From assembly GCA_937894085.1 (NCBI GenBank), contig CALCSG010000159.1, positions 1 to 40,336 of the forward strand: a stretch of DNA of 40,336 bases, in the 5' to 3' direction. This document shows positions 1 to 40,336 of the stretch, piece after piece; positions within the stretch are counted from its first letter, which is position 1; every line of letters starts with the position of its first letter. The notes below the pieces were generated by a model. The model saw only the letters and a list, made by a program, of their open reading frames with translations. It did no database searches and had not been told where the DNA came from. The translations under genes were made by a program, and so were the position numbers. The stretch comes from an uncultured Gammaproteobacteria bacterium (lineage in GTDB: Bacteria; Pseudomonadota; Gammaproteobacteria; GCA-001735895).

Positions 1-293
1 TGACTCGCTAGTACTAAATTAACTCCACATAATTTCATACTCCACATAAATGGACAAAGGAGCCATTTGTTAATCGTAATCAGATACACTTGAAGATCTT
101 CAATCACCCTTGAATAGCAAACAGCCCATACATTCTCTATAGCTGACGTTAAGAGGGCTCGTTAAGGCTTGTTACTGACAGCCATTGCGCGCGATAAATA
201 TAGACAATTTTTGTTTTTATATCGTCTAATACTGGCAATTGCAGATTTCTGAAATAGTTGCCCTTAAATTTTAAAATCACTAGAATGCGGCCC
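1..293. other. Upstream region without a gene
   Basis: No convincing coding sequence is seen on either strand. A 10-base direct repeat CTCCACATAA occurs twice near positions 24 and 41. The AT-rich stretch around 200-240 is the likely promoter zone of the following metal cluster, but I could not fix -35 and -10 boxes with confidence. Confidence 0.4.
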
Positions 294-728
294 ATGTCAA
301 TTTTCAGTAAGATCAATAAAAGTAAAAAAGTCCTGTGGGTTTGGACAGTATTGCTTTCAATGGTATTACTGTTCGGTCAAAACTTGAGGTTCCATGTGCA
401 TAGTCTGGATCATGCTGATAATCAGCAGTTCAGCCATATGTCAGTAGAGCTGAGTGATGATCATTCACATCCTGGTGACGCTCACCTTTCTTCAGATACA
501 TCTCATTCCGATCACCACGCTGAAATTGTTTCAGAAATAGATACGAGTCTGAATGCTTTACTTATAGATACCTCTAGCAAAATACTAACGCTGGCTTTGC
601 TAATTACCCTGCTAGTATTTTACTTACCTGGTTTCTGTCAATTAATAGTCCATCGCCGCTACATTCACCCTGTCATCAACTTCTGGCGATACCACTTTTC
701 TCCTCCCCTGCGTGCTCCACCACTCTAA
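294..728 (+). CDS. His-rich small membrane protein, probable metal-related accessory
   Basis: About 144 residues. An N-terminal membrane segment (around residues 13-30) is followed by a periplasm-type linker full of His and Asp (HSLDH, DDHSHPGDAH, TSHSDHHAE) and a second membrane segment near residues 95-115. It ends in PPLRAPPL, a tail I associate with small proteobacterial proteins found beside heavy-metal efflux genes. The frame stays open upstream to a TTG at 258 and an ATG at 285; I prefer the ATG at 294 (MSIFSK) because the positive-inside signal-anchor starts there, although no good ribosome site is visible. It heads a run of metal-type genes on the same strand. Histidine clusters suggest Zn, Cu, Ni or Co binding; the metal is not known and no catalytic motif is seen. 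Confidence 0.6.
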   Translation: MSIFSKINKSKKVLWVWTVLLSMVLLFGQNLRFHVHSLDHADNQQFSHMSVELSDDHSHPGDAHLSSDTSHSDHHAEIVSEIDTSLNALLIDTSSKILTLALLITLLVFYLPGFCQLIVHRRYIHPVINFWRYHFSPPLRAPPL

Positions 729-781
729 AATTCAATTTTTTAAGTCATTGTAGATTTTACCGACCCTTTTTGGATCTGTAA

Positions 782-801
782 TAAGCAATGCGCATTGTTA
801 T
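782..801. promoter_or_regulatory. Palindrome, candidate operator of the metal cluster
   Basis: A perfect 12-bp palindrome CAATGCGCATTG lies at 786-797. The flanks ATAAG on the left and TTATA on the right extend the symmetry with one unpaired base. It sits between the His-rich gene and the DUF3240 gene, about 75 bp before the latter's start, where an operator for a dimeric metal sensor could sit. It does not match the Zur consensus I know, so the regulator is unassigned. Confidence 0.35.
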
Positions 802-873
802 ATGTCCAGCAATACCTTTATTGAGATTTGTTGGGCTAATCAAAAAATTCTGAATTATTGCGGAGAAATACGC

Positions 874-1185
874 ATGAAGATATTAACACTTATTGTTCAT
901 ACCAGCGTTCAGCAGGAATTATCTGACCTGTTGCGCTCGATGGATCAAATATCCGGGTTTACCTTTGCTCATGTAGAGGGGCACGGAGATGAGGTTGAAG
1001 CTGATTCTTTTGTTTCTGCACGAGATGAGGTAGTCGGATACATATCACGAATACGAACCGATATATTGATTGAGGATACTGATCTTGACGCCATTCTATC
1101 AAGACTTTTCGATAAGCAAAATAACATGACCGGTCAAGGTATTTACTGGGTAACTCCTGTTGAAAATGGAGGCCATATTCTATGA
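874..1185 (+). CDS. DUF3240 family PII-like protein
   Basis: 103 residues beginning MKILTLIVH. The ATG at 874 is preceded by GGAG eight bases upstream, so it is preferred over the in-frame ATG at 802, which abuts the palindrome at 786-797 and has no ribosome site. The sequence fits the DUF3240 family: a small ferredoxin-like, PII-type fold with a beta strand at the N-terminus, a central segment HVEGHGDE and a C-terminal YWVTPVENGGHI strand. Members are usually encoded in heavy-metal RND efflux operons (Czc/Cus type). Here no RND genes are in view; the gene instead overlaps the HupE/UreJ gene by four bases (ATGA), implying coupled translation. Role as a sensor or metallochaperone of the cluster is inference. 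Confidence 0.75.
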   Translation: MKILTLIVHTSVQQELSDLLRSMDQISGFTFAHVEGHGDEVEADSFVSARDEVVGYISRIRTDILIEDTDLDAILSRLFDKQNNMTGQGIYWVTPVENGGHIL

Positions 1186-2426
1186 ATCAGTTTAATACCA
1201 GATCGACTTTAACAGCGACTGTAAAGGCTCCACTAGAAGTTGCAAGCAGGCCTCTTTTTGTTAACAGGAATCTCTTTTTCCTGATGGTGGGCATATTCCT
1301 TATATTACTATTACCCGATTTTGCTTATGCGCATGGCATGTCAGAAGAAGAGAAGCTCGCTATTATAGAGGGTGGTAATCTACGATATATGTGGCTTGGA
1401 GCTACTCACATGTTGTCCGGCTATGATCACCTGGCATTTGTTTTTGGGATCATTTTTTTCCTGACCAACTTCCGGGATATTGCCAAATACGTGACTGCAT
1501 TTACGGTTGGGCATAGTGTCACTCTTATCTTTGCCACTTTTAATGCCATTCAGCTTAACTACTATCTGATTGATGCGGTAATAGCATTAAGTGTCTGTTA
1601 TATCGCTTTTACCAATCTTGATGGTTTTCGTAAATATCTGGGCATTAACCCTCCTAACATGATGGTGATGATACTGAGCCTGGGATTGATTCACGGATTT
1701 GGTTTATCGACTCGCCTACAGGCGCTGCCTTTAAGTGAAGATGAACTGTTACTCAACATTATATCGTTTAATGTGGGCATCGAAATCGGTCAAATCAGTG
1801 CCCTTGTGCTGATGTTGTTAGTGATAGCAACTTTTCGGAAAAGCCACCACTTCCAGACATTCAGTACCATTACCAATTATTTTCTGATTATAGCCGGGGG
1901 TTTGCTTTTTCTTATGCAAATGCACGGATACGAACATACGGCTAATGCAGAAGAATTTACTAATAGCACACCTCCACTACAGAATGCGGTAGATAGTAAA
2001 AAAGTTGTTGGGATAAAAAGTACTGCTGAAAGTCAACTGTCAGAATGGAAGGACACGATCAACTTGACCATTCCTGCAAGAGGCGATAAAGAATATAAAG
2101 TTTTTGTTAAGCAGGGAGCAGTATTTAACTATTCATGGGTAACCGATGGTGAGGAGCTCTTTTTTGATTTTCACGGTGAACCATCGGGCGATACTACCGG
2201 TGCATTTGAGAGTTTTGAAAAAGATACGGTTACACAATCCAGCGGCACTCTGGTCACTACATTTAGTGGTACCCACGGATGGTACTGGAAAAATTACACG
2301 AACAACCCGGTTAACATTACGTTGAGGTTAACTGGCGAATATCAGCGCAAAGATATTGCGCTAGATGTGAAGGAGAGCAGCCCTGTTATCAAAAAAAGCA
2401 AACCAAAACACGATTCTATTGATTAA
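1182..2426 (+). CDS. HupE/UreJ-type membrane protein fused to a C-terminal periplasmic beta domain
   Basis: 414 residues. An N-terminal hydrophobic stretch ends PDFAYAHG, then a six-to-seven-helix HupE/UreJ core follows, with HMLSGYDHLAF, FTVGHSVTL and GLIHGFGLS, the His/Asp motifs of this Ni/Co/Zn-type permease family. After the last helix (near 245) comes a soluble part, residues about 290-390, containing FNYSWVTDGEELFFDFHGEP and FSGTHGWYWKN. That segment matches proteins often annotated as 'transmembrane anchor protein', which in other bacteria I recall as separate neighbours of HupE/UreJ and DUF3240 genes. The fused form joins permease and extracytoplasmic domain in one chain. GGAGG lies ten bases before the start; the start overlaps the DUF3240 stop. 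The substrate is most likely a divalent metal, but this is not proven by sequence. Confidence 0.8.
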   Translation: MNQFNTRSTLTATVKAPLEVASRPLFVNRNLFFLMVGIFLILLLPDFAYAHGMSEEEKLAIIEGGNLRYMWLGATHMLSGYDHLAFVFGIIFFLTNFRDIAKYVTAFTVGHSVTLIFATFNAIQLNYYLIDAVIALSVCYIAFTNLDGFRKYLGINPPNMMVMILSLGLIHGFGLSTRLQALPLSEDELLLNIISFNVGIEIGQISALVLMLLVIATFRKSHHFQTFSTITNYFLIIAGGLLFLMQMHGYEHTANAEEFTNSTPPLQNAVDSKKVVGIKSTAESQLSEWKDTINLTIPARGDKEYKVFVKQGAVFNYSWVTDGEELFFDFHGEPSGDTTGAFESFEKDTVTQSSGTLVTTFSGTHGWYWKNYTNNPVNITLRLTGEYQRKDIALDVKESSPVIKKSKPKHDSID

Positions 2427-2443
2427 TTATAAGAGGAAATTTT

Positions 2444-2602
2444 ATGGATATTAAAACAGTATCACTTGTCGTCATAGTTTTTAGTATATTTCTATTAACA
2501 ACAATTTATCTTAATCCCAGCTCCACTCATGGGCATTCCCATGGGCCTGTAATGCAGGAAACAGAGAAAGCCAATTCAACTACACACGAAACTATTAAGT
2601 AA
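2444..2602 (+). CDS. 52-residue membrane peptide with HGHSHG motif
   Basis: A small frame, MDIKTVSLVVIVF..., with one hydrophobic helix (residues about 5-23), then THGHSHGP and a polar tail ending THETIK. AGAGGAAA lies eight bases before the ATG. The gene fits exactly between the HupE fusion (17-base gap) and the DUF6488 gene (18-base gap), each with its own ribosome site, which supports it as a real operon member even though it is very short. The HGHSHG cluster resembles the neighbouring His-rich proteins and suggests metal binding on the outer face of the membrane. I do not recognise a family. Confidence 0.65.
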   Translation: MDIKTVSLVVIVFSIFLLTTIYLNPSSTHGHSHGPVMQETEKANSTTHETIK

Positions 2603-2620
2603 CTTTAGGAGATTATCAAT

Positions 2621-2965
2621 ATGAATATACAAACAGTCATTTTAAGTCTTACATTATTCCTTTTCCCATTGTCTGCTTTAGCAGGTAGCGGGCATGATCA
2701 TGGTCATAGTCATGAGCCTGCTACTCAAAGTCAGGTTGAAAAAGTAGCTGGCGATATTGTTTATCAGCTTGCAGAAAAAAGTAAAATTGATGCTAGCTGG
2801 AAAGCAGTAAAAATCGAAAAATCACTCACCAAGAAGTTCGGTGATAATCTGGAATGGGTGGTCAGTTTTAAGAATGAAAAAATAACTGACCCTGCTAAAC
2901 AAACTCTGTATATATTTCTGACGTTGGGCGGTGAATATCTTGCTGCAAATTATACCGGCGAATGA
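2621..2965 (+). CDS. DUF6488 family periplasmic His-rich protein
   Basis: 114 residues with a clear signal peptide (cleavage near SALAG, residue 22) and a mature N-terminus GSGHDHGHSHEP that should bind divalent metal. The rest, containing KIDASWKAVKIEK, WVVSFKNEKITDP and TLYIFLTLGGEYLAANYTG, fits the DUF6488 family, small secreted proteins of unknown function. AGGAG stands about nine bases before the ATG. It closes the metal operon: a strong hairpin follows 38 bases after the stop. A periplasmic metal buffer or chaperone feeding the HupE-type protein is the simplest reading, but inferred from context only. Confidence 0.7.
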   Translation: MNIQTVILSLTLFLFPLSALAGSGHDHGHSHEPATQSQVEKVAGDIVYQLAEKSKIDASWKAVKIEKSLTKKFGDNLEWVVSFKNEKITDPAKQTLYIFLTLGGEYLAANYTGE

Positions 2966-3003
2966 AATGAGTGGAAATAGTTCGGATTAAATTCAAACAT
3001 TCC

Positions 3004-3047
3004 ATACCAGCCATAGTGATGGCTGGTATTTGATTACTCATTTTTTT
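3004..3047 (+). terminator. Intrinsic terminator of the metal operon
   Basis: A perfect 11-bp stem (ATACCAGCCAT at 3004-3014 and its complement at 3019-3029) with the four-base loop AGTG is followed, after an 11-base gap, by seven T. The stem is strong; the displaced T-run makes termination efficiency uncertain. Confidence 0.6.
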
Positions 3048-3088
3048 ATTAATCATAATATGAATAATTTGTCATTAGGAGGCATATC

Positions 3089-3532
3089 ATGAAAAAAATA
3101 ATATTAACTCCTTTCCTAATTTATTTAATAGCTTTTAATGCCGGCGCCCAGGATGGAGCGGCTGAGAAACTGGTGTCCTCGATGAAAAAAGCGGACATGA
3201 GCTATCGGCAGTTAATGGAAGTTATGGTAAAGAGCTCTACCATGATGCATGAGGGTATTCTCAGGGAAAATAAACAAATGGTAGAAGTTGGAGCGAATTT
3301 CATTTTTACACATCCTGCTCCCAATCATAAACCATGGAGCATTATGCAAGTAGAAGATCAGGCTGGTTTTAAACAAAGTCTGGTCGCTTTTGATAAAATT
3401 CTGGATATCCATACAGAAAATATTGTTGAAGCTGCAAAAAAAGAGGAATGGGTGGAAGCTAGCAAGGCGTCTCATGACTTGATGAACGCTTGCATCTCTT
3501 GCCATGCGATGTGGAGACAGAAGGTAAAATAA
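3089..3532 (+). CDS. Periplasmic c-type cytochrome, cytochrome c-prime-like
   Basis: 147 residues. A signal peptide (MKKIILTPFLIYLIAFNAGA) precedes a mostly helical domain with a single haem-binding motif CISCH at residues 135-139, eight residues from the C-terminus. One C-terminal CxxCH in a helical protein of this size is the layout of the cytochrome c-prime/c556 family, which bind NO or gases or serve electron transfer. Met residues (MMHEG near 52-56) could supply an axial ligand, but this is not decided. TAGGAGG lies seven bases before the ATG. The gene follows a terminator and may be transcribed alone. A link to the metal cluster is only positional. Confidence 0.75.
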   Translation: MKKIILTPFLIYLIAFNAGAQDGAAEKLVSSMKKADMSYRQLMEVMVKSSTMMHEGILRENKQMVEVGANFIFTHPAPNHKPWSIMQVEDQAGFKQSLVAFDKILDIHTENIVEAAKKEEWVEASKASHDLMNACISCHAMWRQKVK

Positions 3533-3609
3533 TTAAACCACAAAAATATGCTCTAACAGTATTTTAGTTTATTTACGGTAGCAATTAACTTTACCCAGGA
3601 AAAATTTAC

Positions 3610-4659
3610 ATGCATAAAATCCCTATATTGATGGGTCTTCTTTCAGCCATGCTATTTGGTGCTGCCACACCGGCGAGTAAGCTGCTTCTTGAGGGTTTTA
3701 GCCCTTTTCAACTCGCGGGATTGTTGTACCTGGGAGCAGCTTTAGCAGTAGCTCCGGCGGCATTCAAGCTGGGTGGATTTGCGCTACCTGCACGTTCCGA
3801 CCATCGCAACCAAATCAGGCTTATAGGCGCTGTTTTATTTGGTGGTATTCTAGGCCCTGTCGCCCTGCTATTCGGATTACAGCTGGCTGAAGCAGCTTCA
3901 GTTTCACTCTGGTTAAACCTGGAATTAGCGGCTACAGCTGTACTTGGAGTGTTTGTGTTCAGGGATCATCTCGGCCTTCTGGGGTGGCTCGGAGTCGTTT
4001 CGGCGATGTTGGCTTCTTTACTTCTCGTATGGGTGCCTGGATCATCAGGTTTCTTCTCAATCACCCTGGTTCTTATTGCCTGTATTTGCTGGGGATTAGA
4101 TAACCATCTCACTGCGCTAATCGACGGTATTACGCCAAGCCAAAGTACCTTATGGAAAGGCGCTGTAGCGGGAACAGTCAATTTGGCAATTGGGGCATTT
4201 TTAGATCCTATTTCGGTAGGGTTCCAACACATTGGAATTGCTTTGCTGCTAGGTGCACTTGCCTATGGAGCAAGTATAGTGCTGTATATTCGTTCCGCCC
4301 AGTCAATCGGTGCCACGCGTGCGCAAGTTCTTTTTGCGAGCGCTCCCTTTTTCGGTGTTGCACTGTCTGCCATTTTAATCGGTGAGCAACTGACACTAAT
4401 ACACGCAATTGCAACTCCTATCTTCTTGATTGGAGTTGCGTTACTGCTGATTGAAAGTCACTCTCACAATCATGTTCACGAAGCGATGACTCACGAGCAT
4501 AGACACAGCCACGACGATGATCATCACACTCACCGGCACGAAGAATTACACCCTTCAGAGCATCACTCGCATGTACATACTCATGAACCTGCAAAACATA
4601 ATCACCCGCATTGGCCGGATATCCATCATCGTCACAAGCATCAGTCCCAGAAAGAATGA
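3610..4659 (+). CDS. EamA/DMT-family transporter with long His-rich C-terminal tail
   Basis: 349 residues. Residues 1-282 are a ten-helix drug/metabolite transporter with two EamA repeats (MGLLSAMLFGAATPASK at the start; the second half near SITLVLIACICWGLDN). The last 67 residues carry 25 histidines (EHRHSHDDDHHTHRHEE and similar), far beyond the usual DMT C-terminus. Such a tail could sense or buffer zinc, nickel or cobalt at the cytoplasmic face, as His loops do in ZIP and CDF proteins. AGGA stands before the ATG. The gene shares strand and His-rich character with the upstream operon and may export metal or a metal-chelating metabolite. Substrate unknown; only the family call is firm. Confidence 0.8.
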   Translation: MHKIPILMGLLSAMLFGAATPASKLLLEGFSPFQLAGLLYLGAALAVAPAAFKLGGFALPARSDHRNQIRLIGAVLFGGILGPVALLFGLQLAEAASVSLWLNLELAATAVLGVFVFRDHLGLLGWLGVVSAMLASLLLVWVPGSSGFFSITLVLIACICWGLDNHLTALIDGITPSQSTLWKGAVAGTVNLAIGAFLDPISVGFQHIGIALLLGALAYGASIVLYIRSAQSIGATRAQVLFASAPFFGVALSAILIGEQLTLIHAIATPIFLIGVALLLIESHSHNHVHEAMTHEHRHSHDDDHHTHRHEELHPSEHHSHVHTHEPAKHNHPHWPDIHHRHKHQSQKE

Positions 4660-4781
4660 ATGGCTATGATTATGATGCATATCTAAGAGGTGAAGTTTAT
4701 GTTTACTCGGTAGATAGGCACAATAAAACTAAATCAATTGGCGGTTACAAACAAATAATTCAATATATTATTAAGTTTTAA
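4656..4781 (+). CDS. Possible 41-residue peptide overlapping the EamA stop
   Basis: An ATG at 4656 overlaps the EamA stop codon as ATGA, the classic translational-coupling arrangement. The frame encodes MNGYDYDAYLRGEVYVYSVD... and ends IIQYIIKF, rich in Tyr and Ile. It has no recognised family and no His cluster. Overlap geometry is the only support, so it may be chance. Confidence 0.25.
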   Translation: MNGYDYDAYLRGEVYVYSVDRHNKTKSIGGYKQIIQYIIKF

Positions 4782-5097
4782 CGTTAAACTTCAGCGTCTG
4801 CTAAACATATTTCTCTACTGAATTAACTTGTTCTAATTTATAAAACTAATTATCAATAATAGTGTTTACAGCGTTGCGCTAACGGCTCCTATCGCCACAA
4901 AGCCGCATATCGGGTAACCTGGTGTGAAAGGCAGGAAAGGGTCGTCAGCAGCCAATTCAGGTTCTATATTTAACAACTTCTAACGGTACTTTTTCTCACA
5001 CCAAAGCGTTCATGGCTTCGTAGAAAATATATTGCACGTCATGCCCTTATGTTTTTCTATTTCACACTACCAAAAAACTATTGATCACAATCCGTGC
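4782..5097. other. Gene-free stretch between EamA and modC
   Basis: No credible gene. A loose inverted repeat GGTGTGA (4920-4926) and TCACACC (4995-5001) brackets a GC-richer patch. I compared it with riboswitches and integron sites and could not match it to either. Confidence 0.4.
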
Positions 5098-6171
5098 TCA
5101 GGACAGCAACGCAACACTCTTGACTTGAGCATATACTTTTGTTCCAATTTTCAACCCCAGCTCTGAAGCAGACTTACGGGTTATTTTGGATAAGATCGGC
5201 ACTTCTCCAGCCAACAGCCGCACAACCATCTGGGCAGGACCAGTTTGCAGAATTTCATCAACGATAACCGGAAAAATATTTAAAATACTGGTTGCGGACT
5301 GATGCTCCAATGTCAGGCTGACATCCCTTGCTATCAGCCTTAGCCTGACTTCATCACCTTTTTGCAAAGCCTGTCCGGCAACCCTGATTGTACCTCCGGC
5401 AAACTCCAGTAACATCAGATGATAGACTTCATCAAAACCGGAAACGGTGGCATTAATGATCGCCGAGGCATCCAGTTCCTGAGCCAGCGGTAAGTCAAGG
5501 CGCGTAAACATGTCATGGATATCGCCCGAATTCACCACACGACCAGCTTCCATCAAAATAAGGTGGTCGGCTAATTGTGCCACTTCTTCCAGCGAATGGC
5601 TGACATAGATCACCGGGATATCCAGTTCTTTATGCAACGATTGAATATACGGCAATACTTCCATTTTTCGATTTTGATCCAGAGCAGCAAGTGGTTCATC
5701 CATCAACAATAGTTGCGGGCTGACAGCAAGCGCGCGGGCTATAGCAACTCGCTGCTTTTCACCACCGGATAAACTATGTGGTTTTCTTCGCAGCAGATTT
5801 CCTATTCCCAATAACTCGATAGCATCATGTAGAGACACTTTACGCTCTTTTTCCGGTAACCGTTTTAAACCATATTCAAGATTTTGTTGAACATTCATAT
5901 GCTCGAATAGACTGGCTTCCTGAAACACATAGCCTATCGGTCGCTGATGCGGGGGCATACTGTAACCGGTTTCCTGCCAGATCATTTCACCCACTTTCAG
6001 AAAACCAGACTGAGCAGTTTCAAGACCGGCAATAGCTCTCAGTAACGTGGTTTTACCGCAACCTGATGAACCGAATAGGGCCGTAACACCTTTGGCCGGT
6101 ATGCTAAATTCAGCATCCAGCAAGAAGTCACCGCGATGAAGTTTAAATTTTGCCTGGATACTAGATTGCAT
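5098..6171 (-). CDS. modC: Molybdate ABC transporter ATP-binding protein
   Basis: About 357 residues from the ATG at 6171, which overlaps the modB stop by 11 bases; a TTG three codons earlier is less likely. The N-terminal ATPase has a Walker [10 protein letters not shown] near residue 35, the signature [15 protein letters not shown], a Walker [13 protein letters not shown] and the switch histidine in YVSHS. The C-terminal third is a TOBE/Mop domain (near [10 protein letters not shown] and [15 protein letters not shown]) that binds molybdate oxyanion and is typical of ModC over other family 1 importers. It energises molybdate uptake through ModB. It is the last gene of modA-modB-modC. No ModE gene or clear ModE box was found. 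Confidence 0.93.
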
Positions 6172-6847
6172 TTTTAACAACCCTGAAGCGACTATTGAAT
6201 GCGTACACCGCGATAAGCAATATAAATGACATCAATAACAGGCCACCTGATAGCCAGTGAGCATGTGCATATTCCAGTCCTTCAACATGATCATAGATTG
6301 CGATAGAAAGTACCTGGGTTTCACCGGGAATATTGCCTCCTATCATCAACACCACGCCAAATTCGCCGACAGTATGTGCAAAGCCCAACACTGCTGCGGT
6401 TAAAAATCCGGGTCGAGCCAGAGGAATAGCAACTGTGAAAAAGCGATCCAGTGGCGACGCGCGTAGCGTTGCTGCTACCTCCATTGGCCTTTGACCAATT
6501 GCGCTGAATGCATCCTGTAACGGTTGCACTACAAAAGGCATGGAATAAAACACCGAACCGATCACCAGGCCACTGAAAGTAAAAGCAAGGGGTTGCCCCC
6601 CCATCGACATCATCAATGCTCCGAGTGGCCCATTCGGACCTAGCAGCAGTAACAGATAAAAACCTAACACCGTTGGCGGTAAAACCAGTGGTAATGCAAT
6701 GATGGCTTCCAGTAGAAATTTATAGCGCCAGCGGGATCTACTTAGCCACCAGGCAAGAGGCGTTCCTGTTAACAATAAAATACATGTCGTGAGCAAAGCC
6801 AGCTTGAGTGTAATGCCTAGCGCTATAAGATCAGATTCATTTAACAT
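6161..6847 (-). CDS. modB: Molybdate ABC transporter permease
   Basis: 228 residues with five or six membrane helices. The cytoplasmic EAA-type loop, here [25 protein letters not shown], contacts ModC, and [17 protein letters not shown] in the second third is the usual ModB helix. Length agrees with ModB (about 225-230). Its ATG touches the modA stop as TAATG and it overlaps modC by 11 bases, so the three genes are translationally coupled. The protein forms the homodimeric channel for molybdate across the inner membrane. Confidence 0.93.
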
Positions 6848-7584
6848 TACGGAATTTTGTAACCGGATTCATGGATTATTTTCAACACTTCATCGCTGCG
6901 CACAAAAGCTATAAAGGCATTATTAAGCGGGTTATCTTTCACTAAAACAACCTGCTGATTAATAGCGGTGTAACTTCCCTCGGGGACAACCCACAGTGAA
7001 CCTGCTAATGAAGCTGGTTCTGATTTCACCTGTGAAGCCGCCACAAATCCAAGTTGAGCGTTACCGCTTTTAACAAATTGAAAAGTTTGACCGATATTTT
7101 CACCTCGAACCATTCGCGATCTTAGCGAGTCCCACAAACCTTTTTTCTGTAAAACCTGTTGCGCCGCTCTACCATAGGGTGCAAGTTTTGGATTCGCCAC
7201 AGCCAGATATCTGAAATTAGAAGATTCAAGTACACGAGCCTCGGAATCTACCAGCTGTTTATCCGGGCTCCACAGTACAAGTTGACCCTGCGCATAAGTG
7301 AAACGGCTTCCTGCTAGCGCTATGCCCTGTTTTTCCAGTAATTCAGGCCGATAAGTATCCGCTGCAAAGAATACGTCAAACGGCGCACCATTTTTGATTT
7401 GCGCATAATGTTTGCCGGTAGAACCAACACTAATTATTAGATGATGGCCTGTTTTCTGTTCGAAGCGAGCTGCGATTACTTTAAGCGTGTTGGCAAAATT
7501 ACTTGCTACGGCTACGCGTATTTCTCCAGCAACCACCTGTTCTGTAAACAGGCATAGCAGGAAAAAAATACTCAAAAATTTCAT
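6847..7584 (-). CDS. modA: Molybdate-binding periplasmic protein
   Basis: About 245 residues from the ATG at 7584, chosen over a TTG at 7611 because it places a normal signal peptide ([20 protein letters not shown]) at the N-terminus. The mature protein starts [15 protein letters not shown] and carries the oxyanion-site motifs [30 protein letters not shown] and [12 protein letters not shown] of ModA. It delivers molybdate or tungstate to ModB. First gene of the operon; its promoter must lie in the roughly 100 bases shared with the divergent gene at 7686. Molybdoenzymes that would need it are not in the window. Confidence 0.92.
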
Positions 7585-7685
7585 TGGATGGTTGAATATC
7601 ACAATTGTCAAAAAACCAATAATACATCTTTATTCAAAAGTTTACGTTATCATTGCCCTACTTTTGTACTGTCCAGCGCTGTTTA

Positions 7686-8060
7686 ATGATTACCAAAATT
7701 TTATTCACCCTCACCGTTATTGTTGGGGTTATCCTGTTCTTTAGAACAAGAAGTGCTGAGGCTCCTCAGCACAAAGCTTCTGCAACTAAAAAGGAACCCA
7801 GTGAAAATGAAAAGATGTTTCGTCAGGGAGCGTATCTTTTTATGCTATTTATGGTGCTCAGCGCGCTGGCCGTATTCATCTTCAAAATTGGCGATGATTA
7901 TGCAACGGTCAATGTGCATGTGATCAATACGCAAACAGGCCAGAAACTATCTTATAAGGCAGAACAACAAGAAATTAAATCTAACAGTTTTAAAACGCTG
8001 GAAGGAAGGACCGTGTATGTAGCGGATATCGAACGGATTGAAATTGAACCCGTGGATTAG
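7686..8060 (+). CDS. Small two-helix membrane protein of unknown function
   Basis: 124 residues from the ATG at 7686; a TTG 11 codons earlier extends the frame but adds a poor N-terminus. Two hydrophobic helices (about residues 2-18, and 47-66 in YLFMLFMVLSALAVFIF) flank a basic, polar loop, and a soluble C-terminal part DYATVNVHVINTQTGQKLSYKAE... ends in EIEPVD, likely a small beta domain on the far side of the membrane. It is divergent from modA and shares its intergenic region. I recognise no functional family. Confidence 0.65.
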   Translation: MITKILFTLTVIVGVILFFRTRSAEAPQHKASATKKEPSENEKMFRQGAYLFMLFMVLSALAVFIFKIGDDYATVNVHVINTQTGQKLSYKAEQQEIKSNSFKTLEGRTVYVADIERIEIEPVD

Positions 8061-8132
8061 CAATTTGATCTTCTGTGCAGGGCGCGACTAAAGTCTCACT
8101 TGCAGACAATTAACTGATTTACTTTGACCCTG

Positions 8133-8888
8133 TTAAAAGTCATTACTTTTTTCAACAATATTACTTTCTACCTTCAACTCGCTAAAACGATTTGTTTCAA
8201 TCATTTCAATACCAAGTCCTGCAAAATGCTGGACATCTTCAGCCGTATTCACCGTGTAAATGACCCATTCCCAGGCTCCTGCCCATAATTGCGATTTTTC
8301 CTGTGGACAGAAATCTGTACTGACGAATAAATAACGCGGGTCTAATTGAATGGATTTTAAGCGATTTTCTTCCGACCATTCCGGCAGCACATAGCCAATT
8401 GGCGTATCGTAGTTATTCTTCATGTATTCCAGCGCATCGTAATCAAAAGAAATTACAACTACCTGAGAAACAATATCTTTTAATGCCTGCATTATTAAAT
8501 CGACTGCTTTCAACCCGAAATAATTCAGGCAGGGCTCTTTTATCTCGATAAAACAGGTAACGTCAGGCCAGTCTTTCAGTAAAGCTGAAAACTGTTCCAC
8601 GGTAGCAATACGACAGTGGTTAAATTGATCACCAAATCGTTCACTAAAACCCGCGGGCAACTGTTTTATATCATCATAGCTACAATCAGCAACAATGATT
8701 TGTTTGCCGGTGAGTTTAAGCAGGTTAGCATCATGGCTCAAAACCGGTACACCATCCGAGGTTATGTTGACATCGGTTTCTATGTAAGATGCACCGGATT
8801 CAACAACAAAACTGAATCCTTCAAGGCTGTTTTCGGGGTAAGATAAAGGTTGGCCGCGATGAGCGACGAGTGAAACTCGACCTGTCAT
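8133..8888 (-). CDS. Glycerophosphodiester phosphodiesterase family protein
   Basis: 251 residues, cytoplasmic type with no signal peptide. The GDPD catalytic set is present: H10-R11 in AHRGQPLSYPENS, E37 and D39 in IETDV, and H52 in LSHD. The later FIEIKEP gives the third metal ligand. The C-terminal part (WAGAWEWVIYTVNTAEDV) is the usual TIM-barrel end. The enzyme should cleave glycerophosphodiesters to glycerol-3-phosphate and an alcohol, in lipid turnover or phosphate salvage. A second GDPD of different sequence lies at 11902. It stands alone: convergent with the 7686 gene and separated from the DsrC-like gene by two hairpins. Confidence 0.85.
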   Translation of the reverse strand: MTGRVSLVAHRGQPLSYPENSLEGFSFVVESGASYIETDVNITSDGVPVLSHDANLLKLTGKQIIVADCSYDDIKQLPAGFSERFGDQFNHCRIATVEQFSALLKDWPDVTCFIEIKEPCLNYFGLKAVDLIMQALKDIVSQVVVISFDYDALEYMKNNYDTPIGYVLPEWSEENRLKSIQLDPRYLFVSTDFCPQEKSQLWAGAWEWVIYTVNTAEDVQHFAGLGIEMIETNRFSELKVESNIVEKSNDF

Positions 8889-8965
8889 ATCTGCTATCTA
8901 TCCTCATGATTTATCATTCTGCCAGTATAGAACAGCTCAACAAATATGGCATGAAATTAATAGCG

Positions 8966-8996
8966 GGTAGCTGCCAGTTATCTGCTGGCAGCTACC
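8966..8996. terminator. Hairpin downstream of the DsrC-like gene
   Basis: A perfect 12-bp stem (GGTAGCTGCCAG and its complement) with a seven-base loop. No long T-run follows, so it could be a terminator helper or a dispersed repeat rather than a classic terminator. Confidence 0.45.
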
Positions 8997-9000
8997 ATTA

Positions 9001-9052
9001 GTGTAGTATCCTGTACTGCTCGCATATATGCGCTCAGTACAGGACACTACAC
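9001..9052. repeat. Near-perfect 52-bp palindrome after the DsrC-like stop
   Basis: Arms of 18 bases (GTGTAGTATCCTGTACTG at 9001-9018, paired with 9035-9052 with one mismatch) enclose a second palindrome CGCATATATGCG. It begins five bases after the minus-strand stop at 9058 and could end that transcript, or be a binding site or mobile repeat. Confidence 0.55.
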
Positions 9053-9057
9053 TAGAT

Positions 9058-9399
9058 TCAATTCATATAGGCTTTTACTTCTTCACCGGGATTGGGTAAA
9101 CCGGCCATTCTCCATAAATTCAGGCAACTGCCAAACTGCGCTTTTAATTCATTTTTATCCAGCCCTGCCGATTTACAGACACTTCGCATTGGCGGAAAAG
9201 ATCCCAGACGCAGATATTTATCACGAATTAAATCGATCAGTAACCAGTGCTTTTCGCTCAGTTCAACACCAGCTTGCAAAGCTCTTCTTTGTGTAAAAGC
9301 CTGATCCCATTCATTAGCATCTATTAAATACCCTTCCTCATCGAGCCTTTCATAGTGCTTAACATCTAATTCCCAATTTGCTATCTGTGGCTGTAACAT
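9058..9399 (-). CDS. DsrC/TusE-family protein lacking both conserved C-terminal cysteines (RspA-like)
   Basis: 113 residues with the DsrC/TusE/DsvC fold signature: WELDVKHYERLDEEGYLIDANEWDQAF, the helix ELSEKHWLLIDLIRDKYLRLG and the C-terminal arm RMAGLPNPG. In DsrC the arm carries two redox cysteines and in TusE the last one. Here the first position is W96 and the second E107, with six extra residues after it. C75 and C92 are elsewhere and do not align. The protein should therefore not act as sulfur carrier in dissimilatory sulfur metabolism or tRNA thiolation; it fits the cysteine-less RspA class, proposed as regulatory. A CysB-like regulator diverges from it, which supports a sulfur-related role by context only. 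Confidence 0.8.
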   Translation of the reverse strand: MLQPQIANWELDVKHYERLDEEGYLIDANEWDQAFTQRRALQAGVELSEKHWLLIDLIRDKYLRLGSFPPMRSVCKSAGLDKNELKAQFGSCLNLWRMAGLPNPGEEVKAYMN

Positions 9400-9504
9400 T
9401 TTGTATCCTCCAATAATTGACCGTTTTATTGTATGTCGAAAACCAATATTACATATATTAATTAAATATGATTTAATATCATTTTTATTAATATAGATTA
9501 AAGA

Positions 9505-10425
9505 GTGGATATTCGTCAGTTACAGGCCATGATTACCCTGATAAATTCTGAATTCAGTGTATCGCGTACAGCTGAAAAGATGTTTCTTGTGCAATCGGCA
9601 GTCTCTCAACAACTAAAAAGACTGGAACAGGAACTCGGTTCACCACTATTCGTGCGCAAAGGAAAACGCCTGACCGGTCTTACCGAACTGGGACAGCAGG
9701 TAGAGCAACAGGCACGAGAATCTCTTAACGCAGTCAACAATATAAAGCTACTGGCTCTTGATCACATTCAGCTTGCCCAGGGAATATTACGCATTGGCTG
9801 CACTCATACTCAGGCTCGTTATATCCTGCCTCCAGTTATTAAAGCTTTTAACAAGAGTTATCCAGAAGTCGAACTGCAGATTCATCAGGGTAATCCTCAA
9901 CAACTGGTCGAGTGGGCAGGAAATGATATTGTCGACTTTTCCATCTGTACCGAAGAACTGGCTGAGTCCAGCAAACTGGAAAGCATAGCCTGTTACCAGT
10001 GGAATCGTAGCCTGATCACTCTGCCTGATCATCCACTGCTACAGATAAAAAAACCGGCTTTAAAAGATTTGTGCAAATATCCCATTATTACGTATGTAGT
10101 TGGTTTTACCGGACGGCAACATTTTAATAACAGTTTTGCAAAAGCCGGGCTGAAGCCCAACACTGTGTTAAGCGCAGCAGATACCGATATTATCAAGGCT
10201 TATGTACTGGATGGTTTAGGAATCGGTATCATAGCCAATATGTCATATAACAGAAAGTCAGATACGAAACTTAAACAGGTCGACTTAAGTCATCTGTTTC
10301 CGTGGGAAACAACTCGCATTGCTTATCTAAAAAACAAGGTTATTCGACGTTACCAGCAAACTTTTATAGATTTATTTCTACAGGTTGTCCGCCAGGATGA
10401 TTCGAATCGATTTAAAGCCTGTTAA
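9505..10425 (+). CDS. LysR-family regulator of the CysB/Cbl type
   Basis: 306 residues from a GTG (MDIRQLQAMITL). The N-terminal winged helix (residues 1-60; SVSRTAEKMFLVQSAVSQQLKRLEQELG) is followed by a CysB-type effector domain: THTQARYILPPVIKAF, CYQWNRSLITLPDHPLL and GFTGRQHFN are close to CysB, which binds N-acetylserine or sulfate and controls sulfur assimilation. It is about 20 residues shorter than E. coli CysB at the C-terminus. It is divergent from the DsrC-like gene with about 105 bases between starts, the usual LysR arrangement, so that gene is the first candidate target. It ends nine bases before a convergent gene. An exact effector cannot be read from the sequence. Confidence 0.85.
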   Translation: MDIRQLQAMITLINSEFSVSRTAEKMFLVQSAVSQQLKRLEQELGSPLFVRKGKRLTGLTELGQQVEQQARESLNAVNNIKLLALDHIQLAQGILRIGCTHTQARYILPPVIKAFNKSYPEVELQIHQGNPQQLVEWAGNDIVDFSICTEELAESSKLESIACYQWNRSLITLPDHPLLQIKKPALKDLCKYPIITYVVGFTGRQHFNNSFAKAGLKPNTVLSAADTDIIKAYVLDGLGIGIIANMSYNRKSDTKLKQVDLSHLFPWETTRIAYLKNKVIRRYQQTFIDLFLQVVRQDDSNRFKAC

Positions 10426-10434
10426 CTTTTAAAA

Positions 10435-10980
10435 TTAATGCTTCTTGCGTCTTTTTTTCTTTGTATGATGATTGCTGGTTGATTGTCTGCCTGATACTTT
10501 ATCTTTCTGTAGCTGTATTTTCTTTTTGCGACGCTTTTCGAGTTTAACTGCCAGAAAGCCGATCCCCAACAATCCTGCAATAGGATATATCCAGGGTGGA
10601 ATTAAAGAATTACTCAACCTGCCTTCTATTAATTTTCCCGCAACAAAATTAGCCTGATGGATATGCGAAGTGGTTATATTTTTTGCATCAATCGCTACTC
10701 GAATCAACGCTTCATTGGTGCCCGCTCGAAGTCTTAGTACCTGTTTATTATCTGTATCACGTAATTTAAGCTTTAAAGAATAAAATCCCTTAGCATCGGT
10801 GTTGTCCGTTTCCAGCAAAATTTTACCTTTGTAGACGTTAACCTTCTGATTGCTTATACCCTGTCGATTATCATCAAGCACCTGTCCCTGAATGATATAA
10901 CGATAATCAACTGCTGATTCTGCCCATACATCAGTAAGCATCAGCAACCCGCTAACAATAGCAATAATGTAAATTTTCAT
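10435..10980 (-). CDS. Signal-anchored protein with Ig-like domain and Lys-rich tail
   Basis: 181 residues. A signal peptide (MKIYIIAIVSGLLMLTDVWAES) precedes a beta domain YIIQGQVLDDNRQGISNQKVNVY...ETDNTDAKGFYSLKL that resembles carboxypeptidase-regulatory-like (transthyretin-type) repeats. A membrane helix follows (PPWIYPIAGLLGIGFLAV, about residues 129-146), then a very basic cytoplasmic tail ending KKKRRKKH. The domain should sit in the periplasm. No enzyme motif is seen. It precedes the amidotransferase gene by position only; they are 23 bases apart on the same strand and could be cotranscribed. Confidence 0.6.
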   Translation of the reverse strand: MKIYIIAIVSGLLMLTDVWAESAVDYRYIIQGQVLDDNRQGISNQKVNVYKGKILLETDNTDAKGFYSLKLKLRDTDNKQVLRLRAGTNEALIRVAIDAKNITTSHIHQANFVAGKLIEGRLSNSLIPPWIYPIAGLLGIGFLAVKLEKRRKKKIQLQKDKVSGRQSTSNHHTKKKRRKKH

Positions 10981-11003
10981 ATTTTATTTATCTCTACTAG
11001 AAA

Positions 11004-11876
11004 TCAACCCGCTCGCGAGTCAATGAATTTTAACCAGTTACGCAATTCAAGTTCGCGAATTTGTGGATCGATAATGTCATCGCCTACGTCAAGTTTCTCA
11101 CGCAGCTGTGTTGATTGCGGATTAGCATACAGCGCCTGCATGTCTGCAGCATAGCTTGCAACCGCCTGTTCATCTGGAAAATGACCTTCTTTGACCAGGG
11201 CTACCGATCTTGCCGCAATCAAACGACCCATTTCAAACAGGTTATATTCAGGATGATACTGGGTGCCCCAGAAAGCCGCATCACCTTTTTCAAGCACAGC
11301 GGCCTGAATGGATGTATGCTCATTACCCGCCAGCTTAACCGTACCTATAGGTAACCGCGTCACTTCATCAAGATGCATGATAAAAGCATCAAATTTTGCC
11401 GGTTTCCCTGCCAGCATTGGCGAAGTTGCGGCTGCAGCTGTTAGCTCGATTCCTCTGGCAATACCCCATTCGCGACCATTAGGATTTACCGCTACTTCAC
11501 CGCCACCCACTTGCGCTGCCATTTGCAGACCCCAGCAACTACCGTAACTGGCTGCTCCACTGTTCATCAATGACCGGGCGAAATCAATTTGCCCGGAAAC
11601 ACGCGGATCATCCACGTGATAAACCGTCAGGTCCGAACCGGTCCAGATAAAGCCATCGAAGTCACTGATGCTGGTGCCTTCTGGCAACGCAAAACCGGGG
11701 TCTGCCACAAACACAATTTCGCTGCTCGAATTGGGTGCTTCCCGGCTTAGAAAATCGCGGATAAGATCGTGTGGATGACCTACGTTCTGGCGGTCAAAAT
11801 TTTCACGGCTGGCTTGCGGATAGCAGTTAACGATACAAAATCGATAATTTGCTGTTGTCACTGGTGAATGTGTCAT
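11004..11876 (-). CDS. Class I glutamine amidotransferase-like protein
   Basis: 290 residues. It carries the GATase1 triad: nucleophile C114 in SYGSCWGLQMAA, H208 and E210 in GTQYHPEYN, and an oxyanion turn near WTGSD. The rest resembles the stand-alone GMP-synthase-like amidotransferases that hydrolyse glutamine or gamma-glutamyl compounds; the C-terminal 60 residues (ELRNWLKFID) are an added helical part. No synthetase partner is adjacent, so a gamma-glutamyl-hydrolase type of role is possible. It lies 25 bases downstream of the second GDPD gene and probably shares its transcript. Base composition of this pair appears more GC-rich than the neighbours, a hint of separate origin that I did not quantify. 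Confidence 0.75.
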   Translation of the reverse strand: MTHSPVTTANYRFCIVNCYPQASRENFDRQNVGHPHDLIRDFLSREAPNSSSEIVFVADPGFALPEGTSISDFDGFIWTGSDLTVYHVDDPRVSGQIDFARSLMNSGAASYGSCWGLQMAAQVGGGEVAVNPNGREWGIARGIELTAAAATSPMLAGKPAKFDAFIMHLDEVTRLPIGTVKLAGNEHTSIQAAVLEKGDAAFWGTQYHPEYNLFEMGRLIAARSVALVKEGHFPDEQAVASYAADMQALYANPQSTQLREKLDVGDDIIDPQIRELELRNWLKFIDSRAG

Positions 11877-11901
11877 CGATTGTTGTGTCCTGTGTATATG
11901 T

Positions 11902-12708
11902 TTAGGCGAGACACTGCTTCAGTACTCGCTGTGGAAAATCAGTAATAAGGCCTGTTACACCAATCTCAATAAGGCTCGCAATCATTTCATCATCGTTGAC
12001 CGAATATGGATTAAGTTTGACACCCAGCTCGACCTGCATTTTAAACTCATCAAGGGTAAGACGGGTATAGCGTGGATTAAAAGTATCGAAAAAAGGATCA
12101 CTGAAATCCATCGGATCTTCAGGAAATAAGCCCAGGATAGCCTGCACTTCAAATTCCGGTTTGCGCTGTTTTAATGTTTTCAACCATTCCAGCCGGGCCG
12201 ATGAAAACAACAGATGGTTTGCTCCGATCCCAACCTCATCGGCCAGTGCGAGTACCGCACTCACCACGTCGAAATTATGTTTAGGAGACGGCTGAGTTTT
12301 TAATTCAAGATTGAGAAACCAGTCCAGCTCAAGCGTGAGCTGGAAAGCTTCTTTCAGTGTGGGAACTTTTTCACCGGCAAAGCGAGCCAGTTGCTGAGGA
12401 TCGACTGCGCCGGCAGCGATCTGTCCAAATGGATCATCGCGCTCGAACCAGGAGCCGGCATCCAGTGATCTTATTTCTGCCAGTGTATACGTAGAAAATG
12501 GCGCCGGAACACGCTCTGCAAAAATCTCGGCGACATTGGTAGTCCTTGTCATTGCATCATCATGCATCAGTACCATGCGATCATCAGCCGTGATCGCAAC
12601 ATCCGTTTCCCACAGATCAGCACCCAGTTTATACGCCTTGCGTGCTGCGGCAAGAGTGTTTTCCGGTGCAAGGCTTCTCGCGCCTCTATGTGCGATTACT
12701 GTAACCAT
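11902..12708 (-). CDS. Glycerophosphodiester phosphodiesterase family protein (second)
   Basis: 268 residues, no signal peptide. GDPD motifs: H7-R8 in IAHRGARSLAPENT, E34 and D36 in LWETDV, H49 in LMHD and the ligand LELKT. A long insert between the first and second halves (RVPAPFSTYTLAEIRSLDAGSWF) matches the UgpQ-like subgroup. C-terminal YSVNDDEMIASLIEIGVTGLITDFP is typical. It is not a recent copy of the gene at 8133, since the two share only motif residues. It likely begins a two-gene operon with the amidotransferase. The natural substrate is unknown. Confidence 0.85.
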   Translation of the reverse strand: MVTVIAHRGARSLAPENTLAAARKAYKLGADLWETDVAITADDRMVLMHDDAMTRTTNVAEIFAERVPAPFSTYTLAEIRSLDAGSWFERDDPFGQIAAGAVDPQQLARFAGEKVPTLKEAFQLTLELDWFLNLELKTQPSPKHNFDVVSAVLALADEVGIGANHLLFSSARLEWLKTLKQRKPEFEVQAILGLFPEDPMDFSDPFFDTFNPRYTRLTLDEFKMQVELGVKLNPYSVNDDEMIASLIEIGVTGLITDFPQRVLKQCLA

Positions 12709-13003
12709 TGTGCGGGTAACTTTTTAGATCCACTTTATTCAGGCTGAAGACATACTATATTCAGACCGGATAGTGTTAACAACAAGTTTATTAAACTCAA
12801 CTAGCATGGACTGAAAGTCGTTTCCTGAGTAGCTTACTTTTGCCTGCTATTTTGTAGGGTGCGCCGTGCGCACCCCACCAAAAATTAAATTATACCTGGC
12901 CTATATTTCTTTATAGCTGGGTAACAGCTAAAGCCTTAATTTAAGTGCATCGTTTTAACTAGCGAACTAAAACCAATAAATTTGATGTTATCAATCAAAC
13001 CGA
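12709..13003. other. Gene-free stretch with a GTGCGC hairpin repeat
   Basis: No gene is seen. A hairpin GGGTGCGC-CGT-GCGCACCC at 12857-12875, preceded by TGTA, resembles short repeats dispersed in many gammaproteobacterial genomes. Its role is unknown. Confidence 0.5.
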
Positions 13004-13144
13004 TTAAAGCAGAATCCAGATACACAATGAAATCAGCAAAGTCATAAAGAAATTAAGTATCAACCCTACTCTCATCATTTGTTGTTGAGGTACAAAACCG
13101 GAGCCAAATACAATAGCAATGAATAATGTGAATAACGTTTTCAA
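13004..13144 (-). pseudogene. Relic of the C-terminus of a SLC13/DASS-type anion symporter
   Basis: A 46-residue frame (MKTLFTLFIAIVFGSGFVPQ, then MMRVGLILNFFMTLLISL, ending WILL) resembles the last two helices of sodium:dicarboxylate/sulfate symporters, where a GSGYV.. turn is followed by MMRxGLxLN. It has only a TTG start, no ribosome site and none of the upstream transporter. Most likely it is the leftover of a deleted gene, 12 bases from the arfB stop. A short functional membrane peptide cannot be excluded. Confidence 0.5.
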
Positions 13145-13156
13145 TGGATTGTTAGT

Positions 13157-13573
13157 TTAGTTATCCCAACTCACTTTTGAACGTAGCACCTTTTTTTTAC
13201 CTTCACGGGTTTTACTGTCCATTCTTTTCTGCCGCGAGCCTTTAGTCGGTTTGGTATCTATTCTTCTTTTCCTGACCTGGGCTACAGATTTGATTAACGC
13301 CTGCAATCTTGCCAGTGCATCTTCACGGTTTTTTTCCTGTGTTCGATGACTTTGCGCCTTTATTATAATCACACCCTCTTTAGTAATGCGCGTATCCGCA
13401 AGGTTTAATAACCGTGTTTTATAAAAATCGGGCAAGGAAGAAGCGTTAATATCAAAACGACAGTGAATTGCCGTGGATACTTTATTCACATTTTGACCAC
13501 CCGCCCCCTGGGAACGAATAGCACTCAGTTCTATTTCTGTATCAGGAATACTGACATTGTTTGAGATAATCAT
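13157..13573 (-). CDS. arfB: Alternative ribosome-rescue factor, peptidyl-tRNA hydrolase
   Basis: 138 residues, matching ArfB/YaeJ (about 140). The release-factor-like domain holds the catalytic GGQ at residues 25-27 (SQGAGGQNVNK), which cleaves peptidyl-tRNA on stalled ribosomes. The C-terminal tail KPTKGSRQKRMDSKTREGKKK is strongly basic and in the family enters the empty mRNA channel. It lacks the stop-codon-recognition domains of RF1/RF2. The ATG at 13573 is well placed relative to the family N-terminus (MIISNNVSIPDTEIELSAIRS). It appears monocistronic, with a transporter relic downstream. Confidence 0.92.
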   Translation of the reverse strand: MIISNNVSIPDTEIELSAIRSQGAGGQNVNKVSTAIHCRFDINASSLPDFYKTRLLNLADTRITKEGVIIIKAQSHRTQEKNREDALARLQALIKSVAQVRKRRIDTKPTKGSRQKRMDSKTREGKKKVLRSKVSWDN

Positions 13574-13733
13574 TTTACTTTCAGGTTTTAGAACAGGCCT
13601 AAAAACTTAATATTTAATCGGATTTAGATAAAACACACTTTACCATAATTTTAATTACTTTGAATTCACAAACAAAGGCCACATACTTTTTACGCTATAT
13701 TCATAACAAAATAGAATTACCAGGGAGAATTGA

Positions 13734-14714
13734 GTGAATAATCTACCTCAGCCTATAATTGAAGATTTAATTGAAGATTTAATTGAGCTGGCATTGCGTG
13801 ACCGACAGATTGCCTACCTTGAGTTAAATGAATCAGCAATACTGGTTTCTCAGAATGGTAATCTTGCAACATTCGGATTTGATTCTCTGCAAACAGGGGT
13901 TTTATTAGATCAGCAGGTGGACATGTTCACCGGTTTGCTAAGTGTTGAAAATTTACCGCTTTATCTACCCTTCATTCAAACACCTTCCGGGGTAACGGCA
14001 GACATTCACCTGTTTCAGAAACAGCAGAGTATCTGGATTTTACTGATGCATACCGAAGAGAAAAAAAAGCATTATCAGGCGATCCAGCAAAAAGTTTACG
14101 ATTTAAGGCTTACACATAACCGACAGACTAAAATAGTAAATCAATATCTGGGCAAAGAAGTGGCCGAACGGCTGGATGAAGGAATCGAACAAATCAAGGA
14201 TTCCGGCGAACGACGTAACCTGACCATTATGTTTGCTGATTTAAGAGGTTTTACCTCGTTCAGTGAAAACACCAGCCCGGAACAGGTTTTCGAGTTACTG
14301 AATACTTATTTAGCATCGATGATTCCTGTTGTACTGCATGAAAAGGGAGTTCTGGACAAAATAATCGGTGATGAAGTGATGGCCATTTTCGGCATGATAA
14401 CTGAAGAGCAGAATGGTCCCTTTGAAGCGTTACTGGCAGCATTCAGAATGCTGAACACCATAGAGAAACTCAACCTGGAACGTTTTCAGCAGGGTAAAAC
14501 CACCTTACAGATTGGCATTGGTCTGGCAACCGGACCTGTATCTTTAGGGGTTCTGGGTAGTCGACACAGAAAATCACTCACGGTCATCGGTAACCATGTC
14601 AACCTTGCCGCCCGCTTACAGGGTCAGGCCGGGGCTAAACAGTTAATCATCGATGAAACGACTTTTCAGGCTATCCCTTATTACCAGGATTTGTTTAGTA
14701 CCCGCAGTGTCTAG
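13734..14714 (+). CDS. Class III adenylate/guanylate cyclase, cut by an in-frame amber codon
   Basis: 326 residues from a GTG with GGGAG upstream. Residues 1-125 form a PAS-like sensor region, followed by a coiled linker (TKIVNQYLGKEVAERLDEG) and a class III cyclase domain. Both metal aspartates are present, D169 in MFADLRGFTSF and D213 in DKIIGDEVMAIFG, as are N290 and R294 of NHVNLAARLQ, so the core looks catalytic and would make cAMP or cGMP. The frame meets TAG at 14712 and then continues for 35 codons (LKGYSSALKIHQFE...) to a TAA at 14822. LKGY..ALKIH is the normal last strand of this family, so the TAG removes the end of the domain. A CAG-to-TAG change is the likely cause. The truncated protein may be inactive. 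Confidence 0.8.
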   Translation: MNNLPQPIIEDLIEDLIELALRDRQIAYLELNESAILVSQNGNLATFGFDSLQTGVLLDQQVDMFTGLLSVENLPLYLPFIQTPSGVTADIHLFQKQQSIWILLMHTEEKKKHYQAIQQKVYDLRLTHNRQTKIVNQYLGKEVAERLDEGIEQIKDSGERRNLTIMFADLRGFTSFSENTSPEQVFELLNTYLASMIPVVLHEKGVLDKIIGDEVMAIFGMITEEQNGPFEALLAAFRMLNTIEKLNLERFQQGKTTLQIGIGLATGPVSLGVLGSRHRKSLTVIGNHVNLAARLQGQAGAKQLIIDETTFQAIPYYQDLFSTRSV

Positions 14715-14913
14715 CTAAAAGGCTATTCCAGTGCCTTAAAAATCCATCAATTTGAACTCCAGTCATCCACTAACCTGGAACAACAGATTATCGAACTGCA
14801 GGACGATCCGACACTTTTTTAATATGCTAATTAGCAACATGACCTGATAGGTTAAAGTGGACCTGTCATACCGGTATACCTAAGTTAAGATATCCCGTTA
14901 ATCTCCTTAATTC

Positions 14914-15381
14914 TTAATCTTCAGTTTTCTCGGCCGGAACCAGGTAGACAGGTACGGTAGATTTTTTTATCAGTTTTTCACTGGTACTACCCAGTAAAAT
15001 CTGACTAATCATGCCCTTTCCATGTGATCCCGCCACGATAAAATTGGATGATAATTTTTCCACGCCATTCAAAATCATTTCAACCGTTTCACCCTGCACC
15101 ATCAGCGCCTTGCAGGTCAGTCCCTGGTCACGAAATTGTTGCGCATATTTTTGCAAGTCCTTATGTTCTTTATGGAAACGCTGAGCAATTTGATCACGAA
15201 TTTCAGATGGGTCGATGGCATACATCGCCGCCGGGTCATAATCATAAGTGATATGATCAGGATTAGGCTCAGCGACATGCAGTAAAATAACTTCAGCCTG
15301 CATACTGTCGGCCAGCATTCTGGATTGCTTTAGAACTTGTTCCGTAATGTCAGAAAAATCAATGGTAACTAAAATTTTCAT
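14914..15381 (-). CDS. Universal stress protein (UspA family)
   Basis: 155 residues, the usual single-domain length. The N-terminus MKILVTIDFSDITEQVLKQS and the ATP-binding signature G-x2-G-x9-GS in GSHGKGMISQILLGSTSEK, followed by VPVYLVP, are diagnostic. Such proteins dimerise and bind ATP, and are induced in stationary phase or stress. Context: it is convergent with the cyclase gene at 13734 and followed, on the other side, by the divergent DUF805 gene. A purine-rich TGGAGG lies before the ATG on the minus strand. Confidence 0.9.
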   Translation of the reverse strand: MKILVTIDFSDITEQVLKQSRMLADSMQAEVILLHVAEPNPDHITYDYDPAAMYAIDPSEIRDQIAQRFHKEHKDLQKYAQQFRDQGLTCKALMVQGETVEMILNGVEKLSSNFIVAGSHGKGMISQILLGSTSEKLIKKSTVPVYLVPAEKTED

Positions 15382-15576
15382 GATGCAACCTCCAGTTATT
15401 ATTTATTTTAAATTAGCCGCTTACAACCCTCAATGATATTAATCATAAAAGGGAACGATTACAGCTAAAGTTCAGTATATCGTCCGACATAGTTATGTAA
15501 ACGTGACATAACAACATTTTGTACCTACAATTCGCCAAAATAGGAAAATCAGTCAATAATACAAGAGGAAGTTAAA

Positions 15577-15918
15577 ATGGAATATTTTTTAGACGCATTC
15601 AGTAAATATGCAGATTTTTCAGGCCGTGCACAACGCAGGGAATACTGGATGTATATTCTTTTTTATATGCTGTTTTATATTGGATTAGCAATCATAGATG
15701 CATTCCTGGGAACCATGGTTCTGGCCGTTATTTTCAGCTTAATCATGCTGGTCCCCAGTGTTAGTATCGCAGCCAGACGACTGCATGATACTGGCAGAAC
15801 CGGCTGGTGGCAGTTGATATCATTTATCCCGCTGATAGGCGTTATCATACTAATTGTGTTTTTAGCTCAGGATAGCCATGATAACAATGCTTATGGCCCG
15901 AACCCTAAACTCGCTTAA
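15577..15918 (+). CDS. DUF805 family inner-membrane protein
   Basis: 113 residues. DUF805 features: N-terminal YFLDAFSKYADFSGRAQRREYWMYILFY, two or three hydrophobic helices, and RRLHDTGRTGWWQLISFIPLIGVIILIV before the polar end DNNAYGPNPK. The family (YhaH/YhaI) is widespread, membrane-embedded and of unknown function. AGAGGAAG stands eight bases before the ATG. It is divergent from the stress-protein gene, about 195 bases apart. Confidence 0.88.
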   Translation: MEYFLDAFSKYADFSGRAQRREYWMYILFYMLFYIGLAIIDAFLGTMVLAVIFSLIMLVPSVSIAARRLHDTGRTGWWQLISFIPLIGVIILIVFLAQDSHDNNAYGPNPKLA

Positions 15919-15991
15919 AAACCACCACAAATAATATCCTGATTACCCCAGAAATTCGGCTATTAATCATTTTTAATACAAAGAAAAGCTT

Positions 15992-16102
15992 TACTCTCGC
16001 TAAGGCGCCAAGAACGCTAAGAAAGGCTGCTTCAAGTTGATTAAGGCTCATATAAATAGGACTGGTTTTTCCTTTGCGTTCTTTGCGTCCTGGCGAGAAA
16101 CT
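15992..16102. repeat. Inverted-repeat element with GGCGC/AAGAACGC arms
   Basis: Left arm 15992-16025 (TCTCGCTAAGGCGCCAAGAA...) pairs imperfectly with right arm 16071-16102 (read on the other strand TCTCGCCAGGACGCAAAGAA), giving a roughly 110-bp foldback. Similar 'CTCGCCAAGGCGCAAAG' arms are common dispersed bacterial repeats. The rest of 15919-16417 holds no gene; near 16356-16392 a small repeat of GGTCAG/GTCTGACC is seen. Confidence 0.55.
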
Positions 16103-16417
16103 ATATTTTCTGTTGTTTTTTTGATCATGGCTGAGTTACCGGGTTAATCAGTAATAATATTGATATAAAGAACCATTCGGCTTTAAAACAGGATCATTCA
16201 CCACAAGTCTAAACCTGTTTAAATAGTGTTTATAGGCTATGCACAAAAATCAAGTGATTGACAAGTAACAAGGCCTGACACTATATTCTACGACTGCTTT
16301 ATTTCAGCTCGGCATTTGCAAGGAGATTTAAAAGGGCCCGTCATCAAAAGTGAAGGGTCAGGAAATCAAGTCTGACCTTGTTAACTGACCCCATTAATTC
16401 ACTATGAGTAGACTGGT

Positions 16418-17362
16418 TTAATTTAATGCGTGGCTATAATTGAGAGTTGCATAGCAATAGCGGTAGTCGCTTGCGCCGTGATTGGCAAAGGCATCCCCCG
16501 TATTACTACAACCCAGACGGCCCTCTAATCCGTTAACATCGTCGAACCATCCGCGTAGCCTCAGTTCTGCTTTAAGAAAGTTATTTCGAGTGGTATTATT
16601 AATAATTTCTTTACCCAGTGCCAGAGTAGATTTTAAAAAAAATTTGTCCTGTATTATCCCCGTAGCATAGCTGGTTTCCAGGTAATTCAGTTGCTGTTTA
16701 TCAGGACTAAAATAGCCGGTGCCCGCCCAGTCTGATCGTATCTGTTTAAAAACCAGTGCGGTACTTAACCCTTCGATACGATTAGGAGAGTAAACAAGTT
16801 TTATCAGGCCGCCATGCTTTGTATTGTTATCTGTGAAGCTCTGATAGATGGCTGCACCAACCAGTGTGAACTCGTTGGCCACAGGTGCGTCGGCTGACAG
16901 GGTATATGTGTCCACCATGATCTTGTTGTTAATCGCAAGCAATGAGTCAACTATGCTTCTCTCCAGGCTGGCCTCCATATAATACGGCTTTAAGTTCGGC
17001 TGGCGATAGCTCAGGTTGAATGTTTCGGTGGACCAGGCATTGTTGTTGTAACTCATGATCTCTGAAGACAACATGCCCATGGGGCCAAAATTAAAATCCC
17101 CGCTGATACCAATTATAGAAAAATTCTTATCACTGTTTGACTCATCAAATGACCAAAGCCCGCCATGGATACCGATGTCGAGCTTGTCAAAGCTACCCGG
17201 TACTGATTTGATATAGCCTAGAATATGTTTTTTTTGTCTGACATCGTTATTGTCATCACTTATGAAATTCTGTAGCTTAATCGTATCCGCGTGCAGACAT
17301 ACTGGCAGAATACCTATAAACGCTATTATCGCTACCAATATTCGGCAATAAGTCATTACCAT
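16418..17362 (-). CDS. Predicted outer-membrane beta-barrel paired with the GT2 synthase
   Basis: 314 residues. A signal peptide (CRILVAIIAFIGILPVCLHA) is followed by about a dozen amphipathic strands with alternating aromatic residues (HGGLWSFDE, FNLSYRQPNLKPYYMEASLER, RYCYATLNYSHALN at the C-terminus), as expected of an outer-membrane barrel. Its start overlaps the stop of the glycosyltransferase gene by seven bases, so the two are a unit. A polymer exit pore is the likely role, comparable in position to PgaA in poly-N-acetylglucosamine systems, but I see no sequence match to PgaA and no TPR part. No deacetylase follows. Family uncertain. Confidence 0.6.
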   Translation of the reverse strand: MVMTYCRILVAIIAFIGILPVCLHADTIKLQNFISDDNNDVRQKKHILGYIKSVPGSFDKLDIGIHGGLWSFDESNSDKNFSIIGISGDFNFGPMGMLSSEIMSYNNNAWSTETFNLSYRQPNLKPYYMEASLERSIVDSLLAINNKIMVDTYTLSADAPVANEFTLVGAAIYQSFTDNNTKHGGLIKLVYSPNRIEGLSTALVFKQIRSDWAGTGYFSPDKQQLNYLETSYATGIIQDKFFLKSTLALGKEIINNTTRNNFLKAELRLRGWFDDVNGLEGRLGCSNTGDAFANHGASDYRYCYATLNYSHALN

Positions 17363-18762
17363 TCCTTCCTGGTGTTTATCAGTTCATAGAAATAACCCAT
17401 TAAACTTGCCGGTGATAAAAGCAGTTGATAAAAAAGCATATAGCCAATTAAACCGAAATTATTTTTTCGCACCTTGAGTCCATATTTTTTAAATATTGAG
17501 GTTTGTTTTAGATACATAAAATAATTTATCAACATTGCTAGCGGCAGCAGAAATAATGTCATTACACCAACAATTGCATAATTGTTAAAAAATATCGCAA
17601 GTATCACGCCTGGAATAAAACCAAACAAAAATGCTGCATCTATATAGGGGAACATAAAATTAAAATACACAAAAGCCGAGTTCATTCTGGGTCTAAACAG
17701 GATGATTGGGTGGCTTTTGAAGGCCTCGATCAGGCCGCGCGACCAGCGTTTTCGCTGACGATAGTATGATCCATATTCTTCAGGCACATTAGTAAATACA
17801 AAGGCATTCTCCGCATACGAAACTCGCCAGCCAGCTGCTATGAATGACCAGGTTAAGACAATGTCTTCCCCAACAGTATCTGGCCAGCCACCGACAGCTT
17901 TTAAAGCATTGGTTTCATAAATTGAAAATGCGCCCTGTGCCACCAGCGTACCCTGAAATAGAGACTGGATACGCTTCACCACGGAAATCCCCTGATAGTA
18001 ATCCCACTCCTGTAGCTTTGTAAGCCAATTCTTTCGTGAGTTACGAGCCAGCACTGTACCTGCTACGGCCGCAGTGTTGAAAGGCCCAAGCACCAAATTT
18101 TTTACAATATTCTCTAATGCGCCGCGAAATAAGTAGCTGTCGGCATCCAGAGTAATGACGTGCTCATAGAGAACATGCAGCAACCCGGTATTCAATGCTA
18201 CTGCTTTTCCGGCATTTTTTTCCTTAACGATTACTTCTGCGTTGAATCGTGGCGACATTTCGCGTGCGATATAATCGCGTGCTATGGCGACTGTAGAATC
18301 TTTCGAGCCATCGTCAATAATAATCACCTGGATTGGTGCTGGGTAGACCTGTTTATTAATAGACTCCAGTGTTTGTTGTATGCACTCTGATTCGTTATAC
18401 GCAGCGATTAAAATACTGATAGCAGGCAGCTCAATTGGCAGATCAAAATCCGGCCGACGGTCGAGTAATAGCCCCATCACGAGAAAAGCGTTAACAAATC
18501 CTGGGATCACCGCAATACCGGTGATCACCAGCCAGGCAAGAACGCTGCCAATAGATGACGATAGTTCAGATATCCACGGCAGTGCAACGTATATGCTAAA
18601 CAGGCACCATATAGACGCGAATAGCACACAAAGCAGCATTTTATATTTTGTGGGAACATAGAGTTCTTCATGTTCGCCCTGAAATCCATCAGCGTTGATT
18701 TCGGGTGGGAATACTGATTGCTGTTGCAATTTCTTTCTGGGAGGTCTTGTTACTCGACTCAA
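17356..18762 (-). CDS. Processive family 2 glycosyltransferase, exopolysaccharide synthase
   Basis: 468 residues. Two N-terminal helices (residues about 42-62 and 75-100) precede a GT-A catalytic domain: D150-D151, the DAD at 206-208, GED at 298-300 and QRKRW at 336-340. These are the D,D,D,QxxRW set of processive beta-glycan synthases (PgaC/IcaA, hyaluronan and cellulose type). Three to four C-terminal helices follow (FPYIDAAFLFGFIPGVILAIFF...). No PilZ domain is present, so c-di-GMP control by this chain is unlikely. It would polymerise and translocate a UDP-sugar polymer across the inner membrane, with the overlapping barrel gene serving export. Closest to PgaC in motif order; polymer identity not known. 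Confidence 0.85.
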   Translation of the reverse strand: MSRVTRPPRKKLQQQSVFPPEINADGFQGEHEELYVPTKYKMLLCVLFASIWCLFSIYVALPWISELSSSIGSVLAWLVITGIAVIPGFVNAFLVMGLLLDRRPDFDLPIELPAISILIAAYNESECIQQTLESINKQVYPAPIQVIIIDDGSKDSTVAIARDYIAREMSPRFNAEVIVKEKNAGKAVALNTGLLHVLYEHVITLDADSYLFRGALENIVKNLVLGPFNTAAVAGTVLARNSRKNWLTKLQEWDYYQGISVVKRIQSLFQGTLVAQGAFSIYETNALKAVGGWPDTVGEDIVLTWSFIAAGWRVSYAENAFVFTNVPEEYGSYYRQRKRWSRGLIEAFKSHPIILFRPRMNSAFVYFNFMFPYIDAAFLFGFIPGVILAIFFNNYAIVGVMTLFLLPLAMLINYFMYLKQTSIFKKYGLKVRKNNFGLIGYMLFYQLLLSPASLMGYFYELINTRKEW

Positions 18763-18926
18763 TTACGAATACCTTGGTGATGGAATCAACAGATTAACAG
18801 GTTGAGACTGCCTTAAGTTTGCAATAAGCACACCTATCAAAAAAATAGGACACCCATTAATTACCATTGACACTACCAGAACAAAAAAGTAATGTAAAAC
18901 GATCATGCAATCGCAAGGAAAGCATC

Positions 18927-19075
18927 ATGCCTAAAGTCAGGAAGGCTCAGGTTTCAATCGAAGCCACCCCATATTACGCTTCGCTCGTCGTGCTTTTTTA
19001 TGTTGCAAGGACCCGCATTCAGGCCAGAAACAAATTAGTAAACTTGACCCGAAAGCCATAGATCAACAATCCTGA
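18927..19075 (+). pseudogene. Relic of a Y1 (IS200/REP-associated) transposase
   Basis: The frame starts MPKVRKAQVSIEATPYY, the N-terminus of REP-associated Y1 transposases, with AAGGAAAG before the ATG. A frameshift follows at about 18975: the family sequence resumes in another frame as FARRAFLCCKDPHSGQK and stops at 19073. The catalytic HUH motif and tyrosine region are missing. It is a decayed remnant and cannot encode active enzyme, but it shows that this family visited the locus. The rest of 18763-19266 has no gene. Confidence 0.65.
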
Positions 19076-19266
19076 AACCTACTGCATTTTGCAGGTAACC
19101 ATATGCCGATGAACTGCCGTTTAACCTGGAAAAATCATTTAAGTTCGAAAAGGTTGTGCAAGGGGTTGATGTGTATGGTCTAAGCCATTGATGGCTGTAG
19201 TTAGAGCAACGCAGGAGCAGTTACCGGGAAATAAAAAACACCGTAGTTTACGTCACGAATAGATAT

Positions 19267-19350
19267 CACACCTTAAAATTTTCTGACTTTTTCAGCCCAT
19301 CAAAAGATGTAGCTTATCTTTGATTTCAGGTTTGAATAAGTGGGCGTCTT
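19267..19350. repeat. 84-bp dispersed repeat, copy A
   Basis: Shares roughly four of five bases with 22209-22293 in the same orientation, including the core AGATGTAGCTTATCTTTGATTT (copy B has one T for A). It lies beyond the attC-like site that follows the PLP-enzyme gene. Identity of the element is unknown. Confidence 0.6.
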
Positions 19351-19429
19351 ATTTTTTATTCAATGCGCCGATTGTGACAGCAGATCAAAACCTTAGAAAT
19401 GCATCAATTATTCAGACTATTTGGTAGGG

Positions 19430-19486
19430 CTATAACGCCCGACCTTGTGAACACACGAGCGCAACGTATGTTTTCCAACAACAGTC
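19430..19486 (-). repeat. attC-like element after the PLP-enzyme gene
   Basis: On the minus strand it begins at the stop of the aminotransferase gene and ends with GTTATAG, near the integron core G-TTRRRY. The arms (GACTGTTGTTGGAAAACA and the complement of TGTGAACACACG with CGACCTTG) pair as a foldback with unpaired bases, around a short loop GTTGCGCT. The far core box is degenerate, so the call is weaker than for 23999-24116. Confidence 0.35.
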
Positions 19487-20777
19487 ACTTAATGGCTTGC
19501 TCTGCCACCTTTTTAGTAATAACTAAAAACTCATCAATATCCTGGGCAGAATGACAATGCAACGGTGAGACTCTTATCGCACCTTGTAGATTAAATGATT
19601 CCAACATTCGCTTTGAATATAAACTGGTATTTACGCGTTCAAACACGGTCACACCGTGCTTACCATATTCTTTTACTGCAGTAGCAGGTTCTATATGCTT
19701 AAAGTTGATAGCTAGAATCAAATCTCGTTTTGTGAGGTCTTCATTGTCTAGATAAACATCAAGGTTCTGCATATCTCTTAAACCTGTTGTACTCACTGTG
19801 CCATTTAATAATCGAGCAAGTAAGGCGCGTTCATGCAAAGCAATCATCTGCATGCCTTTTACAAACTGATTGCGTTGCGCTGAATCATTCGTTTCATGTT
19901 GTCCTAACTCACATACGTAATTAATTATTTCACTAAACATTGCATACTGGGCAGGGTCAGAACTTCCTAAGTCCCAATATGCGCCTGGCTTACCTCGTAG
20001 TTTGTCATGCGGTAGCGCAGCGGCTCTATCAGAAAGCCAGGCTATACCCATGCCGCGATTACCAAAAAACTTATAGGGGGCAATATTGATACCATCGACA
20101 GAAATATTTTTCAGATCAATAACATCGTGGGGTGCATGCTGTACGGCATCGACTAAGATATACAAATCATGTTTGATCTTTCTTGCCTCAGTAACAATAG
20201 ATTCAATATCGAGTTTAGCACCAGAGATATTAGAGGCATAAATCACACTAAGTAGTACTGTATTCTGATCAACTAACTTGATAATTTCTTCGACATCGAC
20301 ACTGCCAGTGGTTGCATTACTTTTTGCAACCCGAAGCTCACGCCTGGTTCGTTCGGCATTTAACTCCATCGCATCGTAAGATGAAGGATGCTCCAGAATC
20401 GTGGTCACCATATTGGAACCAGTCACATTATCAGAAATGACTCGCACCATATCAAACATCGCTTTAGAAGCAGTCAGTGCTGTGTAAACAGAACCATCTT
20501 CGACATTCAGCATCATCCTGAAATCCTGCTGACCCTTATCTTGTATACTCTGTAAATAGACTGCAGTGTCATGAATACGCTCTGGACAATCAGGCGTAGC
20601 GGCAAGCCGGGCATAAGCTTCAACGGATTTTATCAACCTAAAAGATCCACCAGCATTGTCAAAAAATAAGCGCCGACGACCATTTAAATCAACATCAACA
20701 AAATAAAAAGAATCTTTTACAGACTGCATCATCTCATCTGAAAAAAACTTACCTTCGTTTAAGTTTGGGGTTTTCAT
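19485..20777 (-). CDS. PLP-dependent class V aminotransferase / cysteine desulfurase-like
   Basis: About 430 residues from the ATG at 20777, with GGAG five bases upstream; a GTG two codons earlier is open but lacks that spacing. Fold type I class V signature: FFDNAGGSFRL near 40-50, ILEHPSSYD, the PLP aspartate and glutamine in LVDAVQHAPHD (D212, Q215), and Schiff-base lysine K238 (numbering from the GTG) in IAPYKFFGNRGMGIAW. SufS/IscS have a catalytic cysteine loop before the C-terminus; the region RVSPLHCHSAQDI has a Cys but not the usual context, so desulfurase or kynureninase-type lyase activity is undecided. An attC-like site follows the stop, suggesting cassette origin. No SufE or IscU partner is adjacent. 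Confidence 0.75.
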   Translation of the reverse strand: MKTPNLNEGKFFSDEMMQSVKDSFYFVDVDLNGRRRLFFDNAGGSFRLIKSVEAYARLAATPDCPERIHDTAVYLQSIQDKGQQDFRMMLNVEDGSVYTALTASKAMFDMVRVISDNVTGSNMVTTILEHPSSYDAMELNAERTRRELRVAKSNATTGSVDVEEIIKLVDQNTVLLSVIYASNISGAKLDIESIVTEARKIKHDLYILVDAVQHAPHDVIDLKNISVDGINIAPYKFFGNRGMGIAWLSDRAAALPHDKLRGKPGAYWDLGSSDPAQYAMFSEIINYVCELGQHETNDSAQRNQFVKGMQMIALHERALLARLLNGTVSTTGLRDMQNLDVYLDNEDLTKRDLILAINFKHIEPATAVKEYGKHGVTVFERVNTSLYSKRMLESFNLQGAIRVSPLHCHSAQDIDEFLVITKKVAEQAIK

Positions 20778-20874
20778 GATCACTCCTTCTAGAAAACTAT
20801 TAAATCAGAATTATGCAGTCTCTATTATTATTCATCAATCTAAGTGCTATCAATAACAATCAATCGGGTCTGAC

Positions 20875-21017
20875 ACGAATACCGGTAAGTTAAGGCCTTT
20901 TGTCGTCATGCCCGTGTAGGGAGGGGAGGGTATCCATTTTATAGGCCTGCAGGCTCGTTGTGATGGATTCTGGCCTTCGTCAGAATGACGCTAGTCGCTT
21001 AACTTACCGGCATTGAG
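20875..21017. mobile_element. MITE-like element, copy 1
   Basis: 143 bp with terminal inverted repeats (AATACCGGTAAGTTAAG on the left; the right end reads AATGCCGGTAAGTTAAG on the other strand). The hexamer TCTGAC stands directly outside both ends (20869-20874 and 21018-21023), a target-site duplication. Inside lies GGCCTGCAGGCTCGTTGTGATGG, shared in reverse orientation with 29493-29630. No coding capacity; a transposase would have to act in trans. Confidence 0.75.
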
Positions 21018-21068
21018 TCTGACCCTTTTGATTGTGTCTTATTTTTTAGCTCTACCACAATACTTCAA

Positions 21069-21368
21069 TCACTCGCCAATTATCGTATGTGAAAAACTGA
21101 CCAGTTGATCAGTCCAGATATAAGTCAGAATCATCAGCAGAGGGATAATACTGCAAAAACCACCTACAACCCATCGGATAAGCTTGTTGGCCTCATCAAG
21201 CTCCATAAAATACTCCACCACCAGACGTCCTTTTATGAAGGTCATTAATGCGATCACTACAGTAATCCAGAATCCGGGTTCGGCAAGCTTACCCATCAGT
21301 CCACCACCAAGTGTCAATAACATCAGTGCAAACCAGGCAATATCTATTTTTTGAAATATTTTTTTCAT
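21069..21368 (-). CDS. Cytochrome oxidase subunit IV-like protein (NorF-like)
   Basis: 99 residues with three membrane helices (about 10-27, 31-48 with ITVVIALMTFIKGRLVVEYFMEL, and 68-88). KGRLVVEYFMEL is the hallmark of the COX4_pro / NorF group of small subunits. It follows the subunit III-like gene with GGAG before its ATG and a nine-base gap, the usual norE-norF order. Such pairs accompany nitric oxide reductase (norCB) or haem-copper oxidases; the core catalytic subunits are not in this window. The pair ends at a MITE-like insertion. Confidence 0.75.
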   Translation of the reverse strand: MKKIFQKIDIAWFALMLLTLGGGLMGKLAEPGFWITVVIALMTFIKGRLVVEYFMELDEANKLIRWVVGGFCSIIPLLMILTYIWTDQLVSFSHTIIGE

Positions 21369-21377
21369 CTGTACTCC

Positions 21378-21995
21378 TCAGGGCATGACGTAAAATGCAG
21401 AGAAGATCATCAGCCAGATCAAGTCGGTGGCATGCCAGTAACTGGCAAATGCCACCAGTCCATCATGATTTTTTGTGCTGTAACCGCCAAAGTGTGTTTG
21501 TGCCATCACCCACAGCAGTCCAAGAATCCCCCAACTGACATGCACCAGATGATTGAATGTCAGGTAGTAATAGGACATTTGAAAGGCGTCTCCATTGCCG
21601 GTCAGGCCCTGTGAGATGTTCCAGCGGATTTCCATAAATTTGATTAATGGATAGCACACTGCGGTAAAAAATGCCGCTGTTAACCAGTGGAAACTTGTTG
21701 TTGTTCGGCCGAGGCGCATGGATAACACAGCCCTGGCTATGAAAAAGCTGCTGGTAACCATGATCACTGTATTGGCGGTACCAGCCAGTACCGATAACTT
21801 TTGCGGACCCTCTAGAAATAATTGGGGGTTATTGGCGCGGGCAAAAAAATAGACGATGAACATCAGCAGAAATTCGGTGAATTCGGCAAAAATACCTACC
21901 CAGATGGCACGGTTGCCCGGTATTCCCGGGTTTTTTTCAGCTGAACTGTCTACCGGTCTGTTTTCTTGCTGTGGAATAATCTGTGAAGGGGCAAT
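21378..21995 (-). CDS. Haem-copper oxidase subunit III-like protein (NorE-like), start codon unusual
   Basis: About 205 residues when read from an ATT at 21995, in subunit III / NorE length range. The conserved N-terminus PGNRAIWVGIFAEFTEFLLMF, with PQQENRP before it, lies upstream of the first ATG (21863), and no ATG, GTG or TTG precedes it in frame before a stop. The ATT has AAGGA eight bases upstream, so either AUU is used or a start ATG was lost. Five membrane helices follow with SMRLGRTTTSFHW, EIRWNISQGL, YYYLTFNHLVHVSWGILGL and the C-terminal ASYWHATDLIWLMIFSAFYVMP, all typical. Function should be assembly or stability of a nitric oxide reductase or oxidase. Confidence 0.7.
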   Translation of the reverse strand: MAPSQIIPQQENRPVDSSAEKNPGIPGNRAIWVGIFAEFTEFLLMFIVYFFARANNPQLFLEGPQKLSVLAGTANTVIMVTSSFFIARAVLSMRLGRTTTSFHWLTAAFFTAVCYPLIKFMEIRWNISQGLTGNGDAFQMSYYYLTFNHLVHVSWGILGLLWVMAQTHFGGYSTKNHDGLVAFASYWHATDLIWLMIFSAFYVMP

Positions 21996-22208
21996 GAGAG
22001 TGATCCTTGATTAATTATATTGGTATCTGAGCATGTCGTAAAATAGCTGTCAATGTGATAGATCAGCTGGTTTTAATTCGACCGATTATTGGTGCCAATC
22101 AGGTCCGGCAGACCAGTGAGCAGCTGGGCAAGTGCCAGGTGCATGGCATAAAGCGCTGTGCGGAATTTTTCTCGACAGCTAGAACTCCTCAGTTTCAAAT
22201 TTTAAACC
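21996..22208. other. Gene-free spacer upstream of the norE-like gene
   Basis: No intact gene. On the minus strand a short coding-looking piece near 22086-22172 (FRTALYAMHLALAQLLTGLP... to a stop) may be a remnant but matches no family I recognise. Confidence 0.3.
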
Positions 22209-22293
22209 ACAGAGCCTGAAAATTGTCTGAATTTTTAAGCTCATAACAAGATGTTGCTTATCTTTGATTTTAGATTTCAATTAGTGGGTGTCT
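22209..22293. repeat. 84-bp dispersed repeat, copy B
   Basis: Pairs with 19267-19350 in the same orientation; the shared core GCTTATCTTTGATTT and the end AGTGGG.GTCT are best conserved. It sits 33 bases downstream of the TPR lipoprotein stop, where a cassette site would be expected but none is seen. Confidence 0.6.
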
Positions 22294-22325
22294 ATGTTTT
22301 TTCCAATATTTTACCTTGCCTCTTT

Positions 22326-23036
22326 TTACTTTGGTTCTGGCATTTTCCTGGATAATGCTTCGATAAATTTAGGGTCAAAATCATGACTGCCCAAAGCATG
22401 TGACTTTTTAACTATTTCCCACGCCTTTGTATAGTTGCCCTCCAAATAAAGAGAGCGTGGCCAATCACGATACGCATTGTCATAATGCGGATCTAATGTC
22501 AACGCTGTGTTAAATAACGAATTGGCTTCCCGAAAGTACTCCTTAGACTTTATTTTATCGGTTGCAGTAAAACCCTTTTTTGAATATGCCCTAGCTGTAT
22601 CTGTAAGTAACCGTGGCTTTTCTCCATTATCATCAATAAGCGATAAGGCTTTGTTATAGTGGATAATAGCTCCATCAGTATTTTCCTGCGCCCATAATAG
22701 GGCACCAAAACCCCAATATGGTTGATAATAATTCGGGTTCAATAACCAAGATTGGTTAAATCGCCGCATGGCATTTTCAGTGTCACCCTTGAAATGTCTC
22801 CAACCTTCTACAGCAAATTCTTTACTTGCCTTCTCTCGTGTACCCGAATTAGCTACAACTGATTTGATAAATTTCTCGTCAGATTTCTTTTGTGCTGCTG
22901 ATTTTTCTATGTCTGGATACCCATACATGGGGATCAGGTTGATTGGGGGAGTACTACTTTGCGGCCCAATAGCAGACGCACATGATGTCAAAATTATTAC
23001 AGTCATTATGGCTAACAGAATATTTCTGTGATTCAT
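22326..23036 (-). CDS. TPR-repeat lipoprotein
   Basis: 236 residues. A lipoprotein signal peptide ends LTSCAS with the lipobox cysteine at residue 19, so it is membrane-anchored, probably in the outer membrane. Residues about 70-225 hold three to four tetratricopeptide repeats (EGWRHFKGDTENAMRRFNQSWLLNPNY, PYWGFGALLWAQENTDGAIIHYNKALSL, REANSLFNTALTLDPHYDNAYRD), implying protein-protein contacts. GAGGAAG lies four to five bases before the ATG. The gene begins just 22 bases after the attC-like site at 23058, the geometry of an integron cassette. Partner proteins are not evident. Confidence 0.7.
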   Translation of the reverse strand: MNHRNILLAIMTVIILTSCASAIGPQSSTPPINLIPMYGYPDIEKSAAQKKSDEKFIKSVVANSGTREKASKEFAVEGWRHFKGDTENAMRRFNQSWLLNPNYYQPYWGFGALLWAQENTDGAIIHYNKALSLIDDNGEKPRLLTDTARAYSKKGFTATDKIKSKEYFREANSLFNTALTLDPHYDNAYRDWPRSLYLEGNYTKAWEIVKKSHALGSHDFDPKFIEALSRKMPEPK

Positions 23037-23057
23037 GTTACTTCCTCATTGTTTGAA

Positions 23058-23130
23058 GGCTAACGCCCGTATCAGCGGAAAAAGTGCGAGCGCAGCGGGC
23101 ACTTTTCCCGACTGTATGCAATTATTATAC
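23058..23130 (-). repeat. attC-like element after mscL
   Basis: Read on the minus strand it starts TAATAATTGCATACAG about 20 bases after the mscL stop, folds through GGGAAAAGTGC paired with GCACTTTTTCC around the loop CCGCTGCGCTC, and ends GGGCGTTAGCC. The GTTAGCC end is close to the integron R-prime core GTTRRRY. The next gene starts 22 bases beyond. Confidence 0.5.
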
Positions 23131-23150
23131 GATACATCCAGACGTGTTCA

Positions 23151-23555
23151 TCACGATTTAGACTTCAATAAATCACGTATTTCCGCTAACAATGTTTCTT
23201 CCGCCGAAGGTGCTGGCGGTGCCTTTGGCGCCTCCTCTTCTTTTTTCTTTAACGTGTTAATTCCTTTAACAAGCATAAAAATCGCAAATGCAATGATAGA
23301 GAAATCAATAACGGTTTGAACAAACGCCCCGTAGCTTATAACGACTGCGGGCGCTTCGCCTACAGCATCTTTAACGACAAATGCCAAATCAGAAAAATTT
23401 ACGCCACCTAACAGCACGCCAATTGGAGGCATTATTACACCTGAAACTAATGCTGTAACAATTTTACCGAATGCGGCACCAATTATGATACCTACCGCCA
23501 TGTCAACTACATTTCCTTTTACCGCAAAATCTTTAAATTCTTTCATCATGCTCAT
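23151..23555 (-). CDS. mscL: Large-conductance mechanosensitive channel
   Basis: 134 residues, the normal MscL length. N-terminal [33 protein letters not shown] is the amphipathic S1 helix and pore-lining TM1; TM2 is [30 protein letters not shown]; a charged C-terminal helix [16 protein letters not shown] forms the cytoplasmic bundle. The homopentamer opens under membrane tension to release osmolytes. GAGAGGGAC lies before the ATG. The gene is bounded on both sides by attC-like foldbacks, so it may be carried as a cassette, which is unusual for this usually core gene. Confidence 0.93.
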
Positions 23556-23595
23556 GGTCTTGTCCCTCTCAATGTTAATAATTAAAGTTACGTTA

Positions 23596-23847
23596 TTATT
23601 TCAAGTTGTTTGAATTTCCTGCCCCTCTTTTTTTAGATGATAATTTAAATTGTATTACGTTGAAGCTGTACGAGCGGAGCGTTTTTGCGTAGCTCCGAAC
23701 AAGCGACTTGTTATATTGCGGTGATAATTGATGCCACATTCTTGCAGCGGTGTTTATGAGGGTTACCAGAAAAAAGCCTGCGATATAAACTGACTGCGCT
23801 GAATAGCGACTTATTATTGCTACCTTGTTTTGACTGGCACCATTCAT
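23596..23847 (-). CDS. Possible small membrane protein reading through an attC-like site
   Basis: 83 residues with one hydrophobic helix ([20 protein letters not shown], about residues 15-34). AAAGGGA stands eight bases before the ATG. The C-terminal third ([25 protein letters not shown]) is translated from the foldback at 23651-23720, a habit of cassette-borne frames. I recognise no family and the frame may not be real; position between two foldbacks is the main support. Confidence 0.35.
23651..23720 (-). repeat. attC-like element upstream of mscL (degenerate)
   Basis: On the minus strand ATATAACAAGTCGCTTG is followed by CGGAGC, a loop with GCAAAAACG, GCTCCG and then GTACAGCTTCAACGTAATAC. 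The order TAACAA, inner stem, then core is that of attC, but the terminal core reads GTAATAC instead of GTTRRRY. Confidence 0.4.
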
Positions 23848-23998
23848 GGCGATTCCCTTTCAACGATTACTGTACTTTATTCTTTGGCACTTTTTGTTGC
23901 AACTACTACCGAACTAAAAATTATTATTATTTAACTGCACTATTTTTAATCTGATTGTAAGAATTATGTTTGCAGTGACGTGAACCGCTCTTCAGTCA

Positions 23999-24116
23999 GC
24001 TAACCCCGCAATAATCGGTTGGCACTGCGGAGCGCTTTTTGGTGTAAATTGAGAGCGAAGCGAACTACACCAAAAAGCATGGAGTAGTGACAATCCGAGT
24101 TGATTGCCTTGTTAGT
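23999..24116 (-). repeat. attC-like element, VCR-sized (best of the set)
   Basis: About 118 bp. Ends CTAAC (24000-24004) and GTTAG (24111-24115) are complementary. Inner arms pair over most of their length: GCTTTTTGGTGTA with TACACCAAAAAGC, CACT with AGTG, GCAAT with ATTGC, leaving scattered unpaired bases, around a central loop. Read on the minus strand the ends are AACTAACAAGG and GGGGTTAGCT, the usual order of integron R'' and R' boxes. It lies 47 bases before the antitoxin ATG. Confidence 0.65.
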
Positions 24117-24163
24117 TGCCTCGTGCTAACATTTGTGCACACACACCAACAAAGGCCTTTTTT

Positions 24164-24442
24164 ATGGATACTAGAATTCAATTTCGAGTTGATGAAGAAA
24201 CAAAACGCCTGGCCCAAAAAATGGCTGAAAGTCAGGGTCGCACACTGAGCGATGCTTGTCGAGACCTCACAGAACAACTTGCTGATCAACAGCGTAAAGC
24301 TGTATCTCATGATACCTGGCTAACTGAACAGGTAAATCTAGCTTTTGACAAGCTTGATACTGGGGGATCTGCTTTTATTGAGCATGATCAAGCTAAATCA
24401 AGAATGACGGAACGCAAAGCCAAAATTCGTGGTAGAGGTTAA
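24164..24442 (+). CDS. RelB/DinJ-family antitoxin
   Basis: 92 residues from the ATG at 24164 (a TTG at 24116 is open but overlaps the foldback). MDTRIQFRVDEETKRLAQKMAESQGRTLSDACRDLTEQLADQ is the ribbon-helix-helix DNA-binding half of RelB/DinJ antitoxins; the C-terminal part, with FIEHDQAKSRMTERKAKIRG, would wrap the toxin. It precedes the toxin with no gap, the usual antitoxin-first order, and should repress the pair's promoter as a complex. The unit is reversed relative to the surrounding cassettes and needs its own promoter, which must lie in or beside the foldback. Confidence 0.82.
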   Translation: MDTRIQFRVDEETKRLAQKMAESQGRTLSDACRDLTEQLADQQRKAVSHDTWLTEQVNLAFDKLDTGGSAFIEHDQAKSRMTERKAKIRGRG

Positions 24443-24724
24443 TTGGTGATTTACTGGGAAGAAGAGTCTCTCAACGACCGCGAAAAGATATTTGAATTTC
24501 TTTATGAATTTAATCCTGCAGCAGCGGAAAAATCTGATGAAGTGATTGAGAAAAAAGTAGAAAACTTGCTTCTACATCCGTTACTGGGCGTGGAACGTGA
24601 AAGAATAAGAGGTCGATTGCTAATAATCCCTGAAGTGTCAATGATCGTATCCTACTGGGTTGATAATTCAGTAATCCGCGTTATGAGAGTGCTCCACCAG
24701 AGACAAAAGTTTCCGACGAAATAG
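24443..24724 (+). CDS. RelE/ParE-family toxin
   Basis: About 93 residues, starting at a TTG directly after the antitoxin stop, or at the GTG of the next codon. VIYWEEESLNDREKIFEFLYEFNPAAAEKSDEVI, then LLLHPLLGVERERIRGRLLIIPEVSMIVSYWVDNSVIRVMRVLHQRQKFP, is the RelE/ParE fold: a helical hairpin and a beta sheet ending RVLH. The R..I..V pattern and RVLHQRQ fit members of the superfamily, but ParE (gyrase) and RelE (mRNA cleavage) activity cannot be told apart here. It ends two bases before the attC-like site at 24726. Confidence 0.8.
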   Translation: MVIYWEEESLNDREKIFEFLYEFNPAAAEKSDEVIEKKVENLLLHPLLGVERERIRGRLLIIPEVSMIVSYWVDNSVIRVMRVLHQRQKFPTK

Positions 24725-24725
24725 C

Positions 24726-24802
24726 AACTAACGACCAAATCAGCTGTGCAGCAAAATGGCGTGCCATGTTTGCTGCATCCGCTGAATATGACTTGGTAGA
24801 TT
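24726..24802 (-). repeat. attC-like element after the toxin gene
   Basis: Arms GTGCAGCAAAATGGC and GCCATGTTTGCTGCATC pair around a two-base loop; outside them ATCAGC pairs with GCTGAAT and ACCAA with TTGG-type bases. On the minus strand it ends GGTCGTTAGTT, close to the GTTRRRY core; the opposite box (CTACCAAGTC) is degenerate. It lies between the toxin stop and the stop of a minus-strand pseudogene. Confidence 0.5.
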
Positions 24803-24845
24803 ATTTGATAATATACGTGCTATGGAGGACATGTAATTAGTTTTT

Positions 24846-25250
24846 TTAATCCCAAATAGTTCCAGATTTCCCGTTATTAAATTTTCCATCACTGCAGATA
24901 CTTCCTTCTGAGTTTTGCTTGTAAATTGTATAAGGAAGAAAAATTGTATCAGTTATCAAACTAAATGGAGCATCCACTATTGTAATTAAAATTCCCTTTG
25001 ACCATTTTAGACTACATAAATTATATGCTTTCCCACTGTATACTCGAGGAATATCTGAACATCTCGAACAATCATTTTTCTCCTCTTCAAACCCCTGAGA
25101 CCAACGTTCAATTAAGAAAGCAACTACACAAGCCGGTATTTTAAATACGGGTGACCAGCCATACTATGCGCCATTCATGCACAACTCATTATCAAAATCA
25201 GGATGCGATAGGTATTGATTGTTCCTGCTATCTTTATATATTTCTACCTG
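24846..25250 (-). pseudogene. Broken YceK/YidQ-type (DUF1375) lipoprotein gene
   Basis: On the minus strand an open frame without a start codon reads PRVYSGKAYNLCSLKW...ITIVDAPFSLITDTIFLPYTIYKQN before a TAA at 24848. VYSG..YDL and the DAPFSLxxDTxxLPYT motif are those of small YceK-type lipoproteins. The frame continues upstream through a TAG (25164-25166) with NNQYLSHPDFDNELCMNGA before it, and meets a TAA at 25251. No signal peptide or start survives. This looks like a cassette gene that lost its 5' end and gained an amber codon. Confidence 0.55.
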
Positions 25251-25499
25251 TTATGGGGGACATCTCGAGTAGACCGGAAGAGCAAAGGGGTTGAGTCATT
25301 CACCAGTTATTTAGCTGTTTGCCAATTTCTTATCATATGGATAATTCGTTAGGCCGTTTACACAAACAGCTTAGACCATAGATTTACCTGCCTGTAACCC
25401 GGTTTTATTCATTACTTTATGCCTGTTGGTTGACTCTAGTCAATATCGCTCGCTGTTAAATCTGCGATATTATCGGGCATGGTTTAATAACTGGATAAC
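25251..25499. other. Gene-free stretch with nested palindromes
   Basis: AGCTGTTTG (25313-25321) pairs with CAAACAGCT (25363-25371) and encloses TTATCATATGGATAA and a GTTAGGC, which matches the integron core exactly. It could be a further, reduced attC, but the second core box is missing. No gene seen. Confidence 0.35.
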
Positions 25500-25982
25500 A
25501 TGCAGATGATTACAATAGATGAACTGATGACATCTAAACCTTTTACTTTATCTGAAAACGACTCCGTTGAAGATGCAAGGCGAATTATGACCGAGAAGCA
25601 TATTCGTCATATTCCAATCACTGATGATAATAAAAAGTTGCTCGGGCTGGTTACTCAGCGGGATGTGCTGGAAGCGACACACCCTGATGCTGATAACAGT
25701 AATATAAAACTATCAGATATCATGATTCGGGATGTCAGTGTTATTCATCAATCCAGTTCTGTACGTCAGGCTGCCATATTTTTAAGATCACATAAATACG
25801 GCTGTTTACCTGTTGTCTCTAATAATCGCCTGGTAGGTATTATCACTGATACTGATTTTATAGACATTGCCATCAATTTACTTGAGCAGGTAGAAATAAC
25901 CGAAGACACAACAGACGATATCGATTACGAACCAGATGACATGGATGATATCGACCTGCCAACACTTGATGAAGAGTTTTAA
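25500..25982 (+). CDS. CBS-domain pair protein with acidic tail
   Basis: 160 residues. Two CBS motifs: residues about 8-60 (LMTSKPFTLSENDSVEDARRIMTEKHIRHIPITDDNKKLLGLVTQRD) and 75-130 (MIRDVSVIHQSSSVRQAAIFLRSHKYGCLPVVSNNRLVGIITDTDFI). The pair forms a Bateman module that binds adenosyl nucleotides. The last 25 residues (DDIDYEPDDMDDIDLPTLDEEF) are strongly acidic, likely disordered. A second ATG two codons in (25506) is an alternative start; no strong ribosome site precedes either. It is stand-alone, so it may act by binding another protein. Convergent with ybaK. Confidence 0.85.
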   Translation: MQMITIDELMTSKPFTLSENDSVEDARRIMTEKHIRHIPITDDNKKLLGLVTQRDVLEATHPDADNSNIKLSDIMIRDVSVIHQSSSVRQAAIFLRSHKYGCLPVVSNNRLVGIITDTDFIDIAINLLEQVEITEDTTDDIDYEPDDMDDIDLPTLDEEF

Positions 25983-26032
25983 ACTGATAGAAAGTAAATT
26001 TTTTAGTTTGCCCTGATGCTATGGAATCAGGT

Positions 26033-26503
26033 TTACTGCTGACTAATTTCATCAAATTTTCCATTAGTCAGTTTTTTTAAGTCTTGCGGGTTTAATTCGA
26101 TTTCCAGACCGCGCCTGCCGGCACTCACGTAGATAGTTGAAAATTTTTCTGCTGATGCATCTATTACTGTTTTGAGCCGTTTCTTTTGCCCCAAAGGGCT
26201 GACCCCTCCCAGTACATAACCGGTCATTCGTTCTACATCTTTTTTTTCTGCCATTACTGCTTTTTTGGCTCCGGCGGCTTTTGCCAGGCTTTTCATATTT
26301 AGCATGGCGCAGACTGGTACTAGTGCGACAGAAAAATTTTTAGCGTCGAGACAAACAACTAATGTTTTAAAAATCTGGTTTGCAGACACACCTGTTTTCT
26401 CCGCTGCTTCATTGCCATAGGATTGTGTATTTTCATCATGCTCGTACTCGTGTACCTTAAACTTAATCTTTGCTTTTTTAGCTTCGTTGATTGCGGGTGT
26501 CAT
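26033..26503 (-). CDS. ybaK: Cys-tRNA(Pro)/Cys-tRNA(Cys) deacylase
   Basis: 156 residues, the normal YbaK/EbsC length. MTPAINEAKKAKIKFKVHEYEHDE, QIFKTLVVCLD (with the conserved lysine), the GYVLGGVSPLGQKKRLKTVID stretch and YVSAGRRGLEIELNPQDL are all family signatures. The enzyme hydrolyses Cys mischarged on tRNA-Pro by prolyl-tRNA synthetase, a trans-editing factor in the cytoplasm. It starts one base after the CDF exporter stop, so the two are one transcript. Confidence 0.92.
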   Translation of the reverse strand: MTPAINEAKKAKIKFKVHEYEHDENTQSYGNEAAEKTGVSANQIFKTLVVCLDAKNFSVALVPVCAMLNMKSLAKAAGAKKAVMAEKKDVERMTGYVLGGVSPLGQKKRLKTVIDASAEKFSTIYVSAGRRGLEIELNPQDLKKLTNGKFDEISQQ

Positions 26504-27406
26504 TTAAATACATTCCGGTCTATTTAATACACAATAATTTTCGCTGGATAAATTTTCGACCTGGATGGTGACGTGCTCAATATCAAATTTATCATGTAAT
26601 TGTTGTTGCGCTTGCAACAGAAAATCATTATCAATTTTTTCATCTGTTGTTATCAGGTGCACGGTTAACGCGGTTTCGGTAGTACTCAATGCCCATACAT
26701 GCAAGTCATGAATTTCTGCTACATTTTTCAAACCGGTTAAATAATTTTGTATTGCTAAAATATCAGTGCCCTGCGGAACACCGTCTATCGAAAGATGAAT
26801 AGACTCTTTCAATAAATTCCAGGTACCAATCAAAATAACTAACACAATTAACAGACTGAGAACCGGATCTAACCATAACCAGCCAGTCAGTAATATTGCC
26901 ACACCGGCAATCACCACTCCCAGTGAAATTCCAGCATCGGCTGCCATGTGCAAATAGGCAGCACGTATATTTAAATCATGCTTCTGGTCCTTCATAAATA
27001 ACATTGCTGTCACTGTGTTTATGACTACTCCGATCGCCGCAACGCCTATGATTATTGCTCCTTGTACCGGTTGCGGGTCGAATAAACGTCCGAATGCTTC
27101 CCAGCTTATACCACCGAGTGCAACCAGTAATAAAATAGCACTCGACAGAGAAGCCAGTATCGTTAAACGGCGCAATCCGTATGTCCTTTTTTCAGTGGAA
27201 TGTTTAGCAGCCAGCCTGTTGGCTCCCCAGGCCAGTAACAAACTGATTACATCACTTAAATTATGGCCGGCGTCAGCAATCAATGCCAGCGAGTCGGCAA
27301 AGATTCCAAAACTCGCTTCAATAATAACGAATACAATATTCAGGCTGATGCCTATCGCAAAGGCCTGATTGTAATTGTTTACATGATGACTGTGATCGTG
27401 TGACAT
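26504..27406 (-). CDS. Cation diffusion facilitator, zinc exporter
   Basis: 300 residues with six helices. N-terminal MSHDHSHH is a metal-binding patch. The transport site D/H ligands are in DSLALIADAGHNLSD (TM2) and in AAYLHMAADAGISLG (TM5); the cytoplasmic ferredoxin-like domain begins near residue 210 (EIHDLHVWALSTTETALTVHL). ZitB/CzcD subfamily, exchanging zinc (or cadmium, cobalt) for protons. Length and motif order agree with the family. Its stop touches the ybaK start. A second metal exporter in the window besides the His-rich cluster, but not adjacent to it. Confidence 0.88.
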   Translation of the reverse strand: MSHDHSHHVNNYNQAFAIGISLNIVFVIIEASFGIFADSLALIADAGHNLSDVISLLLAWGANRLAAKHSTEKRTYGLRRLTILASLSSAILLLVALGGISWEAFGRLFDPQPVQGAIIIGVAAIGVVINTVTAMLFMKDQKHDLNIRAAYLHMAADAGISLGVVIAGVAILLTGWLWLDPVLSLLIVLVILIGTWNLLKESIHLSIDGVPQGTDILAIQNYLTGLKNVAEIHDLHVWALSTTETALTVHLITTDEKIDNDFLLQAQQQLHDKFDIEHVTIQVENLSSENYCVLNRPECI

Positions 27407-27422
27407 TTAAAAAATCTCAATA

Positions 27423-28652
27423 TTATGGAACAGATAATACAGCGCAGTTACACAGATCATCACTTTCAAATGCGGTCATATCACCCGCTTTTAAGCCCGG
27501 AACTGGAAACAGGCGAACAGTTAATGGCTTATTTAATCGAAACGCCATGGTACCTGTATCTCGCATTAGTGCGCTTATTTTTTGTATGCTGGTATCACCG
27601 GGTATAGGCACCGTATCCAGACCGATTCCGCACACAGCGCTATAGGTTAATAGCGAACGAATATCAAATTCATTATTTATAGTACCTTCAGCTAAACCCG
27701 TATCTTCGGTTAACGCCAGCATTAACCCTGAAAAGCCGACCAGTTCAACATTTTGAATCGACTTAAATACTCTGGTCAGTAAAGATGAAGCTTCAACTGT
27801 ACCGGAGGCACCAAAGTATTCAATTCCCATTCGTTTATAAACATCTACCATACTGGAACAGTTTTTTGAAGGAGCTGCAGAGCTGTCGATGCCTGAAAAT
27901 ATGAAATTTTCATTATTAAAATCTTTCACAATATTATTGATATCATCAATATGATATTGAAGCCCGCTGGTCATTACCTCGTAATAACCTTTAAAACGAT
28001 CATTATGATTCTCATCGGTGGCACTATTATTATATTCATCCAGTACCTTGACCAGTAGATCAGGTGTTTCCAGACCGATAACAAAACGATTTCCAAGTCC
28101 TTTACGATGGTAACTGGCCGGGAAATAGGGTATTAACGGGTCACAGTTAAAATTAACCGTGAAATTAAAATTCCCCTCTCCCCTGTCGGTTATTTTACTG
28201 ATTCTAATAACGGCTTTGGCTGATTCTGTAATCAGCTCGTTATCAAGTACTGAAAATTCATCACACGATACATTCACACAGGCATTACATAAATCACCAT
28301 AATGTTTAATTAAATCCGGTAACAGGGAGATTTCATGTTTTGTTGTTGCTTCTCCAATGGCAAACCTGATTCGTAAACCCGGTAATTCCAGTTTATTCAA
28401 TATCTGTGTAATGGTTTCAAGATCGGCCTTCGCTTCGTTGAGGCTGCTGGTATTCAGGTATTCACCAAATGGATTTGTCACAATGCGTATCGATTGAACA
28501 TCATAACCCTGCTGCATAAATTGCTGCGATAATTCTGTACAGAAATTAGCTGCTTTTGAAATAGACTTTTTCCAGTCCTTTTTTTGTTCACTCATGACCA
28601 GAAAAGTCGTTATTGTTCTTACACGACAAAACTGTTTATTTTTATAATTCAT
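27423..28652 (-). CDS. DUF711 (UPF0210-type) family protein
   Basis: 409 residues from the ATG at 28652, chosen because VRTITTF, the normal N-terminal strand of DUF711, follows it. Characteristic segments include RIVTNPFGEYL, CVNVSCDEFS, NRFVIGLETPDLLV, FSGIDSSAAPSK and GFSGLMLALTEDTGLAEG, with C-terminal CGIGLDTVPIPGDTS. The family adopts a formate-lyase/RNR-related barrel fold without a known reaction; no glycine radical loop is evident. The gene is 16 bases upstream of the CDF gene and may lead the CDF-ybaK operon. Function unknown. Confidence 0.8.
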   Translation of the reverse strand: MNYKNKQFCRVRTITTFLVMSEQKKDWKKSISKAANFCTELSQQFMQQGYDVQSIRIVTNPFGEYLNTSSLNEAKADLETITQILNKLELPGLRIRFAIGEATTKHEISLLPDLIKHYGDLCNACVNVSCDEFSVLDNELITESAKAVIRISKITDRGEGNFNFTVNFNCDPLIPYFPASYHRKGLGNRFVIGLETPDLLVKVLDEYNNSATDENHNDRFKGYYEVMTSGLQYHIDDINNIVKDFNNENFIFSGIDSSAAPSKNCSSMVDVYKRMGIEYFGASGTVEASSLLTRVFKSIQNVELVGFSGLMLALTEDTGLAEGTINNEFDIRSLLTYSAVCGIGLDTVPIPGDTSIQKISALMRDTGTMAFRLNKPLTVRLFPVPGLKAGDMTAFESDDLCNCAVLSVP

Positions 28653-28841
28653 ATAAAACCACTTAACTTATTTTGCTAATCAGATAGTAACCGTTGTTTA
28701 TATTTTTTTCAGCTTTTCTGGCATTCCTCAATTATCCGCTGAATTGTATTTTTCCCGTCATAATTGATCTGTATTATATGACGCGCTTTTCTCTCCACGG
28801 TGCCGCTTTCGTTATTTTTTGTGAATCACATCAGGACAACC

Positions 28842-29453
28842 ATGAATAAAACCACTCTAGCTGACAATAATATTCAGATTTTCAGGCAACAGGATATGTC
28901 TTCAAACCCTGCTCCACTTGGATTAATGGGTTTCGGCATGACCACTGTACTATTAAATTTTCACAATGCCGGTATTTTTGAACTGGGTTCGATGATTTTG
29001 GCCATGGGGTTTTTCTATGGCGGATTTGCTCAAATTATTGCCGGATTGATGGAATGGAGGAAAGGCAATACATTTGCCACTACCGCTTTTACCTCTTATG
29101 GTTTTTTCTGGATGTCACTGGTCATGCTGGTTGTGCTACCAAAAATGAAACTGGTGGAAGCTCCTCAAAAAGAAGCCATGATAGCTTATTTAATTATGTG
29201 GGGTGTTTTTACCGGAGTGATGTTTATAGCAACACTACGCATAAACCGTGCGTTACAATTTGTATTCGGTTCCCTGACCTTATTGTTTTTTTTGCTGGCA
29301 CTTGCTGATTATAGTGGTAGCCAGACGATAAAACTGATTGCCGGATACGAAGGTATTATCTGCGGCTTTTCGGCTATTTATACTGCATTGGCCCAGGTGT
29401 TGAATGAAGTTTACGGAAAAACAGTCGTGCCCATTGGTCCTTTTAACAAGTAG
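28842..29453 (+). CDS. satP: Acetate/succinate-proton symporter, GPR1/FUN34/YaaH family
   Basis: 203 residues from the ATG at 28842, with AGGA seven bases before it; a GTG at 28800 extends the frame but lacks family support. The family motif [23 protein letters not shown] is at residues 24-46, and six hydrophobic helices follow ([33 protein letters not shown] is the second half of the motif pair). The protein imports acetate and other monocarboxylates with protons in the inner membrane. Divergent from the DUF711 gene, with about 190 bases between starts. Confidence 0.9.
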
Positions 29454-29492
29454 ATGTTTATGCTCTGCTTCTGTAATTTTAAAGGGAGGTAA

Positions 29493-29630
29493 CCCAATGC
29501 CGTTAAGTTAAGCGACTCGCGTCATTCTGGCGAAGGCCAAAATCCATCACAACGAGCCTGCAGGCCTTTAAAATGGATACCCGCCTACGCGGGCATGACG
29601 ACAAAAAAACCTTAACTTAACGGCATTGGG
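29493..29630. mobile_element. MITE-like element, copy 2
   Basis: 138 bp with 20-bp terminal inverted repeats (CCCAATGCCGTTAAGTTAAG and its complement), flanked on both sides by the hexamer AGGTAA (29487-29492 and 29631-29636), a target-site duplication. It is the inverse of the copy at 20875-21017 with the same interior (ATCCATCACAACGAGCCTGC). The inner arms GTCATTCTGGCGAAGG and CGGGCATGACG can fold. Non-coding; it separates satP from the next gene. Confidence 0.8.
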
Positions 29631-29804
29631 AGGTAACCTAAAAAAACCCGGTAACAAAAGTTCTTACCTTCGTTGATTGATTTAATGTTGACTTACCTCA
29701 AGATGTCTTCATATTTTTTATAGATGAGTTAATATCTGTCCTGGAATTATATATTCTGTATTGAGCTGTAAATTTCTGCAATAAATCTGATCAAGGGACA
29801 AAAA

Positions 29805-30341
29805 ATGACAGAAAAACAGGCCTTCTGGACTTCGCTTCCAGGCATTCTGACCGGAGTTGCCGCAGTTATCACTGCAGTGACGGGATTATATATCGCCATT
29901 TTCAATTTCACTCCTGAGGCATCTGGTGGCATGTCCGGCGATGAATCTATCAATCAACCAATGGAAGGTGATGACCCACTGGTTTCTACTTCTGTTAATA
30001 CGCAGGCTGGCTCCTTAAAGCCAGCTACAGCAAAAATAAAACGTGAATTGAATGAACAGGACTTTATTTCCTTCCCAAAAACCGGCCCGCTGGTTGTCTG
30101 CGAAAACTTTCAAACAGTTAATACGCATAACAGCCTGATGTCCTGGTCAAATTATTATCATCAGCAAATAGTAGATGGCAATAATACGAAGCCCGATGAT
30201 GCCTGCAACAAAACTATTGGATACCGCGGCATGGCCCATTGTCTCGAACCGGATAATCAGCAAACTCGACAGGACTTACTGGAAAGTCTCGCTCTGTGCC
30301 GTAAACTGGGCTTTGAAGCTCACCAGGTTACTCTAGATTAA
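29805..30341 (+). CDS. Membrane-anchored hypothetical protein
   Basis: 178 residues. One N-terminal membrane helix (residues about 8-34, FWTSLPGILTGVAAVITAVTGLYIAIFNF), a Ser/Gly/Asp-rich linker and a soluble C-terminal region with four cysteines (VVCENF, DDACNK, AHCLEP, LALCRK) that may form disulfides. The helix type SLPGILTGxAAVITA is common in proteins of unknown role. GGGA lies before the ATG. Its stop overlaps the convergent recD stop by four bases. I recognise no function. Confidence 0.55.
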   Translation: MTEKQAFWTSLPGILTGVAAVITAVTGLYIAIFNFTPEASGGMSGDESINQPMEGDDPLVSTSVNTQAGSLKPATAKIKRELNEQDFISFPKTGPLVVCENFQTVNTHNSLMSWSNYYHQQIVDGNNTKPDDACNKTIGYRGMAHCLEPDNQQTRQDLLESLALCRKLGFEAHQVTLD

Positions 30342-32152
30342 TTTATCAGGCGATCCAGCAAACCGGATACTCTTAAAGTTTTCTTTTTAATCGTGCTTTG
30401 TATGATCGATTCACTACCCCAGATTTCAACTGAGTCTGCCGCTCGTGTAATACCCGTATAAAAAAGTTCACGAGTCGATACGGCTGTTTCAGAGTAGGGC
30501 AGTATCAATAAAATATGATTGAATTCAGAGCCCTGAGATTTGTGTACCGTCATGACATAAGCCGTTTTATTTTCAGGACACTGGGATAGCGAAAGGCTTC
30601 GATATTCTCCCGCTGATAATTCAAAAAATACTTTTAACTGACCCTGTTCATCCGGCCAGATAATACCTATATCTCCATTGTGAATATCGTATTGATAGAC
30701 ATTGCTGGTCATCATCAACGGTTTTCCCTGGTAAAATTGAGACTCGTTATCTATACCCTGTTGAACTTTTACATAAGTTTCTATTTGACCGTTAATGGTG
30801 TCTACGCCCGTCGGCCCGTTCCATACCGCAGATAAAATCTGGTATTGATGAAATAGTTTAAAAACCTGTTGTAACGAGTCAGCGTTCATCATCGGTATAT
30901 AAGTTTTTTCAGCCTGTTTTTTTAACATAGCCGGTAACTCCTTTTCGGTTGGCTGCCTCCAGCTGATGGTTGAAAAAAGATCGGTCGACTTTAACTGTTT
31001 TATGCAGGACTTACTTTCCCCCAGATTTATTGATTTGGCTAGTAGTCCAATTCCTGAAAACTCATCAAAACGATGACTTTTCTGTAACACCACAACATGA
31101 TCGGCTAATACATATTTTGAATGATGTACTGGCACATCATAATCTAAAACCTGACTGACCCAATTTCGTTGATCCTTGTTAAATTCTGTTTGTATCAGGC
31201 CGCCGCATAAATCTGCAAAAACACTACCAGCTTCTACCGATGACAGTTGATCTTTATCTCCCAGTAATATCAGTTTACTGTGTGGTGGTAACGCACAACA
31301 GATGGCTGCCATCATCTGCTGATCAATCATCGAGGCTTCATCCAGAACCAGTACATCACAGGCCAGCACATTATTTTTATGGTGACGCGGCCGGTGGGTA
31401 AACCTGTGTATGCCCAGTAAACGATGCAGAGTAACTGCCTCGACAGGAATTTGATTCAGAATTGCATTATCCAGTTGCATTGCACCACGCAACTTTAGAA
31501 TAGATTCTGATAAACGTGCTGCCGCTTTACCGGTCGGTGCTGCCAGTTTTATATCAAGCTTTTGATTACCTTTCTGTTGTTGAATTAATAAGGCCAGAAT
31601 TTTACTGACTGTCCAGGTTTTACCGGTACCCGGCCCTCCGGAAATTATACTGAGTTGATGTCGACTGCTGATAACTGCAGCAAGCTTCTGATAATCCAGT
31701 TGCTTTGATTTTCCAAATAATGAATCGAGTAAGATTAAGCTTATTTCAGATTCATTCACCTTAGACATTGTTAACAGGCGATCACTGATATTTTTTTCGT
31801 TATGATAATAACGGTTAAGATAAAGTTTTTTATTTTCCAGAATTAGCGGCTTTTGCTGATTTTCTCTACCCACAACTTCACTAGAGTTTATTTTTTGTAA
31901 AAGGTCATCGCCTTCGGGGCATTCCGTCCAGCCAAGTTCCCTGCATTTTCTATTAACCGAAGAAATTTCGAGGCACACATTTCCATGACTTAATTCAATA
32001 TTCACCAGTACGCTTAGCCATAAACAGAGCTCTGTCGAATTTATGATCGTATCATCTATAAATCGTGCCAGAGCATAATGGCTATAATCCAGCCTGTTTT
32101 CTGAGACCAACTTTTTTATGCTGGAAAGATTATTCATTACTAAATAATCCAT
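30338..32152 (-). CDS. recD: Exodeoxyribonuclease V alpha subunit
   Basis: About 604 residues from the ATG at 32152 (TTG at 32155 and an ATG at 32137 are alternatives; all overlap recB). Superfamily 1B helicase: Walker A SGGPGTGKT (about 172-180), ILKLRG / QLDNAILNQIPVEAVTLHRLLG, Walker B LVLDEASMIDQ, LLGDKDQLSSVEAG and the C-terminal VHKSQGSEFNHILLILP with YTGITRA. RecD is the 5'-to-3' motor of RecBCD, and its presence controls nuclease activity and Chi response. Length matches the 608-residue E. coli protein. Third gene of the operon. Confidence 0.93.
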   Translation of the reverse strand: MDYLVMNNLSSIKKLVSENRLDYSHYALARFIDDTIINSTELCLWLSVLVNIELSHGNVCLEISSVNRKCRELGWTECPEGDDLLQKINSSEVVGRENQQKPLILENKKLYLNRYYHNEKNISDRLLTMSKVNESEISLILLDSLFGKSKQLDYQKLAAVISSRHQLSIISGGPGTGKTWTVSKILALLIQQQKGNQKLDIKLAAPTGKAAARLSESILKLRGAMQLDNAILNQIPVEAVTLHRLLGIHRFTHRPRHHKNNVLACDVLVLDEASMIDQQMMAAICCALPPHSKLILLGDKDQLSSVEAGSVFADLCGGLIQTEFNKDQRNWVSQVLDYDVPVHHSKYVLADHVVVLQKSHRFDEFSGIGLLAKSINLGESKSCIKQLKSTDLFSTISWRQPTEKELPAMLKKQAEKTYIPMMNADSLQQVFKLFHQYQILSAVWNGPTGVDTINGQIETYVKVQQGIDNESQFYQGKPLMMTSNVYQYDIHNGDIGIIWPDEQGQLKVFFELSAGEYRSLSLSQCPENKTAYVMTVHKSQGSEFNHILLILPYSETAVSTRELFYTGITRAADSVEIWGSESIIQSTIKKKTLRVSGLLDRLIN

Positions 32153-35100
32153 CAAGTTGCTGAATGACAGTTAATGGCGGTTTATGAAAATAAATCCCAT
32201 ATTTGCTGTCTGAAGAACTGGACATGCCTCTAAGGAATAAGTAGTAAACACCACCAAAATTTTTATCATAATCGTAGTTTTTAATTCTCTGTTTTAGGAA
32301 GCGATGTAATGCCAAAGTATAAACAAGGTATTGCAGATGATAGTGATGGTCATACATGGCTTCATTACAACTTTGCTGTGTGTAAAATTCTTCGGTTGCG
32401 CCGAGGTAATTACTCTTGTAATCAGCAATAAAATACGATCCATTAAATTCAAACACCAGATCGATAAAACCTTTTAGAAAACCGTTAACAGTTGAAAAAG
32501 TAAACTTCTGCTGTACACGGCTATACTTATGTTGATGCAATAAGTCATTCAATCTGTCTGCCTGAAAATTTTTACTCGACATATAAAATTCCATTTCACT
32601 GATTTTCTGTTGTGGTTTTAACTGCGACAGCTTAAAACCCTGCAGTTCACAGTTAAGTATATCTGCCATCCATGCTGACAGGCTGGCAATCCATTTTTCA
32701 TCAAAACCATATTCACTACATTTCTGTTGAATCAGCTGCTCATCTATCACCCGGTCGAAACACTGGTTTTCCAGTATATCGTGCAGGAAATTACCAGCTT
32801 TGGCACCTTTATAAAAATTAAATCTATTCAATTCGTTGGTATCAACTACTAACTCATTTTCGATTTGTGGATAAATTACTGCATCGTAATCAGGTCGATC
32901 AATTTCCACAGTTAAACCGCTGGATGCTATCTGGCTATAAGAACTTATGCGCCATTGTTGCTGAATAACCCTGTTAAAATTTTTAACTTCTGTTTGCTTT
33001 ACCGGTAATTTTGTTTCAGAATTTTTCTGTGTATCTATATCACCTTCCTGTGTATCGGTAAATTCAACATGTTGCTGCTGTACATTTAAGGCTTCGAAAG
33101 GCTGGCGTAATCCAGCTGCATCAGTTATATCCAGATCCTGTGGATAATTCATTTTTTTAATGTTGTTACTAAATAAACAATGTGCGATAGCGCTGCTACC
33201 GGCTCCTTTAATATGACCCCAACCCAGATAACAACGATAAATACCACGTGTGATTGCCACGTAAAATAGTCTGATTTCTTCTGCCAGATTTTCCTGATGC
33301 CACTGATCGCGCTGCGCTTCATCCAGAATCATCAGTTTTTTATTACCCTGTTGGTCATGATAACTATAACTATCCGGCTGATAGCGGGTGCTTTTTACAG
33401 CCCACATAAATGGTAAAAAAACAATCGGATATTGCAGTCCCTTGCTCTTATGTATAGTCACAATTCTTACCAGGTCACTGTCACTCTCCAGACGCAGCTG
33501 ATGCTCTTCATTCTCTGCATTATCTTTTACCTGTTCACGTTGTTGCATTAACCAGTGCAGAGCCTGACTAAAACTAGCATGTCTGCTTGCCTGTTGCTGC
33601 AATAATTCTACGATATGCATCCAGTTGGTTATTCGACGTTCACCATCCATATACTGGCTGGTTTTTTGCAGGGTGTTCTGATCGTCCATCAATTTGAAAA
33701 ATAACGACAATATTCCCTTTCGTTGCCAGTGCTGTTGATACTCTTTCATTTTGTCCAGCATCTTCACCAGTTGATCATTATCTTTTTGCAAATGGTAAAT
33801 CTGCCTGGCATTCCAGCCGAATAAATCCGTACTTAACAGGCTGCATAAACGCCTGATATTTGAAGGTTCAATTATCACTTCAAGTAACAAACTAATTTCA
33901 CGTGCCTGGTCGGTAGCGAACACAGAGTCGCGCAATATCAATGCACAGCTGATACCCCGTTCTGCCAGTTTGTTTTTCATAATGGCAGCCTGTCTACCGG
34001 TTTTTACCAGTATGGTTAAATCTTTCGCTTCAACCGTTTGCCCATCCAGTTGCATTGTTTTCTGATTAAGCAGACTGGCAATTTCACTGGCACACAAATC
34101 AGCAAAATAATCAGTAGCCTTTCCTTTCGATAGTGGCTTTTCTGTGTAAGGATGTATCCAGCTTACCAGAGGAGTAACAGACTGATGATTATTGGTGATG
34201 GTTTTGGCTTTGCTGGTATTAGCTTTACTATTGGCAAATTTAATTAACTGATCGAAAATAAATGCATTTTGATTAGTTTCAAAAATATGATTTATAACAT
34301 TGATATAGTCTACGCTAGAACGATAATTTGTTTGCAGAGTGAAATGATTTTTTGTTGACTGCTTGGCCTGTTGATAGGTAAAGACATCAGCGCCACGAAA
34401 GCTGTAAATTGCCTGTTTAGGATCGCCAATTAAAATCAAAGCTTTGGCTGACTGGTTATCATTGTTGCCTTGATCGATCTGGTAAAGCATTTTAAAAATA
34501 TGGTACTGTTTATGATCGGTATCCTGAAACTCATCCACCATCGCTAAAGGATACAGTTCATTTATTTTTTTTATCAGTGAAATATTATCGACTGTTATGA
34601 CATCACTTAATTGAGAAATCAGGTCATTAAATGAAATATTCTGTGCATTTAATTTGGTTTCACTAACTGTCTTCTGGACGCTTTCAGTTGCATCTAATAA
34701 AATCTGTAATTTTTGCTTTAACAGCCATTGCTGATGTAACTCATAAAAATTTTCTGCCTGTTCGAAAAAAGGTAAATCGATCCTGTCATCCAGTGCATCT
34801 TTCTTAAGACAGCTAGCTAACTTGCTGCGGGTTAACAGGTTCCATTTTTGTGGAATGTTGTACGGAATGTTATGTGATATCAAACCCTGCACTTCCTGCA
34901 GTAATATTTTTATGGTTGCGGGCTGCACCATATTGCGTTTTAAAGCAGGGCTATCGATTAAAAAGGTTTCAATTTTTTCAACCGAATTTTTCCAAAGTTC
35001 AGATAACAGCTGCCAGTTCTGTGCAGATTTTTCAAATACCACTTCTGCATCATGTTGCTGAACACCTTGTTGTATCGTTAGTTCAAAGCCTAACAGTGCT

Positions 35101-35666
35101 TTAACATCATTTAATAAATCATCAGGGCCTTTCCAGTGGCTGAATATCCAGCGTAATTTATCAACTTCAGTATTGATTATATGCTTGCGCCAGTAATCCC
35201 TGATTGCACTCTGCTCCATTTCTTTTTCATCGGCAATAATTTTTGGCTGTAACAGTGAATTAGTTTCTACCGGAAAAATATTTAATACACGCTGACAAAA
35301 TCCATGAATCGAGTAAATAGCGGCTTCGTCAAAATTAATAAGTGCTTCCTGCAAGGCAAAAATTGCTTTTGCATCATTTCGATACTTTGCAAATAATTCA
35401 TCGAACCCAGTATTTTCCAGTTCTGAATTCGACAGGTAATTCCACACTTCATAAACCAGCTCACGGATTCTGCCTTTTAATTCCTGTGTTGCCGCATTGG
35501 TAAAAGTGACCACCAGTAATTGATTAACTTTATAACCCGTTTCTAATAAGCAACGAACGTAGAGATGAGTAATGGTATATGTTTTACCGGTGCCTGCGCT
35601 GGCTTCAATTAAAGATACTCCATGCAGTGGATGAGATTTTAAATCAACGACAGATGCCTGCTTCAC
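32130..35666 (-). CDS. recB: Exodeoxyribonuclease V beta subunit
   Basis: 1178 residues, close to E. coli RecB (1180). GTG start sharing GTGA with the recC stop. UvrD-type helicase: Walker A ASAGTGKT (residues 22-29), VDEFQDTD, LIGDPKQAIYSFRGAD, TNYRSS and VTIHKSKGLQYPIVFLP. The nuclease domain at the end keeps its metal ligands: H in GNFLHDILE, D in GFIDLVFEF and D-x-K in ADYKSN (about 1082), so the nuclease should be active. RecB is the 3'-to-5' motor and sole nuclease of the complex, acting in double-strand break repair and destruction of linear foreign DNA. Confidence 0.95.
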   Translation of the reverse strand: MKQASVVDLKSHPLHGVSLIEASAGTGKTYTITHLYVRCLLETGYKVNQLLVVTFTNAATQELKGRIRELVYEVWNYLSNSELENTGFDELFAKYRNDAKAIFALQEALINFDEAAIYSIHGFCQRVLNIFPVETNSLLQPKIIADEKEMEQSAIRDYWRKHIINTEVDKLRWIFSHWKGPDDLLNDVKALLGFELTIQQGVQQHDAEVVFEKSAQNWQLLSELWKNSVEKIETFLIDSPALKRNMVQPATIKILLQEVQGLISHNIPYNIPQKWNLLTRSKLASCLKKDALDDRIDLPFFEQAENFYELHQQWLLKQKLQILLDATESVQKTVSETKLNAQNISFNDLISQLSDVITVDNISLIKKINELYPLAMVDEFQDTDHKQYHIFKMLYQIDQGNNDNQSAKALILIGDPKQAIYSFRGADVFTYQQAKQSTKNHFTLQTNYRSSVDYINVINHIFETNQNAFIFDQLIKFANSKANTSKAKTITNNHQSVTPLVSWIHPYTEKPLSKGKATDYFADLCASEIASLLNQKTMQLDGQTVEAKDLTILVKTGRQAAIMKNKLAERGISCALILRDSVFATDQAREISLLLEVIIEPSNIRRLCSLLSTDLFGWNARQIYHLQKDNDQLVKMLDKMKEYQQHWQRKGILSLFFKLMDDQNTLQKTSQYMDGERRITNWMHIVELLQQQASRHASFSQALHWLMQQREQVKDNAENEEHQLRLESDSDLVRIVTIHKSKGLQYPIVFLPFMWAVKSTRYQPDSYSYHDQQGNKKLMILDEAQRDQWHQENLAEEIRLFYVAITRGIYRCYLGWGHIKGAGSSAIAHCLFSNNIKKMNYPQDLDITDAAGLRQPFEALNVQQQHVEFTDTQEGDIDTQKNSETKLPVKQTEVKNFNRVIQQQWRISSYSQIASSGLTVEIDRPDYDAVIYPQIENELVVDTNELNRFNFYKGAKAGNFLHDILENQCFDRVIDEQLIQQKCSEYGFDEKWIASLSAWMADILNCELQGFKLSQLKPQQKISEMEFYMSSKNFQADRLNDLLHQHKYSRVQQKFTFSTVNGFLKGFIDLVFEFNGSYFIADYKSNYLGATEEFYTQQSCNEAMYDHHYHLQYLVYTLALHRFLKQRIKNYDYDKNFGGVYYLFLRGMSSSSDSKYGIYFHKPPLTVIQQLDGLFSNE

Positions 35667-38600
35667 TTTTTTTCCTCCAGCCTGTCTACCAGAGGTTGCA
35701 TATACAATGCAGAGTTTTCGAAAAATTCCTGAGAGAAGTTATAAGCACCATGCGCTGAGTTTTTAAGACTGGTTTTTATATATATATCCTGAGCTTCATA
35801 AAATGTACTGTATTCATCTATCTGCCACAGTGCTTCAATTTTTTCTAATGCGCTGTTTGCATCTTTTGCTTTGACTATTTTTTCATATTCATAGGCTGTG
35901 TCGACATAAAATTCCAGTGCCTTATTCTTTCCTTTATTAAAGCCGTCCACCAGTTGCAGCATTATCTCTATGGCTTGCTGTTTAGTTAAAACAGGAAGGC
36001 TTGCTAATTTTACTTTTTTGTATTGATCCTTGTAATAAAATTCACAAAATTCTATTTTTTCCAGAGCACATAAAAAGCAATGTTGTATCCAGTATGAAAA
36101 CACATGCTTTCCTTTCAGAGTCGACTGGTTAAGTTGTAATAAACCCTGCTCTGAAAACGAGTTTACCCGACCGCTGATTTCAATATTCTGCAAGATCAGG
36201 TTTCCATCAATAAAGGTCAACCCCGAAAATTCCGGATGAGTGGAAATTTGTTGATAATCTGCATTTACTTTCTGGAACATCTCATCATATTGTATGAGTC
36301 CACTATTCTGTTCAGCCAGTTCTCCACTATTCAAATATTTAGCACTTTGTACATCTTTTTTCTCAAATAGTTCTGTTAGTAACTTTTGATTAAGTGCATA
36401 TTTCTGTAATGGGTCCAAAGTAAATATTTCATCATCCTGAATACCTTCTTCATATTCATCCAGTGACATATTCAGACGAAACTGCATAAAATACCTGGCC
36501 GGATTTTTATAGAAATTGATCAGTTCATGAAGCCCGATGGTATGATCATCATCTGTTGATTGTATGAATTGAGAAAATGCTTCTAATGGTTTCTTTTCTA
36601 CTTTAATTTGCCATTGCCGTGCATAACTTCCCTGCTCAAAATTTTTGTTTCCAAATGCCTGTAACGCCGTTTTTATGATCGGAATTCGGTATCCTGTATT
36701 TTGTTCAACATAATCCATTAATTCAGTAACCACTACTGAAGGCTCTATCGATGTGTCATCTTTTTTATTCTGCCCGACATAACTGATATAAAGTCGTTGT
36801 TGAGCAGACAGCAGAGACTGTAAAAACATATAACGGTCATCTTCCCTTCTCGATCTATCTCCTTTTTGTGGATTCATGCTAATCAAATCCAGTTGCAGTG
36901 GAATTTCATTGCGTGGAAAACGATCATCACCCATACCAATCAGGCATACTATTTTAAACGGCAAGGTTCTCATCGGAATCAGGTTACAGAAATTCACACC
37001 ACCTGAAAGATAATAATGGTGAGCCGATCCCTGCGTGATGGCATTTTGTAAAATATGATGGATTAACCTTGCATCCAGTTTTTCTTCAAATTCTGCCAGA
37101 TATGCCTGTTGCTGCCATTTTGCTATTTCATCTCTCAATGGTTTTATCAACCACTCTTCATCATCATCAAGATCCAGCAAGGAATTTATCAGTTCATTAA
37201 TATTAAGTTGCCATGACTGCAATTCAACAGCCACAGATAATCGTTTAGACCAGAAAAAAAGCTGATCCAGTAACTTCTGTAATTGTCCGAGTACCTGGTA
37301 ATCCGACTGACTCATGACTGAATCCGACGCGACACTAGTTGCAAACAGTTCAACTTCATCATTCATGATGTAAGCTGTTAATAGCTGATTGATGCCATGC
37401 ATCCAGGTATTTAGGTTATTGCTAACAACATCCTGGTTTGATTGCTGCAACAGGCCTAATGCCTGTTTATGCTTTTTATCCAACCCCCAGTGAATATGAT
37501 TACTGCTTATCCAGTAACGAATTATCTCTACCGCTGTATCATCCAGCTTAAATTGACGTTGCACAGCCGGTAATTCAAGCCAGCTGATAATTTCATTGGC
37601 GGTAAATCGGCTCGACGGTAAATTTATCCAGTCCAGAATTGCCTGTAACAATGGAGTTGTGGACAGGTCATTATGATCTGAGATGCTAAAAGGTATTCTT
37701 TTGTTATCATCCTGTTGACCAAATACCGCTTCAACATAGGGGGCTAATGTATTGATATCCGGGCACATCACAACGATATCATGTGCCTGTAAATTGCTAT
37801 CTTCCATCAACATATCCAGTAAACGGTCATGTAAAACCTGCAGTTCACGTAATTCACTGTAACAACTGACTATCTGGATGGAGTTGTCAGGCTTCGTTTC
37901 ATGTTCAGGCGGAGATAAAGAGAGCTTTAAAATGTCGTATTTAATTCTATTCAGTAAACTATCGGGCTTAATTTCAGTAAATTCTTCATTATCAATTGTT
38001 GCATACTGACCATCATACAATTGATCGATATAGTCCCTGCCCTGTTTACCCAGCGACGCCAGTAACTCATTTTCTATATAGAGATTTTCACCTTGTTTAA
38101 GCTGTTCTTTCCTGCTCTGAATATCACCCCAGTAGTGTTCACATGGGTTCAAATTAAATATATGTACCTCAATGTGCTGCCCCAGTGCAGCTAAAACATT
38201 AAGATATAAAGGCGACATAGCCGTTATGGCAAAAATAAATAATCGATCGGGTAATTCTGTCAAATCAGCTTCTGACGATGATAAATGTTGTACCAGCCTG
38301 GTAATCAGGTCTGCACGGTGAGGCTGTTTAGTTTGAGCTCTAATAAGCCTCCATAAATAGGCCTGCCAGGCTTCTGTCGAAGAGTTAGTTTGACTGCCAC
38401 TTTCCCATTGTTTGATCATTTTTGGACGATAAACCAGGTACTGATCAAACAGGCCGGTCAGTTTCTCGGCCAGCTGGAAGCGATTTAAAATTTTCTTTTC
38501 ATCGGCCAGGTAGTTTTTCAGTACGATCAGTTGTGGGTCATCTCTATGTTGATGCAATAAGGACATCAATTGCCAACGCAGAACTTCACCGTCAAAAGCC

Positions 38601-38848
38601 GACAGGCTATCTATATCTTTAAACTGGGTAAGAAAAATATCCCAGATAAAGCGCGATGGGAGCGGAAAATGTAAATTAGCGGCTATTCCGCAGGACAGGC
38701 TTATTTGCTGTTGTAACCAGCGTTTCATACCCGGGTTTTGTACCAGAATATGCTCCGCTTCTAAAACCGATGAATTATCGCTTTGCAATTTCTGCAAAAG
38801 AATTTTAGTTAGTTTTGTCAGGCTATTACTGTGATGAATAAGTAGCAT
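35663..38848 (-). CDS. recC: Exodeoxyribonuclease V gamma subunit
   Basis: 1061 residues (E. coli about 1122). Family motifs: LVQNPGMKRWLQQQ near the start, FPLPSRFIWDIF, DIVVMCPDINTLAPYVEAVF, and VNFCNLIPMRTLPFKIVCLIGMGDDRFPR, which is the Chi-recognition core region. The helicase and nuclease folds are inactive relics as in all RecC. It starts the operon recC-recB-recD; the peptidase gene ptrA that lies between recC and recB in E. coli is missing here and recB overlaps recC by four bases, so the complex is translated in coupled fashion. Confidence 0.93.
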   Translation of the reverse strand: MLLIHHSNSLTKLTKILLQKLQSDNSSVLEAEHILVQNPGMKRWLQQQISLSCGIAANLHFPLPSRFIWDIFLTQFKDIDSLSAFDGEVLRWQLMSLLHQHRDDPQLIVLKNYLADEKKILNRFQLAEKLTGLFDQYLVYRPKMIKQWESGSQTNSSTEAWQAYLWRLIRAQTKQPHRADLITRLVQHLSSSEADLTELPDRLFIFAITAMSPLYLNVLAALGQHIEVHIFNLNPCEHYWGDIQSRKEQLKQGENLYIENELLASLGKQGRDYIDQLYDGQYATIDNEEFTEIKPDSLLNRIKYDILKLSLSPPEHETKPDNSIQIVSCYSELRELQVLHDRLLDMLMEDSNLQAHDIVVMCPDINTLAPYVEAVFGQQDDNKRIPFSISDHNDLSTTPLLQAILDWINLPSSRFTANEIISWLELPAVQRQFKLDDTAVEIIRYWISSNHIHWGLDKKHKQALGLLQQSNQDVVSNNLNTWMHGINQLLTAYIMNDEVELFATSVASDSVMSQSDYQVLGQLQKLLDQLFFWSKRLSVAVELQSWQLNINELINSLLDLDDDEEWLIKPLRDEIAKWQQQAYLAEFEEKLDARLIHHILQNAITQGSAHHYYLSGGVNFCNLIPMRTLPFKIVCLIGMGDDRFPRNEIPLQLDLISMNPQKGDRSRREDDRYMFLQSLLSAQQRLYISYVGQNKKDDTSIEPSVVVTELMDYVEQNTGYRIPIIKTALQAFGNKNFEQGSYARQWQIKVEKKPLEAFSQFIQSTDDDHTIGLHELINFYKNPARYFMQFRLNMSLDEYEEGIQDDEIFTLDPLQKYALNQKLLTELFEKKDVQSAKYLNSGELAEQNSGLIQYDEMFQKVNADYQQISTHPEFSGLTFIDGNLILQNIEISGRVNSFSEQGLLQLNQSTLKGKHVFSYWIQHCFLCALEKIEFCEFYYKDQYKKVKLASLPVLTKQQAIEIMLQLVDGFNKGKNKALEFYVDTAYEYEKIVKAKDANSALEKIEALWQIDEYSTFYEAQDIYIKTSLKNSAHGAYNFSQEFFENSALYMQPLVDRLEEKK

Positions 38849-39052
38849 TTTATGCTTCTTTTAGATTTAATGATGAAACATTGTTGATGCAGGCACTTTA
38901 ACAGCTGGATCGTTCAAATAATATGCTTTGATTTGATTTATTTAAAGATACTGAAACGGCCTGTAAATTGTACTTAAATTTTCTTTATATCTTGCTTATC
39001 GCCATATTTATACTACACAAGGTAGTGTAATTATAAAAATACTAAACCCACT

Positions 39053-40336
39053 ATGATTTCCAAGGATTCACCCAAAAAAGCCCTTATAGTCGATGATGAA
39101 ATGACCAATCGATTAATACTGCGCTCTTTATTAAAAAAACAGGGTTACGAAACCTTAGAAGCTGAAAATGGACAACAGGCGGTAGACTTATTCCGGCAAA
39201 AATCTCCCGGCATTATTTTCATGGATGTCATGATGCCGATTATGGATGGCTATGACGCCACATGAATCATTAAAGGTGAATCCGGTAATAATTTCATTCC
39301 AGTCATCTTTCTAACCGCCATGACAGATGAAAACTCTCTTCAGGCATGTATAGATGCAGGAGGAGATGACTTCCTGGTTAAACCTTATGATAAATTTCTA
39401 TTGCAAAGTAAGATTCAGGCAATGGAACGAATTGCCAAACTAAATCACGAAGTTCAGGGAATGTATAGCTTGATACATCGCGAACAGGAGATTGCCGAAC
39501 AGATCTTCAACAATGCGGTTCAAAAGACCAATATTATCAATACGAATATTCGTAGCATAATTCGTCCTGCCACTACTTTCAGCGGCGATATGATTCTCTC
39601 TGAATACAGCCCTTCCAGAGACATTCATTTTCTGATCGGTGACTTCACCGGTCATGGTTTATCTTCTGCTCTGGGAGCCATGCCGGTATCTGAAGTTTTC
39701 AGGGCGATGACAGCTAAAGGTTTTACGCCTGAGGAAATCCTTTCCGGTATTAACAAAAAATTACGGCAGTTCCTGCCTGTAGGCATGTTTTTATGCGTGC
39801 AGTTAATCAGTATCAGCCATGACCTCGATCAGGTCACCATCTTTAATGCGGGTATGCCGGAGATGCTCATTGTTGATGGTAAGACTAACCAGATAAAGCA
39901 TCATGTAAAATCGAATATTTTACCGCTTGGAGTCATCGATAACCTGAACACTAAAGAAGCTGCTCAAACCCTGGCACTTCAGCAGCACGACAAAATTATC
40001 CTCTATAGTGATGGACTCACCGAAGCCTGGTCTGAAACAGATGAAGAATTTGGCACTGATCGCCTGGAAGCCGCTATTAAAAATGCCGCTCCAGATAAAA
40101 TCTTTGAAAATTTACTGAAACAATTAGAGCAGTTTTGTGGAACGCGCACTCAAGCTGATGATGTCACTTTGATCGAAATAAATTGTGTGCCCGAATTATT
40201 ACCTAAATTGCCGACCCATGAAGCAGTTTCAAAAAAAGAGCATCACTTCGAAACTAAAGGTGATTGGGAATACATTTTTAATCTGGCGGATTCAACTCTG
40301 AAGTGCAACGCAGTTAATTCCAGATCTAGCGAACGA
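39053..40336 (+). pseudogene. Response regulator with PP2C (SpoIIE/RsbU-type) phosphatase, interrupted by TGA; 3' end beyond window
   Basis: Residues 1-70 are the start of a receiver domain (DD at 14-15, phospho-acceptor D58 in FMDVMMP). TGA at 39263 follows DGYDAT, where the family has Arg or a similar residue before I-x-K; the frame then goes on with IIKGESGNNFIPVIFLTAM, the receiver lysine in FLVKPYDK, a helical linker and a PP2C domain (ATTFSGDMIL, IGDFTGHGLSSALGA, FNAGMPEM, ILYSDGLTEAW, QADDVTLIEI). After 40200 an anti-sigma or HATPase-like part may begin. No further stop up to the window edge. The order REC-PP2C is that of HsbR/RssB-like partner-switching regulators. A CGA-to-TGA change would explain the break. 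Confidence 0.75.

Follow-up and report, generated by a model that had tools for sequence, protein, structure and literature searches.

We found, near one end of a bacterial contig, a compact cluster of putative metal-handling genes whose order is kept, with and without an RND pump, among related bacteria. There is, in our judgment, about an even chance that this cluster corresponds to the accessory genes of a CzcCBA-type operon, here without the pump, and acts in pump-independent nickel/cobalt homeostasis. The window, by which we mean the whole stretch of 40,336 nucleotides analyzed, is an entire contig from an assembly of 567 contigs. The features discussed here are as follows:

294-728, plus strand: g1, a His-rich protein with hydrophobic segments at both termini and a conserved PPLRAPP-like C-terminus, without a Pfam family
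874-1185, plus strand: DUF3240/PII-like protein (PF11582, 56.9 bits vs. a cut-off of 21; PF00543, 36.7 vs. 25)
1182-2426, plus strand: HupE_UreJ_2 permease (PF13795, 171.5 bits vs. 24.5) with a predicted signal peptide and the tail KHDSID
1341-2600, plus strand: mosaic segment, from sliding identity and the conflict between the HupE and DUF3240 trees
2444-2602, plus strand: g4, a His-rich protein of 52 aa, membrane-anchored or exported, with the C-terminus THETIK
2621-2965, plus strand: DUF6488 protein (PF20098, 78.2 bits vs. 27), predicted to be exported, with the N-terminal segment HDHGHSH
3004-3029, plus strand: hairpin with a T-run ~12 bases downstream, the probable end of the g1-DUF6488 operon
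3089-3532, plus strand: CxxCH protein, on inspection by eye similar to cytochrome c', probably a separate unit
3610-4659, plus strand: EamA/DMT transporter with a His-rich C-terminal tail (PF00892, 93.8 bits vs. 28.2), probably a separate unit

The HupE/UreJ, DUF3240, and DUF6488 families named for this cluster by an earlier, sequence-only reading were borne out by profile matches above the cut-offs. Both PF11582 and PF00543 exceed their curated cut-offs, which places the DUF3240 protein in the PII superfamily, and this protein also matches PII structures by sequence. The Pfam profile search gave no family match for g1, g4, or the CxxCH protein. The sequence-only reading had counted six plus-strand genes at 294-4781; the strand holds, but the genes number seven and end at 4659, and the TTG-initiated ORF of 56 aa ending at 4781 is without support as a gene. 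His clusters had also been claimed for five of the genes. With the other window proteins as the background (2.4% His), enrichment is clear in g1 (13/144, p = 4e-5) and in the DMT transporter (31/349, p = 5e-10) and marginal in the 52-aa g4 (p = 0.03), but the His contents of HupE, DUF6488, and the CxxCH protein are not significantly above those of the other window proteins.

The hairpin at 3004-3029 (-17 kcal/mol, z = -4.86, none of 200 shuffles as good) is a probable terminator and is not among the hits of a consensus terminator scan. Because this hairpin and its T-run sit after DUF6488, the operon proper probably spans 294-2965 and comprises g1, DUF3240, HupE, g4, and DUF6488, with the CxxCH and DMT genes probably transcribed separately. 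Relatives of the CxxCH gene lie close to the module in few loci (L058, L073, L076, and L093), as do those of the DMT gene (L046, where it is broken, L048, L107, and L115); given the hairpin and this limited linkage, the earlier treatment of all genes as one unit is unsupported. In L058 (11788-14391), a DmeF gene that closely follows the module has several window-like CxxCH genes around it. In the window, the DMT gene is convergent with minus-strand ORFs read as a molybdate-type ABC transporter (5098-7611; ATPase, permease, and binding protein), and a molybdate-type-like ATPase was also seen within ~7 kb of HupE in L092, L111, and L113. Two glycerophosphodiester phosphodiesterase-like ORFs, ~3 kb apart, are found at 8133-8888 and 11902-12708 (minus strand).

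The window contains no RND, adaptor, or outer-membrane genes and so does not hold a CzcCBA operon. The claim that an RND pump is absent is correct within the window; however, it is weak proof, because the assembly breaks off at the left contig end, 293 bp before g1. Since the window is the whole contig, a missing upstream RND gene is not readable from the window alone. The concern that RND genes lie just outside was answered from elsewhere, with pump-less relatives that have up to ~9 kb of upstream sequence and a genome with no close czcA: the best match to the same-genus CzcA in the window's genome is 36% identical and has a CusA-type LMYMP motif. No pump remnant was detected in the spacer (726-873) or the upstream region (1-293), which have no blastn similarity to any compared locus. 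DUF3240 and DUF6488 are both single-copy in the window's genome. Among the RND genes of genome G000, one (C197, 3748-6996) gave two adjoining matches within a single long frame, and a second one (C157) contains a single in-frame TAG.

The gene order was compared in two samples. The first consisted of 80 loci from a scan of named genomes, and the profiles were built from the window genes, the RND genes of the window's genome, and the adaptor and outer-membrane genes of three loci. Two arrangements were found, namely, g1-OMF-MFP-RND-(DUF3240)-HupE-(DUF6488) and, in a larger set, g1-(DUF3240)-HupE-(DUF6488) without a pump. Among the loci used for the tree, a CzcA-family RND gene is located just upstream of HupE in 17, g1-DUF3240-HupE is found in 12, and g1-HupE without a detected DUF3240 is found in 27. 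The second sample, anchored on DUF6488, covered 26 of 369 genomes of the same class, with contigs that partly overlap the first sample; its map count gave 11 pump-less g1-HupE clusters vs. 5 RND-linked ones, the remainder being cut by contig ends or lacking HupE or g1. In the sampled loci, clusters lacking the pump are no rarer than those linked to one. The conserved synteny that the sequence-only reading had proposed to look for therefore extends far outside the window's genome. Its supposition of a stand-alone set agrees with the pump-less cluster conserved across relatives, and its statement that related genes accompany CzcCBA in other bacteria agrees with the pump-linked loci and a Shewanella plasmid operon. 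Both forms were observed in one locus, L093 (2578-11444), in which a full RND operon that begins with its own g1 is divergent to a pump-less g1-DUF3240-HupE-DUF6488 module.

The window HupE and all 75 homologs match PF13795. In each of the 75, HGMS (HGIS in two) follows a hydrophobic leader whose -1 position is a small residue, such that the predicted mature N-terminus is His, which would be H51 of the ORF in the window HupE. A His directly after the signal peptide, as in anglerases, is thus present in 75/75 homologs as judged by sequence only. Invariant in the alignment of 75 are H76, D82, H83, H111, H171, E201, D329, H331, and H365, and these His, Asp, and Glu residues sit in the membrane part and the C-terminal domain. 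In the AlphaFold2 model, helices start from residue 55 and a beta domain (~290-385) follows the permease; no anglerase-type beta-sandwich was found N-terminal to the permease in this model. A fold search with the predicted C-terminal domain matched the TMED1 GOLD domain (7rrm; E = 1.2e-4, target TM-score 0.78, 11% identity), and this domain resembles the GOLD domain of p24 proteins at the level of the predicted fold. The PDB sequence search with HupE gave no match. Six membrane segments, with His1 and the C-terminal domain both in the periplasm, would fit the model and the charged loops. The permease and the C-terminal domain are encoded by separate genes in two family-level relatives and on plasmids, and in one case the separate gene is annotated as "transmembrane anchor protein."

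Gating of membrane transporters is a known function of PII proteins, for example, GlnK. In the window, DUF3240 and HupE share 4 bases where the one gene ends and the other starts, and from this adjacency the two proteins are putative partners. DUF3240 is retained in a dozen pump-less clusters and is therefore not merely a partner of CzcA; it is also missing from many pump-less clusters, so a gate would be optional rather than essential to HupE. For g1, an iterated profile retrieved 54 ORFs, with H34, H36, H64, R140, P142, and P143 invariant in 49; two homologs match DUF2946 weakly. In roughly a dozen loci, a g4 homolog is encoded after HupE and before DUF6488, and most of the homologs are lipoprotein-like. 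The predicted model of DUF6488 has a helix and four strands, and this protein had only a marginal match in the PDB sequence search and no confident solved relative in the fold search. In the open-access library that was searched, DUF6488 appears in no paper, and DUF3240 appears only in a Helicobacter genomic-island comparison.

Taken as a pump-less accessory module, the cluster may work in the following way. The g1, g4, and DUF6488 proteins would bind divalent metal in the periplasm, and HupE, as an inner-membrane permease, would exchange metal with them and move it across the inner membrane. The mature N-terminus of HupE is predicted to be His, and its C-terminal GOLD-like domain would face the periplasm. 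The DUF3240 protein would be a PII-like cytoplasmic subunit that either gates HupE as GlnK gates AmtB or reports the metal state. In pump-bearing relatives, CzcCBA would then clear metal from the periplasm, and the window module would work without the pump.

HupE and g4 share a C-terminal tail of an HD[ST]I[DN]-like pattern. A THDTID-like tail ends 50 of 79 HupE proteins, and a HupE-like tail is present in 12 of the 13 small His-rich proteins encoded directly after HupE. The strict motif was found in 3 of 8236 other ORFs, namely, a duplicate record of the g4 of the same-genus genome G032 and two module-adjacent g4-like ORFs. HupE is the sole carrier of the HDSID tail in the window's genome; three further hits occur in relatives outside the module, and the one inspected is not a gene end. 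We infer that this tail may serve as a docking tag. The HupE tail and DUF6488 occur together in 47 cases, are both lacking in 18, and are discordant in 8; the link is strong by count alone but not significant on well-supported independent pairs, for which there are too few contrasts. It is a rather doubtful extension that the tail is read by DUF6488 or another common partner, which would give a tagged periplasmic metal relay with a PII-like cytoplasmic gate, operating with or without CzcCBA.

The metal handled is most likely Ni(II)/Co(II), as inferred from the linked DmeF genes and the literature. Three linked CDF genes, in three loci, are DmeF Co/Ni equivalogs. In Sphingobium sp. ba1, the gene most strongly induced by Ni is a HupE/UreJ-like one within an RND-NreB cluster (PMC5557971), and in Geobacter, PII-NG is encoded in a czcABC operon and is upregulated under Co (PMC7726332). 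Anglerase-HupE proteins bind Cu and Ni via an N-terminal His (PMC12537917). Regulators near the module (CsoR/RcnR-type repressors at a few copies and a MerR-type regulator in one locus) do not fix the metal, and Zur-box-like patterns match the window no more than expected by chance, with none near the module. The window also encodes a CDF transporter with a His-rich N-terminus far from the module (26504-27406, minus strand), which matches the CDF superfamily above the cut-off and is nearest to ZitB, below the cut-off of that model.

Regarding the direction of transport, regulated entry is slightly favored over export. A less probable alternative is that HupE and the His-rich proteins form an exporter, moving Ni/Co from the cytoplasm to the periplasm and holding it there, with CzcCBA as an optional addition. 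The location of HupE inside efflux operons, its proximity at single loci to DmeF or to a TIGR00900-subfamily MFS gene (below the model cut-off), and the place of the Ni-induced Sphingobium homolog in a resistance cluster are consistent with export, but the Ni accumulation stated for Escherichia coli cells with heterologous hupE or ureJ points to import (PMC5557971).

A metal other than Ni/Co, namely, Zn, Cd, or Cu, is likewise possible, though on balance improbable. By TMH4 motif, the linked RNDs are of two types, one with the D-x5-D-type motif of divalent-cation HME pumps, and the MerR-type regulator is closest to the MerR/ZntR/CadR models, below their cut-offs. Moreover, anglerase domains bind Cu more tightly than Ni (PMC12537917). 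Against this, those linked CDF genes to which a name could be given are DmeF genes for Co/Ni, and the linked RNDs, two of which were tested and belong to the CusA/CzcA family, lack the CusA LMYMP motif.

A role in supplying imported Ni to the [NiFe]-hydrogenases or urease of the organism appears quite unlikely for the module. Genes for NiFe-hydrogenase and urease are present in the window's genome and a characterized HupE serves hydrogenase, but these genes are on other contigs, no hydrogenase- or urease-like cluster was found among the neighbor clusters common to at least three loci, and the partners of the module are efflux and His-rich proteins.

The pump state has changed repeatedly during the evolution of these clusters. 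On the HupE tree, the RND label requires ~13 changes, at least eight of them on well-supported branches, a count in which gain and loss are not told apart; a quick HupE tree gave the same count. Deletion of the pump accounts for at least one pump-less case, as indicated by a CzcA stump between g1 and DUF3240 in L046 (Lamellibrachia barhami endosymbiont). This stump has 53 residues that are 79% identical to L060 CzcA, the stretch is free of N, and there is no close full-length CzcA copy elsewhere in the L046 genome. The DMT gene after the L046 module is in several pieces (11644-13768), a second sign of decay beside the stump.

Judged by identity and tree topology, the window cluster is a mosaic. 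Both forms are found in G032, with CzcA before DUF3240 and HupE on one contig and without it on another. Over most of the segment ~1341-2600, the window shares 80-97% identity with the RND-linked copy, whereas identity to that copy is only 53-70% in the window DUF3240 gene directly upstream, whose start and end are nearer to the stand-alone copy. Synonymous distance rises from 0.5 for HupE to 2.7 for DUF3240. In the trees, the window HupE groups with the RND-linked copy (100/99) and the window DUF3240 with the stand-alone copy (96/78). Because of these opposite groupings, a simple deletion of the pump in this lineage was rejected as a full account of the window cluster; pieces have been exchanged between the two forms, and the window cluster need not descend directly from a pump deletion. 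The dN/dS of ~0.1 for HupE, DUF3240, and g4 (vs. the G032 copy) indicates that these genes are maintained. That the cluster is a decaying czc leftover, whose pump was lost and whose accessory genes persist without a job, is highly improbable: L046 with its stump and broken DMT gene shows that pump loss happens, but the abundance of pump-less clusters, their open frames, and this low dN/dS argue against it.

These patterns suggest that the "accessory" genes of heavy-metal efflux pumps may form an exchangeable module of their own. In that case, DUF6488, DUF3240, and g1, which are families without a known role, gain a testable one, the idea of a permease with an N-terminal metal-binding His is extended to a new domain order, and the shared tail provides a specific prediction of protein-protein interaction.

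Related known systems include CzcCBA-type operons with HupE/UreJ, "anchor," and DUF6488 genes, such as that of a Shewanella sp. ANA-3 plasmid (NC_008573.1), which carries HupE/UreJ, a homolog of the C-terminal domain, and DUF6488 in the same order as the window. On the plasmid, HupE is preceded by TolC, adaptor, and CzcA genes and the C-terminal domain has a gene of its own, whereas the window cluster is pump-less, has one fused HupE protein, and includes g1 and DUF3240. Anglerases (Ang-1/Ang-2; PMC12537917) share with the window the HupE/UreJ-2 permease with His as the predicted mature N-terminus; in anglerases, the beta-sandwich bearing His1 precedes the permease, but the window HupE has only ~18 residues there and the GOLD-like domain after it. 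The Pseudomonas aeruginosa plasmid pPALO532 resembles the window in having HupE and a "transmembrane anchor protein" homologous to the C-terminal domain with no RND nearby; the two are separate genes beside an MFS gene and a CsoR/RcnR-type repressor, and g1, DUF3240, and DUF6488 were not found. In the PII-NG/czcABC operons (PMC7726332), a PII-family protein is encoded with a CzcABC-type system, whereas the PII-like protein of the window belongs to DUF3240 and has been kept although no pump is present. The Ni resistance locus NcrABC (PMC3046157, PMC8545094) is likewise without an RND pump, but NcrA (MFS), NcrB (RcnR/CsoR-like), and NcrC (PF03824) are all missing from the module; with none of these families among the seven window genes, NcrABC was rejected as the known parent. 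Each family in the cluster is known, and the pump-linked operon of HupE, C-terminal domain, and DUF6488 is already annotated on the Shewanella plasmid. As far as the open literature shows, the new features are a pump-less cluster that is conserved and includes g1 and DUF3240, a pump state that changes repeatedly, the fusion of a C-terminal GOLD-like domain to a permease with a predicted N-terminal His, and the shared tail.
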